From NCBI RefSeq assembly GCF_030285925.1, contig NZ_CP127251.1, positions 1,798,001-1,862,000 on the forward strand: DNA of 64,000 nucleotides, read 5' to 3'. The translations under genes were made by a program, and so were the position numbers. Each line of letters begins with the position of its first letter. The first letter of the stretch is position 1. Below the pieces are notes generated by a model that saw only the letters and a list, made by a program, of their open reading frames with translations, was not told where the DNA came from and searched no databases. Positions 1 to 64,000 of this stretch are shown in pieces. Origin of the DNA: Devosia sp. YIM 151766. Lineage in GTDB: Bacteria > Pseudomonadota > Alphaproteobacteria > Rhizobiales > Devosiaceae.

Positions 1-697
1 AGGAATTGAGCGGCCCCTTGTTCCATTCCTTGAAGACTTCGGCGCAAGCCTTTGGTGACATGCCCAGACCATCGCGCATCACGCCATAAACTTCGGCGAT
101 CATCTGCATGTCGCCATATTCGATGCCATTGTGGATGGTCTTGACGAAGTGGCCGGCGCCGCCTTCGCCGAGATAGGCGCAGCAGCTTTCGCCATTGAAC
201 TGGGCGGCGATGGCGGTCAGCACCGCCTCGGCATTGTGCCATTGTTCCTTGGAGCCGCCGACCATGATCGAGGGACCATGGCGGGCCCCCTCCTCGCCGC
301 CGGACACGCCGACGCCGAGATAGCCGATATTCTTGGGCTTGAGATAATCGAAACGCCGCTGGGTATCGGTGAACAGCGAATTGCCGCATTCGATGATGGC
401 ATCGCCCGGTTGCAGATGCGGCAAGAGCTGTTCGATCATGTCGTCGACCGGCTTGCCGGCCTTGACCATGATGATGATCGAGCGCGGCGCCTTCACACTC
501 TGGACGAAATCGGCCAGGTCGTATTTCGGGATGGTCCGCTCCGACAGCCCCTGCGCCTTGGCTTCTGCGACGAATTCATCGATGCGGCCCGAGGAGCGGT
601 TGTGAACGGCGATCGTGTAGCCTTTCTCCGCAATGTTGAGCGCAAGATTGGAACCCATCACCGCCAGGCCGATCAGGCCGATATCCGCAGTCGACAT
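1..697 (-). CDS. gnd: 6-phosphogluconate dehydrogenase, decarboxylating (C-terminal part outside window)
   Basis: Oxidative decarboxylation of 6-phosphogluconate to ribulose 5-phosphate with NADP reduction, in the cytoplasm. About 232 N-terminal codons are visible, starting MSTADIGLIGLAVMGSNLAL, which contains the GLxVMGxNLALN nucleotide-binding fold. The family motifs GGEEGARHGPSIMVGG and HNGIEYGDMQ (substrate and catalytic region) are readable further on. The start is an ATG at 697 preceded by AAGGA. The gene is divergent from a gluconate dehydrogenase/gluconokinase pair whose product, 6-phosphogluconate, is its substrate. The remaining roughly half of the gene lies left of the window. Identification is firm. 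Confidence 0.93.
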   Translation of the reverse strand, partial: MSTADIGLIGLAVMGSNLALNIAEKGYTIAVHNRSSGRIDEFVAEAKAQGLSERTIPKYDLADFVQSVKAPRSIIIMVKAGKPVDDMIEQLLPHLQPGDAIIECGNSLFTDTQRRFDYLKPKNIGYLGVGVSGGEEGARHGPSIMVGGSKEQWHNAEAVLTAIAAQFNGESCCAYLGEGGAGHFVKTIHNGIEYGDMQMIAEVYGVMRDGLGMSPKACAEVFKEWNKGPLNS

Positions 698-908
698 CCG
701 CAAAGTCCTTCTGAAATCGTCGTATCCTGCCCGCCGATACAGCGCGCATGGCGGCAGAATGACCACAATCTCCCCGGCAAAGGAAGGGCGAATTGCGCAA
801 ATGCCGACCGATTTGCACCGCTTGTATGGAAGTTCGCCGACAAGCCTTGCCTCGGAATCGCTGCTGAACTAACAAGCGGGGACGGCAGTTTCAGGATTAT
901 GGGACGAC

Positions 909-1679
909 ATGAGCAAGCCATCTCCCTTCGACCTGACTGGACGCCTCGCGCTGGTCACCGGATCCAGCCGAGGCCTTGGCTTCGCCATGGCCAGGGCATT
1001 GGGCCAGGCCGGCGCGAAGCTGATCCTCAACGGACGCGATAATTCCGCCTTGGGCAATGCTGCCGCGGACTTGGCCGAACAGGGCTTCGAGGTCAGCGCC
1101 ATGGCCTTCGACGTCACCAGCCGCGACAGCATCGATGCGGCCATTGCTCATGTCGAGGACGAGATCGGGCCGATCGATATTCTGGTCAACAATGCCGGCA
1201 TGCAGTTCCGCAGCGCCTTGGAGGCATTTCCGCCGGACAAGTTCGACCAGGTGGTCAACACCAATCTCACCTCGGTGTTCAACGTTTCCCAGCCGGTGGC
1301 GCGGCACATGATTTCGCGCGGACGCGGCAAGATCATCAATATCTGTTCGCTGCTGGCCGAGCTTTCCCGCCCCTCCATCGCCCCCTATGCGGCGACCAAG
1401 GGCGCGGTGGCCAACCTCACGCGCGGCATGGCGGTCGACTGGGCCAAGCACGGTCTCAACGTCAATGGCATTGCCCCGGGCTATTTTGCCACCGAGATGA
1501 ACGAGGCGCTGCTCAACGATGAGAAATTCAATTCTTGGATAGAAAGCCGCACGCCCATGGGCCGCTGGGGGCAGCCTGAAGAACTGGGCGGGGCCGCCGT
1601 GTTCCTCGCCTCCGATGCATCCCGTTTTGTTAATGGACACATTCTCTATGTCGACGGCGCCTTCACAGCCACAGTCTGA
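909..1679 (+). CDS. SDR family oxidoreductase, probable gluconate 5-dehydrogenase
   Basis: 256-residue classical short-chain dehydrogenase. Visible features are the cofactor motif TGSSRGLG near residue 17, NNAG near 95, and the catalytic Ser with YAATK near 157-161. The family is certain. The substrate assignment (gluconate/5-ketogluconate, Gno/IdnO type) rests on overall resemblance and on the next gene being gluconokinase, with gnd divergent. The start at 909 is preceded by GGGA. Its last 32 bases overlap the start chosen for gluconokinase, which suggests translational coupling. A different polyol or sugar-acid substrate is possible. Confidence 0.85.
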   Translation: MSKPSPFDLTGRLALVTGSSRGLGFAMARALGQAGAKLILNGRDNSALGNAAADLAEQGFEVSAMAFDVTSRDSIDAAIAHVEDEIGPIDILVNNAGMQFRSALEAFPPDKFDQVVNTNLTSVFNVSQPVARHMISRGRGKIINICSLLAELSRPSIAPYAATKGAVANLTRGMAVDWAKHGLNVNGIAPGYFATEMNEALLNDEKFNSWIESRTPMGRWGQPEELGGAAVFLASDASRFVNGHILYVDGAFTATV

Positions 1680-2211
1680 ACCTGCCCGTATCATCATCGT
1701 GATGGGCGTATCCTCTTCCGGCAAATCCACGATCGGCGCGGCCCTGAGCCGGGCGCTGCATGCGCCGTTTCTGGATGGGGACCAATATCACCCGGAAGCC
1801 AATGTCGAGAAAATGCGGGCCGGCACACCGCTGACCGATGCCGACCGCTGGCCCTGGCTGGAGGTGCACGCTGCGGCGCTGAAACAGGCCTCGCAGAAAA
1901 AAGGCGTGGCCGTTGGCGCCAGTTCGGCCCTGAAAAAGGCCTATCGGGATTTCATCACCGAACAGGCCGGCGAGCCGGTGCTGTTCGTCTATCTCGACGG
2001 CAGCCAGGAGGTCATTGCCGAGCGCATGGCCAAACGCAGCCACGAATACATGCCGACCAGCCTGCTCGACAGCCAGTTCGCAACCCTGGAAGTGCCGGAC
2101 CCGGAAACCGAAAACGTGCTGGCGGTTCCGGTGACCGACAGCGTCGACAAGATCGTTCGCACCGTGGTCGGCAGTCTCGACCACCTCAAGAGCTTCAAGC
2201 GCTGGCAATAA
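1648..2211 (+). CDS. gntK: Gluconokinase
   Basis: Phosphorylates D-gluconate to 6-phosphogluconate using ATP. The P-loop GVSSSGKST lies about 20 residues from the chosen start, followed by the family block DGDQYHPEANVEKM and the conserved PLTDADRWPWL. The length of 187 residues is close to the usual 165-190. I chose ATG 1648 (MSTAPSQPQ), which overlaps the previous gene by 32 bases. An in-frame ATG at 1615 would add eleven residues without similarity. Together with gnd and the SDR gene it forms a compact gluconate-use module. Confidence 0.9.
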   Translation: MSTAPSQPQSEPARIIIVMGVSSSGKSTIGAALSRALHAPFLDGDQYHPEANVEKMRAGTPLTDADRWPWLEVHAAALKQASQKKGVAVGASSALKKAYRDFITEQAGEPVLFVYLDGSQEVIAERMAKRSHEYMPTSLLDSQFATLEVPDPETENVLAVPVTDSVDKIVRTVVGSLDHLKSFKRWQ

Positions 2212-2279
2212 GGCCTGTAGCGCTATCGGCCTGCTAATGGAGCATGGCGAAACCCGGCTCCCTCTGCTAGAGGGCTGCG

Positions 2280-2951
2280 ATGCCCGGTCCCATGCCCATT
2301 CTTCTCGATTATTTCCCGCCCACCGATCCCTATCTGAACGTCCTCCATGTCGACGACGATATTCTGGTGGTGGACAAGCAGAGCGGCTTGCTGAGCGTCC
2401 CCGGCAAGGACCCGAGCCTGTGGGATTGCGTGGAATATCGCGCGCGCCAGACCTGGCCCAGCGCCGGCATGTGCCATCGGCTCGACAAGGATACGTCGGG
2501 TGTATTGGTGCTGGCGCTCAACAAGCGCGCCCATGGCTTTATCGGCAGCCAGTTCGAACACCGCAAGACCAGCAAGCATTACGTGGCCCGCGTGTCAGGC
2601 ATTGTCGAAGCCGATAGCGGGCTGGTCGACCTGCCGCTGGCCACCGACTGGCTCAACAAGCCGCGCCAGAAGGTGGACCACGATCACGGCCGCCCGGCGC
2701 AGACCGAATGGCAGGTGATGGAGCGCGAGGACCGGGCCACCCGCGTCAAGCTCGTACCCCTCACCGGGCGCACCCACCAGCTCAGGGTGCACATGAAGGC
2801 CATCGGCCATGTGATTCTAGGCGATGCGTTTTATGCCGAGGGCGAGGATTTCACCGCCGCCGACAGGCTGCAATTGCATGCCGCGTCTTTGGGTTTCACC
2901 CATCCCACGACCGGGCAATTCATGACCTTCTCGGCGCCGGTGCCGTTCTGA
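2280..2951 (+). CDS. rluA: RluA-family RNA pseudouridine synthase
   Basis: 223 residues. The catalytic motif HRLDKDTSG with the active-site Asp is at about residues 64-72, and the family signatures KHYVARVSG and GRTHQLRVHMKAIGHVILGD follow. The size is that of the short, S4-domain-free RluA type, which in enterobacteria modifies 23S rRNA U746 and tRNA U32. Exact targets here are inferred. It stands alone, transcribed in the same direction as gluconokinase after a 68-bp gap and facing a small minus-strand gene. Confidence 0.88.
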   Translation: MPGPMPILLDYFPPTDPYLNVLHVDDDILVVDKQSGLLSVPGKDPSLWDCVEYRARQTWPSAGMCHRLDKDTSGVLVLALNKRAHGFIGSQFEHRKTSKHYVARVSGIVEADSGLVDLPLATDWLNKPRQKVDHDHGRPAQTEWQVMEREDRATRVKLVPLTGRTHQLRVHMKAIGHVILGDAFYAEGEDFTAADRLQLHAASLGFTHPTTGQFMTFSAPVPF

Positions 2952-2985
2952 ATATCGGTGCCCGCCGGCCCCTCGAGCCGGTGCG

Positions 2986-3273
2986 CTATTCCGCCTCGCC
3001 GATATAGCCGACTTCGATCTTCTGGAAGAGGTTGCCCTGTTTCATCGTCTCGAGCCAGCGGCGAAAATCGGCAACGCCGTCAAAGCCGGCGCGCCCGGCC
3101 TCGGCATCGGTGACGTCATCCGGGCTCATATCGGTGATGGCCTTGATGGCCAGCAGCCCCACTTTGGTCTTGAGCGTACCGCCGGCTTTGACGGTCGGCC
3201 GGTTCCAGCGGCGGAAGATGAGGTCCACCTTGCCGGCCTTGATATCTTCGAGAAGGTCACGCTTGAGAAGCAT
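2986..3273 (-). CDS. Small ASCH-like domain protein
   Basis: 95-residue product from ATG 3273 (MLLKRDLLEDIKAG). The stretch KVDLIFRRWNRPTVKAGGTLKT resembles the start of ASCH domains, small beta-barrel RNA-binding folds; the rest is charged and ends in IEVGYIGEAE. An in-frame start at 3351 would run into the tRNA-Leu sequence and add low-complexity Arg-rich residues, so I prefer the shorter form. It converges with rluA. A role in RNA binding is only a family-level guess. Confidence 0.6.
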   Translation of the reverse strand: MLLKRDLLEDIKAGKVDLIFRRWNRPTVKAGGTLKTKVGLLAIKAITDMSPDDVTDAEAGRAGFDGVADFRRWLETMKQGNLFQKIEVGYIGEAE

Positions 3274-3352
3274 CAGTCCTGCACCGCCATGGCTGTCATT
3301 TCGATTCTGAGATTCCGGTCGGCATCTTGGCCCGCGAGAGCCTCGATACATA

Positions 3353-3438
3353 TGGTGCGGGCGGCGGGACTCGAACCCGCATGGGGATACCCCCTCCGGA
3401 TTTTAAGTCCGGTGTGTCTACCATTCCACCACGCCCGC
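3353..3438 (-). tRNA. tRNA-Leu (anticodon TAA)
   Basis: Read on the minus strand, the acceptor strands GCGGGCG and CGCCCGC pair and are followed by A and an encoded CCA (plus-strand 3353-3355). The anticodon loop is CTTAAAA between CCGGA and TCCGG. The long variable arm GGGGGTATCCCC marks a class II tRNA, and the T arm is GCGGG-TTCGAGT-CCCGC. The total is 86 nt including CCA, normal for tRNA-Leu. Confidence 0.97.
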
Positions 3439-3445
3439 CAGATGC

Positions 3446-3943
3446 TTAGTCGGTGCCGCCGGAGATGGGGGCAACATAAGCGACGTCAAGGTCCCAGGGA
3501 AAGAAAATCCAGGTATCCTGGCTGACCTCGGTGATGAAGGTATCGACCATCTCGCGGCCCTTGGGCTTGGCATAGACGGTGGCGAAGTGGGCGCCGGGCA
3601 GCATGTCGCGGACGACGCGGGCGGTATTGCCGGTATCGACCAGATCGTCGACGATCAGCACCTTGCCGCCATTCCTGGAAACCTCGAGCACCGGCGGACT
3701 GATCTCCTTCAGCACCTTGATGCCGCTCTGATTCTGATGGTCATAGCTTTTGACCGCGACCGTCTCGACGGTGCGGATATTGAGCTCGCGGGCGACGATG
3801 GCCGCCGGCACCAGGCCGCCACGGGCAATGGCCACCACTGCGTCGAAGGGTCCGAGGCCGGTCAGGCGCCAGGCCAGGGCGCGGCTGTCGCGGTGGAACT
3901 GATCCCAGGTAACGGGAAAGGATTTCTGGTTCGGGTTGCTCAC
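3446..3943 (-). CDS. gpt: Xanthine (guanine) phosphoribosyltransferase
   Basis: Purine salvage: transfers the phosphoribosyl group of PRPP to xanthine or guanine. The 165-residue product has the PRPP-binding motif [14 protein letters not shown] at about 88-101 and the end [15 protein letters not shown] typical of Gpt. I chose GTG 3943 because GGAGA precedes it by seven bases. The longer reading from 4021 adds a non-conserved Arg-rich stretch that runs into the end of the neighbouring cinA-like gene. It lies 78 bp after that gene on the same strand, with the tRNA directly downstream. Confidence 0.88.
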
Positions 3944-4021
3944 ATAGCTCTCCAGGCGGCGGCTTGCGCCAATGTGTACTGATATCGGCCCGTGCTTAGC
4001 AAAGCCGCGCCGGATCGCCAA

Positions 4022-4795
4022 TCATTCAGAATCGGGCGGCCCGATGCCGGCCTTCTCATGGGCGGCAGCCACCATGGCCCGCACCTTTTCGGCGGCTTCG
4101 GCCAGCCGGGCTTCATCCGAAGATCGCAGCACCAGTTCGGTGATGGCCCAGCCATGGCCCATCTGCGGATAGGAGCCCATCTTCACGTCGGGATATTCCG
4201 CCTGCAAGGCCGCCAGCGGACCGCCGACCGTGCCTTCGCCGACCGCCGCCTTCACCGTGGCCGACATCACCTTCTTGCTGCCCTTGAGCGTGGGCGTCAG
4301 CGCTTCGAGCATGGCGCGCATGATGACCGGCACGCCGGCCATGACATGCACATTGCCGATGCGGAAACCGGGGGCGGCGCTGACCGAATTGACGATCAGG
4401 TCGGCGCCTTCGGGGATGCGGGCCATCCGCAGGCGGGCCTCGTTCACCTCGGTGCCGGATTGTTTCCAGCGGGCTTCGAGCATGGCGCGGGCCTGTGGAT
4501 TGATGGGCAGCGCGACGCCGAAGGCGCGGGCGATGGCGTCGGCGGTGATATCGTCATGCGTCGGCCCGATACCGCCCGAGGTGAAGACATAAGTATAGCG
4601 GGCGCGCAGCGCATTCACCGCTTCCACGATATGCTCCATTTCGTCGGACACGACCCGCACCTCCGTGAGATCGATACCCAGATCGGTGCAGAAATCGGCG
4701 ACGGCGCCGATATTGACGTCCTTGGTGCGGCCGGAGAGGATTTCGTCGCCGATGACGATCATTCCGGCGGTGACACGGCTATCTGGCTGGTTCAT
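4022..4795 (-). CDS. CinA-type molybdopterin-binding (MoaB/Mog) domain protein
   Basis: 257 residues matching the N-terminal half of competence/damage-inducible protein CinA: VIGDEILSGRTKDVN near the start, then FTSGGIGPTHDDIT around 70-84 and the middle signature HVMAGVPVIMRAM. There is no C-terminal nicotinamide-nucleotide amidase domain, as is usual for stand-alone alphaproteobacterial members. The domain fold is clear; in vivo activity (possibly nucleotide-pyrophosphate or NMN-related chemistry) is not. It is divergent from map across 113 bp. Confidence 0.85.
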   Translation of the reverse strand: MNQPDSRVTAGMIVIGDEILSGRTKDVNIGAVADFCTDLGIDLTEVRVVSDEMEHIVEAVNALRARYTYVFTSGGIGPTHDDITADAIARAFGVALPINPQARAMLEARWKQSGTEVNEARLRMARIPEGADLIVNSVSAAPGFRIGNVHVMAGVPVIMRAMLEALTPTLKGSKKVMSATVKAAVGEGTVGGPLAALQAEYPDVKMGSYPQMGHGWAITELVLRSSDEARLAEAAEKVRAMVAAAHEKAGIGPPDSE

Positions 4796-4908
4796 GGTCT
4801 TTATCCAATGGGCTTTCTGGATGCCTCGCCGGACAAAGCCGAGTCAAGCCGCCCTACGGCCTTCCAATCCCCCACCGATCCTCCTATTTTGCGGTCAGGA
4901 GACCACGC

Positions 4909-5745
4909 ATGATCACTTATGTCGACGCCACCAGCAAAACCCGCCGCACCTCGGGCGTTATTCCGCTCCATGGCGAGGAAGGTTTCGCGGGCATGCGCAA
5001 GGCTGGCGCGTTGACCGCGCAGGCCCTGGATATTCTGACCGAATATGTCGAGCCGGGCGTGTCGACCGACAAGCTCGACCAGATCGCCTATGAATTTGCC
5101 CGCGACAATGGCGCGGTGCCGGCGACGATTTTCTACAAGGGCTACCGCCACTCGCTCTGTACCTCGATCAATCACGTCGTCTGCCACGGCATTCCCGACC
5201 AGCGGCCGCTGCGCGAGGGCGATATCGTCAATATCGACCTGACGCTGGTGGTCGATGGCTGGCACGGCGATTCGAGCCGCATGTATCCGGTCGGCGAGAT
5301 TTCGCGGAAGGCGGAGCGGTTGATCGAGATCACCTATGAGTGCCTGGAAGCCGGCATTGCCGCCGCCAGGCCGGGCAGCACCACCGGCGATATCGGCGCC
5401 GCGATCCAGATAATCGCCGAAGCCGAACGCATGAGCGTGGTCCGCGATTTCGTCGGGCATGGCCTGGGCCGGCTATTCCATGATGAACCCAATATCCTGC
5501 ATTTCGGCACACCCGGCGCCGGCGTGCCGCTGAAGCCCGGCATGATCTTCACCATCGAGCCGATGATCAATCTGGGCCGGCCGCATGTGAAAATCCTTTC
5601 CGATGGCTGGACCGCCGTGACCCGCGACCGCACGCTCTCGGCCCAGTGCGAGCACTCCATCGGCATTACCGAGACCGGCTGCGAAATCTTCACCAAGTCG
5701 CCCGCCGGCCTGTTCAATCCGCTGGCCAGCCGGGCGACAGCGTGA
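4909..5745 (+). CDS. map: Type I methionine aminopeptidase
   Basis: Removes the initiator Met from nascent proteins. 278 residues with the metal ligands visible in order: Asp in [19 protein letters not shown], His in [12 protein letters not shown], Glu in FTIEPM and Glu in CEHSIGI. The substrate-side His sits in [10 protein letters not shown]. The start ATG 4909 follows AGGAGA. The stop overlaps the GTG start of radC (GTGA), implying translational coupling. Family length is about 250-280. Confidence 0.95.
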
Positions 5746-6464
5746 CGGAAAAGCCGACGAACAAAGATCCGGGAATGTCCGAAGCGCTGAAACCGCATTA
5801 TCTTGGCCATCGCGAACGGGCGCGCGAGCGCTTCAACAATGTGGGCGGCGACGCGCTGGCCGATTATGAATTGCTGGAACTGGTCCTGCACATTCTACTG
5901 CCGCAGCGCGACACCAAGGAACTGGCCAAGGAATTGCTGAAGCGTTTCGGTTCATTTTCGGCTGTCCTGGGCGCCTCGCCTGCACGGCTGACGGAGGTCA
6001 AGGGCCTGGGCCCGACATCGATCACCAATCTCAAGGTGATCCAGGCGGCTGCACAGCGCTATGGCCGGGACCAGATCGACCGCGAACTGCCGATTCTGGC
6101 GTCCTGGTCGCAATTGATCGATTATTGCCGCAGCCAGATGGCCTATGAGACCATCGAGCAGTTCCGGGTGCTGTTCCTCGACAAGAAGAACCGCCTGATT
6201 GCCGATGAGGTCCAGCAGGTCGGCACTGTCGATCATACGCCGGTCTATCCGCGCGAAGTGATCCGCCGCTCGCTGGAACTATCGGCCACCGCCCTGATCC
6301 TGGTGCACAACCATCCGTCTGGCGACCCCGCCCCATCATCGGCCGATGTGCGGATGACCCGGGAAATTGCCGATATCGCCAAGCCTTTGGGCATCAGCCT
6401 GCACGATCACATCATCATCGGCAAATCCGGCCACGCTTCGCTGCGCGGATTGAAGCTCATCTGA
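5742..6464 (+). CDS. radC: RadC/JAB-domain protein
   Basis: An N-terminal helix-hairpin-helix-like region ([16 protein letters not shown]) is followed by the JAB/MPN metalloprotease-like domain with the HxH...D signature [17 protein letters not shown] near residue 190. The name radC is historical; a repair role has not been upheld and the biochemical function is uncertain. GTG 5742 gives 240 residues and a four-base overlap with map. ATG 5775 ([20 protein letters not shown]) is the alternative start. It converges with ccdA after 27 bp. Confidence 0.85.
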
Positions 6465-6491
6465 TCGCTGTCCCGTCCAGGAAATGGCCGC

Positions 6492-7229
6492 TTAGCCGAA
6501 GGTTGCGAGAACCGGGAAGGTTTCGAGGAACCAGTAGGAGATGCGGGTGAAATTGCCGGTAAGGAACAACAGGCCCGTCACCACCAAAATCCCGCCCATG
6601 ATCTTCTCGACCAGGCCGAGATGCTTCTTGAACCCCTGGAAGAAGGTGAGGAACGGACCAACGGCGATGCCGGCGAGGAAGAACGGAATGCCGAGGCCCA
6701 GCGAATAGAGCCCGAGCAGCGACGCCCCTTCCCACGCGGTATCGCGGCTGGCGGCAACGGACAGGATCGCCGCCAGGACCGGCCCGATACAGGGCGTCCA
6801 GCCAATGGCGAAGGCAAGACCGAGCAGGAACCCGCCCAACGGCCCCGAAGCCACGCCCGGCCCGTTATGCCGCAATTGGCGGTCAAGAAAGCCGATGCGA
6901 TAGACGCCCAGGAAATGCAGGCCCATAGCGATGATGACCACGCCGGCAATCGGCGTCAGGATCGGCAGGAGCTGGCGGAAGACTTGCCCGAAAGCCGTGG
7001 CGGTGGCGCCCAGGGTAACGAACACCACCGAGAAGCCGAGAATGAAGAAGATTGAGGTAACGGCCACCCGCAGCTGCAAGCGCCCGCCGATCGTGGCGGA
7101 TTCGGCACGCAATTGGTCGTAACTCGCCCCGCTCATATAGGTGAGATAGGGCGGCACCAGAGGCAGCACGCAGGGGCTGAGAAAACTCAATATGCCCGCA
7201 CCGATGACCAGAGGCAGGGAAAATTCCAA
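6492..7229 (-). CDS. ccdA: Cytochrome c biogenesis protein CcdA
   Basis: Inner-membrane thiol-disulfide carrier passing reducing power from cytoplasmic thioredoxin to periplasmic cytochrome c maturation. The 245 residues contain about six hydrophobic helices. The two redox cysteines are in SPCVLPL (helix 1) and GWTPCIGP (helix 4), and Gly/Pro-rich family positions surround them. It is a single gene, divergent from rpe across about 200 bp. Confidence 0.93.
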   Translation of the reverse strand: MEFSLPLVIGAGILSFLSPCVLPLVPPYLTYMSGASYDQLRAESATIGGRLQLRVAVTSIFFILGFSVVFVTLGATATAFGQVFRQLLPILTPIAGVVIIAMGLHFLGVYRIGFLDRQLRHNGPGVASGPLGGFLLGLAFAIGWTPCIGPVLAAILSVAASRDTAWEGASLLGLYSLGLGIPFFLAGIAVGPFLTFFQGFKKHLGLVEKIMGGILVVTGLLFLTGNFTRISYWFLETFPVLATFG

Positions 7230-7426
7230 AGCCGACGCTCCTTGCTCGCGCTTCTGTGTAGCGCCTGCGTTTTACAAAGCAATGAGCCGTAGGGTCGCAT
7301 CGCGGCGTTGTGAGCGCCTGGCCCCCTCGCCCCGCACGAAATCGCCCATTCAGGGCGCAAAGCCTTGCCCCTGCCCCCCGCCCACGCTACAGCACCGGCC
7401 AACGCTCATCGGTTGAGGTGCATTCA

Positions 7427-8107
7427 ATGCCTACCCGTCCGCTCCGCATTGCGCCGTCCATCCTCTCCGCCGATTTCGCGCGGCTGGGCGATGAGGTGAA
7501 GGCGATTGTCGACGCCGGTGCCGATTATATTCACGTCGACGTGATGGACGGGCATTTCGTGCCCAATATCTCTTTCGGCGCCCCGGTGATGCAATCGGTG
7601 CGTGGCGTTACCGATAAAATATTCGACGTGCATCTGATGATCGCGCCCGTCGATCCTTATCTGGCCGATTTCGCCAATGCCGGGGCCGATATCATTACCG
7701 TCCATGCCGAGGCCGGCCCGCATCTGCACCGCTCATTGCAGGCCATCCGCGCCATGGGCAAGAAGGCCGGCGTAGCGCTCAATCCCGCGACCCCGGTTGC
7801 TGCGATCCAGCATGTCATCGACGATTGCGACCTGGTTCTGGTCATGAGCGTCAATCCCGGCTTTGGCGGACAGAGCTTCATTCCCGAAAGCCTCAACAAG
7901 ATCAGCCAGGCCAGGGCGCTGATCGGCGGCCGCGCCATCGATCTCGAGGTCGATGGCGGCGTAAGCGCCGAGAACGCGCGCGCCATCGTCGCGGCGGGAG
8001 CCAATGTGCTGGTGGCCGGATCGGCGATCTATGCAGGCAATGATGCCGCCACCTATGCCGGCCGGATCAAGGCCATACGCGATGCGGCCACGGGGCTGCT
8101 GGTCTAG
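7427..8107 (+). CDS. rpe: Ribulose-phosphate 3-epimerase
   Basis: Interconverts ribulose 5-phosphate and xylulose 5-phosphate. 226-residue TIM barrel. Signatures are [10 protein letters not shown] (start), [16 protein letters not shown] (metal-ligand His and Asp), [25 protein letters not shown] and AGSAIY. I chose ATG 7427 because the preceding in-frame residues are low-complexity Pro/Arg and unlike the family. Spacing to purB is 55 bp. It supplies the non-oxidative pentose pathway that feeds PRPP and purine synthesis. Confidence 0.95.
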
Positions 8108-8162
8108 CCTCCTGCCACCACCGCCCCATTGAATCGAATTCTGATCTACTAAGGCTAAACCC

Positions 8163-9494
8163 ATGATTCCGCGCTATTCCCGTCCTGAAATGGTGGCCAA
8201 TTGGTCGGCCGAAAATCGCTTCGCCATCTGGTTCGAGATCGAGGCGCATGCCACCTCCAAGCTGGCCGAATTGGGCGTGGTGCCCAAGGAAAGCGCCGAC
8301 AAGATCTGGGACGTCATGAACGCCCGCAAGGCGGAACTGGGCGATTACGGTTTCGACGTGGAACGGATCGACGAGATCGAGCGCACCACCAAGCACGACG
8401 TCATCGCCTTTCTGACGCATCTGTCGGAAATCGTCGGGCCCGATGCCCGCTTCGTGCATCAGGGCATGACATCGTCGGACATTCTCGACACCACGCTCTC
8501 GGTGCAACTGCGGAACGCCGCCGATATTCTGCTGGCCGATATCGACGCATTGCTGGCCGCGCTCAAGAGGCGCGCCTATGAGCACAAGCACACCATCACC
8601 ATCGGCCGCAGCCACGGCATTCATGCCGAGCCGACCACTTTCGGGATCAAGCTGGCCCAGGCCTATGCCGAATTTTCCCGCAACCGGGGCCGGCTGGTGG
8701 CGGCGCGCGACGACATCGCCACCTGCGCCATTTCAGGGGCCATTGGCAGCTTCGCCAATATCGATCCGCAGGTAGAAATCTATGTGGCCGAGAAGCTGGG
8801 GCTCGCCATCGAGCCGGTGTCCACGCAGGTGATCCCGCGCGACCGCCATGCCATGTTCTTCGTCACTTTGGGCGTCATCGCCAGCTCCATCGAACGCGTC
8901 GCCGTCGAGATCAGGCATTTGCAGCGCACCGAAGTGCTGGAGGCCGAGGAATATTTCTCGCCCGGCCAGAAAGGCTCCTCGGCCATGCCGCATAAGCGCA
9001 ATCCGGTGCTGACGGAAAACCTCACCGGCCTGGCGCGCCTCGTCCGCGGCATGGCGGTTCCGGCGCTGGAAAACGTGGCGCTGTGGCACGAGCGCGATAT
9101 TTCGCATTCCTCGGTCGAACGCATGATCGGGCCGGACGCGACCATCACCCTGGATTTCGCACTGGCCCGTCTCACCGGCGTCATCGACAAGCTGGTGGTC
9201 TATCCCGAGAACATGCGCAAGAATCTCGACCTGCTCGGCGGACTGCACAATTCGCAGCGCGTGCTGCTGGCGCTGACCCAGGCCGGCTATAGCCGCGAGG
9301 ATTCCTATGCGGCGGTGCAGCGCAACGCCATGAAAGTCTGGGAGCATCGGGGCGACCGCACCGGCCTTTTTGCCCAGAACCTCAAGGACGACCCGCAAGT
9401 GACTCTGTCCGATGCCCAAATCGACGCCATGTTCGACGACGGCTATCACTTGAAGCATGTCGACACCATTTTCGCCCGGGTTTTCGACGAATGA
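8163..9494 (+). CDS. purB: Adenylosuccinate lyase
   Basis: Cleaves SAICAR to AICAR and adenylosuccinate to AMP, releasing fumarate. 443 residues of the fumarase/aspartase superfamily. It starts MIPRYSRPEM and shows HQGMTSSDILDT, the catalytic-His region GRSHGIHAEPTTFG and the lyase signature KGSSAMPHKRNP around residue 270. Its stop overlaps the following hydrolase start (ATGA). The length is typical of the short bacterial form. Confidence 0.96.
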   Translation: MIPRYSRPEMVANWSAENRFAIWFEIEAHATSKLAELGVVPKESADKIWDVMNARKAELGDYGFDVERIDEIERTTKHDVIAFLTHLSEIVGPDARFVHQGMTSSDILDTTLSVQLRNAADILLADIDALLAALKRRAYEHKHTITIGRSHGIHAEPTTFGIKLAQAYAEFSRNRGRLVAARDDIATCAISGAIGSFANIDPQVEIYVAEKLGLAIEPVSTQVIPRDRHAMFFVTLGVIASSIERVAVEIRHLQRTEVLEAEEYFSPGQKGSSAMPHKRNPVLTENLTGLARLVRGMAVPALENVALWHERDISHSSVERMIGPDATITLDFALARLTGVIDKLVVYPENMRKNLDLLGGLHNSQRVLLALTQAGYSREDSYAAVQRNAMKVWEHRGDRTGLFAQNLKDDPQVTLSDAQIDAMFDDGYHLKHVDTIFARVFDE

Positions 9495-10039
9495 GAATTG
9501 CCGAGGCCGAAATCCTGATCCTGCCCGGCCTGGGCAATTCCGGGCCGGGACATTGGCAGGTCCGCTGGGCCGAAAAAATGTCCACCGCCGCGATCGTCGA
9601 GCAGGCCGACTGGCACGAGCCCGATCCCGACGATTGGGCAGACACCATCGTCAAGGCGGTGGAACTGGCATCCAGGCCGGTGGTTCTGGTCGCTCATTCC
9701 CTCGGCTGCATTGCCGTGGCCAGGGCAGCGGCCAGGCTGGCGGATGGCAAGGTGAGAGGGGCATTGCTGGTGGCGCCGCCCGATCTCGAACGCGCCAATC
9801 TGCCCGACGAGCTGCTCGATTTCCTGCCAATATGCCGCGAGCCCCTGCCCTTCCCCTCGCTGCTCGTCGCCTCTTCCACCGATCCCTATTGCGCGCTGGA
9901 GCGCGGCGCCGATCTGGCTGCGGCCTGGGGTTCGGACTTTCATCAGGCGGGCGCTGCCGGCCATATCAACGTGGCTTCCGGCCACGGCCCCTGGCCCGAG
10001 GGCCTGCTGATGTTCACGCGGCTGATGCAGCGTCTCTAA
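9491..10039 (+). CDS. RBBP9/YdeN-family alpha/beta hydrolase
   Basis: 182-residue serine hydrolase-like protein. The opening ILPGLGNSGPGHWQ and the nucleophile elbow AHSLGC (Ser near residue 75) are typical, as is the late GHINVASGHGPWPEG carrying the probable catalytic His. The substrate is unknown for most of the family. Coupled to purB by a four-base overlap, so probably co-transcribed without an obvious pathway link. It converges with the zeta-subunit gene. Confidence 0.85.
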   Translation: MRIAEAEILILPGLGNSGPGHWQVRWAEKMSTAAIVEQADWHEPDPDDWADTIVKAVELASRPVVLVAHSLGCIAVARAAARLADGKVRGALLVAPPDLERANLPDELLDFLPICREPLPFPSLLVASSTDPYCALERGADLAAAWGSDFHQAGAAGHINVASGHGPWPEGLLMFTRLMQRL

Positions 10040-10042
10040 AAC

Positions 10043-10076
10043 AAAAAAAGGCCCCGCCGGTTTCCCGACGGAGCCC
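10043..10076 (-). terminator. Rho-independent terminator of the zeta-subunit gene
   Basis: On the minus strand an 11-bp stem GGCTCCGTCGG / CCGGCGGGGCC (two G-U pairs) closes a GAAA loop and is followed by seven T. On the plus strand the G-U pairs become mismatches, so it is best placed as a minus-strand terminator, although it lies between converging genes. Confidence 0.75.
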
Positions 10077-10099
10077 TTGTTTTCAGAATCTGGCGCGGA

Positions 10100-10423
10100 T
10101 CAGCCTTCGGCGGCGACCTGCTCATTGGCCACGCCGGCCAGTTGATCCATCTTGGCGCGGATGGCGGCGTCATCCAGGGCGACGCCCTTGGCCTTGAGAT
10201 CGCCCGAAACCTTCTCGAACACGTCGCTATCGCCCGGCTTGGCGAAATCGGCGGCCACGACCTCGGCGGCATAGCTATTGGCGGCATCGCCGGACAGACC
10301 CAGCAGTTCGGCAACCCACAGGCCCAGAAGCTTGTTGCGGCGCGCCTCGGCCTTGAATTTCTTTTCGGCGTCGAAGGCAAACTTGGCTTCCTGGCCCTTC
10401 TGCCGATCTTCAAACTGGCTCAT
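10100..10423 (-). CDS. F1-ATPase inhibitor subunit zeta (DUF1476)
   Basis: 107 residues, starting MSQFEDRQKGQEAKFAFD and continuing with the hallmark FKAEARRNKLLGLWVAELLG, then ADFAKPGDSDVFEKV. This family is the alphaproteobacterial zeta subunit, known from Paracoccus to block ATP hydrolysis by F1 through its N-terminal segment. I preferred the second ATG (10423), preceded by GGAGA, over one four codons upstream. It sits divergent from purC, a conserved arrangement in Hyphomicrobiales. Confidence 0.88.
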   Translation of the reverse strand: MSQFEDRQKGQEAKFAFDAEKKFKAEARRNKLLGLWVAELLGLSGDAANSYAAEVVAADFAKPGDSDVFEKVSGDLKAKGVALDDAAIRAKMDQLAGVANEQVAAEG

Positions 10424-10630
10424 GGTCTCTCCCAAAATGGCTATGTATCGCCGCCTAACCGGCTCCGGTCTTGGACATAGGTGGTTCGGCCACGCAAATC
10501 AACGGCACCTCTGCGGCTGCCGCGCCATGTCATGCATATTGCCCATGGCAGGAAAGCCCTTGCCTTTTTGCCCCATTCTGGCGCATGAAGCGGCCAATCC
10601 ACCCCACCTCTCAATGGCAACGGATTCGAT

Positions 10631-11395
10631 ATGAACCGTCGACGCAAAATCTATGAGGGCAAGGCCAAGATCCTGTTCGAGGGTCCCGAGCCGGGCACTC
10701 TGGTGCAATACTTCAAGGACGACGCCACTGCCGGCAACGGCGCCCGCCACGAAGTGATCGACGGCAAGGGCGTGTTGAACAACCGGATTTCCGAGTTCAT
10801 CTTCGCCAAGCTCAACGATCTGGGCATCCCGACGCATTTCCTGCGCCGCATCAATATGCGCGAGCAATTGATCAAGGAAGTCGAGATCATCCCGCTCGAG
10901 ATCATCGTGCGCAATTACGCCGCCGGTTCGCTGGCCAAGCGCCTGGGGCTCGAACCCGGCACCCGCCTGCCCCGCTCGATCATCGAGTTCTGCTACAAGG
11001 ACGACGCGCTCGGCGACCCGATGGTCTCCGAAGAGCACATCACCGCTTTCGGCTGGGCCAATCCCGCCGAGCTCGACGACATCATGAGCCTCGCTGTCCG
11101 CATCAACGACTTCCTGACCGGCCTGTTCATGGGCGTCGGCATCCAATTGGTGGATTTCAAGATCGAGGTCGGCCGGCTCTATGAAGGCGATCTGATGCGC
11201 ATCGTGCTGGCCGACGAGATCAGCCCGGACAATTGCCGTCTGTGGGACATCAAGACCCGCAACAAGCTCGACAAGGACCGTTTCCGCGAAAATCTCGGCG
11301 GCCTGGTCGAGAGCTATCGCGAAGTGGCCCAGCGCCTCGGCATCCTCGTGGAAAATGACAATGCGCTGACCACAGGTCCGCGCCTGGTCCAGTAA
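10631..11395 (+). CDS. purC: SAICAR synthetase (phosphoribosylaminoimidazole-succinocarboxamide synthase)
   Basis: ATP-dependent joining of aspartate to CAIR. 254 residues with [13 protein letters not shown] at the start, [14 protein letters not shown] around 94-107, and the signature [10 protein letters not shown] followed by [14 protein letters not shown]. First of a purC-purS-(gap)-purQ-purL run. The Shine-Dalgarno sequence is weak. Family length is about 235-255. Confidence 0.96.
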
Positions 11396-11411
11396 TTCGG
11401 GAATTGAACTG

Positions 11412-11654
11412 ATGAAAGCGCGCGTCATCGTCACGCTCAAGAATGGCGTTCTCGATCCGCAGGGGCAGGCCATCGAGGGCTCGCTCGCCAGCCTGGGTTT
11501 CGGCGGCGTCGCCGGCGTCAGGCAGGGAAAAGTGTTCGATCTGGAGATCGAAGGAACCGACGTGGAGACCGCGCGTTTTCAGATCACAGCGATGTGCGAA
11601 AAGCTCCTCGCCAATACCGTGATCGAAAACTTCGCGATCGAAATTTCAAATTAA
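11412..11654 (+). CDS. purS: FGAM synthase subunit PurS
   Basis: 80-residue small subunit of the three-part phosphoribosylformylglycinamidine synthase. It begins MKARVIVTLKNGVLDPQGQA, has the central SLGFGGVAGVRQGKVFDLEI and ends ENFAIEIS, all typical. It bridges PurL and the glutaminase PurQ and follows purC by 16 bp. Confidence 0.94.
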   Translation: MKARVIVTLKNGVLDPQGQAIEGSLASLGFGGVAGVRQGKVFDLEIEGTDVETARFQITAMCEKLLANTVIENFAIEISN

Positions 11655-11711
11655 CGCCTTCACGGCAAACTACCAATTCGCGCCCTCGGTCGGGCGCAGG
11701 ACCATATAGCC

Positions 11712-11798
11712 ATGCGTAAAACCCAGATCGCCCTCTCCGTCATGTTCTTCGCCTCGCTCGGCCTGCTCTTCGCGGCCTATGCCTCGGTGCCGGTATAA
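11712..11798 (+). CDS. Possible 28-residue membrane microprotein
   Basis: ATG 11712 opens a frame that reads MRKTQIALSVMFFASLGLLF and ends AAYASVPV. A basic N-terminus is followed by about 20 hydrophobic residues, the shape of a single membrane span or a bare signal peptide. AGGA lies 12 bases before the ATG, rather far for a ribosome site. Only the reading frame and composition support it; it could be chance. Confidence 0.25.
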   Translation: MRKTQIALSVMFFASLGLLFAAYASVPV

Positions 11799-11884
11799 GC
11801 CGAACCCGCCAAAATGCCTCATCCTGAACTTGTCGCAGGACGAGGCCGCAAAGGCTGCTCGCGCCCCCTTCGGGATCGGCAGGG

Positions 11885-12007
11885 TCAATTGTTCGACGGC
11901 CTGAACACTGCGGGGATAATGGGCCGGATGCGGCGCGGCGGGATGCCGCTCGGCTGCTGAACCGGCGGCCTGCTGGGCTCACTGGGCTTCTGCATAAGCT
12001 GGGACAT
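11885..12007 (-). CDS. Possible 40-residue Pro/Arg-rich small protein
   Basis: ATG 12007 is preceded on its strand by GGAGGAGGAG six bases upstream, a stronger ribosome binding site than most genes here have. The product MSQLMQKPSEPSRPPVQQPS continues with a basic PPRRIRPIIPAVFRP end, with no hydrophobic segment and no cysteines. I do not recognise it. It lies antisense inside the purS-purQ gap, opposite to the pur genes. The frame extends upstream to 12109, but the ribosome site favours the short form. Confidence 0.4.
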   Translation of the reverse strand: MSQLMQKPSEPSRPPVQQPSGIPPRRIRPIIPAVFRPSNN

Positions 12008-12158
12008 GGATGACTCCTCCTCCCAAGCCAAACGCCGCCACGGCGCCGAAGGTTGCCTCACGGTAGTTTTTCCTGCCGGGCGGCGGCGGAGACTTGCCTT
12101 TTCGGTCAAGACTCACCACAAGAGCCCCGCACACCCCTGACAGATAAAGGATTGAGCG

Positions 12159-12827
12159 ATGAAGGCCGCCGTCATCGTGTTTCCGGGACTCAATCGCGAC
12201 CGCGACATGATCGCGGCGCTGACCAAGATCGGCGGCGCCACGCCCGCCATCGTCTGGCATCAGGATGCCGATATTCCAGATGTCGACCTCATCGTCATTC
12301 CGGGCGGCTTCTCCTATGGCGATTACCTCCGCTGCGGCGCCATCGCCGCGCGCTCGCCCATCATGGACAAGCTGCGCGAACGCGCCGCCAGGGGCGTCAA
12401 GGTGCTGGGCGTCTGCAATGGCTTCCAGATCCTGATCGAAGCCGGCCTGCTGCCGGGCGCGCTGATGCGCAATATGTCGCTGAAATTCGTCTGCCGCGAG
12501 ATCAAGTTGGAAGTGGTCAACGCCGAAACCGATTTTACGCGCGGCTATGCCACGGGCCAGATCATCCGCTGCCCCGTGGCCCATCACGATGGCAATTACT
12601 TCACCGACGCCGAGACGCTGAAGCGGATCGAAGGCGAAGGCCAGGTGGCGTTCCGCTATGCCGGGGGCACCAATCCCAATGGCTCGCTCAACGACATTGC
12701 CGGCGTGCTCAACCAGCAAAAGAACGTGCTCGGCCTGATGCCGCATCCGGAAAACCTGATCGAAGCCGCCCATGGCGGCGACGATGGCCGGGCGCTGTTT
12801 GCCGCCGCGCTGCAACAGGTCGCCTGA
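12159..12827 (+). CDS. purQ: FGAM synthase glutaminase subunit PurQ
   Basis: Class I glutamine amidotransferase delivering ammonia to PurL. 222 residues. Visible are [19 protein letters not shown], the catalytic nucleophile in [11 protein letters not shown] (Cys near 86) and the His-x-Glu pair in [10 protein letters not shown] near residue 195. Start ATG 12159 follows AAGGA. purL follows after 36 bp. Confidence 0.95.
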
Positions 12828-12863
12828 TCCGCGCCGTCTCCCCATCCAACATTTCCGGTTCAG

Positions 12864-15089
12864 ATGACCTTCCGCAACGACATCGCTATTACCCCCGACC
12901 TCATCGCCAGCCATGGATTGAAGCCGGACGAGTACCAGAAGATCCTCGATCTGATCGGACGTGAGCCGACCTATACCGAGCTCGGCATCTTCTCGGCCAT
13001 GTGGAACGAGCATTGCTCCTATAAAAGCTCGAAGAAATGGCTGCGCACCCTGCCGACCAAGGGACCGCGCGTCATCCAGGGCCCCGGCGAGAATGCCGGC
13101 GTCGTCGATATCGGCGATGGCCAGGCCGTGGTGTTCAAGATGGAATCGCACAACCATCCCAGCTTCATCGAGCCCTATCAGGGCGCGGCGACCGGCATGG
13201 GCGGCATCCTGCGCGACGTCTTCACCATGGGCGCGCGGCCGGTCGCGGCGATGAACGCGCTGCGTTTCGGCGCGCCTGACCATGAAAAGACCCGTCACCT
13301 GGTGTCCGGCGTGGTGGCCGGCATCGGCGGTTATGGCAACGCTTTCGGCGTGCCGACCGTTGGCGGCGAGGTCGAGTTCGACGCCCGCTATAACGGCAAT
13401 ATCCTGGTCAATGCCTTCGCGGCGGGTCTGGCCGATACCGACAAGATTTTCTATTCCGAAGCCAAGGGCGTCGGCTTGCCGGTGGTCTATCTCGGCGCCA
13501 AGACCGGGCGCGACGGCGTCGGCGGCGCCACCATGGCCTCGGCAGAATTCGGCGACGATATCGAGGAAAAGCGTCCCACCGTTCAGGTCGGCGACCCCTT
13601 CACCGAAAAGCGCCTGCTCGAAGCCTGCCTGGAACTCATGGCCACCGGCGCGGTGATCGCCATTCAGGACATGGGCGCGGCGGGCCTGACCTGTTCGGCG
13701 GTCGAAATGGGCGCCAAGGGCGATCTCGGCATCGAGCTCGATCTGGACCAGGTGCCGGTGCGCGAGGAGCGCATGACCGCCTATGAGATGATGCTTTCCG
13801 AGAGCCAGGAACGCATGCTGATGGTGCTGCATCCGGACAAGGAAGCCGTGGCCCGCAAAGTGTTCGAAAAGTGGGAACTGGACTTCGCCACTGTCGGCAA
13901 GACCACCGACGACCTGCGCTTCCGCGTCTTCTGGCAGGGCGAGGAAGTCGCCAATCTGCCAATCAAGGAACTGGGCGACGAGGCCCCGGAATATGATCGT
14001 CCCTGGATCGAGCCCCAGGCGCCCGCGCCGCTGGCCAAGGCCGACGTGCCGCAGATGGACATTGCCGAGGCGCTGCTGGCGCTGATCGGCGGCCACCAAT
14101 GCGCGTCGCGCCGCTGGGTCTATGAGCAATATGACACCCTCATCCAGGGCAACACCATGCAGCGCCCGGGCGGCGATGCCGGCGTGATCCGCGTCGACCG
14201 CGCCGAGAACAAGGGCCTCGCCTTCGCCTCCGACGTCACCCCGCGCTATTGCGAAGCCAATCCTTTCGAGGGCGGCAAGCAGGCCGTTGCCGAGTGCTGG
14301 CGCAACCTGACAGCGACCGGCGCCGAGCCGCTGGCCGCCACCGACAACCTCAATTTCGGCAATCCCGAACGCCCCGAAATCATGGGCCAACTGATCAAGG
14401 CCATCGAAGGCATCGGCGAGGCCTGCCGGGCGCTGGATTTCCCCATCGTCTCCGGAAATGTCTCGCTCTACAACGAAACCAATGGCCAGGGCATCCTGCC
14501 CACGCCCACCATTGGCGGCGTCGGCCTGCTGCCCGAATGGAACCAGAGCGTCGGCATCGGCTTCGTCGCCGAAAACCAGCCGATCCTGCTTGTCGGCGGT
14601 CCCGCCGAGCGCGGCACCCATCTGGGCCAGTCGATCTATCTGCGCGACCTGTTCGACCGCCGCGACGGCGACGCCCCCCATGTCGATCTCGCAGCCGAGA
14701 AAAAGACCGGCGACTTCGTCCGCAAGCTCATCCGCTCCGGCGTCGTCACCGCCTGCCACGACCTGTCCGATGGCGGTCTGGGCATCGCCCTGGCGGAAAT
14801 GGCCATTGCCGGCGGCATCGGCGCGATCGTGACCGATGTGGATGGCAACGACCCGGTCCTGACCTTTTTCGGCGAGGACCAGGGCCGTTACCTGGTCACG
14901 TTGAATCTCGATCCGCAGGGCGACGAAATCGCGGCATTGTGGAAAGAGGCGGAGAGCCTGGGCATCTATGCGCCCTGGATCGGCACCACCGGCGGCAATA
15001 CTCTCATTCTTGGCGGTGCCAAGCCGGTGGCCGTCGCCGCGCTCGCCCAGGCTCATGAGGACTGGTTCCCCCGCTATATGAACGGCTGA
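12864..15089 (+). CDS. purL: FGAM synthase subunit PurL (small type)
   Basis: Synthetase subunit of the PurLQS complex converting FGAR to FGAM. 741 residues, matching the short PurL class that needs PurS and PurQ. Signatures are [14 protein letters not shown] near 50, [23 protein letters not shown] near 85, [11 protein letters not shown] and the second-half repeat [13 protein letters not shown]. It ends the purine run; no clear terminator follows. Confidence 0.97.
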
Positions 15090-15172
15090 TCCGGTTTTGA
15101 AGCACGCTGCCTTATGTTCGCCGCTCTTTGGAGCGCTTTGCTCGGCAGGAATATTGCGTCTGGGAGTGAACG

Positions 15173-15772
15173 ATGCAGCACAATCTGGGATGGGCGATCT
15201 TGGCGGGTCTCGGCCTGGCGCTGACGCCCGCAATGGCGTCGGCCCAGAACGTCAGCATCACCCGCTCCGTGCTCACCAATCTTCCCTATACGCTGATCTA
15301 TCCCGCCGAAATGACCGCCAGTGGCGGCGTCGACGCGCCGGTCACCATCAATCACACCAGCGCCCCGCTGCAATGCGAACTGAGCGTGGTGCCGGTCGAG
15401 GATACCGACTGGACGGCGGAAGCGGCGCTTGACGAGCTTGACGAGAGCGAAATCGCCACCGCCTGGGCCGGGCCATTGCCGGGATTTTCCATCGTGAGCA
15501 AAGGCACGACCGAATATCAGGATGCCACCGCCCTCGCCTATGAGGGAACCAGCACCGGCTCGGCGATGAACATCCCGCTGACGCTGGTGCATACCGAAGC
15601 CGTTTCCTCAGGTCGGGGCTATGTGCTGGATTGCATTTTCGCCGCCGATCAGGCGGAACAGGCGCGGCCCCTCGTCGATTTCATCATCGCCAATTTTGCC
15701 ACCCGCGCCGACGCGGATTGCTGCATTGGCTTGAATGTGACCCCGGAAGACGAACAGTCCGACCTGCCGTAA
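15173..15772 (+). CDS. Exported hypothetical protein
   Basis: 199 residues. The N-terminus MQHNLGWAILAGLGLALTPA ending MASAQ is a clear signal peptide with cleavage probably after ASA. The mature part is acidic and beta-rich looking, with Cys residues in LQCELS, VLDCIFA and DCCIGL that could form disulfides. It probably resides in the periplasm. I recognise no family. It lies between purL and bolA, in the same direction but with 83-bp and 109-bp flanking gaps. Confidence 0.7.
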   Translation: MQHNLGWAILAGLGLALTPAMASAQNVSITRSVLTNLPYTLIYPAEMTASGGVDAPVTINHTSAPLQCELSVVPVEDTDWTAEAALDELDESEIATAWAGPLPGFSIVSKGTTEYQDATALAYEGTSTGSAMNIPLTLVHTEAVSSGRGYVLDCIFAADQAEQARPLVDFIIANFATRADADCCIGLNVTPEDEQSDLP

Positions 15773-15881
15773 CCGGCACATTCCGGGCCTTTCGCCGCGC
15801 CCTGTTGAAGCCTTCCCACCTGCATGCCATATCAGGGACGTGAGCCGGCCATCGCCGGCGCGAATTACGGGGAGACAGCAC

Positions 15882-16115
15882 ATGGCCATGGACGCCACAG
15901 AAATCGAGCGCCGCATCAAGGCTGCCCTGCCCGATGCCCTGATTGAAATCCGCGATCTCGCCGGCGACGGCGACCATTACGCGGCCACGGTGATTTCCGA
16001 ACAGTTCCGCGGGAAATCCCGGGTGCAGCAGCACCAGATGGTCTATGCCGCCCTGCAAGGCGATATGGGCGGCGCTTTGCATGCATTGGCCCTGCAGACC
16101 AACGTGCCGGACTGA
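15882..16115 (+). CDS. bolA: BolA-family protein
   Basis: 77 residues with the BolA/IbaG fold signature DALIEIRDLAGDGDHYAATV and FRGKSRVQQHQMVYAALQ. BolA proteins pair with monothiol glutaredoxins to bind [2Fe-2S] clusters; the partner candidate, grxD, is 1 kb downstream. ATG 15882 follows GGGGAGAC. The stop overlaps the next start by one base (TGATG). Confidence 0.9.
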   Translation: MAMDATEIERRIKAALPDALIEIRDLAGDGDHYAATVISEQFRGKSRVQQHQMVYAALQGDMGGALHALALQTNVPD

Positions 16116-16435
16116 TGCCCGGCCTGCGCGATTCGCTCGATCTCATCCGCATGGTCCGGCCCGAGGCCGGAACGAGTGCCCTCGAACATGAGATCATGGC
16201 CGAACGCGCCAATTCGCTCGGCGCCGCCGAGGCCCGGGTAAGAAAGGCCCTCGAGGGCCTGTCGGCCGGCGCGGATCGTGAGCATTGGCTTGGCGAGGCC
16301 CGGCAGGCCGTTTGGGCCTATTTCGTGCAACGGGAACTGCTCGGCTTCCGCCGCCACCATGACGTTATCCGCGATCTCGATATTCCGGCCGAAGTGCTGA
16401 ACGGGCTGGGCGCGATGCCGGCCAGGCAAAAATGA
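16115..16435 (+). CDS. DUF6665-like hypothetical protein
   Basis: 106 residues, mostly helical. The pattern ALEHEIMAERANSLGAAEAR, a variable stretch, then AVWAYFVQRELLGFRRHHDV and IPAEVLNGLG resembles the DUF6665 family of unknown function; I am moderately sure of that match. It is translationally coupled on both sides: a one-base overlap with bolA and an ATGA overlap with the HAD gene. No signal peptide or membrane span. Confidence 0.65.
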   Translation: MPGLRDSLDLIRMVRPEAGTSALEHEIMAERANSLGAAEARVRKALEGLSAGADREHWLGEARQAVWAYFVQRELLGFRRHHDVIRDLDIPAEVLNGLGAMPARQK

Positions 16436-17058
16436 GCCGCGCCGTTTTCTTCGATGTCGATGGCGTATTGGTACATGGCATTCACCATAGCCCCACCCGG
16501 ACGCGGCGCTGGGACACCAGTCTCCAGGACGATTTTGGGATAGACCCGGCGCGCTTCACCGAAGAGTTCATTTTCGACGTTTTCGTCAAGAAAGTCGTGA
16601 ATGGGCAAATGTCGGTGATCGAGGCGCTTGAACGTCACCTGCCCGCCTTGGGATACCGGGGTTCGCCAATGGTCTTTCTGGATTACTGGCTCAAAAAGGA
16701 CAGCGTCCTGAATCAGGAATTGATCGACGCGATCAGGCAGCTCAAGGCCAGGTCCGATATTCGTCTTTATGTTGCGACCAACCAGGAACATATCCGCGCC
16801 AGCTGGCTATGGTCTCAGTGCGGGCTCAGCCAAATCTTCGATGACATGTTCCATTCCGCGCGCGCCGGCGTCAGGAAGCCCGATCCGGCCTATTTCGATT
16901 TCATCCATCGGCATATCGGCCCGCAGAACGAACCGCCGCTCTTCTTCGACGACACGCCCAAAGTGGTGGAGGGCGCCAGAGCGCATGGTTGGGAGGCCGT
17001 GTTGTTTGACACCAACGAGCAGTTTTTTGACCATCCCTGGGTGCGACAAAGACTCTAG
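16432..17058 (+). CDS. HAD-superfamily hydrolase
   Basis: 208 residues. Motif I is FFDVDGVLVHG at 6-16 (nucleophile Asp and general acid Asp), motif II is in LYVATNQEH, motif III is Lys in RAGVRKPDPAYF, and motif IV is FFDDTPKVVEGA. A helical cap lies between motifs I and II. It resembles the phosphoglycolate phosphatase/haloacid dehalogenase subfamily; the substrate is unknown. Its bases look somewhat less GC-rich than the neighbours. It lies between bolA and grxD. Confidence 0.85.
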   Translation: MSRAVFFDVDGVLVHGIHHSPTRTRRWDTSLQDDFGIDPARFTEEFIFDVFVKKVVNGQMSVIEALERHLPALGYRGSPMVFLDYWLKKDSVLNQELIDAIRQLKARSDIRLYVATNQEHIRASWLWSQCGLSQIFDDMFHSARAGVRKPDPAYFDFIHRHIGPQNEPPLFFDDTPKVVEGARAHGWEAVLFDTNEQFFDHPWVRQRL

Positions 17059-17143
17059 CCACCTCGACACCGGCAACGCCGTGTCTTATTTAAGGGCAGT
17101 TTTCAGCCGGCCCTTGAAGCCGGACTTTTGAAAGGCTCCTCCC

Positions 17144-17479
17144 ATGACCGATATCAACGCCTTCATCGATGACAAGGTGAAGAACAACGACGTGTTCCTG
17201 TTCATGAAAGGCACCCCGGATTTCCCGCAATGCGGCTTTTCCGGCCAGGTCGTTCAGATTCTCAACTATCTCGGCGTCGAGTTCGACAGCGCCAATGTGC
17301 TGGAAAGCGATGAATTGCGCGACGGCATCAAGGCCTATGCCAATTGGCCGACCATTCCCCAGCTTTACGTCAAGGGCGAATTCGTGGGCGGCGCCGACAT
17401 CACCCGGGAAATGTTCCAGTCCGGCGAGCTGAAAACCCAGTTCGAACAGGCCGGCATCGCCATCAAGCAGAGCGCCTGA
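17144..17479 (+). CDS. grxD: Monothiol glutaredoxin, Grx4 family
   Basis: Binds and transfers [2Fe-2S] clusters, usually with BolA. 111 residues. The active-site motif CGFS lies in GTPDFPQCGFSGQ at about 22-34, and WPTIPQLYVKGEFVGGADI carries the glutathione-binding region. The length is normal. A terminator directly follows. Confidence 0.94.
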   Translation: MTDINAFIDDKVKNNDVFLFMKGTPDFPQCGFSGQVVQILNYLGVEFDSANVLESDELRDGIKAYANWPTIPQLYVKGEFVGGADITREMFQSGELKTQFEQAGIAIKQSA

Positions 17480-17498
17480 TCGCCCGAGGCAAGATTTG

Positions 17499-17534
17499 AA
17501 GGCCCTGCCCTGACCCGGCGGGGCCTTTGCGGTT
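17499..17534 (+). terminator. Terminator after grxD
   Basis: AGGCCCTGCC pairs with GGCGGGGCCT (one G-T pair) around a CTGACCC loop, followed by a TTTGCGGTTTT tract. Located 20 bp after the grxD stop. Confidence 0.75.
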
Positions 17535-17604
17535 TTCGGTCGATATCGCTTTGCCCGATGCCGGGCCGCGCATAGACTATCCTATCCTGCCGAGACTCCC
17601 TTCC

Positions 17605-18822
17605 ATGGCCATTGATACCACGCGTCCCGCCGTCCCGCTCCCGCTCGTCATCATTGCCGGCTGCATCATCGCCGCCATCGGCTTCGGAACGCGGGGCTCG
17701 TTCGGCCTCTTCACCTTGCCGGTCACCGAAGACCTGGGGCTGACCCGCGAGCAATGGGGCATGGCCATGGCCATCCAGAACCTTGTCTGGGGCCTGGCCC
17801 AGCCTTTCGCCGGCGGCATGGCCGACCGCTATGGTGCCGGGCGGGTTCTGGCCATCGGCGGTCTGGTCTATGCGGCGGGCGTGCTGGGCATGGCATTTTC
17901 GCCCGACACCTTGACCATGACCCTCACCGCCGGCGTGGTCACCGGCATCGGCATCGCCATTGCCTCGTTCGGCGTGGTCATGGCCGCCTTTGGCCGTGTC
18001 GTGCCAGCGGAAAAGCGCAGCTTCATCTTCGGCATCGCCACCGCCGCCTCGTCGGCCGGGCAGTTCATTTTCGCGCCGGTGGGACAGGGCTTCATCAACG
18101 CCTTCGGATGGCAGATGGCGCTGGTCTATATCGCCGTGATCCTGCTGCTGATCGTCCCGCTATCCGCCGCCCTGCGCGGTCGGGCGGAATCCACGCCCGG
18201 CCAGGCCGATCTGCCCTTCATGCAGGCCCTGTCGCGGGCCTGGGGCTTCGGGTCCTATCGGCTGCTGGTCATCGGCTTCTTCGTCTGCGGCTTCCATCTG
18301 GCCTTCATCAACGTCCACATGCCGGCCTATCTCGTGCAATGCGGGCTGTCGCCGGAAACCGGCTCCTGGACCATTGCCGTGATCGGGCTTTTCAACATTG
18401 CCGGCTCGCTGCTCTCGGGCTGGCTCGGCAGCCGGCTGCCCAAGCAATTGCTGCTGGCCTCGATCTATTTCCTGCGCGCCATCGCCATCGCCGCTTTCCT
18501 GCTGGTTCCGGTCAGCGAAATCACCGCCTATGCCTTCGCGGCGGCCATGGGTCTGCTCTGGCTGTCCACCGTGCCGCTGACGGCCGGACTGGTGAGCCTG
18601 TTCTTCGGACCGCGCTATATGGGCATGCTCTACGGCATCGCCTTCCTCAGTCACCAGATCGGTTCCTTTGTCGGCGTCTGGCTCGGCGGCTATGTCTATG
18701 ACCTGACCGGCGCCTACGATCTGGTCTGGTATCTCGGCATCATTCTGGGCCTGGCCTCGGCGGCGGTTCATATCCCGATCAACGAACGCACCGACGCCAA
18801 TTTCGCCCTGAAACCGGCCTGA
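17605..18822 (+). CDS. MFS transporter
   Basis: 405 residues with about twelve hydrophobic helices. The MFS loop-2/3 motif appears as GGMADRYGAGRVL near residue 75, and a second copy degenerates in SGWLGSRLPKQLL. The pattern (TRGSFGLFTLPVTEDLGLTR in helix 1) resembles the oxalate/formate-antiporter and monocarboxylate-type MFS group, but the substrate is not deducible. I chose ATG 17605 because the upstream in-frame part overlaps the grxD terminator. Confidence 0.85.
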   Translation: MAIDTTRPAVPLPLVIIAGCIIAAIGFGTRGSFGLFTLPVTEDLGLTREQWGMAMAIQNLVWGLAQPFAGGMADRYGAGRVLAIGGLVYAAGVLGMAFSPDTLTMTLTAGVVTGIGIAIASFGVVMAAFGRVVPAEKRSFIFGIATAASSAGQFIFAPVGQGFINAFGWQMALVYIAVILLLIVPLSAALRGRAESTPGQADLPFMQALSRAWGFGSYRLLVIGFFVCGFHLAFINVHMPAYLVQCGLSPETGSWTIAVIGLFNIAGSLLSGWLGSRLPKQLLLASIYFLRAIAIAAFLLVPVSEITAYAFAAAMGLLWLSTVPLTAGLVSLFFGPRYMGMLYGIAFLSHQIGSFVGVWLGGYVYDLTGAYDLVWYLGIILGLASAAVHIPINERTDANFALKPA

Positions 18823-18880
18823 GCGTTTATCGCCTCCTGCCGATTAACGGGTTGCCAAACGCCCGGGAGAGGTTCATGGT

Positions 18881-18906
18881 CCGGCCAATCCTTTGGCCGG
18901 TTTCTT
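18881..18906 (+). terminator. Terminator between the two MFS genes
   Basis: CCGGCCAA and TTGGCCGG form an 8-bp perfect stem around TCCT, followed by TTTCTT. It suggests the two transporter genes are separate units. Confidence 0.7.
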
Positions 18907-18927
18907 CGGCTATGATGAGTTTCAAAC

Positions 18928-20184
18928 ATGTCAGATCATTTCAGCCGGGTTCTCTCGCGCCCTGAATTCATCGCCCTTGTCGCCGCGCTCATGGCGCTCA
19001 ACGCCTTGGCCATCGACGTGATGCTGCCCGCCCTGCCCTATATGGGCGAGGCGCTGGGCATCGCGAACGAGAACGAGCGGCAATTCGTCGTCACCTCCTA
19101 TATGCTGGGCATGGGCCTGGCCGTGCTCGCTTTCGGCCCGCTCACCGACCGCTTCGGTCGCCGCGCCCCGCTGCTGGTGGGTGTCGGCATCTATGTCGTG
19201 GCCGTGATCGCCGCCGCCTTTGCCCCCAATTTCGGTCTGTTGCTGGCCCTGCGCTTCGTCCAGGGCATGGGCGCGGCCAGCGTGCGCGTCATCGCCACCG
19301 CCGTGGTGCGCGACCGCTATTCCGGCCGCGAAATGGCCGAGGTCATGTCACTGACTTTCATGGTGTTCATGGCCATTCCCATCATCGCGCCGGGCATCGG
19401 CCAGGTGCTGCTGCTGACGGGGCCGTGGCAATATATCTTCATTTTCATGGGTCTGCTGGCCGCCGCGCTCTGGCTATGGACCTATATGCGCCTGCCGGAA
19501 ACCCTGCCGCTGGACCAGCGCCGCCCGCTCAGCCTTTCCGGCGTGGTGGACAATTTCCGTATTGTCTTCACCAATAGGGTGGCGATTTCCTACGGCCTCG
19601 CCGGCATGTTCCTGTTCGGAGCGCTGTTCGGATTCATCACCTCGGCCCAGCAGATCTATGTCGACATTTACGAACTGGGCGTCTATTTCCCCGTGGCATT
19701 CGCGGCCATGGCCGGGCTGATGGCCATCTCCTCCTTCACCAATTCACGGGTCGTGCGGCGGTTCGGCATGCGCCGCCTGTCACATGGCGCCATGCTGGTC
19801 TTCACCATCGGCTCGGCCATCTGGGTGCTGCTGGCACTCAGCGGTTTCCTGCCGCTCTGGCTGTTCTTCAGCCTCCTGGCCATCATCATGTTCTGCTTCG
19901 GCTGGTCGTCCTCGAACATGAATTCCCTGTCCATGGAACCGCTCGGCAAGGTCGCGGGCACCGCCGCCTCCGTCTTCGGCTTCATCCAGACCGTGGGCGG
20001 AGCGCTGATCGGCTCGCTCACCGGCCAATTGTTCGACGGAACCACCCTGCCCACGGCCATGGGCTATTTCCTGACCGGCTCGCTGGCGATCATCTGCATC
20101 CTCATCGCCGAAAAAGGCCGTCTCTTCGGCGTCGGCGAGCAATATGCCCATGAAGACGACGAGCCGGTGATGGACGCCCACTAA
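18928..20184 (+). CDS. Bcr/CflA-type multidrug efflux MFS transporter
   Basis: 418 residues, twelve predicted spans. Helix 1 ALNALAIDVMLPALPYMGEAL is the hallmark of the Bcr/CflA drug:H+ antiporters, followed by GPLTDRFGRRAPLLVG (motif A) and the helix-4/5 region VRVIATAVVRDRY. A short acidic tail EDDEPVMDAH ends it. The role in drug efflux is by family; substrates are unknown. Confidence 0.88.
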   Translation: MSDHFSRVLSRPEFIALVAALMALNALAIDVMLPALPYMGEALGIANENERQFVVTSYMLGMGLAVLAFGPLTDRFGRRAPLLVGVGIYVVAVIAAAFAPNFGLLLALRFVQGMGAASVRVIATAVVRDRYSGREMAEVMSLTFMVFMAIPIIAPGIGQVLLLTGPWQYIFIFMGLLAAALWLWTYMRLPETLPLDQRRPLSLSGVVDNFRIVFTNRVAISYGLAGMFLFGALFGFITSAQQIYVDIYELGVYFPVAFAAMAGLMAISSFTNSRVVRRFGMRRLSHGAMLVFTIGSAIWVLLALSGFLPLWLFFSLLAIIMFCFGWSSSNMNSLSMEPLGKVAGTAASVFGFIQTVGGALIGSLTGQLFDGTTLPTAMGYFLTGSLAIICILIAEKGRLFGVGEQYAHEDDEPVMDAH

Positions 20185-20210
20185 AGCCTTCCATAACCGC
20201 CTCCATCTCG

Positions 20211-20245
20211 GATCGTCACCCTCGCGCTAGACGCGAGGGCTCTTG
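20211..20245. repeat. Palindromic intergenic repeat, single copy form
   Basis: CCCTCGCG-CTAGA-CGCGAGGG (20219-20239) preceded by GGATCGTCA and followed by CTCTTG. The same core with flanks recurs at 23680 and 32860 in inverted pairs and, degenerate, at 60212. A decayed inverted partner may be present at about 20262-20272 (CCGAGATGACGG). It lies between convergent genes, typical for REP-like elements. Confidence 0.8.
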
Positions 20246-20343
20246 TCATACTCATGGCTGGCCGAGATGACGGTGGCGGAGCGAGGGCCAGATTGCCGCT
20301 TATCTGAAGGCCGCGGCCCCTCTTCTCAAGAGAGGAAGCCCCA

Positions 20344-21156
20344 TCACACCGCAAACACTTCCCGCCGCAATTCCTCCCAGCTTTCTTGGCTCGGCGCGAC
20401 CAGCAGGCCGCCATCCCGATCGCCTGGCCGGTAGGGCGTGCCGTCGAGCTTGGCCACATGCGCCCCGGCCTCTTTAATGATCAGTGCGCCTCCGACGTGA
20501 TCCCAGGGCATCAGCCTGCCATACATCAGGAAATGCACATTGCCGCCGGCGGCTAGGCGGTATTCGTGGCCGGCGCAACGGTAACTGGCGAACATCTTGA
20601 CCTTGGCGAGATTGCTCAGGACATCCCGGCGCTGCTCGGGCGCGAAGAAAGCGGTGGAGGCGAGCCCGCCCATTTCCGCCAGCGGCACCGGATCGGCGAA
20701 TTTCTGGCGGATGGTGCGGCCATCGGGAAAGACTTGCCAAGCGCCGCAGCCACGCTCCGCCATGACGAAATCGTCGCCCAGCGGGTCGTAGATCACCCCG
20801 GCCACCGGCTCGCCATTCTGCACCACCGCCGCCATGACGGCGAAGAGCGGCAGCCCGCCGGCGAAATTGGCGGTGCCGTCGACCGGATCGACGTAAATGG
20901 CGATCCGGTCCTCCAACGCGCTATCCAGCAGCGCCGGATTGGCCGACACCGCCTCCTCGCCGATGACCAGCGTATTCGGCGTATGATCCAGAATGGCGGC
21001 GGTGATGACCCGCTCCGCATTGGTGTCGGCCTCGGTGACCAGGTCGAAAGCGCCGGTCTTGGTCTGGATCATGCCCTCGTCGAGCCGCCGAAAACGGGGC
21101 ATGATTTCCTGCTTGGCGGCCTGTTTCAGGATAGCGGCCAGCCGGTCGATATTCAT
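20344..21156 (-). CDS. Inositol monophosphatase family protein
   Basis: 270 residues. Metal-binding motifs are GEEAV (residues 68-72), the signature DPVDGTANFAGG near 90 and PWDHVGGALIIKEAG near 215. Members act on inositol phosphates, 3',5'-bisphosphonucleotides (CysQ) or histidinol phosphate; which one cannot be settled here. ATG 21156 follows AAGGA at nine bases. It starts four bases after the ttcA stop, so the two form an operon. Confidence 0.88.
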   Translation of the reverse strand: MNIDRLAAILKQAAKQEIMPRFRRLDEGMIQTKTGAFDLVTEADTNAERVITAAILDHTPNTLVIGEEAVSANPALLDSALEDRIAIYVDPVDGTANFAGGLPLFAVMAAVVQNGEPVAGVIYDPLGDDFVMAERGCGAWQVFPDGRTIRQKFADPVPLAEMGGLASTAFFAPEQRRDVLSNLAKVKMFASYRCAGHEYRLAAGGNVHFLMYGRLMPWDHVGGALIIKEAGAHVAKLDGTPYRPGDRDGGLLVAPSQESWEELRREVFAV

Positions 21157-21160
21157 GCGT

Positions 21161-22024
21161 TCATTCCTTCGATTTGGTGGAGAGGCCTGCGAAATCGAAC
21201 AGGCGCGGATCGAGCATATGGCTCGCATTGATATTGCCCAGGGCGCGGATCATCACATCCTTGCGGCCGGGCATGCGCTTTTCCATGTCATTGAGCATGT
21301 CTTTCATGACATTGCGCTGCAGCCCGTCCTGCGAACCGCACAGATCGCAGGGAATGATCGGAAACCCCATCCCGTCCGAGAAGCGCTGCAAATCCGCTTC
21401 GGCGCAATAGATCAGCGGCCGCAGCACTTCCAGATCGCCCTCGTCATTGACCAGGCGCGGCGGCATGGCAGCGAGCTTGCCCCCATGGAACAGGTTCATG
21501 AAGAAGGTTTCAAGGCTGTCGTCACGGTGATGGCCGAGCACCAGGGCCGTACACCCCTCCTCCCGGGCGATGCGATAAAGATTGCCCCGGCGCAGCCGCG
21601 AGCAGAGCGAGCAATAAGTGGACCCCGCCGGCAGCTTGTCGGTGACGATGGAATAGGTATCCTTGTATTCGATGCGATGCTCGATGCCGAGGCCGGCGAG
21701 GAATTCGGGCAGGATATGCTTGGGAAAATTCGGCTGGCCCTGATCGAGATTGCAGGCGAGCAGCTTCACCGGCAACAGCCCGCGCCATTGCAGATCGAGC
21801 AGCAGCGCCAATAGGCCATAACTGTCCTTGCCGCCGGACAGGGCCACCAGCCATTTCTCGCCCGGCCGCACCATGGCGAATTTTTCCAGCGCCTCGCGCA
21901 TATGGCGGATCAGGCGCTTGCGCAGCTTGTTGAACTCGACGGAACGCGGCGCCTGGGCATAGATCGGGTGGACACCCTCATCGGGGTCGTCCGGTGGGCT
22001 CGTGGCTTCCATCACCGCGCTCAT
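21161..22024 (-). CDS. ttcA: tRNA 2-thiocytidine(32) synthetase TtcA
   Basis: ATP- and iron-sulfur-dependent thiolation of C32 in tRNA. 287 residues. The PP-loop [13 protein letters not shown] is at about 65-77; the cluster cysteines appear as [14 protein letters not shown] and [30 protein letters not shown] is the family block. I chose ATG 22024 (MSAVMEATS); the longer frame adds non-conserved residues. It is divergent from the SbmA gene. Confidence 0.92.
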
Positions 22025-22186
22025 GGCGAAACTCTCATTGGATCGGTCGGCTAGCTGATACCCCCCCTTGGCCGGGTTGGAAAGCCAAGCGACGGTGCAC
22101 AACCTTGCCAAAGCTTAATTTCGCGTCCTTGTTTTAGGCTCTTTGCCGCAGTTAGATGACACATTCCCCCCACTTGGAGTCTCTTG

Positions 22187-23569
22187 GTGTTCCGCTCCTT
22201 CTTCCCCGCCCCAAAAATCTTTTTCGGGTCCGCGGCCCTGTGGCTGCTGGCGTCGGTCTTGCTGTGGTTTGCCCTGGGCGAGCCCATCCGTGCCGTCATC
22301 AGTATCGACCGCTTCACCCATCCCGCGATATCGGCGCCCATCGCCGACCAGCCGACCACGCAGGACGAAGCCGCAATTCCCGATCCCGCCGCCGGCGCGG
22401 CACAGACCAATCCCAACGCTCCGGCGGACACCGAGAGCGAAGCGCCGAATCCTACGGCGGCGGCGGCGGCCGGATCGAGTTTGAACTTTCTGACGGCCGA
22501 GCGGATATGGCTCTATCAATATGTGCTGATGACCGCCTTCATCTTCTGCGCCTTCTGGTACTTCTACAAGCGCAACGAATGGTATTGGTGGTCGGTGGTC
22601 TCATCGACCGTCATCCTGCTCATCATCTATTTCCAGGTGCAGGTGCAGGCCTTCGTCAATGAATGGTCCGGGGCCTTCTTCAACACGATCCAATTGGCAC
22701 TGACCCAGCCGGGTTCGGTAACGCCCGACCAGCTCTATGGGCTGACCTGGACCATCGTTCTCGTCACCGTTCCCGTTGTGGTGGCCGCGGTCGGGCTCGC
22801 CTTCTACACGTCGCATTATGTGTTCCGCTGGCGCAAGGCGATGAACTTCTACTACATGGCATACTGGCCGCAGATCCGGCACACCGAGGGCGCGGCGCAG
22901 CGTGTGCAAGAAGACACGATGCGGTTCGCATCGATCATGGAGGACCTGGGCACGGCCTTTTTCGACTCGCTGATCACCTTGGTGGTCTTCCTGCCCCTGC
23001 TCTGGCAGCTATCGGCCAATATCAGCGAATTGCCGATCTTCGGCGCCACCCCGGGCGGTTTGGTCTGGGTGGCGCTGGCCGGCGCCGCCGCCGGCACGGC
23101 TCTACTGGCGGTTGTCGGCATCAAGCTGCCCGGCCTGAACTTCGCCAACCAGAAGGTGGAGGCCGCCTATCGCAAGGAATTGGTGCTTGGCGAGGATTTC
23201 GAGGATCGGGCCGCTCCTCCCTCGGTCCGCGAATTGTTCGCTGGCGTGCAGAAGAATTATTTCCGCCTTTATTTCCACTACACCTATTTCAACCTGGCGC
23301 GCTATGGCTACACCAACATGGTCGGCTATGTGCCGCTTCTCGTCATGGCCCCCTCCATCCTCGCCGGCACCCTGACCATGGGCCTCTACCAGCAGATTCA
23401 GATCGCTTTCGGCCAGGTATTCAGTTCATTCCAGTTCTTCGCCCGCGCCTGGACCGTGATCGTCGAACTGCAGTCCGTGATCATGCGCCTGCGAAAATTC
23501 GAAAGCTACATTCCCAAGGACCAGGAACCGATCAAGGTCAGCGTCGGCGATATTCCGGCGGCAGGATGA
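22187..23569 (+). CDS. sbmA: SbmA/BacA-family peptide transporter
   Basis: Proton-driven inner-membrane importer of peptides (bacteriocins, nodule peptides in rhizobia). 460 residues. Family blocks are WYFYKRNEWYWW, EWSGAFFNTIQLAL, RWRKAMNFYYMAYWP, RHTEGAAQRVQEDTMRF and the end ELQSVIMRLRKFES. Start by GTG 22187 with GGAG seven bases ahead; TTG 22184 is equally in frame. After helix 1 there is a Pro/Ala/acidic linker of about 50 residues (roughly 45-100) that makes it longer than the usual 400-420. Confidence 0.92.
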   Translation: MFRSFFPAPKIFFGSAALWLLASVLLWFALGEPIRAVISIDRFTHPAISAPIADQPTTQDEAAIPDPAAGAAQTNPNAPADTESEAPNPTAAAAAGSSLNFLTAERIWLYQYVLMTAFIFCAFWYFYKRNEWYWWSVVSSTVILLIIYFQVQVQAFVNEWSGAFFNTIQLALTQPGSVTPDQLYGLTWTIVLVTVPVVVAAVGLAFYTSHYVFRWRKAMNFYYMAYWPQIRHTEGAAQRVQEDTMRFASIMEDLGTAFFDSLITLVVFLPLLWQLSANISELPIFGATPGGLVWVALAGAAAGTALLAVVGIKLPGLNFANQKVEAAYRKELVLGEDFEDRAAPPSVRELFAGVQKNYFRLYFHYTYFNLARYGYTNMVGYVPLLVMAPSILAGTLTMGLYQQIQIAFGQVFSSFQFFARAWTVIVELQSVIMRLRKFESYIPKDQEPIKVSVGDIPAAG

Positions 23570-23675
23570 GGCAACGCCCGAGCCTTCTGAACCCGTGGCG
23601 CTTTCAGCTCTTTGTGGCAGCGGTGACGTTCCTGTCCTCCCTCCCAAGGCGATGACGTGGATGGCGTATTTTTCT

Positions 23676-23761
23676 CGGATCGTCACCCTCGCGCTTGACG
23701 CGAGGGCTCTTGCGATAGACCCACAAACAAACAACCCTCGCGTCAAGCGCGAGGATGACGA
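23676..23761. repeat. Inverted pair of palindromic repeats
   Basis: The first unit is CCCTCGCG-CTTGA-CGCGAGGG at 23686-23706, preceded by CGGATCGTCA. The second is its inverted copy, CCCTCGCG-TCAAG-CGCGAGGA at 23735-23755 followed by TGACGA. The two units are separated by 28 bp, so the whole block can fold as one long imperfect hairpin, like BIME-type REP pairs. Confidence 0.85.
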
Positions 23762-23833
23762 GTGGGCGGCGGGGTAAGACGCCGCTTCCGGCAAAGCCAG
23801 AACCGCTCGGGGCGCGTCATCCAACCAGCCAAA

Positions 23834-23864
23834 ACAAAAGGGCCGCTCCAAGGAGCGGCCCTTT
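23834..23864 (-). terminator. Terminator of rpsD
   Basis: GGGCCGCTCC / GGAGCGGCCC forms a 10-bp perfect stem with a two-base loop; on the minus strand CTTTTGTTTT follows. It lies 24 bp after the rpsD stop and would also work in the plus direction. Confidence 0.85.
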
Positions 23865-23887
23865 CATATTGGAGAATTCGGTTTCGC

Positions 23888-24505
23888 TTAGCGCGAGTAG
23901 AATTCGACCACCAGGTTCGGTTCCATCTGCACCGGATAGGGCACATCCGACAGGGCCGGAACGCGGGCGTAGGTGGCGGTCTGCTTGTTGTGGTCGACGT
24001 CGATATAGTCGGGCACATCGCGCTCGGCCAACTGGTTGGCTTCCAGAACCAGGGTCAGCTGCTTGGAGCGCTCGCGGATCTCGACCTTGTCGCCGATCTT
24101 GACCTGGTAGGACGGGATGTTGACGCGCTTGCCATTGACCAGGATATGGCCATGGGACACGAACTGGCGGGCGGCGAAGACGGTGGGCACGAACTTGGCA
24201 CGATAGACGATGGCGTCCAGGCGCGATTCGAGCAGGCCGATCAGGTTCTCGCCGGTATCGCCCTTGCGGCGGTTGGCTTCGTCATAGAGGCGGCGGAAGC
24301 CCTTCTCGGTGATCGAGCCGTAATAGCCCTTGAGCTTCTGCTTGGCGCGCAGCTGCAAACCGTAGTCCGACAGCTTGCCCTTGCGGCGCTGGCCATGCTG
24401 GCCGGGGCCATAGGCGCGGGCGTTCAGCGGGGATTTCGGGCGGCCCCAGATGTTTTCGCCAAGGCGGCGGTCAATCTTGTATTTCGCGGAATGACGCTTC
24501 GACAT
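23888..24505 (-). CDS. rpsD: 30S ribosomal protein S4
   Basis: 205 residues. It begins [20 protein letters not shown], contains [24 protein letters not shown] (C-terminal-domain side of the zinc-free S4 type) and the S4 RNA-binding domain [21 protein letters not shown] around 95-115. It ends VEFYSR. AGAAGGA precedes the start by six bases. Monocistronic here, with its own terminator, outside the alpha operon, as is common in this order. Confidence 0.97.
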
Positions 24506-24724
24506 CGCGTATCCTTCTCTTAAGCTTGGCCCTGAAAAGTTTCAGACTTGCAGACAGGGCCATGCGTCCTTGCGGACTGGTTGAATGGATCACGCCCTCC
24601 TCTGCCCCGCTTTCGCGAGGCCGACAGACTCCCAACAGAGAATCCCGGGTGCGCCTATGGGCCGGAAGGCCGGAATAGGTGCGCGCGTCTTAGAGGGCCG
24701 GACGGGCCAAGTCAAGTATTCCGC

Positions 24725-25537
24725 CTATTTCTCGCCGGGCTCACGCACGGCCGGCTTGACCCGGTTCGGATTGGGGCGCTCGTGCCGGCGGTCTATGGAG
24801 GAAATGACCCCGCGCAGGGTGCGGATTTCCTGCGACGTGAAGCGGCCGCGGGTCAGCGCCGTGCGCAGATTGTTGATCACGCTCGGCCGCTTGTCGGGCG
24901 TGGTGAAAAACCCGCTTTGATCGAGAACGCCTTCCAGATGCTCGAACAGCCCGGCCAGTTCGCTCCGCGGCGCCGTTTCGTCTAGGCCACTGCCAAAGGG
25001 CAGCGCCCTGCCCTCGGCGCTGGTCCGGCGCCATTCATAGGACATCAGCAGCACCGCCTGGGCGATGTTGAGCGAGGCAAAGGCGGGCTCGACCGGCAGG
25101 GTGACGATGGCGTCGGCCAGGGCGACCTCGTGGTTGAGCAGCCCCCAGCGCTCCCGCCCGAACAACAGGCCGGCCCCATTCCCGCCCATTATCTGCGCAG
25201 CCATATTGGCCGAAGCCTCTTCCGGGCCGATCACTTCCTTTTGCATGTCGCGGGACCGCGCCGTGGTGGCGTAAACCAGCTTCAGGTCGCTTATGGCCTC
25301 TTCGAGCGTCGCGAAGACGCGGATGCGCTCCAGCACATGGTCGGCGCGCGAGGCGGCGGCAATGGCCTTTTCATTGGGCCAGCCATCGCGCGGGCGCACC
25401 AGACGCAGGTCCCAAAGCCCAAAATTGGCCATGGCGCGCGCCGCCGCGCCGATATTCTCGCCCAATTGCGGCTCACACAGGATGATCGCCGGCGAGGGCG
25501 CAAGAGTGACGGGAATTGAGCTGTCGGTGCCTGCCAT
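24725..25537 (-). CDS. trmJ: TrmJ-type tRNA/rRNA 2'-O-methyltransferase (SPOUT)
   Basis: 270 residues. The SPOUT N-part IILCEPQLGENIGAAARAMANFGLWDLRLV is the TrmJ/LasT signature, with the knot region GLLFGRERWGLLNHEV and LPVEPAFASLNIAQAVLLMSYEW. Likely methylates position 32 of tRNAs using S-adenosylmethionine; specificity is inferred. I chose ATG 25537 (MAGTDSSIP). It is on the same strand as rpsD with a 219-bp gap that shows no other feature. Confidence 0.88.
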   Translation of the reverse strand: MAGTDSSIPVTLAPSPAIILCEPQLGENIGAAARAMANFGLWDLRLVRPRDGWPNEKAIAAASRADHVLERIRVFATLEEAISDLKLVYATTARSRDMQKEVIGPEEASANMAAQIMGGNGAGLLFGRERWGLLNHEVALADAIVTLPVEPAFASLNIAQAVLLMSYEWRRTSAEGRALPFGSGLDETAPRSELAGLFEHLEGVLDQSGFFTTPDKRPSVINNLRTALTRGRFTSQEIRTLRGVISSIDRRHERPNPNRVKPAVREPGEK

Positions 25538-25574
25538 GTGCCGCCCATTTCGGAAAACTGGGCGGCGGCATATC

Positions 25575-26192
25575 TCAATTGCCGGCGACGCGCAAATCGG
25601 GCCATTGCGCGCGAACCGGCAGATCGAGCACCTTGGCGCTGGGCCGCCATTCGCGATCGAGCAGCGCGAAATGCAGTTCCTCGTCCCATTCACCCTGGAA
25701 CAGGGCATGTTCGCGATAATGGGCCTCGAGCCGCATGCCCAGATTCTTCATCAACCTGATCGAATGGCGGCTGCGCCCCCCGCAGCGCACCAAAATCCGG
25801 TGAACGCGAAAATGATCGAAGGCCAGGTCGAACATGGCCGTGATCGCTTCGGTGAGATAGCCCCGGCCGGCAAAGGCCGGGTCCATCAGAAAGCGGATTT
25901 CGCCCTGCCCGGACGTCGCATCCGCCCATTTGAGGCTGACCTGCCCGATCACGTCCCGATCGCTCTTGCTGACCATGGCCAGGGACAGCGTATCGCCCGG
26001 ACGATGCAATTCAACCTGCTTGCGCATCAGGCTGACCGCCGCCGCCACATCTTCCGGATAGCGGGTCGGCCGCTCGACATAGCGCTGCACCGAAGGCAGG
26101 GTATGATAGCGCGCCACCGCCTCGCAATCGCTTTGCTTGAAGGGTCGCAGACGCAGATGTTCGGTTTCAATAGGCAGACGCAGCGACGGCAT
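25575..26192 (-). CDS. GNAT family N-acetyltransferase (RimJ-like), copy 1
   Basis: 205 residues. LRLPIETEHLRLRPFKQSDC opens a RimJ/RimL-type GNAT; the acetyl-CoA loop appears as DPAFAGRGYLTEAI, and LGMRLEAHYREHALFQGEWD precedes the end. ATG 26192 follows GAGGAGG seven bases ahead, which decides the start over the longer frame. It is paralogous to the next gene on the same strand; the pair probably arose by tandem duplication. Substrate unknown. Confidence 0.85.
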   Translation of the reverse strand: MPSLRLPIETEHLRLRPFKQSDCEAVARYHTLPSVQRYVERPTRYPEDVAAAVSLMRKQVELHRPGDTLSLAMVSKSDRDVIGQVSLKWADATSGQGEIRFLMDPAFAGRGYLTEAITAMFDLAFDHFRVHRILVRCGGRSRHSIRLMKNLGMRLEAHYREHALFQGEWDEELHFALLDREWRPSAKVLDLPVRAQWPDLRVAGN

Positions 26193-26307
26193 GATTCGAC
26201 CTCCTCGACGGACGGGTGGCAGCCCTGATTCCAGAACGTCCGCCCGGTGGCGCAGTTCCTGAATCCTCAAGGAAAATAATACCCGCGACGGCCCCCGAAC
26301 CGGGCCC

Positions 26308-26886
26308 TCAGATCGGCATGGATTGACGCCGCGCCAGCCATTCACGGCGCAGGATCGCATAGTAGAATTCCTCGTCCCATGCGCCCTTGAACAGGGCGTG
26401 CTCACGGAAATGTGCCTCCCGCCGCATGCCCAGACGCTCCATCAACCGCCAGGAGGCGACATTGCCGGCATCGCAGCGGGCATAGACCCGATGCAGGTCG
26501 GCATGGTGAAAGGCGAGGTCGAGAAGCCGCGACGACGCTTCGCTGGCATAGCCCTGCTTCTGATGGTCCGGATGGAAAATCCAGCCCAGCTCGCCCTGCC
26601 GCGCCTCGACGGAGCGCCAGATCAGCGACACTTCCCCCACCAGCACGGCATCATCCAATGTCTCGACCGCCAGGATGATCCTGTCATCCTCCTCGGCCAG
26701 CGCCAATTGATTGGTGCGCTGCTGAATGGCCAGAGCGCATTCGTCCCGGCTCAAGGGAGGATCGAACAGATAGCGCGCCACATCCTGGCGCCCGCGATAG
26801 GCGAAAACGGCATCGACATCACCCCGCGTGAACGGCCGCAGCCGCAGGCGTTCGGTCAGCAATGGATATTCGGGACGCAGAGCCAT
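26308..26886 (-). CDS. GNAT family N-acetyltransferase (RimJ-like), copy 2
   Basis: 192 residues, starting MALRPEYPLLTERLRLRPFT. The acetyl-CoA-binding stretch is HPDHQKQGYASEASSRLLDLA, followed by LGMRREAHFREHALFKGAWDEEFYYAILRREW. That last block is nearly the same as in the gene downstream (EAHYREHALFQGEWDEELHFALLDREW). It lies 115 bp upstream of copy 1. Substrate unknown. Confidence 0.85.
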   Translation of the reverse strand: MALRPEYPLLTERLRLRPFTRGDVDAVFAYRGRQDVARYLFDPPLSRDECALAIQQRTNQLALAEEDDRIILAVETLDDAVLVGEVSLIWRSVEARQGELGWIFHPDHQKQGYASEASSRLLDLAFHHADLHRVYARCDAGNVASWRLMERLGMRREAHFREHALFKGAWDEEFYYAILRREWLARRQSMPI

Positions 26887-26968
26887 GGCGCGGCACTTTT
26901 GACGCTCGTCATGAGAAACGCAAGCCTGCCGCTTGCGCCCGGGCATTGACGCGTGTCAGCCTGCAGCC

Positions 26969-27403
26969 ATGAAGGAAATGCCCGAAATCGAGCTGACCGC
27001 CACCTGCGATTGCGGCGCCGTGACCCTGGCGGTTCAGGGCCCGGTGGTCTCGATGTTCCAGTGCGGCTGCCAGAATTGTCAGAAAGTGTCGGGAAGCGGG
27101 CATTCCTCGGTATTCCTGATGGAATCCGACAATGTCCGCCCCACTGGCGCCACGAAATCCTTTGCTCGGCCAACGGATTCCGGGGCGGTCTTCACGCGGA
27201 ACTTCTGCCCGGAATGCGGCACGACGATCTATGCGGAATCATCGCGGGCGCCGGCCTTTCGCCTCGTGCCCATCGGCTTGTTCGCCGGGCGGAACGACTG
27301 GTTCGCGCCCAACCAGCTCATCTTCGCCCGCAGCCACCCGGCCTGGGACCTGATCGAGGCGCAGCTGCCGCGCTACCAGACTTACCGCCCCGAGCAGCGG
27401 TAA
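26969..27403 (+). CDS. GFA-family (CENP-V/GFA) zinc protein
   Basis: 144 residues. Zinc cysteines are arranged as in the glutathione-dependent formaldehyde-activating family: CDCGAV at the start, [13 protein letters not shown] next, and [10 protein letters not shown] in the middle. Family members have varied or unknown activities, so formaldehyde activation is not claimed. The start MKEMPEIEL (26969) fits the family better than a TTG twelve codons earlier. Confidence 0.85.
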
Positions 27404-27527
27404 TAGGCAAAGGGCAAGGCCCCATGCCGAGCGCGGCTTTGCGCTTTTTTCCAGCGATGCTATACGGGCGGGCGAAATGGCCCCAAGCCGAAACACGCCG
27501 AAATCCGCACTTCATGGGAGTTTTTAT

Positions 27528-28739
27528 ATGAGCAAGATCAAGGTCGCCAACCCCGTCGTGGATCTCGATGGCGATGAAATGACCCGGATCATCTGGCAGG
27601 CGATCAAGGACAAGCTCATCCATCCCTATCTCGATCTGCCCATCGAATATTACGACCTGTCGGTGGAAAGCCGCGACGCCACCAACGACCAGATCACGGT
27701 CGACGCGGCCCACGCCATCCAGAAGCATGGCGTCGGCATCAAATGCGCCACCATTACCCCCGACGAGCAGCGCGTCGAGGAATTCAGCCTCAAGCAGATG
27801 TGGAAGTCGCCCAACGGCACCATCCGCAACATTCTGGGCGGCGTGATTTTCCGCGAGCCCATCATCTGCAAGAACGTGCCGCGCCTCGTGCCGGGCTGGA
27901 CCCAGCCGATCATCGTCGGCCGCCATGCCTTTGGCGACCAATATCGCGCCACCGATTTCCGCTTCCCCGGCAAGGGCAAGCTGACCATGAAATTCGTGGG
28001 CGAAGACGGCACCGTGATCGAGCATGACGTGTTCGACGCGCCCTCCGCCGGCATCGCCATGGGCATGTACAACCTTGATGATTCCATCACCGACTTTGCC
28101 CGCGCCTCGATGAACTACGCCCTCAATCGTGGCGTGCCCTGCTATCTCTCCACCAAGAACACCATCCTCAAAGTCTATGACGGGCGCTTCAAGGACATCT
28201 TCCAGGAAATCTACGAGGCCGAGTTCAAGGAGCAGTTCGAGGCCAAGAAGATCTGGTACGAGCACCGCCTGATCGACGACATGGTGGCAGCCGCGCTCAA
28301 ATGGTCCGGCGGCTATGTCTGGGCCTGTAAGAACTATGACGGCGACGTGCAGTCCGACACCGTGGCGCAGGGCTTCGGCTCGCTCGGCCTGATGACTTCG
28401 GTGCTGATGACCCCCGATGGCAAGGTCGTCGAGGCCGAAGCCGCCCATGGCACCGTGACCCGTCACTATCGCCAGCACCAGCAGGGCAAGGAAACCTCGA
28501 CCAATTCCACCGCCTCGATCTTCGCCTGGACCCGTGGCCTGGCCCATCGCGCCAAGCTCGACGACAACGAGGCGCTGGCTCAGTTCGCCGCCACCCTCGA
28601 AAAGGTCACCGTCGACACCATCGAAGAAGGCAAGATGACCAAGGACCTCTCGCTCCTGGTCGGCCCCGATCAGCCCTGGCTGTCGACCCTGGGCTTCCTC
28701 GACGCCATCGACCTGAACCTGCAAAAGGCCATGGCGTAA
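27528..28739 (+). CDS. icd: NADP-dependent isocitrate dehydrogenase
   Basis: TCA-cycle oxidation of isocitrate to 2-oxoglutarate. 403 residues of the eukaryote-like dimeric IDH type: [50 protein letters not shown] and the NADP-side motif [25 protein letters not shown] precedes ATG 27528 by seven bases. The in-frame ATG-like start 17 codons earlier lacks family similarity. A strong terminator follows. Confidence 0.96.
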
Positions 28740-28760
28740 GCCGCAGCCGACTTATAGTGC

Positions 28761-28793
28761 CAAGGGCCGGAGCATTGCTCCGGCCCTTTCCGT
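28761..28793 (+). terminator. Terminator of icd
   Basis: AGGGCCGGAGC and GCTCCGGCCCT form an 11-bp perfect stem around ATT, followed by TTCCGTTTC. Confidence 0.85.
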
Positions 28794-28900
28794 TTCAGGA
28801 ACAGTTTTCCGCTGCGCTGTTCGGCCGTCCGCGTGACGTCCCGCCGCATTTTTAACAAACTGAACCCGATATCTCGCTCCTGCTTTCTGGGGGCGCTATT

Positions 28901-29902
28901 TTGAAACGTCTGATTCTGCTCGTCGTCGTGGCACTGGTGGCCGCGATCTATCTCTACAATGCCAGTTGGCGCGTCGGGCCCCCGGACGAGGCCGAATTGC
29001 GGTTGATAGCGCATCGCGGCGTGCACCAGACCTTTGACCGGGCCGATCTCGACAACGATACCTGCACCGCCGAGCGGATCGAGCAGCCGCGCCATAATAT
29101 GCTGGAAAACACCCTGCCCTCCATGGCCGCGGCATTTGCCGCTGGCGCCGACATCGTCGAGCTGGACGTGCACCCCACCACCGACGGGCAATTTGCGGTG
29201 ATGCATGACTGGACCGTCGATTGCCGCACCGAAGGCACCGGCGAAACGCGCGCCCATGCCATGGCCGACCTGAAGAAGCTGGATATCGGCTATGGCTATA
29301 GCGCCGACAATGGCCAGACCTTTCCGTTCCGTGGCCTGGGCATCGGGCAAATGCCCGAGCTCAAGGAGGTGCTTTCGGCCATGCCGGAGCGCCGTTTCCT
29401 CGTCAATTTCAAAAGCCGGGAAGCCCGGGAGGGCGACATGCTTGCCCAATTGCTGACCCGGCATCCCGAATGGCGCGGCGCCATCTGGGGCGCCTATGGA
29501 GGCGACGAACCCACCTATCGGGCCGACGCGCTGATCGAGGGGCTGCATGTCTGGTCGCGGCGCGGCCTCGTCGATTGCCTCGGTCAATATCTGGGCCTGG
29601 GCTGGACCGGCTATATCCCCGAAGCCTGCCGGAACACCCAGGTGATGCTTCCCATCAACGTGGCGCCCTGGCTCTGGGGCTGGCCCAACCTGTTGCAGGC
29701 GAGACTGCATGAGGCCGGGAGCGAAATCATCCTGCTCGGTCCGTTCGGAGCGGGAGATACGGGCACGGCGGGGATAGACGACCTTGAGACCCTGGCTTTG
29801 GTCCCGCCCGGTTTCGACGGCTATGTCTGGACCAACAGGATCGAATTGATCGGTCCGGCGCTGACGGGCAGGCCGCCGCCGGACCTTCCCGCCGCGCCGT
29901 AA
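28901..29902 (+). CDS. Membrane-anchored glycerophosphodiester phosphodiesterase-family protein
   Basis: 333 residues. An N-terminal hydrophobic segment (LILLVVVALVAAIYLYNA) is an anchor or signal. The GDPD catalytic residues are in LRLIAHRGVHQ (His-Arg), ENTLPSMAAAFAAGADIVELDVHPTTDG (Glu and Asp) and VMHDWTVDC (second His). The start is TTG 28901, as no ATG lies before the anchor. The C-terminal half is less typical, with YIPEACRNTQVMLPINV. The outward-facing substrate is not known. It converges with alaS after only five bases. Confidence 0.85.
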   Translation: MKRLILLVVVALVAAIYLYNASWRVGPPDEAELRLIAHRGVHQTFDRADLDNDTCTAERIEQPRHNMLENTLPSMAAAFAAGADIVELDVHPTTDGQFAVMHDWTVDCRTEGTGETRAHAMADLKKLDIGYGYSADNGQTFPFRGLGIGQMPELKEVLSAMPERRFLVNFKSREAREGDMLAQLLTRHPEWRGAIWGAYGGDEPTYRADALIEGLHVWSRRGLVDCLGQYLGLGWTGYIPEACRNTQVMLPINVAPWLWGWPNLLQARLHEAGSEIILLGPFGAGDTGTAGIDDLETLALVPPGFDGYVWTNRIELIGPALTGRPPPDLPAAP

Positions 29903-29907
29903 ACCGC

Positions 29908-32547
<2,640 letters not shown>

Positions 32548-32763
32548 GCAGAGGCTTTCATGGCGAGCGGGCGAGACGACGCCCTTGAAGAAAAACGTGG
32601 CTTTTTATCGTGAGGGCGTCAGGTGTGTCCAGCCGCCGCCTGCGCTTAAAACACCGCAGCGCCTCCCGCCCCGCGACGTTAGCGTCATTCCGGCGCCTCG
32701 GCGGCCGATAATCGCCCCCAGAAACGGGTCGGACGCGGAGGGCGCGCCCTTTCCGGAGGAGCG

Positions 32764-32821
32764 GGGGGTTTTGGGACGGCCTCACGGCCCATAGTCCATA
32801 TATGCAACACCCCGCCGCAGC
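32764..32821. repeat. Left copy of a 55-bp direct duplication
   Basis: GGGGTTTTGGGACGGCCTCA followed by variants of CCATATATGCAACACCCCGC. The right copy at 32942-32995 reads GGGGTTTGGGACGGCCTCAT and CTCCATATGCAAAAACCCCC. They differ by a few substitutions and small gaps. The right copy runs into the recA terminator; the left one has lost the T-tract. Confidence 0.75.
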
Positions 32822-32854
32822 CCGGCAGGACTACCATCAATGCCGCCCCTTCCC

Positions 32855-32940
32855 GGATCGTCACCCTCGCGCTTGACGCGAGGGCTTTTGCGGCAGACCC
32901 AACAAATACGGGCCCCTCGCGTCAAGCGCGAGGGTGACGG
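32855..32940. repeat. Inverted pair of palindromic repeats
   Basis: CCCTCGCG-CTTGA-CGCGAGGG at 32864-32884 after CGGATCGTCA, and the inverted unit CCCTCGCG-TCAAG-CGCGAGGG at 32914-32934 followed by TGACGG. The spacing (29 bp) nearly equals that of the pair at 23.7 kb, so the pair behaves as a unit. Confidence 0.85.
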
Positions 32941-32978
32941 ATGGGGTTTGGGACGGCCTCATGCCCACACTCCATATG

Positions 32979-33003
32979 CAAAAACCCCCGCCGGAGCGGG
33001 GGC
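32979..33003 (-). terminator. Terminator of recA
   Basis: CCCCCGC-TCCG-GCGGGGG on the minus strand followed by TTTTTGC. It is located 22 bp past the recA stop. Confidence 0.85.
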
Positions 33004-33025
33004 AGATGCATGGGACCCTGGCAGG

Positions 33026-34099
<1,074 letters not shown>

Positions 34100-34183
34100 A
34101 ATGCTGTCTCCTTATTTCACGCTCTCGAAGGTCACGCAACGAGAGGACCATTTAGTCGCTTGTGCAATTTCCGTGCTTTATTT

Positions 34184-34198
34184 GTTCTCATTTTGTTT
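34184..34198 (-). promoter_or_regulatory. SOS-box-like site upstream of recA (proximal)
   Basis: The plus strand reads GTTC-TCATTTT-GTTT, one base from the alphaproteobacterial LexA consensus GTTC-N7-GTTC. It is 85 bp upstream of the recA start. On the recA strand it lies just downstream of TTGACG (34205-34210), where a bound repressor would block RNA polymerase. Confidence 0.6.
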
Positions 34199-34211
34199 CA
34201 CCCCCGTCAAG

Positions 34212-34226
34212 AGACAAAAAGAGAAC
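34212..34226 (-). promoter_or_regulatory. Second SOS-box-like site upstream of recA (distal)
   Basis: On the recA strand GTTC-TCTTTTT-GTCT, two bases from GTTC-N7-GTTC. Its centre is 28 bp from that of the proximal site. It could also act on the divergent AraD1-family gene at 34385. Weaker than the first. Confidence 0.4.
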
Positions 34227-34384
34227 ATTTGCACTTGGAGCCGGAAATCCATTGCCAACGCCGTACGCCGATTCTATGCGGCGGCGAACCGCCCATGCAA
34301 AAGTATGATTTTTAGCTGGACACTTTTGCCCGCTATGCGTTTTATGCCGCCATCCCCTGACGGGTTTCAGCCGAGGACCGCCCC

Positions 34385-35380
34385 ATGCACTTGCTTCAAT
34401 ATCTGGACGACCAGCACAACCGCGCCGTCGGCGTGACGCTGAATGGCGAAACCCGCCGGGTGAACGGGGTCGCCAGCGTCTATGAACTGGTGCAGGCGGC
34501 GCTGACCGGCATTGGCGGGCTGCCATCGGCGGTCGAGGCACGCGGGCTGGGCCCGGCATTGGACAAGCTGGCGCTGGCCCGGGAAGGCCGGCTGCTGGCG
34601 CCGATCGACCATCCCGATCCGGCGCATCTGCATGTCACCGGCACCGGCCTGACCCATCTCGGCTCGGCCGCCACCCGCGACGCCATGCACAAGGCCAATG
34701 ACGAAAAGCCGGATGCCGAGCTGACCGACAGCATGAAGATGTTCCGCATGGGCCTCGAAAACGGCAAGCCGGCGCCCGGCGAGCGGGGCGTGCAGCCGGA
34801 ATGGTTCTACAAGGGCAATGGCCATATCGTCGCCAATCCCGGCCAGCCCATCCCCTCCCCCGCTTTCGCGCTCGACGCCGGTGAAGAACCGGAAATTGCC
34901 GGCATCTATGTCATCGGTCCCGATGGCCGGCCCTACCGGCTCGGCTTCGCCCTGGGCAACGAGTTTTCCGATCACGTGACCGAGCGGATCAATTATCTCT
35001 TCCTGGCACATTCCAAGCTGCGGTCCTGCTCCTTCGGCCCGGAATTGCTGGTCGGCGATCTGCCGCGCCATATCGAGGGCACTTCGCGCATCATCCGCGA
35101 CGGCGAAATATTATGGCAAAAGCCGTTCCTCTCCGGCGAGGACAATATGAGCCACACCATCGCCAATCTCGAATATCACCACTTCAAATATGACCTGTTC
35201 TGCCAGCCCGGCGACGTGCATGTGCATATGTTCGGCACCGCCACGCTGAGCTTTGCCGATGGGATTTCCACCCGGCCCGACGATGTGTTCGAGATCGAGG
35301 AAAGCCAGTTCGGCCTGCCGCTGCGCAATCCGCTGCGGCTGGAAGCGGAAAAGCCGGTGAATATCGGGGCTTTGTACTGA
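34385..35380 (+). CDS. AraD1/GguC-family protein (fumarylacetoacetate-hydrolase fold)
   Basis: 331 residues. MHLLQYLDDQHNRAVGVTLN, VTGTGLTHLGSAATRDAMH, PEWFYKGNG and the C-terminal VHVHMFGTATLSFADGI match the AraD1/GguC family, an FAH-fold group tied to sugar-acid (pentonate) breakdown and sugar transport loci. Exact reaction here is unknown. It is divergent from recA and followed 73 bp later by an aldo/keto reductase, suggesting a small sugar-oxidation unit. Confidence 0.82.
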   Translation: MHLLQYLDDQHNRAVGVTLNGETRRVNGVASVYELVQAALTGIGGLPSAVEARGLGPALDKLALAREGRLLAPIDHPDPAHLHVTGTGLTHLGSAATRDAMHKANDEKPDAELTDSMKMFRMGLENGKPAPGERGVQPEWFYKGNGHIVANPGQPIPSPAFALDAGEEPEIAGIYVIGPDGRPYRLGFALGNEFSDHVTERINYLFLAHSKLRSCSFGPELLVGDLPRHIEGTSRIIRDGEILWQKPFLSGEDNMSHTIANLEYHHFKYDLFCQPGDVHVHMFGTATLSFADGISTRPDDVFEIEESQFGLPLRNPLRLEAEKPVNIGALY

Positions 35381-35453
35381 CGGCCCGGTCCCGACCCATC
35401 TTTACTCGAAACACCTGACATGTCAGTTATCCGCCAATATTGGGGAGGATGAT

Positions 35454-36473
35454 ATGGCTCCGCGCCGTTTCGAGAAACGCCGGGTCGGCCAGACCGATCT
35501 GGAAGTGACCACATTGGGTCTGGGCTGTGCCTCCCTGGCCGGGATTTTCAGCGCCGTTCCCGCCGAGCAGGCGCGGGCGACCATCGCCCATGCCCTCGAT
35601 CTCGGCGTGGATTATGTCGATACCGCCCCCCAATACGGGCTTGGCCTCTCCGAGCATCTGGTCGGCGAGGCGCTGCGCGAGCGCGATAGGCGGCCGATCA
35701 TCTCCACCAAGGTCGGCCGGCTGCTGCGGCCGGTGCCGCCCGGACAGGTGGGCAAAGGCAATTGGGCCCATCCCCTGCCCTTCAACCAGCATTATGATTA
35801 TTCCTATGACGGGGTGATGCGTTCCTTCGAGGACAGCCTGCAACGGCTGGGGCTCGACCGGATCGACATCCTTTACGTTCACGATATCGGCGTCTACACC
35901 CATGGCGAAGCGGCCAACAAGTTGTTATGGGCGCAGCTCGAAAGCGGCGGTTACCGGGCCTTGCGCGAATTGCGCGACAGCGGCACGGTCAAGGCCATCG
36001 GGTTCGGCGTCAATGAATGGCCGGTATTGATGGACGCCTTGGCCCTGGGCGATTGGGACGTGTTTCAGCTGGCCGGGCGCTATACGCTGCTGGAGCAGAC
36101 CTCGCTCGATCCCTTCCTCACCGCCTGTATCGCGCGCCAAGTCTCAGTGGTGATCGGCGGCCCGTTCAATTCCGGCGTCCTGGTGGGCGGCGACAAGTTC
36201 GATTATGCCAAGGCGCCCGAGGGCGTTTTCGCCAGGGTCCGGGCCATCGAGGCGGTGTGTCGGGATTTCGGCGTGCCGCTGCCGGCCGCCGCCCTGCAAT
36301 TCCCCCTCAACCATCCGGCCGTCTGCAATGTCCTGCCCGGCCCGCGCTCGCCGCAGGAACTGGACGGCATTCTCGATTGGTGGGACGCCGATATCCCCGA
36401 CGCGCTATGGACGGCGCTCGCCGACCAGGGCCTGCTGGCGCCGGGCACGCCGGTTCCGGGCGGCATGGTCTGA
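35454..36473 (+). CDS. Aldo/keto reductase, L-fucose/D-threo-aldose dehydrogenase-like
   Basis: 339 residues. The catalytic tetrad is visible as Asp in VDYVDTAPQYG with the Tyr, Lys in IISTKVG and His in ILYVHDIGVY. The C-terminal cofactor region is VCNVLPGPRSPQEL. The overall pattern (GLGCASLAGIF, NWAHPLPFNQHYDYS) fits the D-threo-aldose 1-dehydrogenase/pyridoxal dehydrogenase group. The neighbouring AraD1-family gene favours a sugar substrate. Confidence 0.85.
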   Translation: MAPRRFEKRRVGQTDLEVTTLGLGCASLAGIFSAVPAEQARATIAHALDLGVDYVDTAPQYGLGLSEHLVGEALRERDRRPIISTKVGRLLRPVPPGQVGKGNWAHPLPFNQHYDYSYDGVMRSFEDSLQRLGLDRIDILYVHDIGVYTHGEAANKLLWAQLESGGYRALRELRDSGTVKAIGFGVNEWPVLMDALALGDWDVFQLAGRYTLLEQTSLDPFLTACIARQVSVVIGGPFNSGVLVGGDKFDYAKAPEGVFARVRAIEAVCRDFGVPLPAAALQFPLNHPAVCNVLPGPRSPQELDGILDWWDADIPDALWTALADQGLLAPGTPVPGGMV

Positions 36474-36482
36474 GGGCGATTG

Positions 36483-36878
36483 TTAATTGAGGTCCAGGGC
36501 GTAAGCCTTGAGGATTTCAAGCGGAATGAGTTCCAGCACCTGCTGATTGGTGGCGCGCAGATAGAGGCGCGGCGCCTTGCCCGCCGCATGGGCCTGGGCC
36601 CAGCGTCCGGCGACCAGGCACCAGCGATTGCCGGCAACCAGGCCGGGAAAGGCGAATTCCGGGCGCGGCGTCGAAAGATCGTTCCCCACGCTGGCCGAAT
36701 AGGCCAGGAATTCGTCGCTCGCCTCGATACAGACCAGATGCACCGCCGCATTGTCCGCTCCCGCCGCGCAATAGCCCGTGCGGAAGAAACCGGTCAGCGG
36801 ATTGTTCGAGCAGGGCTGCAACGGCTCGCCCAGCACGTTGAACTCGACAGGCCCCTCGAAGCGCGGATGGACATTCAC
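36483..36878 (-). CDS. DUF2237 family protein
   Basis: 131 residues. The signature NVLGEPLQPCSNNPLTGFFRTGYC near the start, then VGNDLSTPRPEFAFPGLVAGNRWCLVAGRW and the end LELIPLEILKAYAL are the DUF2237 hallmarks. Function unknown; conserved cysteines sit at the two family positions. It lies 38 bp beyond the 3' end of cckA, on the same strand. Confidence 0.88.
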   Translation of the reverse strand: MNVHPRFEGPVEFNVLGEPLQPCSNNPLTGFFRTGYCAAGADNAAVHLVCIEASDEFLAYSASVGNDLSTPRPEFAFPGLVAGNRWCLVAGRWAQAHAAGKAPRLYLRATNQQVLELIPLEILKAYALDLN

Positions 36879-36916
36879 GGCACGTCTCCTGCGGGTGGCG
36901 GCACAGTCCGCGCCCT

Positions 36917-39484
36917 CTATCGCTCCTTGTCCAGCCGCTGCAGCACTTCCTTGACCTTGGAATTGATCTGGTCGAGCGAATAGGGCTTGGGCAGGAAATC
37001 GACGCTCTGGTCGTCCTCGATATCGCGGCGCACGCTTTCCTCGGCATAGCCGGAAACGAAGATGATCTTGAGGTCCTTCATTTTTTCGCGGATCACCTTG
37101 AGCATGGTCGGACCGTCCATTTCCGGCATCACCACGTCGGAAATGATCAGGTCGACCTGGTAATCGAGCTCCTCAAGCACTTCCAGCGCCTCTTCGCCGC
37201 CTTCGGCCTCGAAGACCTCGTAGCCGGTGGCCTTGAGGGCGCGCGCCGAGAAGGCGCGGACGCTTTCCTCGTCTTCGACCAGCAGGATGCGCTCGTGCCC
37301 GGTGAGGTCCTTGGCCGGCGCCGCGGCGATGGCGGCCTTGGCGGCGCTCTCCTCGGCCGTGGGCACATAGCGCGGCAGGAAGATCTTGAAGGTCGTGCCG
37401 ACCCCGACCGTCGAGACCGGATAGATATAGCCCTCGGTCTGCTTGACGATGCCATAGACCGTCGACAGCCCCAATCCGGTGCCCTTGCCCAGTTCCTTGG
37501 TGGTGAAGAAGGGCTCGAAAATCTTGTCCAGCACCTCCTGGCTCATGCCGGTGCCGCTATCCTCGACATCGATCAGCACGTAATCGGCCGGCGCGATGCC
37601 GTCGAACTTCATGCCGGCGATCTCCGCCTCGCTGACATTGCCGGTGCGGATGGTGATCGCCCCGCCATTGGGCATGGCGTCGCGGGCATTGACCACCAGA
37701 TTGATGATCACCTGTTCGAGCTGCACCACATCGGCGCGGACCGGCCAGATATTGCGGCCATGATCGACCGACAGCGTATTCTTCTCGCCGATCATGCGCT
37801 TGAGCAGCACCGTCAGGTCGTCGACGATCAGCGGCAGTTCCAGCACTTGCGGACGCAGGGTCTGGCGGCGGGAAAAGGCCAATAGCTGGCGGGTCAGCCC
37901 GGCGGCGCGATTGGCGTTCTGCTTGATCTGCATGAGCTCGTTGAACGAGGGGTCGCCCGGCTTGTGCTTGAGCAGGAGCAGGTCCGAAAAACCGATGATC
38001 GCGGTCAGCAGATTGTTGAAATCGTGGGCGACGCCGCCGGCCAATTGCCCCACTGCCTGCATCTTCTGGCTCTGGGCGAACTGCGCCTCCAGCTTGCGCT
38101 GGTCGGTCATGTCCAGCGCATAGACATTGACCTGCTCGGGCGAGCCGGCGCTGATCTCGGAGGCGGAAATATAGAGCCGCACGGCATGGTCGCCCTCGAC
38201 GCTGAGCAGCGCATCGACGGGCTCGACCTCGGAATGCTGGGCGATGGCGGCCGCCAATGCCCGGTCGAGCTTGTCGCGGCTGGCTTCGCCGACCAGATCG
38301 TGCAGCGGCTGCAATTCGAGGCTCTTGACCTCGCCCGACCATCTGAAAATGCGCCCGAACGGCGCATTGGTGCGCACGATGCGCCCCTCCCCGTCCAGCG
38401 TGGCAATGGCGAAAGGCGTATCGTTGAAAAAGCGCGAGAAGCGCACTTCGGCGGCGCGCAATTCTTCTTCGCTGTCCGGGGCGCTCGACATGTCGAGCAC
38501 CAGCGTCCGCGTTTCGCCCAATTCGCCATCGGCCAGGCGGGCGGCGCGATGCAGCAGCCGCACCGGCAGCGCCGTGCCATTGCGGCGCACCAGATCGATA
38601 TCGATGATCTCGGTGCGGATTTCCCCGTCCCCGCGCCCCCGCATCAACAGCGAGGCGCCATCCCCGCGGACGATATCCCGCAATTCGAGCTGGCCGGAAT
38701 TGAACTCGGCCAGGTCGTAGCCGAGCCAGTCGGCCAGGGTCGAATTGAGATATTGAATACGACCATGCGCATCGGCGGAGAAGAAGCCGGACGGTGAATG
38801 GTCGAGATAATCGATGGCCCGCTGCAAATCGCGGAACGCCGTTTCATTGTTCTCGCGGTCCCGGGTGATATCCTCGATCGACCAGGCGGCCAGCGCCTTG
38901 CGCGCATCGTCCGTCTGCGGCAGCGGCCGCACGGAGACGCGATACCAGAATACCCGCCCCGCCTCGGCCTGCGATCCGCCCAGCCCGCCAGGCACCCGGA
39001 TATCCTCGATGGCGTTGCGCCCGTCCTTGGCGGCCCGCGACAGGCGGTAAATGGCCTCGCTGGCATCGGCATAGCCGGCGAACAGGCGCGGCACACCGAC
39101 CGGAACGCCATTGTTCACCGCCCCGGCGAAATTGCCGTAATGCTGGTTCACATAGAAAATCTTGCCGTCCCGATCGGCGATCACCGCGCCGAATGGCAGG
39201 CTGTCCACCACGGCATGGCTGACGGTCCGCCGTTCCTCGGTCGAGGCGAAGCGGAAAAGGCCCGCGACCAGCCCGAACAGGAAGAACACGCCGGCCACCG
39301 CCAGCATGCCCACAAAGGCCATGACCAGTTCCGACGGGATCTGCTCGCCGAACAGCGAGAAGCCCACCGCCACCAGCACCAGGAACACGCCGAGCAGGAC
39401 CACGCGCCAGATGCCGACGCCCGCCCGGGCTCCGTCCAGAACCGGTTCGGGATAGCTGTCCTCGCCGAGCGGCGTCAATGCCAT
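36917..39484 (-). CDS. cckA: Cell-cycle hybrid histidine kinase CckA
   Basis: 855 residues from ATG 39484, preceded by GGAG. Two membrane helices lie at about 25-75, then three PAS-like regions (about 85-205, 210-335, 345-460), the dimerisation/phosphorylation box VAHDFNNLLTAIIGFSDLLL (His near 487), the ATPase N-box IINLVVNARDAMPNGG and FEPFFTTKELGKGTGLGLS, and a C-terminal receiver with the phospho-acceptor in LIISDVVMP (Asp near 783). In alphaproteobacteria CckA feeds ChpT and then CtrA. A TTG 20 codons upstream (39544) is the alternative start. It is downstream of a fli gene run on the same strand. Confidence 0.93.
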   Translation of the reverse strand: MALTPLGEDSYPEPVLDGARAGVGIWRVVLLGVFLVLVAVGFSLFGEQIPSELVMAFVGMLAVAGVFFLFGLVAGLFRFASTEERRTVSHAVVDSLPFGAVIADRDGKIFYVNQHYGNFAGAVNNGVPVGVPRLFAGYADASEAIYRLSRAAKDGRNAIEDIRVPGGLGGSQAEAGRVFWYRVSVRPLPQTDDARKALAAWSIEDITRDRENNETAFRDLQRAIDYLDHSPSGFFSADAHGRIQYLNSTLADWLGYDLAEFNSGQLELRDIVRGDGASLLMRGRGDGEIRTEIIDIDLVRRNGTALPVRLLHRAARLADGELGETRTLVLDMSSAPDSEEELRAAEVRFSRFFNDTPFAIATLDGEGRIVRTNAPFGRIFRWSGEVKSLELQPLHDLVGEASRDKLDRALAAAIAQHSEVEPVDALLSVEGDHAVRLYISASEISAGSPEQVNVYALDMTDQRKLEAQFAQSQKMQAVGQLAGGVAHDFNNLLTAIIGFSDLLLLKHKPGDPSFNELMQIKQNANRAAGLTRQLLAFSRRQTLRPQVLELPLIVDDLTVLLKRMIGEKNTLSVDHGRNIWPVRADVVQLEQVIINLVVNARDAMPNGGAITIRTGNVSEAEIAGMKFDGIAPADYVLIDVEDSGTGMSQEVLDKIFEPFFTTKELGKGTGLGLSTVYGIVKQTEGYIYPVSTVGVGTTFKIFLPRYVPTAEESAAKAAIAAAPAKDLTGHERILLVEDEESVRAFSARALKATGYEVFEAEGGEEALEVLEELDYQVDLIISDVVMPEMDGPTMLKVIREKMKDLKIIFVSGYAEESVRRDIEDDQSVDFLPKPYSLDQINSKVKEVLQRLDKER

Positions 39485-39624
39485 GGTCAATTGCTCCAGC
39501 AGGCGGGTGCGTCCCGAATCGGGACCGTGGAAAAGGTCTAGCAAATGCGCCGCCCGCAGGGGAGGGTGAAGCGTCTTTTAACATGGGAAGGGCGTAATTC
39601 CCCCTCCGGGGAAATGCCGGCGCC

Positions 39625-42600
39625 TTATTGCACCGATGCCAGCTCCGTGCCCGGCTGGGCAGCAGTGAGCGGCGCCAGGGCGCCCTGACCCGCATAGGCC
39701 TCGCGATAGGAGGCGAGGAAAGCGCTGAGACTGTCCTGAGCCGCCACTTCCGCCGCCACCTTCTTGAATTCCAGGCTGGTGGTCTGGATCGGGCCGGTCA
39801 CGAAGTCGAACATCGGCCATTCGGGCGAATTGACCATTTGCTCCCCGAACTTGGCCCGCAGCCGCGACAGGCCGAAATCGTCGGCGGCCAGCACATATCC
39901 GACGGCCGCCTTGATCAGGTTCATGCGCGTCGCGCGGCTGAAGGCCTGGCCGGACGGCTCCCGGGCATAGAGCGCCTCGATCATTTCGCCGGCCTGGCTA
40001 TAGCGCCTGGCCTTCCAATTGGCATCGATCCGCAGCAATGAAACGTCCTTGCCCTCCATCTGGCTGATGAGGTCGAGCGCCAATTGATCGCGCCCGCCTT
40101 CGATCATTGCCCGCGCTTCCAGAATGCGGCGCTGGCGGGCCAGCGAATCGGGAATGTCCGGCAGCCGCGTATCGTTGAGGACATGCATGGCATCCTGCGG
40201 CTTGCGGTCAGCCAGATAGATGACCGCCAGATCGGCCGCAATCTGGGTCCGGGCAACGCCACGCAGACGGTTATCCACCTGATATTGCAGCAATTCGGCG
40301 GCCTGCGGCAGCAGGTCCATGCGAACCAGCCGGCGGGCCAGATTGCGGATCATCTCGTCGCCGCGCGTACCCGGCGGCGTCAGGTGGCGGAAATCGTAAT
40401 AGATGCCGAGCGCTTCCACCGCGCCCACGGAATCGGCCAGGCCGTTGAGAAACAGATCGGCGAACATCGATTGCGCCTGGTCGCGCAACGCGTTGACGGC
40501 GGGGCTTTCGGGATAGCTCGCCACCGCGACGCGGACGGTCTCGAAGCCGAGCCGATAATCGCCATTGCGGAAATAGAGACTGGCCAGCAGGGTCTGCATC
40601 TCGGCTTCCAGAGCATCGCCGCGCCATAACAGCGTCTCCGCCGCCAGCGCCGCGGTCGCCTTGGCGAGATCGAGCCGGCCTTCCTTGTCCAGCAGCAGCA
40701 AGGTGCGATAGACCGCCTCGGCCCTGGTCGGCCGCACCTCGGTCGCGATCACCTGCCCGTAAGTGTCGAGCGCTTCCTGGCTGCGTCCGCTGATATCGTC
40801 GATCCGCGCCGACAGCAGGTGATGACGGGACGCTTCCTCGGTGCTGAGGCTGGCGAATTTGATCTGCTCCAGCAAGCGCTCGGCAAATTCGGTATCCCCC
40901 GCCTCGACCGCCGAACGCGCGGCGGCGAGACGGAATTCATTGCGCAGCCATTCGGGATAGCTGTCGACGATCGAACGCGCCTCGAGGGCATCGGCGCGCG
41001 CGCCCCGGTAATCGCTTTCGGACGCCCGGGCGAGGCTGCGCCAGAACAGGGCATCGACCTCCTGGTCGAGCGAAGCGGCATTGAGCACTTGCAGGGCCTC
41101 GCGCGGCCGGCCCGCCATGACATTGGCCACCGCCTGGGTCATGCGGACCTGCTTGGTCAGGTCCTCGGCCTTGAGTTCGTGTTCCAGCACCCGCAAAACG
41201 CCCAGGGCCTCGAAAGCGAGGCGGTTGGCGACAAAGAACTGCGCCAGGTCGAGCCGGGCAAGATCGCGGTCGCGGCCTTCGCTGGCCGCCGCCGCCAATT
41301 CCATGCGGTCGCGAATCTTGATGAACTGAACCGGATCGCGCTCCTCGAACGCCGCCAGATCGATGAACCCGGCCCTTGTCGCCTCTGGTGCCACGGTGCC
41401 GGCATTGCGCAGCGTATCGGTGGCCGACAAGGTGAGCCCGCCATTATTGGAGATCACCGCCAGCGGGTCCTCCAGCGCCACTTCCAGCCCGGCGGATTTA
41501 GGCATGAGGGCCAGGCCATGCACGCTTCTGAGCGCGGTGAAATCCACATAATCGAGCGTCCGCGTCAGGCCGCGCGCCGGCGGATAGGCGGTCACCACCT
41601 TGAGCACGTCGCCAACCAGCGGATCGCGGAAATCGTGAATGCGGCCGGGGCGTGCTATATCGGCCACGATTTCGAACGAACCTTCGATATCCCGGCGGCG
41701 CGTGAGATTCATCGGCTCGGTCGGGCTCAGCATCATGTCCCCGAGCGACAGCACCCAGGCCATGCCCTCCGAGCCCAGCGTCGCCAGCCGATCTTGCGCC
41801 AGATCGACGCGCACGACCTGCGTATCGCCGGAGGCGATCACCGCAAATTCCTTGGCCACCGCTTCCAGCTCCGACGACGATGGCGGCGGGCGGATGCCGC
41901 TGACCGTGTCGAAAATCATCCATATCGTGTCGCCGCGCCGGAACACGGCGGCGGGCGTGTCCTGCTCGAAGGGGAAGACCAGCCGCACCGTCGAGCCCAG
42001 GACATTGACGAAGGGCGTGACGACTTCCGCCGCCGCCGGCTGCAACGCGGCGATGCGCGGCTGTGCGGCTGCCGGCGCCGCCGCCTCCGGCTCTGCCTCA
42101 ACATCCGCCGCAGCCAGGTCGGCCCGGGTCAGCGCCGGTAGGCCCGACCCGGCAATGTCGATGTCGAGAACATATTGGCGGGGCGAAACCTCATAGAAGC
42201 GCGGCTCGACCCCTTCGGCGAAAATGAAGGTCGCCACGGCACCATCGGGCGAGGACCCCGCCTGCGCCGAAACCAGTTCTTCCGGCATTCCGCTCAGCAG
42301 GGCGCCGATATCCATGTCCACCGGCCATTCGAAATTCGCCGCGCCGACATTGCCCTTCTTGACGAATTGCGCCTCGGTCGGCACCGTCCAGTCGAACTGC
42401 ACCCGCAGGAAAGTCGCATTCTGCCCGACCCGGATAGCGACTTCCGGCTCCAGCTCGGCGGCCATGCGCGCCTTGCGGTCGCGTTCCGCCTTGATGGCCG
42501 CCAGGCGCGCCCGCTCTGCCAGTTCATCGATGACTTCCTGCGGCAGCGGCGGCGGCATGCCCTGCCAACTGAGCGGCAGCAGGTCGATATAGAGTTGCTC

Positions 42601-42969
42601 GCCGGCTTCGATGCGGTTGAAATTGAAACTCGACCGCAGGCCGATGCGCAGGCCCCGCCCATCCGGGTCGAGACGGGCCACCGCGAGATAATTCGGCATG
42701 GTCAGCCCGACATCGGGCAGGATAATGTCCACCGGATTTTCGAACTCGATGGCCAATACGCCATTCTCGATGCGGAACTCGTGCGCGGGCAGCTCGTCCA
42801 GCGCCGGAAAGCTGAGAATCAGCCGGCCATAGCCGTCTTGTTCGGCGGCAAAGAGCTGCCCTTGATCCTTGGCATATACAGGTGCGGCCATTGCCAGGAT
42901 GCTGGCCAATGCCGCCGCGACCAGCGCAATTCCTGCCTGTCGCCAACCTGCAATTATCGCGGTCTTCAC
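39625..42969 (-). CDS. Large exported AMIN-like/TPR protein of the flagellar cluster
   Basis: 1114 residues. The signal peptide ends near residue 33 (AAPVYA). Residues about 35-130 are beta-rich and AMIN-like, then comes a charged helix (AERARLAAIKAERDRKARMA) and further beta segments to about 450. From about 560 to 1050 helical repeats look like TPRs. It is therefore a periplasmic scaffold-type protein. It is last in the run fliL-fliM-DUF6468-MotE-like, after a 149-bp gap that has its own palindrome. I do not recognise a named orthologue. A motor- or envelope-related role is inferred only from position. Confidence 0.75.
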   Translation of the reverse strand: MKTAIIAGWRQAGIALVAAALASILAMAAPVYAKDQGQLFAAEQDGYGRLILSFPALDELPAHEFRIENGVLAIEFENPVDIILPDVGLTMPNYLAVARLDPDGRGLRIGLRSSFNFNRIEAGEQLYIDLLPLSWQGMPPPLPQEVIDELAERARLAAIKAERDRKARMAAELEPEVAIRVGQNATFLRVQFDWTVPTEAQFVKKGNVGAANFEWPVDMDIGALLSGMPEELVSAQAGSSPDGAVATFIFAEGVEPRFYEVSPRQYVLDIDIAGSGLPALTRADLAAADVEAEPEAAAPAAAQPRIAALQPAAAEVVTPFVNVLGSTVRLVFPFEQDTPAAVFRRGDTIWMIFDTVSGIRPPPSSSELEAVAKEFAVIASGDTQVVRVDLAQDRLATLGSEGMAWVLSLGDMMLSPTEPMNLTRRRDIEGSFEIVADIARPGRIHDFRDPLVGDVLKVVTAYPPARGLTRTLDYVDFTALRSVHGLALMPKSAGLEVALEDPLAVISNNGGLTLSATDTLRNAGTVAPEATRAGFIDLAAFEERDPVQFIKIRDRMELAAAASEGRDRDLARLDLAQFFVANRLAFEALGVLRVLEHELKAEDLTKQVRMTQAVANVMAGRPREALQVLNAASLDQEVDALFWRSLARASESDYRGARADALEARSIVDSYPEWLRNEFRLAAARSAVEAGDTEFAERLLEQIKFASLSTEEASRHHLLSARIDDISGRSQEALDTYGQVIATEVRPTRAEAVYRTLLLLDKEGRLDLAKATAALAAETLLWRGDALEAEMQTLLASLYFRNGDYRLGFETVRVAVASYPESPAVNALRDQAQSMFADLFLNGLADSVGAVEALGIYYDFRHLTPPGTRGDEMIRNLARRLVRMDLLPQAAELLQYQVDNRLRGVARTQIAADLAVIYLADRKPQDAMHVLNDTRLPDIPDSLARQRRILEARAMIEGGRDQLALDLISQMEGKDVSLLRIDANWKARRYSQAGEMIEALYAREPSGQAFSRATRMNLIKAAVGYVLAADDFGLSRLRAKFGEQMVNSPEWPMFDFVTGPIQTTSLEFKKVAAEVAAQDSLSAFLASYREAYAGQGALAPLTAAQPGTELASVQ

Positions 42970-43047
42970 CGGCCTTCTGCCCGCCCGACGCTAAATGTGA
43001 CGCGCTTTGCGGACGGGTTTTCTAACCCGAAAGCCTCAAAACGCGAG

Positions 43048-43067
43048 GGTTACACCATGATGTAACC
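43048..43067. promoter_or_regulatory. Inverted repeat upstream of the TPR gene
   Basis: GGTTACA-CCATGA-TGTAACC, a perfect 7-bp inverted repeat 79 bp before the TPR gene start. A CtrA-like TTAA-CGTCAGC-CTAA (43088-43102) lies just beyond. The pair looks like an operator region, which would make the TPR gene separately regulated. The binding protein is unknown. Confidence 0.4.
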
Positions 43068-43118
43068 GAACCCTAGCAGGCCGGCGCTTAACGTCAGCCT
43101 AAGGCGATCAAGGGGCTT

Positions 43119-44039
43119 TTACTGGCCGATTATCTGCGGCAGCGCCGCCAGATCGTCCGGCGACATGCTGTCGAGCGGATCGTTGTCGGCGGAGGCCAGG
43201 CGCACGGTCAGTTCCTGGGCCCGGGTCGTGCTCATCTCGGCCAGGATCGGCGCCATCTTGCGCGGGCTCATCATCTTGGACACGCGCAGCAGCACCGCCA
43301 TCTCCAGATTGTCGAAGATCTTGGCGGCGTCCTTGGGCTTCATGGTTTCATACATGGCCACGATGCCGGCGAACTGGCCTTCCTCCATCTGCTTGCGCTG
43401 CTCGACCAGCGAGGCGATCTGGTCCTCGATGGATTGCAGGGTGGTCTGCCGTTCCTCGATGCGCTTTTCCGCCGCTTCCACCAGCGAGGCCCGCATCGCC
43501 AATTGCTGCTCATAGCTTTCGAGTTCGGTGCGCCTCTCGGCGAGACGCTCCAGCAGCGCCTGTTCGGTCAAGGAGGCCTCACCAGCGCTCAACGGTACCG
43601 TTCCGTTAACGGTAAGCAGCATCGGCGCGGCATCGGCGAGGGGCGGACAATCGGCGCCGACCACCATCAATTGCCCATTGGCGGGCCTGGTCTCCCCCTC
43701 CTCCAGCACCGGTCGCGGCGCGCAGGCATTATCTTCAGCGACCATATTGACCGCGCCGGCAGCGTCATCGCTCTCTTCAATAGAGCCTTCCGGCGGGCCA
43801 CCCAAAGTCGGTGAATCATCAGCCAATGTGGGCGTTTCATCGGCAATCGTGGGCTCCGATGGCATGGTGATGGTCTCACCCTGCGCCACCGAGCCGCCAT
43901 GGGGCGCGGCGCCCGCCGCCTCCGCCATGGCCACCCCGGTCAGCACATAGCCGCCATTGGTGACCAGGCCCACCGTCTTGAGGACGAGCAGCGCCGCAAC
44001 CGCCAGAATGACAATGGGCAGCAGGCGGATATTGCTCAC
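43119..44039 (-). CDS. MotE-family flagellar protein
   Basis: 306 residues. One N-terminal membrane anchor (IVILAVAALLVLKTVGLVT) is followed by a low-complexity acidic stretch with TIADETPTLADDSPTLGG repeats, a coiled coil about 160-225, and the C-terminal MgtE-N-like block MYETMKPKDAAKIFDNLEMAVLLRVSKMM. MotE in rhizobia is a periplasmic chaperone of the motor protein MotC. The low-complexity insert makes this copy longer than usual. It overlaps the DUF6468 gene by four bases. Confidence 0.85.
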   Translation of the reverse strand: MSNIRLLPIVILAVAALLVLKTVGLVTNGGYVLTGVAMAEAAGAAPHGGSVAQGETITMPSEPTIADETPTLADDSPTLGGPPEGSIEESDDAAGAVNMVAEDNACAPRPVLEEGETRPANGQLMVVGADCPPLADAAPMLLTVNGTVPLSAGEASLTEQALLERLAERRTELESYEQQLAMRASLVEAAEKRIEERQTTLQSIEDQIASLVEQRKQMEEGQFAGIVAMYETMKPKDAAKIFDNLEMAVLLRVSKMMSPRKMAPILAEMSTTRAQELTVRLASADNDPLDSMSPDDLAALPQIIGQ

Positions 44040-44467
44040 GCGGCCGCCCCACGATTACGCACCCGCGTCGACAATTGCTGCAATGCAGACTGCACCTTGT
44101 TGGGTTCCTCCACCGGCTCGACCGCCTGGCTGTGACGCGCAACGCTGGTAATCCGGGCGATCCGCTCCATCAGCACCGTGCCGGCATTGACGTGATTGGC
44201 GAGTTCGATCCCGAACCGCTCGGCTTCGTCCAGCCGCGAGGTCAAGGCGAGATCGGCCTCGACGGCGCTGGATTTCAACTCCTTGATGGCCTGGTTGGCG
44301 AGATTGGTGGCGCCGACCAGATCGGCCACCATCTGCCGCATCGCGTCCTTGTCCTGATGCAATCGCTGAAGCCGCCGGTTCAGCAGCATGCAATAGCCGA
44401 TCGTCAGGGCCAGCAGCACGGCCACGGCGCCTTCAACAAAAATTCCCAGCGGCAGCCCCAACATCAT
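44036..44467 (-). CDS. DUF6468 flagellar-operon membrane protein
   Basis: 143 residues. An N-terminal span (GIFVEGAVAVLLALTIGYCML) is followed by a helical, probably coiled, cytoplasmic part (QRLHQDKDAMRQMVADLVG, KELKSSAVEADLALTSRLDEA) and a basic tail. The family occurs next to fliM/motE in alphaproteobacterial flagellar clusters, function unknown. Coupled to fliM by an ATGA overlap and to the MotE gene by four bases. Confidence 0.8.
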   Translation of the reverse strand: MMLGLPLGIFVEGAVAVLLALTIGYCMLLNRRLQRLHQDKDAMRQMVADLVGATNLANQAIKELKSSAVEADLALTSRLDEAERFGIELANHVNAGTVLMERIARITSVARHSQAVEPVEEPNKVQSALQQLSTRVRNRGAAA

Positions 44468-45651
44468 CGTCCTTCCATCGTCTCGTCGATTGCCTCGAAG
44501 GCCGCCATGGTGACCTTGGGCGGGTTGAGCGGGCGCGTGACCCGCACGGAAACATTCTTGCCGATATGGCCCATAATGGCCTCGGTGAGTTCGACATCGC
44601 CGCAACGCAGCCGGATCGGATCGCTCGGCCCCCGCTCGAACATCAGCGTTTGTCCCGGCTGCAGGTTGAGCACTTTGGACAATGACAGATCCTGCTCATG
44701 CAGCACCGCCTCGATCTCGACATCGGCCTGGTGGATTTCCGTCGCCAGATGCCCTTCCCAGATCGGGTCACGGCCGAATTTCTCGCCCATGAACATCTGC
44801 AGGAGCTGTTCGCGGATCGGCTCGATGGTCGCATAGGGCAGCAGGATCTCGATCTTGCCGCCCCGATCGTCCATCTCGATGCGCAATTCGATGAGAATGG
44901 CGGCATTGCCCGGACGAGAAATGGCGGCGAAGCGCGGATTGGTCTCCATGCGCTCCAGCTTGAAATTGATCTGCGTCACCGGCTCGAAGGCGCGATGCGT
45001 GTCATCGAGAATGACCTCGATCATGCGCCGCGCCAGGGCCATTTCGATAGTGGTATAGGGCCGGCCCTCGACGCGGATATTGCCGCCGACCCGACGGCCG
45101 CCCAGAAGCACGTCGATCATCGAATAGATGAGATTGGAATCGACGGTGAGCAGGCCGTAATTCTCCCATTCCTCGGCCTTGATGACCGAGAGAATGGCCG
45201 GCAGCGGAATGGAATTGAGATAATCGCCGAAACGGACCGAGGAAATGGAATCCATAGTCACTTCGACATTGTCGGAGGTAAAATTGCGCAGCGACGTCGT
45301 CGCCAGCCGCACCAGCCGGTCGAAGACGATTTCCAGCATCGGCAGGCGCTCATAAGAGACCAGCGCCGAATTGATCAGCGCCTGGACGCCGGTAAGCTCC
45401 ACATTTCCGGCCGCACTGGCATCGAAGCCCAGCAGGCTGTCGATCTCGTCCTGGTTGAGAACCCGGTCGGGACCGCCATCCTCGCCGCCATCGCCGCCTT
45501 CGAGCATGGCGGCCCATTCGGCAGCGGCAGCGGCGTTGCGTTCCTCTTCGGACATCTCGGCTTCATCGGCCGCGCCGGAATCGCCGGACACATCGATGTT
45601 ATCGAGGCCCCAATCGTCGCTCAGCTTGTCCTGATCGCTGGGTCCCGCCAT
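44464..45651 (-). CDS. fliM: Flagellar motor switch protein FliM
   Basis: C-ring switch protein. 395 residues. The phospho-CheY-binding motif QDEIDSLLGFD is present, but at about residues 67-77 rather than at the very N-terminus; an acidic extension containing AAEWAAMLEGG precedes it. The CheC-like middle domain and the C-terminal SpoA domain (LSKVLNLQPGQTLMFE) follow. It starts on the last base of fliL and overlaps DUF6468. Confidence 0.93.
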   Translation of the reverse strand: MAGPSDQDKLSDDWGLDNIDVSGDSGAADEAEMSEEERNAAAAAEWAAMLEGGDGGEDGGPDRVLNQDEIDSLLGFDASAAGNVELTGVQALINSALVSYERLPMLEIVFDRLVRLATTSLRNFTSDNVEVTMDSISSVRFGDYLNSIPLPAILSVIKAEEWENYGLLTVDSNLIYSMIDVLLGGRRVGGNIRVEGRPYTTIEMALARRMIEVILDDTHRAFEPVTQINFKLERMETNPRFAAISRPGNAAILIELRIEMDDRGGKIEILLPYATIEPIREQLLQMFMGEKFGRDPIWEGHLATEIHQADVEIEAVLHEQDLSLSKVLNLQPGQTLMFERGPSDPIRLRCGDVELTEAIMGHIGKNVSVRVTRPLNPPKVTMAAFEAIDETMEGR

Positions 45652-46142
45652 TACTGCACCAGGATTTCCTTGAAGAGCACGCTCTGCACATGGGCCGGAT
45701 AGATGGCCATATTGACCCGGCGCAGCAGCTCTTCCTTGAGGCGATAAATCCCCGCCGAACCTTCGAGGTCGCTCTTGCGCAGCTCGCGCATATAGACCTG
45801 AAAGGCATCGATGACCTTGGGCAGGCGCGGCTGAATCTCGTTCATCATGGCTTCATTGGCCACTTCCAGAGCGATGGTCAGCTTCATATTGGATTGCGTG
45901 CCGCCCTCGCTGTTGAGGTTCACCATCATCGGCGGGAGATTGAAGATGAACGTATCACTGGGAATGGTGGTGGCGGCGCCCTGCCCGTCGGCGCTCGCAT
46001 CAGTCGCCGACGACGACAGGGCGAAGAACAATCCCGCCCCTGCCAGCAGCACGACGATAGCGGCGCCGCCGCCGATGACGAAAAGCTTGGACAGCCCTTT
46101 TTTGCCTGGCGCCTCAGTTCCGACTTCTGCATCCGCAGCCAT
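45651..46142 (-). CDS. fliL: Flagellar basal body-associated protein FliL
   Basis: 163 residues. A short cytoplasmic tail, one span (LFVIGGGAAIVVLLAGAGLFFAL, 20-42), a linker, and the periplasmic FliL domain with FIFNLPPMMVNLNSEGG and a C-terminal HVQSVLFKEILVQ. FliL rings the stator units. First gene of the minus-strand fli run; its stop shares a base with the fliM start. A CtrA-like site lies 69 bp upstream. Confidence 0.92.
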   Translation of the reverse strand: MAADAEVGTEAPGKKGLSKLFVIGGGAAIVVLLAGAGLFFALSSSATDASADGQGAATTIPSDTFIFNLPPMMVNLNSEGGTQSNMKLTIALEVANEAMMNEIQPRLPKVIDAFQVYMRELRKSDLEGSAGIYRLKEELLRRVNMAIYPAHVQSVLFKEILVQ

Positions 46143-46210
46143 TGAGAGGCCCCACCAAACCAGCGCTTTCCGGACGATTCCGGCTCGATGTCCAGCTAAG
46201 GGCCACTTGG

Positions 46211-46225
46211 TTAACGAATAGTTAC
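46211..46225 (-). promoter_or_regulatory. CtrA-like box upstream of fliL
   Basis: TTAA-CGAATAG-TTAC, one base from TTAA-N7-TTAA, in the fliL/flgF divergent region and nearer to fliL. In Caulobacter the fliLM promoter is a CtrA target; here the claim rests on the motif and position. Confidence 0.6.
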
Positions 46226-46238
46226 GATTGCCGCTAAG

Positions 46239-46270
46239 CCGGCAGTTTTTGCCGGGCAGCTTTTGCCGGC
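46239..46270 (+). promoter_or_regulatory. Candidate FlbD-type enhancer palindromes
   Basis: CCGGCA-GTTTT-TGCCGG (46239-46255) is a perfect palindrome with 6-bp arms. It overlaps a second imperfect one, GGCA-GCTTT-TGCC with GG flanks, ending at 46270. They lie 75-105 bp upstream of the sigma-54-like promoter of flgF, the usual distance for a sigma-54 activator. A similar element precedes flgI. Confidence 0.5.
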
Positions 46271-46343
46271 AGCACCAACGATAACTGCCGACCTCTACAC
46301 CACCTAATACGTTAAGTTCATGATTTTACTCAATTTACCACCG

Positions 46344-46359
46344 TGGCATGGTTTCTGCA
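46344..46359 (+). promoter_or_regulatory. Sigma-54-like promoter of flgF operon
   Basis: TGGCATG-GTTT-CTGCA matches the -24/-12 consensus TGGCACG-N4-TTGCA at 14 of the 12 fixed-plus-spacer positions' equivalent, that is with two mismatches and with GG and GC intact at correct spacing. It is 67 bp before the flgF start. Confidence 0.6.
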
Positions 46360-46425
46360 AAGTTAATGGGCGAGGCAGCCGGCTTGGGGAAGCGGGGCGC
46401 CTCGGGGACCAGAACGGGGATCGTC

Positions 46426-47166
46426 ATGATCGAGAACGCGCAACTCATCGGCCTGTCACGGCAGATCGCCTTGCAGCGGCAAATGGACGTGGTGGCGCAC
46501 AACGTCGCCAACATCAACACCACCGGCTTCAAGGCCGAGCAAATCCTGTTTGAAGAATATGTCATGCCGGTAGCGCGGGACCGAACCTTCCCGAACATGG
46601 ACCAGCCGCTCTCCTATGTGCAGGACTGGGCGACGATCCACGACCTGTCCGGCGGCACCGTGCTCCAGACCGGCAACGATTTGGACGTGTCGCTCAACGG
46701 CGACGGCTTCTTCGCCATTCAGACCGCGGCGGGCGAGCGCTGGACCCGGGCCGGTTCCTTCCAGATCAATAATGACGGCACCCTGGTCGATCTCTCCGGC
46801 AATCCGGTATTGGGCCTTGGCGGTCCGATCCAGTTCGGCCCCGATGAAACCGGCATTGCCATCGCCGCCGATGGCACGATTTCCTCCAGCGCCGGCCCCA
46901 AGGGTCAATTGCGCATCGTCGAATTCGCCAATCCGCAGGCGCTGGCCCGCGAGGGGGACAACCTGTTCTTCGGTGGCATACCCGCGCCCAACGCCAATAC
47001 GCGCGTCATGCAGGGCCATGTGGAGCGCTCGAACGTCTCCGGCGTCGCTGAAATGGCCGAACTGATCCGCGTCACCCGCGCCTATGAATCCATCGCCTCG
47101 CTGACGCAGAAGCAGGACGAGCTCCGCCGCTCGGCCATTCAGCGTCTCGGCGACGCCAATTCCTGA
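46426..47166 (+). CDS. flgF: Flagellar basal-body rod protein FlgF
   Basis: 246 residues of the proximal rod. The N-terminal rod signature QRQMDVVAHNVANINTTGFKAEQ and the C-terminal SNVSGVAEMAELIRVTRAYESIASL are clear, with NGDGFFAIQT and a beta-rich middle. The start MIENAQLIGLSRQIALQ (46426) follows GGGGA. First gene of flgF-flgG-flgA-flgH. Confidence 0.95.
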   Translation: MIENAQLIGLSRQIALQRQMDVVAHNVANINTTGFKAEQILFEEYVMPVARDRTFPNMDQPLSYVQDWATIHDLSGGTVLQTGNDLDVSLNGDGFFAIQTAAGERWTRAGSFQINNDGTLVDLSGNPVLGLGGPIQFGPDETGIAIAADGTISSSAGPKGQLRIVEFANPQALAREGDNLFFGGIPAPNANTRVMQGHVERSNVSGVAEMAELIRVTRAYESIASLTQKQDELRRSAIQRLGDANS

Positions 47167-47183
47167 TCCCGAGGAGCCAAGCC

Positions 47184-47969
47184 ATGAAAGCTCTCTATAT
47201 CGCATCGACCGGCATGAGCGCCCAGGAACGCAATGTCGAAGTCATCTCCAACAATATCGCCAATATGCGCACCACCGGCTACAAGCGCCAGCGCGCCGAA
47301 TTCCAGGATCTGCTCTATCAGCAGATCACCCGCGCCGGGTCGCAGACCTCGGACCAGGGCACGATGGTTCCGGCCGGCCTCGAAATCGGCTCGGGCGTAC
47401 GCACGGTCTCCACGCCCCGCGTCATGAGCCAGGGCTCGGTCAACATGACCGAGCGCGAATTGGACGTCGCGATCCGTGGCGAAGGCTTCTTCATGGTCCA
47501 GCTGCCCGATGGCCGCACCGGCTATACCCGCGACGGCTCCTTCGAACGCGATTCCCAAGGCACCCTGGTCAATTCCTCCGGCTATACCCTTGATCCCGGC
47601 ATCGTCATTCCCGGGGATTCCCGGGGTGTGTCGATCTCACCGGACGGCACGGTAGAAGCCTATCTCGGCACCGACGCCGTGCCGACCCAGCTCGGGCAAC
47701 TCCAGCTCGCCCGCTTCGTCAACAAATCGGGTCTCGAATCCATCGGCGACAACCTGTTTCTGGAGACGGCCGCCAGCGGCCAGGCCCAGATCAGCGTCCC
47801 CAATGCCGATGGCACCGGCGACCTGCTGCAAAACTATCTGGAATTGGCCAATGTCAACTCGGTGACGGAAATCGCCGACCTGATCGCGGCCCAGCGCGCC
47901 TACGAAATGAATGCCCGCGTCATCTCCGGTGCCGACCAGATGATGCAGGCCACCAGCCAGCTACGCTGA
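47184..47969 (+). CDS. flgG: Flagellar distal rod protein FlgG
   Basis: 261 residues. MKALYIASTGMSAQERNVEV, NNIANMRTTGYKRQRAEFQDLLYQ and the C-terminal LELANVNSVTEIADLIAAQRAYEMNARVI match FlgG closely and at full length. GAGGAG precedes the start. It follows flgF by 17 bp. Confidence 0.97.
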   Translation: MKALYIASTGMSAQERNVEVISNNIANMRTTGYKRQRAEFQDLLYQQITRAGSQTSDQGTMVPAGLEIGSGVRTVSTPRVMSQGSVNMTERELDVAIRGEGFFMVQLPDGRTGYTRDGSFERDSQGTLVNSSGYTLDPGIVIPGDSRGVSISPDGTVEAYLGTDAVPTQLGQLQLARFVNKSGLESIGDNLFLETAASGQAQISVPNADGTGDLLQNYLELANVNSVTEIADLIAAQRAYEMNARVISGADQMMQATSQLR

Positions 47970-47982
47970 TTAGGAGGACGAC

Positions 47983-48930
47983 ATGAAAGCCTCTCGCCTC
48001 TGCCTTGCCACCCTGGCTCTGGCGCTGTCCGGCAGCGCCGCGCTCGGCGCGCCCATACTCAAGTCGGACATCATCGTTGCCGGCCCCGTCGTCACCGTCG
48101 GCGACATGTTCGACGATGCTGGAGCCCTGGCCGAGAAAGCCATTTTCCGCGCCCCCCTGCCCGGCACCACCGGCAATGTTGATCTCGCCGCGATCCGCTC
48201 CGCCAGTGCCCGTATCGGCCTCGCCGATTTCGAGACCAATGGGCTGGTCCAGGTTCGCGTATCCCGCGATGCCGCCATGGTCGATCAGAGCCTGCTGGCC
48301 GACCTCATCACCGAGGACCTGCGGGCGCGCGGCATTCTCACCGGCGACATGCAGGCCGATATCCTGCTGGCGCGCGCCTTCGACCCCATCCGCGCCGAGG
48401 CGACCGATGCGCCGGCCCGGCTCGACAGCCTGCGCTATCGGCCCGGCAATGGATCGTTCGCCGCCCGCTTTCTCGTGGATGGCCTGAGCCACCCGCTCGA
48501 CATTGCCGGAACCATCGAATTGAGCGTCGCCGCGCCGCATCTGGCCTCCAGCCTGCCGACCGGCACCGTGCTGCGCCCCGACCATTTCGTCATGCGGCAG
48601 GTGCCGGTCCAGCAGGCCGATGCCCAGGGCTTCGCCCCGCTCGACCAATTGGTCGGGATGTCGCTCAACCGCCAGAGCCGCGAGGGCATGCTGGTGCGCG
48701 CCAGCGACGTCAGCGTGCCACTGGCCATCGCCAAGAACGACCTGGTCACCATCTATTACCGCCAGGGCCCGATGACCCTTACCGTCAGGGGCCAGGCGGT
48801 AACGGGGGCCGCCCAGGGCGGCTCGCTACAGGTGCTGAACCTGATTTCCCGGCGCGTCGTCAGCGCCACCGCAATCGCCCCGGGCGCCGTGGAGGTTTCC
48901 GCCGCTCCCGTGACCCTGGCCGGCCTCTAA
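47983..48930 (+). CDS. flgA: Flagellar P-ring assembly chaperone FlgA
   Basis: 315 residues. A signal peptide (LCLATLALALSGSAALGA) exports it. The C-terminal half holds the SAF/FlgA domain, with GTVLRPDHFVMRQVPVQQAD and the end SRRVVSATAIAPGAVEVS. The N-terminal part carries VTVGDMFDDAG typical of alphaproteobacterial FlgA. GGAGG precedes the start by five bases. It helps FlgI polymerise in the periplasm. Confidence 0.92.
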   Translation: MKASRLCLATLALALSGSAALGAPILKSDIIVAGPVVTVGDMFDDAGALAEKAIFRAPLPGTTGNVDLAAIRSASARIGLADFETNGLVQVRVSRDAAMVDQSLLADLITEDLRARGILTGDMQADILLARAFDPIRAEATDAPARLDSLRYRPGNGSFAARFLVDGLSHPLDIAGTIELSVAAPHLASSLPTGTVLRPDHFVMRQVPVQQADAQGFAPLDQLVGMSLNRQSREGMLVRASDVSVPLAIAKNDLVTIYYRQGPMTLTVRGQAVTGAAQGGSLQVLNLISRRVVSATAIAPGAVEVSAAPVTLAGL

Positions 48931-48945
48931 TTCGGGATCGCTGAA

Positions 48946-49683
48946 ATGAACATCGCCAAGATCGCCACCATCCTGACCCTGACCGCCACGCTCGGCGCCT
49001 GCAGCACCATGGACCGCCTCGCCAATGTCGGGCAGGCGCCGGCCCTGACGGCCATCAACGATCCGACCGCCATGGCCGGCTACCAGCCGGTGCGGATGCC
49101 CATGCCGGAGCCCATCGCCGATACCTATCAGGCCAATTCGCTCTATCGCACCTCCGCCAAGGGCTTCTTCAAGGACGAGCGCGCCCACCGCATCGGCGAC
49201 ATTGTCACCGTCATGGTGACCATCGATGACAGCGCCCAGATCAACAACCAGACGCAGCGCAACCGCGCCTCCAGCAATTCGGCAGGCATGGGCGGCATCT
49301 TCGGCGTCGGCTTCACCAATGTCATCGGCGACAGCGTCGACCCTTCCGCGGCCATCGATTTCAACTCAGGCATGCGCGACAGCGGCACCGGTTCGGTCAA
49401 CCGCAAGGAATCCCTCGAAACCACCGTCGCCGCCGTGGTGACGCAGGTGCTGCCCAATGGCAATCTCGTCATCGAGGGCCGCCAGGAAGTGCGCGTCAAT
49501 TTCGAGGTCCGCGACCTGATCGTGGCCGGCATCGTCCGCCCCTCGGACATCCAGGCCAATAACACGATCCAGTCCAGCAAGATCGCCGAAGCCCGCATCT
49601 CCTATGGCGGCCGTGGCCAGATCACCGATGTGCAGCAATCCCGCTACGGCCAGCAGGTCATGGACGCGATCCTGCCCTTCTGA
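48946..49683 (+). CDS. flgH: Flagellar L-ring lipoprotein FlgH
   Basis: 245 residues. Lipoprotein signal with lipobox LGAC (Cys near 19). The FlgH core includes FKDERAHRIGDIVTVMV, DDSAQINNQTQRNR, VTQVLPNGNLVIEGRQEVRVNFE and the end QVMDAILPF. Outer-membrane L ring. Last gene of the flgF operon; 281 bp without a gene follow. Confidence 0.96.
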   Translation: MNIAKIATILTLTATLGACSTMDRLANVGQAPALTAINDPTAMAGYQPVRMPMPEPIADTYQANSLYRTSAKGFFKDERAHRIGDIVTVMVTIDDSAQINNQTQRNRASSNSAGMGGIFGVGFTNVIGDSVDPSAAIDFNSGMRDSGTGSVNRKESLETTVAAVVTQVLPNGNLVIEGRQEVRVNFEVRDLIVAGIVRPSDIQANNTIQSSKIAEARISYGGRGQITDVQQSRYGQQVMDAILPF

Positions 49684-49964
49684 TCCCCAAATCGGCAACG
49701 CCCGATCCCCATGGGCGTCGCCGCATTCCCCGGCCGATACAGAGCGGATTGGCCAGGCCCGCGCAGCAGAAACTGCCGGGCCTTCCCAGGGCTCCCATCC
49801 CCCATTGGCGGACCCTGGCTCCCACGAGGCGCAGCTCCCCGGCTGCGCCTCGCCCCGTTCGGAAACCACAGCTACGCAGGATAAGGCGCCGCCCGGCGGC
49901 CCCGGCGCTTGATCCCGCTTAAGGGCTATGAAACAGATCGGGCTTCGATTTCAGGAGCGCGTAT
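49684..49964. other. flgH-carboxypeptidase gap with strong hairpins
   Basis: A perfect 10-bp stem CGAGGCGCAG / CTGCGCCTCG around an 8-base loop at 49825-49852, and a weaker one, CGGCAACGCCC / GGGCGTCGCCG, at 49693-49723 just after flgH. Neither has a T-tract, so they are not standard terminators. No convincing coding frame. Confidence 0.5.
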
Positions 49965-51464
49965 ATGTCCTTCACCAAACTCGACGATCTTGGCCGCCGG
50001 CTGGAAGCTCTCGGGCACGCTCTGTCCATTCTCGGTGCCGACGAGGCGACGCATATGGCCATTGGCGGCGGCGAGAAACGGGCCGAGGCCATGGCGCACC
50101 TGGCCGGCATGCACCACGCCCAGGCGACCGCCCCGGAAATCGGCGACTGGATCGAGGCCGCCAGGTCCGAGGACCTGACCGAGGACCAGAAACTGGCGCT
50201 CGGCGAATTCGAGCGCGAATACCGCAATGCCACCTGTCTGCCCACCGAATTCGTGCAGCGCCGCACCACGGCCACCATGCGCTCCGAACAGCTTTGGCGG
50301 GAATTGCGCGCCAAGGGCGATTGGGACAGCTTCCTGCCGGCGCTGGAGGGCGTGGTGTCCCTGGTACGCGAAGAGGCGGCGCTGCGCTCGGCGGCAACGG
50401 GCCTCGGGCCCTATGACGCCTTGATGGACCAATATGATCCCGGCAACCGGGTCGCCGATATCGACGCGGTATTTGCCGATCTCAAGAGCTTCCTCAAGGA
50501 TTTTCTGCCCACGGCGCTGTCGGTGCAGGAGGAGCGGCTGGCCCGGCGTCCGCGCCAGGCGCTCAATGCCCCCTACCCCATCGAGAAACAGCGCGAACTG
50601 GGCCTGGCCGCCATGCGCGCCGTCGGCTTCGATTTTACCCATGGCTCGCTGGCAGTGTCGCATCACCCCTTCTGCGGCGGTGTGCCGACCGATGTGCGCA
50701 TGACGACGCGCTACCGCACCGACGAGTTCCTCACCTCATTGATGGGCGTGCTGCACGAGACCGGTCACGCCCTCTATGAGCAGGGACTGCCCAAGAACTG
50801 GTCGCACTGGCCCCTGGGCAAGGCGCGCGGCATGGGCATCCATGAAAGCCAGAGCCTGTTCGTGGAAATGCAGATCGCCCGCAGCGCCGAATTCTGGGAC
50901 TACATGCTGCCATTGGTCCACCAATATCTGGGCGACGATGCCATTCCCGGCTGGGGCATCGCCGACATCCTCAATGAAGTGAATTTCATCGAGCGCGGCT
51001 ATATCCGCGTCGATGCCGACGAAGTGACCTATCCCCTCCACGTCATCCTGCGCTACGAACTGGAGCAGGACCTGGTGACCGGCAAGCTGGAAGCCAGCCA
51101 GATACCCGAGGCCTGGGACGCCAGGATGACCGAATATCTGGGCATCTCGACCATCAACGACCCCAAGGACGGCCCGATGCAGGACGTGCACTGGCCCGCC
51201 GGCGCTTTCGGCTATTTTCCGAGCTACACCTTGGGGGCCATGATCGCGGCCCAGCTTGGCGCGGCCATGGAAAAAGATATTCCCGACATGGGCGACCAGA
51301 TGCGCCGGGGCGAGTTCGGCGCCATCAATCAATGGCGCGCCGACCGCATCTGGACGCAAGCCTCGCGCTATTCGACGCCCGATCTCATCACCCGCGCCAC
51401 CGGCGAGCCGCTCAATGCCGATCACTTCAAGGCGCATCTCAGGAAGCGCTATGGCCGCGCCTGA
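49965..51464 (+). CDS. M32-family metallocarboxypeptidase
   Basis: 499 residues. The zinc motif HETGHALYEQG (HExxH) lies near residue 264, with the third ligand Glu in GIHESQSLFVEMQIARS, as in thermostable carboxypeptidase Taq. Other family blocks are HPFCGGVPTDVRMTTRY and GAFGYFPSYTLGAMIAAQ. It hydrolyses C-terminal residues from peptides in the cytoplasm. It is not motility-related and sits between two flagellar blocks. It ends at a shared terminator with dksA. Confidence 0.93.
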   Translation: MSFTKLDDLGRRLEALGHALSILGADEATHMAIGGGEKRAEAMAHLAGMHHAQATAPEIGDWIEAARSEDLTEDQKLALGEFEREYRNATCLPTEFVQRRTTATMRSEQLWRELRAKGDWDSFLPALEGVVSLVREEAALRSAATGLGPYDALMDQYDPGNRVADIDAVFADLKSFLKDFLPTALSVQEERLARRPRQALNAPYPIEKQRELGLAAMRAVGFDFTHGSLAVSHHPFCGGVPTDVRMTTRYRTDEFLTSLMGVLHETGHALYEQGLPKNWSHWPLGKARGMGIHESQSLFVEMQIARSAEFWDYMLPLVHQYLGDDAIPGWGIADILNEVNFIERGYIRVDADEVTYPLHVILRYELEQDLVTGKLEASQIPEAWDARMTEYLGISTINDPKDGPMQDVHWPAGAFGYFPSYTLGAMIAAQLGAAMEKDIPDMGDQMRRGEFGAINQWRADRIWTQASRYSTPDLITRATGEPLNADHFKAHLRKRYGRA

Positions 51465-51469
51465 GCAAT

Positions 51470-51498
51470 AAAAAAGCCCGCATCGCTGCGGGCTTTTC
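51470..51498. terminator. Bidirectional terminator between the carboxypeptidase and dksA
   Basis: AAAAGCCCGCA / TGCGGGCTTTT forms an 11-bp perfect stem around TCGC with A and T tracts on both sides, serving both converging genes. Confidence 0.88.
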
Positions 51499-51519
51499 AA
51501 CTTTGGATCGGCGGATGCC

Positions 51520-51936
51520 CTATTCGTCGCGATAGACCTTTTCGCGGCGCTCGTGCAATTCCTGGGCTTCCAGGCTCAGCGTCGCGGTGGGACGCGCATC
51601 GAGCCGGGCGATGCCGATCGGGTCGCCGGTTTCCTCGCAATAGCCATAAGTGCCGTCTTCGAGACGCTTGAGCGCCGAATCGATCTTGGAAATCAGCTTG
51701 CGCTGCCGGTCCCTCGTCCTCAATTCCAGGGAGCGGTCACTTTCCGAACTGGCCCTGTCCGCCATATCCGGATGGTTTTGGCTCTCTTCCTGAAGATTTT
51801 CCAGGGTCAGGCGGCTTTCCCGCAAGATGTCGTCCTTCCAGCCCAATAGCTTGTTCCGGAAGTATTCCCGCTGGCGCGGGTTCATGAATGGCTCGTCCTC
51901 ACTGGGCCGATAGTCCGTAACGTCAACCGAAGACAT
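51520..51936 (-). CDS. dksA: RNA polymerase-binding transcription factor DksA
   Basis: 138 residues. A coiled-coil with FRNKLLGWKDDILRESRLTLENL, the coil-tip region DMADRASSESDRSLELRTRDRQ, and the globular end GTYGYCEETGDPIGIARLDARPTATLSLEAQ. Three of the four zinc cysteines known in E. coli are replaced (CxxC reads CEET; the second pair reads S and A), a pattern seen in alphaproteobacterial DksA. Start ATG 51936 (MSSVDVTDY); longer frames are not conserved. Confidence 0.92.
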   Translation of the reverse strand: MSSVDVTDYRPSEDEPFMNPRQREYFRNKLLGWKDDILRESRLTLENLQEESQNHPDMADRASSESDRSLELRTRDRQRKLISKIDSALKRLEDGTYGYCEETGDPIGIARLDARPTATLSLEAQELHERREKVYRDE

Positions 51937-52081
51937 GTGCAGACTCAACTCCGATATGCCCTTTGGCGGCCTATATAGGCGGGTCGTCTTCGCCGGGCAA
52001 GCGCACAATTTACGACTTGTTAACACGGCGGAGGCCGGCGCCCCCGATCGGATAGCGCAGCAATGACGACAAGCTGATGAC

Positions 52082-52501
52082 CTAAAACTGCGGATAGCGA
52101 CCCAGCTTGGCCAGTTCCACCAGCACCCGCAATTCGATGTCGTCAATTATCGCATCGAGTTGCGGCTCGGCCCGTTCGCGCAATCCAGCGAGCTGGCCGC
52201 TCAGCGCGTCGAGCTGTTGCGGCGCCAGCCGGCCGACCAGCAGATCGGCCTTCATGTCCTCCAGCAGATCGAGCAATGTCGTTCCGCGCTTGATGGCCCG
52301 CCGCCGGCTTTCGCTGAAACCGCCGACCGCCTGCAACGCCAGAATGGCGTCCAGCGCAGCAGTAGGAGCCACGGGAGTAGTATTGGCGATGCGCGAGGCG
52401 CCATGCTCCCCCGCCGGCACGAAAGCCGGTCCGCCGCCCGAGCGGCCGGCTGCGGGCCGGCCGGCAGCTTTATTGGGTCTATTGGTGGCATCGATGCGCA
52501 A
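52082..52501 (-). CDS. fliX: Flagellar assembly regulator FliX
   Basis: 139 residues from TTG 52501 (read MRIDATNRPNK). An Ala/Pro-rich N-terminus precedes the conserved core LDAILALQAVGGFSESRRRAIKRGTTLLDLLEDMKADLLVGRL and the end IELRVLVELAKLGRYPQF, typical of FliX. In Caulobacter FliX links early flagellar assembly to the activator FlbD and sigma-54. It is divergent from flgI, with a perfect CtrA-type box 51 bp upstream. Confidence 0.85.
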   Translation of the reverse strand: MRIDATNRPNKAAGRPAAGRSGGGPAFVPAGEHGASRIANTTPVAPTAALDAILALQAVGGFSESRRRAIKRGTTLLDLLEDMKADLLVGRLAPQQLDALSGQLAGLRERAEPQLDAIIDDIELRVLVELAKLGRYPQF

Positions 52502-52551
52502 AGCGGGACTCACTCGCCGGAACCTATATCGGCAAAATTTGCCCACGCGCC

Positions 52552-52566
52552 TTAACAAGGCGTTAA
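52552..52566 (-). promoter_or_regulatory. CtrA box upstream of fliX
   Basis: TTAA-CAAGGCG-TTAA, a perfect full CtrA consensus, 51 bp before the fliX start and on the fliX side of the divergent region. Confidence 0.7.
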
Positions 52567-52571
52567 CGCGC

Positions 52572-52590
52572 CCGGCAAGAATTGCTCACC
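52572..52590 (+). promoter_or_regulatory. Candidate FlbD-type enhancer upstream of flgI
   Basis: CCGGCA-AGAAT-TGC shares the CCGGCA-N5-TGC pattern with the palindromes upstream of flgF; the right arm is imperfect. It lies about 75-90 bp before the sigma-54-like promoter of flgI. Confidence 0.4.
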
Positions 52591-52663
52591 GGGAGCATTC
52601 AGCACCCATGGCTTAATATAAAATGTCTTGAAAAACACCATCTTACGGCCAAGAAACCGCACT

Positions 52664-52679
52664 TGGCACGATTTTGGCA
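52664..52679 (+). promoter_or_regulatory. Sigma-54-like promoter of flgI operon
   Basis: TGGCACG-ATTT-TGGCA differs from TGGCACG-N4-TTGCA at one base and keeps the essential GG and GC. Expected transcription start is about 45 bp before the flgI ATG. Confidence 0.7.
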
Positions 52680-52735
52680 TTGCTTAGGGCGAAGGCCGCG
52701 GCACGAGGGTGATGCGGCATCAGCCGGGGAAGAAG

Positions 52736-53860
52736 ATGCCAAACCGCCTGTTCCGCACCATTGTCGCCGCCGCGCTCAGCGCTGCTTTGGTCCTGACGCC
52801 GTTCTCCGGCGCCCAGGCCGCGCCGGCGCGCATCAAGGACATCGTCGACATGGAAGGCATCCGCGAGAACCAGCTCGTCGGATATGGCCTGGTGGTCGGC
52901 CTGGCCGGCACCGGCGACAGCCTCAACAATTCGCCCTTCACCAAGCAATCCCTGCAATCCATGCTGGAACGGCTCGGCGTCAACACCCAGGGCGAAAATG
53001 TCCGCACGGCAAATGTTGCCGCCGTGATGGTGACGGCCAATCTGCCGCCATTCGCCACGCAGGGCTCGCGCATGGACGTGGCGGTCTCCGCGCTCGGCGA
53101 TGCCGGCAGCCTGCAAGGCGGCACCCTCTTGGTGACGCCCTTGCTCGGCGCCGATGGCGAGGTCTATGCCATCGCCCAGGGCCCGGTCTCGATCAACGGC
53201 TTCAAGGCGCAGGGCGACGCGGCAAGTGTAATCTCGGGCGTGCCGACCACGGGACGCATTTCCTCCGGCGCGCTGATCGAGCGCGAGATCGATTTTCACC
53301 TGGGCTCGCAACATTCGCTGCGCCTGGCCCTGCGCAATCCCGACCTGACGACTGCAAGGCGCATCGCGCTGGCCGTCAACGACTTTATCGGCGCGCCCAC
53401 CGCGGTGCCGGAAGACCCGGCCACGGTGCGCCTCACCCTGCCCCGCGGCTTCAACGGCAATATCGTCGATCTGCTGACCGATATCGAGCAATTGATCGTC
53501 CAGACCGACCAGACGGCCAAGATCGTCATCGACGAGAATTCCGGCATCATCGTCATGGGCAAGGATGTGCGGGTCTCCGCCGTGGCGGTGGCGCAATCGA
53601 ACCTGACCGTCACCATCGCCGAAAACCCTGAAGTCGTTCAGCCCGAGCCGCTGAGCTTTGGCCAGACCGCCATCGAGCCGAATACCAGTCTCAATGTCCA
53701 CCAGTCCGATACCGCGCTGCAGGTCGTGCCGGAATCGGTGACGCTCCAGCAATTGGTGGATGGCCTCAACGCGCTGGGCATCTCGCCGCGCGACCTGATC
53801 GCCATCCTGCAGGCCATCAAGGCCACCGGGGCGCTGCAAGCCGAAATCGAGGTGCTGTGA
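52736..53860 (+). CDS. flgI: Flagellar P-ring protein FlgI
   Basis: 374 residues. Signal peptide through AQAAPA, then RIKDIVDMEGIRENQLVGYGLVVGLAGTGDSLNNSPFT, RTANVAAVMVTANLPPFA and the C-terminal QLVDGLNALGISPRDLIAILQAIKATGALQAEIEVL, all standard. I chose ATG 52736 (MPNRLFRTIV), preceded by GGGGAAG, over one nine codons upstream. It overlaps the flgJ-type gene by one base. Confidence 0.96.
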   Translation: MPNRLFRTIVAAALSAALVLTPFSGAQAAPARIKDIVDMEGIRENQLVGYGLVVGLAGTGDSLNNSPFTKQSLQSMLERLGVNTQGENVRTANVAAVMVTANLPPFATQGSRMDVAVSALGDAGSLQGGTLLVTPLLGADGEVYAIAQGPVSINGFKAQGDAASVISGVPTTGRISSGALIEREIDFHLGSQHSLRLALRNPDLTTARRIALAVNDFIGAPTAVPEDPATVRLTLPRGFNGNIVDLLTDIEQLIVQTDQTAKIVIDENSGIIVMGKDVRVSAVAVAQSNLTVTIAENPEVVQPEPLSFGQTAIEPNTSLNVHQSDTALQVVPESVTLQQLVDGLNALGISPRDLIAILQAIKATGALQAEIEVL

Positions 53861-54183
53861 TGACCATGATCGATCCCTCCAATGCCGTCAGCCCGCAACA
53901 GCTGCTGCGCATTCGCGAGCAGGCCGAGGAACTCGAAGGCGTGTTCCTGACCATGCTGACCAAGCAGATGTTCGCGATGCGCAAGCCGGACGAGAATTTC
54001 GGCGGCGGCTTCGGCGAGGAAACCTGGCGCTCCATGCAGGCCGAAGAACTCGCCAACACCATTGCCAAAAGCGGCGGCGTCGGCATTGCCGATCAATTGC
54101 TGGGCGAGATGATCGCCGCGCAGGAAGCCGCCAATGCCGCCCGCCCCACCAAGATTCCCGGTATCGGAGTATATGGAAAATGA
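53860..54183 (+). CDS. flgJ: FlgJ-type rod-binding protein (no muramidase domain)
   Basis: 107 residues. The rod-binding domain signature EQAEELEGVFLTMLTKQMFAMRKPDENFGGGFGEETWRSMQAEELA is complete; the peptidoglycan hydrolase half found in enterobacterial FlgJ is absent, as usual in alphaproteobacteria. It starts TGATG on the flgI stop and its stop overlaps the next start (ATGA). Confidence 0.9.
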   Translation: MTMIDPSNAVSPQQLLRIREQAEELEGVFLTMLTKQMFAMRKPDENFGGGFGEETWRSMQAEELANTIAKSGGVGIADQLLGEMIAAQEAANAARPTKIPGIGVYGK

Positions 54184-54647
54184 CCGCAGCCGCCCGCCTT
54201 GCCGCCTTCGACACCATGCCGGCAGAGGACCTGTGCAGCCACGCCGAGACGGCCCTGGCCGCTCTGGTCGATGTGATGAACCAGGAAACCGTCCTGCTGC
54301 GCGCCGGCCATATGCGCGAGGCCGGCAAGCTGACGCCGGACAAGACCCGGCTGGCGCAGGATTATGTCACCCTGGCCCGCGCCATACAGCGCCAGACCGG
54401 CCGCCTGAACACGGAAGCACCGGCCGCGCTCGACCGGCTGCGCGCCGGGCACGAAAGCCTGGCCACCCAGATGGCCGAAAACCTGCGTGTGCTGGCCACG
54501 GCCAGGACGGTCACCGAAGACGTCCTCACCGATGTCGCCCGCATGGTGGGCCAGCGCGACCGCGCCAAGACCTATGGCAATGCGGGACAGGTCGCGAAGG
54601 ACCCGGCAGCGTCGGCGCGCGGCATCGCCGTCAACCGTACGCTGTAG
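54180..54647 (+). CDS. FlgN-like flagellar export chaperone
   Basis: 155 residues, almost all helical: SHAETALAALVDVMNQETVLLRAG, ARAIQRQTGRLNTEAPAALDRL and TEDVLTDVARMVG. The length, helix content and place after flgJ fit a FlgN-type chaperone for the hook-filament junction proteins FlgK and FlgL, both encoded nearby. The similarity is by pattern; moderate confidence. Confidence 0.7.
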   Translation: MTAAARLAAFDTMPAEDLCSHAETALAALVDVMNQETVLLRAGHMREAGKLTPDKTRLAQDYVTLARAIQRQTGRLNTEAPAALDRLRAGHESLATQMAENLRVLATARTVTEDVLTDVARMVGQRDRAKTYGNAGQVAKDPAASARGIAVNRTL

Positions 54648-54695
54648 AGCCCATGCGCCTGATCATATAAGTCCCTGGCTGAGACAATGACCGGG

Positions 54696-54749
54696 AGTAT
54701 CGGCGGCCGGAAATAGACAAAATTTATTTCAAATCCGCCAGCCGATACT
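54696..54749. promoter_or_regulatory. Spaced inverted repeat upstream of the small unknown gene
   Basis: AGTATCGGC (54696-54704) and GCCGATACT (54741-54749) are exact inverted repeats 36 bp apart around an AT-rich centre, flanked by two CCCTGGCT direct repeats (54673 and 54753). It could be an operator or RNA structure. Confidence 0.4.
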
Positions 54750-54812
54750 TACCCCTGGCTAGCATCTTGCTCCCTAACCTTCCCTTGAAATGGTGCATTC
54801 GGGTGAAGGTCT

Positions 54813-55154
54813 ATGCTAGCCAGCCACGCCTTGGCGCCCGTCTCCGCGGGCGCCGCAAATCTTCAGGAATATCGCAACCGCTCCGCCACGGGCGAACGGA
54901 CCATCCTGCCTGACAGCACGGCCCGGGCGAAGGCCGGAGCGCAGCCGCGCAACGAGCAGCGCCAGCGCGATCGGCATCAGGACGCCGCCACACCGCCACC
55001 GCCGACCCGCAGTGGCTCATCCAAGTTCGCCGCCGCCGTCATCGCCGGCGCGCTGCCCCCGACGCCGAAATCCATGGAAGAACTGATCCGCCGCATCGGC
55101 GCCAGCGAAATCCCCTCGGAATCCGAGGCGCGGCTGAAAGACATAATGGCCTAG
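54813..55154 (+). CDS. Hypothetical protein between flgN-like gene and flagellin
   Basis: 113 residues. A polar, basic N-terminal half with TPPPPTRSGSS and a C-terminal helix block KFAAAVIAGALPPTPKSMEELIRRIGASE. There is no signal peptide. It looks like a disordered protein with a short binding helix, a layout shared by small flagellar regulators, but I recognise no family. AAGG precedes the ATG. A terminator follows 39 bp after its stop, so it is its own unit or the end of the flgI operon. Confidence 0.6.
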   Translation: MLASHALAPVSAGAANLQEYRNRSATGERTILPDSTARAKAGAQPRNEQRQRDRHQDAATPPPPTRSGSSKFAAAVIAGALPPTPKSMEELIRRIGASEIPSESEARLKDIMA

Positions 55155-55192
55155 TTAACGCTCGGTATAGCCAGAGCTGCGCGCTTTCCCCC

Positions 55193-55222
55193 AAGGCCCC
55201 GGTTTCCGGGGCCTTCTTGCTG
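55193..55222 (+). terminator. Terminator before the first flagellin
   Basis: AAGGCCCCGG / CCGGGGCCTT, a 10-bp perfect stem with TTT loop, followed by CTTGCTGTCTTTT. Confidence 0.8.
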
Positions 55223-55271
55223 TCTTTTGCGCTGGGATGCCGCCGAATTCGTCCAATTCTTCATCGCGGCT

Positions 55272-55286
55272 TTAACGCTTCTTTAG
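55272..55286 (+). promoter_or_regulatory. CtrA-like box upstream of flagellin 1
   Basis: TTAA-CGCTTCT-TTAG, one base from consensus, 76 bp before the first flagellin start. Confidence 0.5.
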
Positions 55287-55361
55287 AGGAGCCAAAGGCA
55301 GGATCGCCCCAGCCTCAGGAGAGGTGCCGTAGAATGCGTAATCCTAGAAAAGGACAATCCC

Positions 55362-57179
55362 ATGAGTGATATCTCGCTCTCGAAGGCCGTTCGCTCGAAC
55401 CTGCTTTCCCTCCAGAACACCGCCGACATGATGGCCAAGACCCAGAACCGCCTGGCGACTGGCAATAAAGTCAACTCGGCGCTGGATAATCCGACTAACT
55501 TCTTTACCGCCTCTTCCCTGAACAGCCGCGCCGGTGACATCAGCCAGTTGCTCGATAGCATGGCTAACGGCATTCAGACCATCGAAGCTGCCGACAACGG
55601 CCTCAAGGCCATCACCAAGACCCTGGAATCCATGCAGTCGACTCTGCGTCAGGCGCGCCAGGATAAGAGCTTCGAAACCGGCTCGTTTGACATCAACAAG
55701 TCGATTGGTTCGGGCTCGATTTCCTTCTCGGGCGGCGCAGTGGGCTCCGAGGCAAACTCTTTCGGCCTCGTCGAAGGCGTATTGGCTGGCAACAACGGCT
55801 TTAAGGGAGACGGTGGAACGGCCGGCCGTGCTGGCACGATCACAATCGAGACCAGCAGCCTCAACTCAGTCGCGGTGGACTTCGGCGCTAACGACACCGT
55901 CACTGATGTTGCCGATAAAATTAATCTCGCTTTGCGTCGCGAAGGCGGCGATCATGGCGTCTCGGCAAGGGTGGAAGGTGGTCAGCTCAGCCTTGTCAGC
56001 AGCAAGAATGAAAGCATAACCATCGGTAGCACCGGCGCGAACTCGGATTCGGCGGTGTTTCTTGGCCTGGCTAACGGCAATGTTTCCGCAGAAACGGCAG
56101 AGCTTGACGGCGCGGCCATCACCGCGACTGGTCAAATTTCGGCGTTTAATTTTACGATCAACGGCCAAACCGTCAACATCGGTAATATTGGTCACGACGC
56201 AGACGCAACGGCCGTGCCTCCTGTCGCGGCAAGTACCGCAGAAGAAAATGCCGCTGCCCTCGCGACAGCGATCAACAATAGTTCGGTCGCCATCAACGCC
56301 GGCATTACGGTAACTGCCAACGGCGATGATGAGCTCGAATTCCGCCAAGCCGATGGTAAGAATTTCACCCTCGGTGGTGCCAGCATTTCCAATCTGGGTT
56401 TCACCGGCTCCACGGCCACGTCCACCGGCGGCCTTGTAGCGTCGGGAGATGTGACCACGCCCCAGCAGCAGGCGCAGTCGAAGACGGCCGATACCTTGGT
56501 TGACGAGATCAACAATCATGCAGCGTTGAAGGGGAAAATCCGGGCTTCTAACGACAATGGCAAGCTCCGGATCGAAAACCTTTCGACGCAAGAGCTGAAT
56601 GTTGCAGGCGCCACCTCTGGCAAGCTCGACGGCACCTCGGCCGGCGCGAAGATCAACGGAAACTCTGTGCGTGCCGGGCTGACGGCGCAGTACAATGAGC
56701 TGCGTGATCAGCTGGACAAGCTTTCTGACGACGCCTCGTTTAACGGTATCAACCTGCTGCGCGGGGATAATCTCAAGCTGACCTTCAACGAGATCGGCAC
56801 GTCGGAGATCGACATCCAGTCCAAGGGTGGCAAGTCTATCAATTCCAATACCCTTGGCATCCGCACCAACGTCACCGAAGACGATTTTGATAGCGACGGG
56901 CGCATTGACGCCTTCTTGTCGGAAATCAAAACCGCCATCAACAGCGTCCGTTCGCAGTCCTCGGCCTTCGGCTCCTCGCTGTCGGTGGTGCAGAATCGTC
57001 AGGACTTCTCCAAGAACATGATCAACACGCTGCAGACTGGCGCCGCCAATCTGACGCTGGCTGACATGAACGAGGAAGCCGCCAACCTGCTGGCCCTGCA
57101 GACCCGCCAGTCGCTGAGCTCCTCGGCGCTGTCCATGGCTTCGCAGGCCGACCAGAGCGTCTTGCAGCTGCTCCGCTAA
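55362..57179 (+). CDS. Flagellin 1 (large)
   Basis: 605 residues; usual flagellins here are 300-450. The N-terminal D0/D1 block (SDISLSKAVRSNLLSLQNTA, QNRLATGNKVNSALDNPTNFFTASSLNSRAG) and C-terminal block (TGAANLTLADMNEEAANLLALQTRQSLSSSALSMASQADQSVLQLL) are standard. Between about 110 and 400 is a variable surface region with Thr/Asn/Gly-rich beta modules. After it, the block RASNDNGKLRIENLSTQEL is shared with flagellin 2. Bases in the variable part (about 55.8-56.5 kb) look less GC-rich than the ends. Confidence 0.93.
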   Translation: MSDISLSKAVRSNLLSLQNTADMMAKTQNRLATGNKVNSALDNPTNFFTASSLNSRAGDISQLLDSMANGIQTIEAADNGLKAITKTLESMQSTLRQARQDKSFETGSFDINKSIGSGSISFSGGAVGSEANSFGLVEGVLAGNNGFKGDGGTAGRAGTITIETSSLNSVAVDFGANDTVTDVADKINLALRREGGDHGVSARVEGGQLSLVSSKNESITIGSTGANSDSAVFLGLANGNVSAETAELDGAAITATGQISAFNFTINGQTVNIGNIGHDADATAVPPVAASTAEENAAALATAINNSSVAINAGITVTANGDDELEFRQADGKNFTLGGASISNLGFTGSTATSTGGLVASGDVTTPQQQAQSKTADTLVDEINNHAALKGKIRASNDNGKLRIENLSTQELNVAGATSGKLDGTSAGAKINGNSVRAGLTAQYNELRDQLDKLSDDASFNGINLLRGDNLKLTFNEIGTSEIDIQSKGGKSINSNTLGIRTNVTEDDFDSDGRIDAFLSEIKTAINSVRSQSSAFGSSLSVVQNRQDFSKNMINTLQTGAANLTLADMNEEAANLLALQTRQSLSSSALSMASQADQSVLQLLR

Positions 57180-57206
57180 TCCCGGGCGCTGCCTCGAAAA
57201 ATCCGG

Positions 57207-57236
57207 AAGGCGGGCTGAAAAGCCCGCCTTTTTCTT
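57207..57236 (+). terminator. Terminator of flagellin 1
   Basis: AGGCGGGCT-GAAA-AGCCCGCCT followed by TTTTCTTG; a 9-bp perfect stem 28 bp after the stop. Confidence 0.88.
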
Positions 57237-57276
57237 GTCCCCTGCCCGGCGTGGCGAACACCGGATTTCGGCCACG

Positions 57277-57291
57277 TTAACCAGCCGTTAA
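57277..57291 (+). promoter_or_regulatory. CtrA box upstream of flagellin 2
   Basis: TTAA-CCAGCCG-TTAA, a perfect consensus, 95 bp before the flagellin 2 start; a second pair, TTAA-N6-TTAA, lies at 57305-57318. Confidence 0.65.
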
Positions 57292-57385
57292 GGTTAGCCT
57301 TCCATTAAAATTCATTAACCGAATGTTGATTCCTCTGTCGTGACGGCAGGATCGGATCGACGTCATGGATTTTGAGGGAAGCACA

Positions 57386-59257
57386 ATGTCCGATATCTCA
57401 CTGTCGAAAGCCGTCCGGTCAAACCTGCTTTCGCTGCAAAATACCGCCAGCCTGATGGAAAAAACCCAGAACCGGCTGGCCACCGGCAACAAGGTCAATT
57501 CGGCGCTCGACAATCCGACCAATTTCTTCACCGCCTCGGCGCTGAATTCCCGCGCCGGCGACCTGGCGCAATTGCTCGACGGCATGGCCAACGGCATCCA
57601 GACCCTGCAAGCCGCCGATAACGGCCTGACCGCCATCACCAAGAACCTGGAATCGATGCAGTCCGTGCTGCGCCAGGCGCGGCAGGACAAGAGCTTCCAC
57701 ACCGCCTCCTACGAGATTTCGCCCGGCGCCACCGGCAATATCAGTTTCGCGGATGGCTCTATCGGCCCGATGACGCGCAGCATTCCCTTGCAGAACCTGG
57801 CATTGACCCCGGAAGCGCTGGGGATGGATTCGGCGACCGGCACTCAGATCCCGGGCACCCCCGCCGGCCCCACCAGCGGCACGGCGAGCTTCACCATGGC
57901 TGGCGCGCTGGGGCTGGGCGATGACACCGTCACGTTCACCGTTACCGTGAATGGCGCCCCCCAAACGATCACGTTGGACGCGGCAAGTCTGAACGACGCA
58001 GGTGTGGGCGCTGACATCAACGACAATGACGACCTCGTTGAGGTGCTGAACGACCAGCTTACGGGTGCCAGCGCAAGCGTGGTCGATGGTGAGATCGTCA
58101 TCCGGTCCGGCACCACTGGCGCCACCTCCTCCATTGCCATTGGCGCCGCCACACGGACCAATGGCACCGACGGCACCCCCGACGCCAACCTGGCCAATCT
58201 TGGGCTCGACGCGGCTTCCTCGGTGGATGGACTTGCCAGCGGTCCCGCAATCGGCGCGTCCAACACCTTGACCTGGCCGGGTACGCCGATTGAGGTCAAT
58301 AACGACGCCAAGATCAATTTCACTGCCAAGATCAATGGCGTCGATCAGACCGTGATCATCACCCGCAAAGACGTCCTCAAGGTCGGCAATGGCGATGGCA
58401 CGATCAACAGCGCCAGCGAATTTGCCGCCATCCTCGCGGCTAAGATCGACGGCGTGACTGCCTCTGCCTCCAGCGACACCATCACCATCACCTCCAAGGA
58501 TACGGGCCCGGATTCGGGCGTGGAAATCGGCGCGGCCACCATCACCGGAAGAAACTACGATTCCGACGAATTGGTGCGCATGATCAACACCAATGAGCAC
58601 CTCAAGGACCGGGTTCGCGCCTCCAACGACAATGGCAAGCTGCGCATCGAGAACCAGTCGACCCAGGAGCTGTCGGTCAATGGCGTCGATTCAGCCGGAA
58701 CCATCGTCGGCAACAGCACCACCGGCCAGAAGATCATCGGCAATACCGTTCGCGCCGACCTCACCAAGCAGTTCAACGAATTGCGCGACCAGCTCGACAA
58801 GCTCAGCGACGACGCCTCCTTCAACGGCGTCAACCTGCTGCGCGGCGACCAATTGACCATCCTGTTCAACGAGACCGGCACGTCCGCCATCGACGTTCAG
58901 ACCAAGGACCAGCTGGCGCTCAATTCGGCAAAGCTGAATCTGTTCAATCTGGAACCCAAGGAACTCGACCTCGATATGGATATCGACGAGTTCCTCGACA
59001 CCGTCAAAAACGCGCTCTCCCATGTCCGCACCCAGGCCTCGACCTTCGGACAGAACCTGTCCATGGTCGAGAACCGCCAGGCTTTCACCAAGAACATGAT
59101 CAATACGCTGGAGACCGGCGCGGCCAATCTGACGCTGGCCGACATGAACGAAGAGGCCGCCAATCTCCTGGCGCTGCAGACCCGCCAGCAATTGTCGTCC
59201 AATTCGCTGTCGCTGGCCAGCCAGGCCGACCAATCGGTGCTCCAGCTGCTGCGTTAA
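57386..59257 (+). CDS. Flagellin 2 (large)
   Basis: 623 residues from ATG 57386 (MSDISLSKAVRSNLLSLQNT), chosen by match with flagellin 1 and GAGG upstream; an in-frame ATG seven codons earlier exists. The D0/D1 ends are nearly the same as in flagellin 1. The middle (about 110-395) is a different set of beta modules, with TFTVTVNGAPQTITLD and FTAKINGVDQTVIITRKDV. Followed by its own terminator, then flbT and flaF, which regulate flagellin mRNA and assembly. Confidence 0.93.
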   Translation: MSDISLSKAVRSNLLSLQNTASLMEKTQNRLATGNKVNSALDNPTNFFTASALNSRAGDLAQLLDGMANGIQTLQAADNGLTAITKNLESMQSVLRQARQDKSFHTASYEISPGATGNISFADGSIGPMTRSIPLQNLALTPEALGMDSATGTQIPGTPAGPTSGTASFTMAGALGLGDDTVTFTVTVNGAPQTITLDAASLNDAGVGADINDNDDLVEVLNDQLTGASASVVDGEIVIRSGTTGATSSIAIGAATRTNGTDGTPDANLANLGLDAASSVDGLASGPAIGASNTLTWPGTPIEVNNDAKINFTAKINGVDQTVIITRKDVLKVGNGDGTINSASEFAAILAAKIDGVTASASSDTITITSKDTGPDSGVEIGAATITGRNYDSDELVRMINTNEHLKDRVRASNDNGKLRIENQSTQELSVNGVDSAGTIVGNSTTGQKIIGNTVRADLTKQFNELRDQLDKLSDDASFNGVNLLRGDQLTILFNETGTSAIDVQTKDQLALNSAKLNLFNLEPKELDLDMDIDEFLDTVKNALSHVRTQASTFGQNLSMVENRQAFTKNMINTLETGAANLTLADMNEEAANLLALQTRQQLSSNSLSLASQADQSVLQLLR

Positions 59258-59284
59258 GGCGGCTGCTGGCGCTTATCCATCCAT

Positions 59285-59316
59285 AAAGGCGGGTCCCGGG
59301 CCCGCCTTTATTGTTC
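59285..59316 (+). terminator. Terminator of flagellin 2
   Basis: AAAGGCGGG / CCCGCCTTT around TCCCGGG, followed by ATTGTT; 28 bp after the stop. Confidence 0.82.
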
Positions 59317-59372
59317 GGGCGCAATTCCCGGCATAAGCTGTTCCATCCCCCGACGTCCCGAGAGGCGAGACA

Positions 59373-59798
59373 ATGGCTCTAAAGGTCGAACTGAAGCCAG
59401 GCGAGAAACTGCTCGTCGGCAATTGCATCATCACCAATTCCGACCAGCGCACCCGGCTTTTCATCGATGGCCGCGCGCCGATCCTGCGCGAGAAGGACAT
59501 TCTCACCGCTGAAACCGCCAATACCCCGGCGCGCCGCATCTATCTGGCGGTGCAGCTGATGTATATCGAGGACGATATCGCCAAGACGCGCGAAGAATAT
59601 TTCGGGCTCGTCAACGAGTTCATCGCGGCGGTTCCCTCGGCCACCGAGGCGGTTAACCAAATTAACAACGAGATATTAACCGGGCAGCTCTACAAAGCTC
59701 TCAAGGCGGCCCAAAGGCTCATAGAATACGAACAGGAACTTCTTTCCCATGTATCAACACGGCGCGAACGCCTATCTGCAGACGACGAAAGTCGTTGA
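59373..59798 (+). CDS. flbT: Flagellin synthesis repressor FlbT
   Basis: 141 residues. KVELKPGEKLLVGNCIITNSDQRTRLFIDGRAPILREKDIL and RIYLAVQLMYIEDD are family hallmarks. FlbT binds the flagellin mRNA leader in Caulobacter and limits translation. Its 3' end overlaps the flaF start by 50 bases in another frame. Confidence 0.93.
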   Translation: MALKVELKPGEKLLVGNCIITNSDQRTRLFIDGRAPILREKDILTAETANTPARRIYLAVQLMYIEDDIAKTREEYFGLVNEFIAAVPSATEAVNQINNEILTGQLYKALKAAQRLIEYEQELLSHVSTRRERLSADDESR

Positions 59799-60114
59799 AT
59801 CGCCACGTGAACGGGAATCTGCCCTGCTGATGCGTTCCGCCGCGACGCTGCAAAAGGTGAAGGACGATTGGCCGAACAGCTTTGACGACCTGGACGCCGC
59901 CCTCGCCTTCAATCGCAAATTGTGGTCGATCTTCATGGTTTCGGTGACCAAGGAAGATAATCCCCTCTCCCCGGAACTCCGCCAAAACATCGCTAATCTG
60001 GGCCTGTTTGTGATGAACCAGACCCGGGAAATCATGATGCAGCCCATGCCGCAGAAACTGGAAGTGCTGGTCCGCCTCAACCGCCAGATCGCCGCCGGCC
60101 TGCGCGGCATGTGA
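59749..60114 (+). CDS. flaF: Flagellin regulator FlaF
   Basis: 121 residues. MYQHGANAYLQTTKVVESPRERE, LAFNRKLWSIFMVSV and the end LEVLVRLNRQIAAGL are typical. FlaF is needed for flagellin synthesis and secretion and works with FlbT. The start lies inside flbT, so the two are coupled. Confidence 0.92.
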   Translation: MYQHGANAYLQTTKVVESPRERESALLMRSAATLQKVKDDWPNSFDDLDAALAFNRKLWSIFMVSVTKEDNPLSPELRQNIANLGLFVMNQTREIMMQPMPQKLEVLVRLNRQIAAGLRGM

Positions 60115-60138
60115 GCGCCGACAGCGTTGAACGAAAAC

Positions 60139-60168
60139 CGGGCCCCGCATTGCGGGGCCTTTGCTTTG
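60139..60168 (+). terminator. Terminator of flbT-flaF
   Basis: GGGCCCCGC-ATT-GCGGGGCC followed by TTTGCTTT, 25 bp after the flaF stop. Confidence 0.83.
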
Positions 60169-60204
60169 GCGGAACCGACTTCTCCTCCGCTCCGTCCCTC
60201 TCGG

Positions 60205-60230
60205 ACGGTCACCCTCGCGCTAGACGGGTG
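60205..60230. repeat. Degenerate palindromic repeat
   Basis: GGACGGTCACCCTCGCGCTAGACGGGTG keeps the left arm, flank and CTAGA loop of the element at 20.2 kb, but the right arm is broken. It lies between convergent flaF and flgL. Confidence 0.6.
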
Positions 60231-60265
60231 TAACGAGCGGAGATTTGGACAGTCACGTCACCGCG

Positions 60266-62260
60266 CTACAGGAAGTTCACCAGGCTCAGCTGGCTGACCA
60301 TCGACGTCACCTGATAACTCGCCGTCAAACGCGTTTGCAGCGCCAGGATCTCCATGGCCACGTCTTCCTTGCTCACCGTCTCGACATCGCTCAGCAGATT
60401 GTCGAGCTGCGCCTTGTAATTGGTATGGCGCTCCTTGGCGGCATCCATCGTCGACCAGGCAATGCCGATCTCCATGGCGACCAGCTCGATCGAGCCGCGC
60501 TCGACATTGCGCGCTTCCGACAATTCCAGCTGCTGGCGCCGCGCCATGGCGTCGAACCGCTGCCGTGCCGGATTGAGGTCGGCCGAATTCGGATCGGTCG
60601 CATGGGTGACTTCCGGATAGGTCTCCACCGTCATCGCCGCAAACGAGCGCAGCATGCGCACATAGCCGCTCTCATTGGCCTGCATGCCGTAATTGATCCG
60701 CCCGGAATCCTCGACAAGCGCATTGACCGATTGGCGCGGATTGCCTTCCGCATCGGCCGCTGCCTCGGTCACCGAGCGCAGCATGGCTTTTTCGAAGTTC
60801 GCCGAGGTTTCCTCCACCGAAGCGCCAATGGTGAACTGCCCGGGCCCGGCCTTGCCCGCAACGGCCGTAAGGGTGATTTCGCGCTCGCGCCCATTGGGCT
60901 CCTTGAGCGTCAGGGTAATCGTATCGTCAGCGGCCTCGGTGCCGTCGAAAACCACCGACATCGAGGCCGGGTCGCCAGATATGAAGCTGGCGGCCGGGCT
61001 CGTGCCGCCACTGGACGACGTTGTGGCGGCATTGGCGATCTGGAAACCGTGCGCAGCCGATACGGGCGCCTTTTCCGTCAGCGACACCTGCGCGGTCGCG
61101 GTCAGGGGGTCGTAGCTGCTGGCGGCCTCCAGACGCCCCATGCCGACCGCCGAGACAGCCGGCGTCTGGCCGCTATACCACATCACCGTATCGGCGGCGC
61201 TGGCGACCCGCAGGGCCGTTGCGGTAGCCGGATCGCCGCTGACCCGCAGCACGGGCTCCCCGGCCGCGTTGAAGAAGTTTTCCGCCGCTGCGAAAGTAGA
61301 GGCGGCCGCCAGCTCGCTCTGGGCGATCTGGTCGAGCTTGCCGTGCAGCGCCTCTTGGAAGGCCTGGGCGGTCTGGCCGACCGCCACGTCAGGGTCCGCA
61401 TCGTCGCCGATGATGAACTCGCCCATGGCGCCGGTGGCATTGTCGGCATCCACGGCGGTCAGTGTGATCTGCGTTTCCGTGCCGTCCGGCAGGGTGAAGC
61501 CCATCACGATGGTCGCGCCGGGCGCAATTTGCGCCGCTGGCGGAGCAGCGAAGGTGATGGAGACCTGATCGCCTTGTGACCCCGTGCCCGGCTGCGGCTG
61601 AGTGATGACCGCCGCGCCGTGGCTGCTGGACATGGTGGAGAGCTTGAAGCCGAAAGGATGCACGCCGTCTTCGGCCACCGAGACGACATTGGGCGTCGCC
61701 GGATCGATGCTGGCGCCGATCCTGCCCCGCCCGTCCGTGCCGGCATCGGCCGCCTGGCGCTCGCTGACCACCGTTTGGTAGCCCGCTCGGCCGCCGGCGC
61801 CATAAAGCAGCGTATCGGTATCGGGCAGCGGCGCCTTGTCGGTCACCGAGCCGCCGAACAGATAGCGCCCGGCGACATCGGCATTGAGCATGGTGACCAT
61901 TTCATCGAGCCGCGCGCGCGACTGGGCGGAAATGGTGGCCATGTTGATATTATTGGTGCCGTATTGACCCTGCTGGGCCGAATTGCGCGCCTCGGCCTCG
62001 ATCTTGTCCATGCGGCTGAGTGCATTGTCGTAGAAGCTGAGCCGCAAGGCCACCTGCTCGATGCTGGCATTGTAGCCGGCAATGGTGCTGAGGCGCGAGC
62101 GGACCGACAAAGATACCGGCAGGTCGCGCCCCATATCGGCCAGGGTCTGTCCCTTCATCCCGGTGCCAAGCTGCATTTGCAGGGTGGCGAACTGGTTCTG
62201 CATCTTGGAGATGACGGAAAAACCGGTCTGCAGCGGGAACATCGACTTGTTGACGATCAT
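60266..62260 (-). CDS. flgL: Hook-filament junction protein FlgL (large, duplicated middle)
   Basis: 664 residues; ordinary FlgL is about 300-450. The N-terminal flagellin-like helices (FSVISKMQNQFATLQMQLGTG) and the C-terminal block (TMDAAKERHTNYKAQLDNLLSDVETVSKEDVAMEILALQTRLTASYQ) are typical. The middle carries two related modules at about 200-325 and 400-505, each with a TLxxPxGxxxxITLTAV core. It starts 14 bp after flgK. Confidence 0.9.
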   Translation of the reverse strand: MIVNKSMFPLQTGFSVISKMQNQFATLQMQLGTGMKGQTLADMGRDLPVSLSVRSRLSTIAGYNASIEQVALRLSFYDNALSRMDKIEAEARNSAQQGQYGTNNINMATISAQSRARLDEMVTMLNADVAGRYLFGGSVTDKAPLPDTDTLLYGAGGRAGYQTVVSERQAADAGTDGRGRIGASIDPATPNVVSVAEDGVHPFGFKLSTMSSSHGAAVITQPQPGTGSQGDQVSITFAAPPAAQIAPGATIVMGFTLPDGTETQITLTAVDADNATGAMGEFIIGDDADPDVAVGQTAQAFQEALHGKLDQIAQSELAAASTFAAAENFFNAAGEPVLRVSGDPATATALRVASAADTVMWYSGQTPAVSAVGMGRLEAASSYDPLTATAQVSLTEKAPVSAAHGFQIANAATTSSSGGTSPAASFISGDPASMSVVFDGTEAADDTITLTLKEPNGREREITLTAVAGKAGPGQFTIGASVEETSANFEKAMLRSVTEAAADAEGNPRQSVNALVEDSGRINYGMQANESGYVRMLRSFAAMTVETYPEVTHATDPNSADLNPARQRFDAMARRQQLELSEARNVERGSIELVAMEIGIAWSTMDAAKERHTNYKAQLDNLLSDVETVSKEDVAMEILALQTRLTASYQVTSMVSQLSLVNFL

Positions 62261-62274
62261 GACGCGTTATTTCC

Positions 62275-64000
62275 TCAAGTCGACATGAACAGCGTGTCGA
62301 GCAATTCCTTGATCACTCCGACGATACGGGCATTGGCGGAATAGGCGCTTTGCAGTTCTATCAGCCGCGCCAATTCCTGGTCGACATCGACCCCATATTC
62401 GGCTTCCATCTGCATGGTGATGGTTTCCAGGGTAAGCTGGCGGTCATTGCTGGCATTGAGCGCCGCGCCGATCATGCTGCCCTGGTAATTCAGCACCTGG
62501 CCGACCAATTGCTCCAGCGTGCCGTTGAGCTGGTGCCGCCCGTTATTCGCCGAAGGAGACGTGCCGGAAACAAAGCTCATCGAATTGAGCTGGTTGAGGA
62601 TATATTCCGGCCGGGTGGCATCCCCCAGCGTCCCGTCGATATCGAACTGCACCAGCAGGCGATTATCGGCGAGAACCGCCGGATTGATTGAAATGCGCGA
62701 GGCGAAGCCCAGCATTTGCGGCGGATTGCCGTCGCGATTATTGGTGAACGGCGTCCCGCCCTGATCGACGAACAGCGCCATGGCCAGCTCGCCGGACTGT
62801 GTCCCGGTGGCGGTGGTGCGGGCGGTTACCGAAACCACGTCCGCCTTGTTGGGCGTTCCATCGTCCACGAACTGCAACTGCCCCGGTTGGGGGTTGGAAA
62901 TGGTGAAGCCGGGCAGCTTGCCCTGCAAGGCGATGGCGGCTGCCGCCGGATCGGACAGATCGACCGCGAGCACCTTTTGCCCCGAGGCGTCGACATAATC
63001 CTCCCCCGAGGCGCTGTTCACGATGCGCACGCGCTGCTCGACGCCATTCTTCGTATAGGTCAGCAGAACGTCGTTGCCGGGCCGCATGTCTGAAAGATCG
63101 ACCACGAAGCCGGCGGGCGCGTCATTGCCGCCCACTGCGGTGCCTGGCGTGGTGATGGTGGAGAAAACACTGGCCAGGCCCGCCGCAATCTCGTCGAGCT
63201 GGTTCTGCGTCTCCACCAATATCTTGTCACGGACCTCGACCAGTCCCGCCAGTTCGCCGCCTTGCAGCACGCCTTGCAGAACGAGGTCGATGGTCAGGCC
63301 CGACGGAGTGGTCAGGGTCAGCGAGCCGACGCCGTTCTCGCTGGCATAGATCGAAGCCTGCGAGGTGGCGGACAATGCGCCCGCCGTCTCGAACTTGAAG
63401 GTGCTGACCCCATTGTCGATCAGCCCCACCCCCGACCGGGTCATCAGGGCCACGGTGCCATCGGGGCGGTAATCGGCCTGCACGTCGATGATTTCCGCCA
63501 CCGACGCGACCAGCCGGTCGCGCTGATCGTGCAGCGAGGCGCGGGCCGTATCGGTCATGCCCAGGTCGAGCATGCGGTTATTCACTTCCTGGAGCGACAC
63601 CAGCATCGCATTGACGTCATTGACGGCGCTGCCGATCCGCGTCTCGCTTTCCTGGCGCAGCTCCTGCACGGTCCTCGACAATGCGTTCAGCCGCTGCGCC
63701 ATGGCCTGCGCCTCGGCGACGACATTGGCGCGCGTCGGGTAATCGTCGGGACTGGTGGCCAGCGCCTGAAGCGAATTCTTGAAAGACCCGAACATGGTGT
63801 CGAGCGAACCGCTCGTGCCGGGCTTGCCGAGAAAGCCCTGCAACTTGTTGAGCGCCGTGGCGATCGTCGCGGCCGATGCAGTGTCCGAGACCTGGCGGTT
63901 GTAATAGGTTTGCAGGCTCTGGCTGAAGGCGCGGTCGACGCCGGCGGTACGCGCATAGGTGCCGTTGACCGAGTTGTAGTCGACAACGTTGAGCGATTGC
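62275..64000 (-). CDS. flgK: Hook-associated protein FlgK (N-terminus outside window)
   Basis: About 575 C-terminal codons. The first visible residues NVVDYNSVNGTYARTAGVDR lead into the D1 region LQGFLGKPGTSGSLDTMFGSFKNSLQALATSPDD, common in FlgK; the C-terminus LARLIELQSAYSANARIVGVIKELLDTLFMS is diagnostic. The reading frame is open to the window edge, so the gene is cut there. It and flgL form an operon on the minus strand. Confidence 0.93.
   Translation of the reverse strand, partial: QSLNVVDYNSVNGTYARTAGVDRAFSQSLQTYYNRQVSDTASAATIATALNKLQGFLGKPGTSGSLDTMFGSFKNSLQALATSPDDYPTRANVVAEAQAMAQRLNALSRTVQELRQESETRIGSAVNDVNAMLVSLQEVNNRMLDLGMTDTARASLHDQRDRLVASVAEIIDVQADYRPDGTVALMTRSGVGLIDNGVSTFKFETAGALSATSQASIYASENGVGSLTLTTPSGLTIDLVLQGVLQGGELAGLVEVRDKILVETQNQLDEIAAGLASVFSTITTPGTAVGGNDAPAGFVVDLSDMRPGNDVLLTYTKNGVEQRVRIVNSASGEDYVDASGQKVLAVDLSDPAAAAIALQGKLPGFTISNPQPGQLQFVDDGTPNKADVVSVTARTTATGTQSGELAMALFVDQGGTPFTNNRDGNPPQMLGFASRISINPAVLADNRLLVQFDIDGTLGDATRPEYILNQLNSMSFVSGTSPSANNGRHQLNGTLEQLVGQVLNYQGSMIGAALNASNDRQLTLETITMQMEAEYGVDVDQELARLIELQSAYSANARIVGVIKELLDTLFMST

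Follow-up and report, generated by a model that had tools for sequence, protein, structure and literature searches.

Helical phasing between candidate FlbD enhancers and σ54 promoters, and a predicted two-way switch at fliX/flgI in Devosia

The flagellar genes fliX (minus strand) and flgI (plus strand) of Devosia sp. YIM 151766 are divergent, and the 234-bp spacer between them very probably serves, judging from its arrangement of sites, as a Caulobacter-type FlbD switch acting in both directions. Early flagellar genes of Caulobacter are driven by CtrA, and FlbD, gated by FliX, acts there as a repressor of fliF and an activator of class III genes; IHF is also required for the transcription of class III and IV genes (PMC3096577, PMC3930126). 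We lean towards a broader proposition as well. Selection may hold the FlbD enhancer on one helix face relative to the σ54 promoter across Alphaproteobacteria, with insertions and deletions retained in whole turns of a repeat of about 11.05 bp, near E. coli in vivo looping values and not the 10.5 bp of free DNA, and a single FlbD assembly at fliX/flgI may close the CtrA-driven gene of FlbD's own partner and open a late promoter. The site types and the parts of this system are already known; the interesting part is the spacing rules and the evolution of the loop in whole turns.

Predicted sites in the fliX/flgI spacer and at flgF

The window analysed is a 64,000-nucleotide stretch of the genome, which is a single contig of 3.29 Mb. 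Read from fliX to flgI, the spacer contains P1, a CtrA box, P2, a weak IHF-like site and a -24/-12 promoter. Coordinates below are those of the window, except for flbD.

51520-52014, minus strand: dksA (TIGR02420, 150 bits against 115.5), directly downstream of fliX
52082-52501, minus strand: fliX, 139 aa, TTG start at 52501; best family match FliX
52529-52545: P1, palindrome TCGGCAAAATTTGCCCA, candidate FlbD-type site between the CtrA box and fliX
52552-52566: CtrA box TTAA-N7-TTAA, TTAACAAGGCGTTAA, 8/8; presumed activator site of fliX
52572-52588: P2, palindrome CCGGCAAGAATTGCTCA, presumed FlbD enhancer for flgI; contains the element noticed originally
52633-52645, plus strand: IHF-like site AAACACCATCTTA, weak (7/9), at a position where many relatives have better ones
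52664-52679, plus strand: σ54 (-24/-12) promoter of flgI, TGGCACGATTTTGGCA, one mismatch to TGGCAC-N5-TTGCW
52736-53860, plus strand: flgI, P-ring protein, ATG at 52736 (NF003676, 5.1e-130, 433.4 bits, cut-off 300)
46211-46225: CtrA-like box in the fliL-flgF spacer, 7/8
46239-46269: two abutting palindromes 5' of flgF, CCGGCAGTTTTTGCCGG and CGGGCAGCTTTTGCCGG
46344-46359, plus strand: -24/-12 promoter of flgF, TGGCATGGTTTCTGCA, two mismatches
Genome 2522229-2523596 (L062:1135-2502): flbD, just upstream of flhA

The original prediction placed a perfect CtrA box, a CCGGCA-N5-TGC element and a near-perfect σ54 promoter in this spacer. The box lies exactly where it was said to be, and the promoter indeed carries a single mismatch. 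The element is present (CCGGCAAGAATTGC, 52572-52585) but is only part of P2, the full FlbD-type element being a palindrome of 17 bp (CCGGCA-N5-TGCCGG) that at P2 has a degenerate right half; we defined this palindrome from the genomes analysed here, not from the Caulobacter ftr consensus. The distance from element to promoter had been likened to that in the fliL/flgF region, and the resemblance is real: start to start it is 92 bp at flgI and 91 bp at flgF (105 bp from the outer flgF site). Recurrence of a three-part layout at two spacers was borne out for element plus promoter, which reappears at flgF and again, shortly beyond the window, at flgE (hook), but only partly for the CtrA box, which at flgF matches 7/8. 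Each spacer holds more than one palindrome: flgF has two abutting ones, and P1 had been overlooked at fliX/flgI, a region that this second palindrome makes two-sided.

FliX is probably encoded in this genome. The length of the fliX product, 139 aa, is the commonest among the homologues listed (n=120). Its score against the FliX profile NF050808 (E 5e-26, 91.6 bits) was obtained on a longer GTG form of the gene, extending to 52513, and falls below the curated cut-off of 175. PF10768 is precomputed on the database entry of the product (P0001), some close homologues are named FliX, and those with organism names are mostly Devosia. FlbD scores 821 bits against NF050807 (curated cut-off 750) and has the GAFTGA motif; its gene follows fliF within one 20-kb stretch. 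RpoN is encoded as well (PF04552, 223.5 bits). Since Sigma54_activat has seven matches in the genome, five strong and two weak, FlbD is the likely but not the sole candidate for the activator. A map of FlbD binding exists for Caulobacter (Fumeaux et al., cited in PMC12421884); for FlbD in Devosia, a search of the open literature by title found no on-topic paper.

A DksA motif was found in 29/30 Devosia fliX loci, 46/80 named loci and 7/29 class-level loci. With dksA directly downstream of fliX in this genome and its motif so frequent in Devosia fliX loci, the switch may also reach dksA. Elsewhere in the flagellar cluster, a 499-aa protein (49965-51464, plus strand) has no NCBIfam match and carries the motif HETGHALYEQG, which makes it a candidate carboxypeptidase Taq (M32). 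Three successive CtrA-like boxes, one 8/8 and two 7/8, stand at 57277-57329, 5' of the second large flagellin-like ORF (57365).

Two spacing rules and the conservation of the layout

Taken singly, the elements are weak evidence. In the window, the σ54 pattern with up to two mismatches occurs 20 times against 32.2 expected, CCGGCA-N5-TGC with up to one mismatch 56 times against 45.1, and the CtrA box with up to one mismatch 9 times against 2.0. The idea that the bare CCGGCA-N5-TGC string would be specific to flagellar genes genome-wide failed, the string being too common (143 exact sites, against 48 for the reversed pattern), and we discarded it as a marker of FlbD. Two other patterns were rejected: the palindrome with up to one mismatch (81 sites against 50 reversed) and the pattern TGGCNC-N5-TTGC (85 against 25 in the control), which misses flgI, flgF and flgE alike. 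Separately, the 17-mer CCGGCACGTAATGCCAG was found, counting either strand, in at least seven places in the genome as a dispersed repeat; the positions listed are 1007112, 1064447, 1082070, 1674309, 2292515, 2301954 and 2325880.

Genome-wide specificity was found instead in the composite of palindrome and σ54 promoter. The late rule, GGCA-N5-TGC-N{64,94}-TGGCAY-N7-GCW, was written after the flgI, flgF and flgE sites were known. In the whole genome it gives four matches at three places, before flgF, flgI and flgE, and its reversed control gives none; the product of the motif frequencies in the window, which itself includes the true sites, predicts about 1.4 matches. Across 75 genomes of the genus the rule yields 288 matches against 35 reversed. 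The combination of element and promoter is not chance, because it picks out three flagellar places genome-wide with a control of zero and holds such an excess within the genus.

The early rule, TTAA-N7-TTWA-N{3,18}-GGYA-N5-TGCC, joins a CtrA box to a palindrome and was written after fliX and fliF, at a point when flgB was not known. It matches three times in this genome, before fliX, fliF and flgB (gaps of 8, 10 and 9 bp, respectively; control 0). The late rule has no match at fliF or flgB, and fliX/flgI is the only place in the genome where both rules match. In 75 genus genomes the early rule gives 227 matches against 4 in the control, with exactly three matches in 53 genomes; in 150 genomes of the order it gives 175 against 10, with at least one match in 86 genomes. 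Sixteen gap lengths are allowed by the pattern, and in 87 of the 144 extra-genus matches listed (144 of 169) the gap is 9 or 10 bp. Nine of ten downstream proteins scanned are flagellar and the remaining one (L339, gap 3) has no family; the ten comprise nine loci picked by eye from the 27 with a motif (of 29) together with our own flgB. By downstream protein, the gaps are 9-10 bp for FlhA, FlgB and FliF, 5 for FlgI and 15 for FlgF. At the fliF promoter (L147:1285-1375), a palindrome lies 40 bp 5' of a CtrA-like box, with a GGTA-variant palindrome on the other side; this variant recurs among the early-rule matches listed for many genus genomes.

The four genus genomes listed as having no FliX match give a mixed result as an absence test of the switch. 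In G053 (98% complete at 2.0 Mb) the late rule finds nothing and the early rule one match, and the three incomplete genomes (G042, G048 and G049) have one, two and four late-rule matches, respectively.

The predicted layout of CtrA box, FlbD element and σ54 promoter is kept in Devosia and is present in many other sampled regions. All 66 Devosia regions have a CtrA box scoring 8/8 and a σ54 match with GG and GC at -24/-12. In 62 of them P1 and P2 are 43 bp apart, the spacing of P1, box and P2 in these regions having been imposed by the search; in the other four (L036, L077, L105, L107) P1 scores 3-5 of 12 at that place and appears shifted by a few bases. When the 66 regions are aligned on the elements, the columns kept at 90% or above fall in P1, the box and P2, the sole exception being one column in the short spacer before P2; within P1, core columns are conserved and flanks are not. 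In relatives, the -12 box of flgI is mostly TCGC or TGGC, not TTGC, a steady departure from the σ54 consensus.

Palindrome and promoter were called in 13/20 order-level, 40/69 class-level and 65/80 named loci, the last being 80 of 529, none of them titled Caulobacter. In 77 regions unlike the Devosia set, P1 is rare (6/77 have one at 41-44 bp upstream of P2), and a CtrA-like box (at least 7/8) precedes the palindrome by 17-20 bp in 28/77. IHF-like sites of at least 8/9 were found in 30/65 Devosia and 38/77 other regions; most of them precede the promoter by 26-31 or 39-42 bp. They occur in 37/73 loops against 5.0 in shuffles, and in 29/60 Devosia loops against 3.55.

Helical phasing of candidate enhancer and promoter

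In 65 Devosia genomes, the distance from P2 to the promoter is 79 bp (3 genomes), 90-92 (8), 100-102 (46) or 112-114 (8): four classes, assigned by rounding to the fitted phase, with no half-turn value among the 65. On the Devosia flgI tree the class changed at least 10 times, a rough figure because the tree is weak, with 31 of 62 inner branches open and the bootstrap not settled. For wider sampling, 235 loci from overlapping sets were reduced to 183 calls (20 had no flgI motif, one had no σ54 call and 31 had no palindrome of the required quality), and, because the named set overlaps the Devosia set, these were clustered by sequence into 78 clusters. Over these clusters the best period is 11.05 bp with an R of 0.60 (bootstrap 10.9-11.3). 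No set out of 20000, each jittered by at most 6 bp, reached this R, and none of the 78 clusters lies more than 4 bp off phase.

The signal is equally present away from the Devosia set. The 77 de-duplicated regions, which were chosen by sequence dissimilarity to that set and may include Devosia-titled records (L181, L203), give an R of 0.60 (0/5000), with about ten classes 11.05 bp apart and no region more than 4 bp off phase. When only the best palindromes are used, R is 0.69 (n=43, 0/5000), and when the two commonest classes are left out it rises to 0.70 (n=32, 0/5000). Periodicity is absent from the phase controls, both for distances from the site or the promoter to the flgI motif and for re-paired sites. 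Palindrome-like matches inside flgI give an R of 0.72 at a period of 9.0, and 268 of 5000 sets reach that value, but the ten matches are too small a number for a judgement.

The whole-turn classes suggest selection on the helical phasing of a σ54 activator. The fitted 11.05 bp is near the helical repeat reported in vivo: values fitted from lac looping in E. coli are 10.95-11.60 bp, against about 10.5 bp for free DNA (PMC1762422). In the genome of this strain, the distance of 92 bp at flgI is 2.7 bp from the mean phase, that of the inner flgF site (91 bp) 1.7 bp and that of flgE (101 bp) 0.7 bp; the outer flgF palindrome (105 bp) is 4.7 bp away and thus out of phase. A dependence on the face of the helix, with activator site and σ54 promoter in phase, is described for NtrC (PMC7408454). 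In that source the dependence is reported for a single system of another organism and not for glnALG; the variation here is natural and spans many genomes. Among the open papers listed on σ54 phasing and spacing, none is by its title a comparative study of natural spacing.

The proposed switch and its alternatives

What the genomes provide directly are the sites, their conservation, the specificity of the composites, FlbD and RpoN together with a probable FliX, and the phasing in relatives; from these we infer protein binding, IHF binding, the direction of regulation and the transcription starts. In the switch that we propose, CtrA bound at 52552-52566 would drive fliX early, and FliX would let FlbD act once the early basal body has been built. 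FlbD on P2 (52572) would then loop by way of an IHF bend to the RpoN-polymerase at 52664 and turn flgI on. FlbD on P1 (52529), beside the CtrA box and over a presumed -10 region, would turn fliX off, a repression modelled on that by FlbD at fliF in Caulobacter. Several observations speak against such a switch: the IHF-like site of this genome is only 7/9 and its P2 distance is 2.7 bp off phase, P1 is rare outside Devosia-like regions, FliX is below the NCBIfam cut-offs, and 31 of the 235 loci have flgI and σ54 calls and no palindrome of the required quality.

P1 might instead be a second enhancer, in which case FlbD oligomers on P1 and P2 would cooperate to activate flgI and P1 would lie near the CtrA box only incidentally. 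The constant P1-P2 spacing in 62/66 Devosia regions would fit, as would its value of 43 bp, near a whole number of turns (about four). A similar spacing of CtrA box and palindrome is nonetheless found at fliF and flgB, two places without a late-rule match, and, across the order, ahead of the genes of FlgB, FlhA and FliF; moreover, in regions unlike the Devosia set P1 is mostly absent, yet the phasing of P2 persists. We consider this second-enhancer role unlikely. It is very improbable that a σ54-family activator other than FlbD binds the palindromes: seven Sigma54_activat matches, strong and weak, are available in the genome and binding by FlbD is a prediction, but both composite rules match only flagellar promoters there, and FlbD is the flagellar member of the family, encoded near fliF.

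The 11-bp classes could also reflect shared ancestry or a bias in site calling in place of selection for helical phase. The regions are all homologous, we set the calling rules ourselves, the Devosia tree is weak, and the classes were set by rounding to the fitted phase. Against this stand the strengthening of the signal once the two commonest classes are dropped, its absence from distances to the flgI coding motif and from re-paired sites, the 10 or more class changes, and the raw values themselves, which in 65 genomes fall only at 79, 90-92, 100-102 and 112-114; we therefore regard an origin in ancestry or bias as quite improbable. As for a chance assembly of common GC-rich words, CCGGCA-N5-TGC alone is common, but the elements and their spacing are conserved in Devosia regions and the composites are specific, so that chance has a practically negligible probability and is already contradicted by the conservation.

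The two-way FlbD switch has recognizable counterparts. Its σ54 promoter, palindromic site, FlbD and probable FliX resemble the FlbD/ftr class III promoters of Caulobacter crescentus, as does, in many relatives, an IHF-like site in the loop; unlike ftr2 and ftr3, which are downstream elements according to a paper title in the reference list of PMC3096577, the site here is upstream and phase-related. The pairing of a CtrA box with a neighbouring FlbD-type site at an early promoter recalls fliF/ftr4 of Caulobacter, and the fliF of this genome has the arrangement too. Unlike in fliF/ftr4, the arrangement occurs here at fliX as well, which encodes the partner of FlbD and stands beside a late promoter, and repression here is predicted. 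In Rhodobacter sphaeroides, divergent flagellar operons likewise share a CtrA control region, but flbD is reported absent in the Rhodobacteraceae shown there and RpoN to have no part in fla2 (PMC6180460), whereas one side of the Devosia spacer is of the σ54/FlbD kind.

The proposed switch would extend the FlbD/FliX/CtrA/σ54 circuit to Devosia, where two simple spacing rules pick only flagellar operons in the genome of this strain. The whole-turn spacing would amount to a natural experiment on the contact between a σ54 activator and polymerase over short, probably IHF-bent loops, and may allow the effective helical repeat in vivo to be estimated with no more than sequence data.
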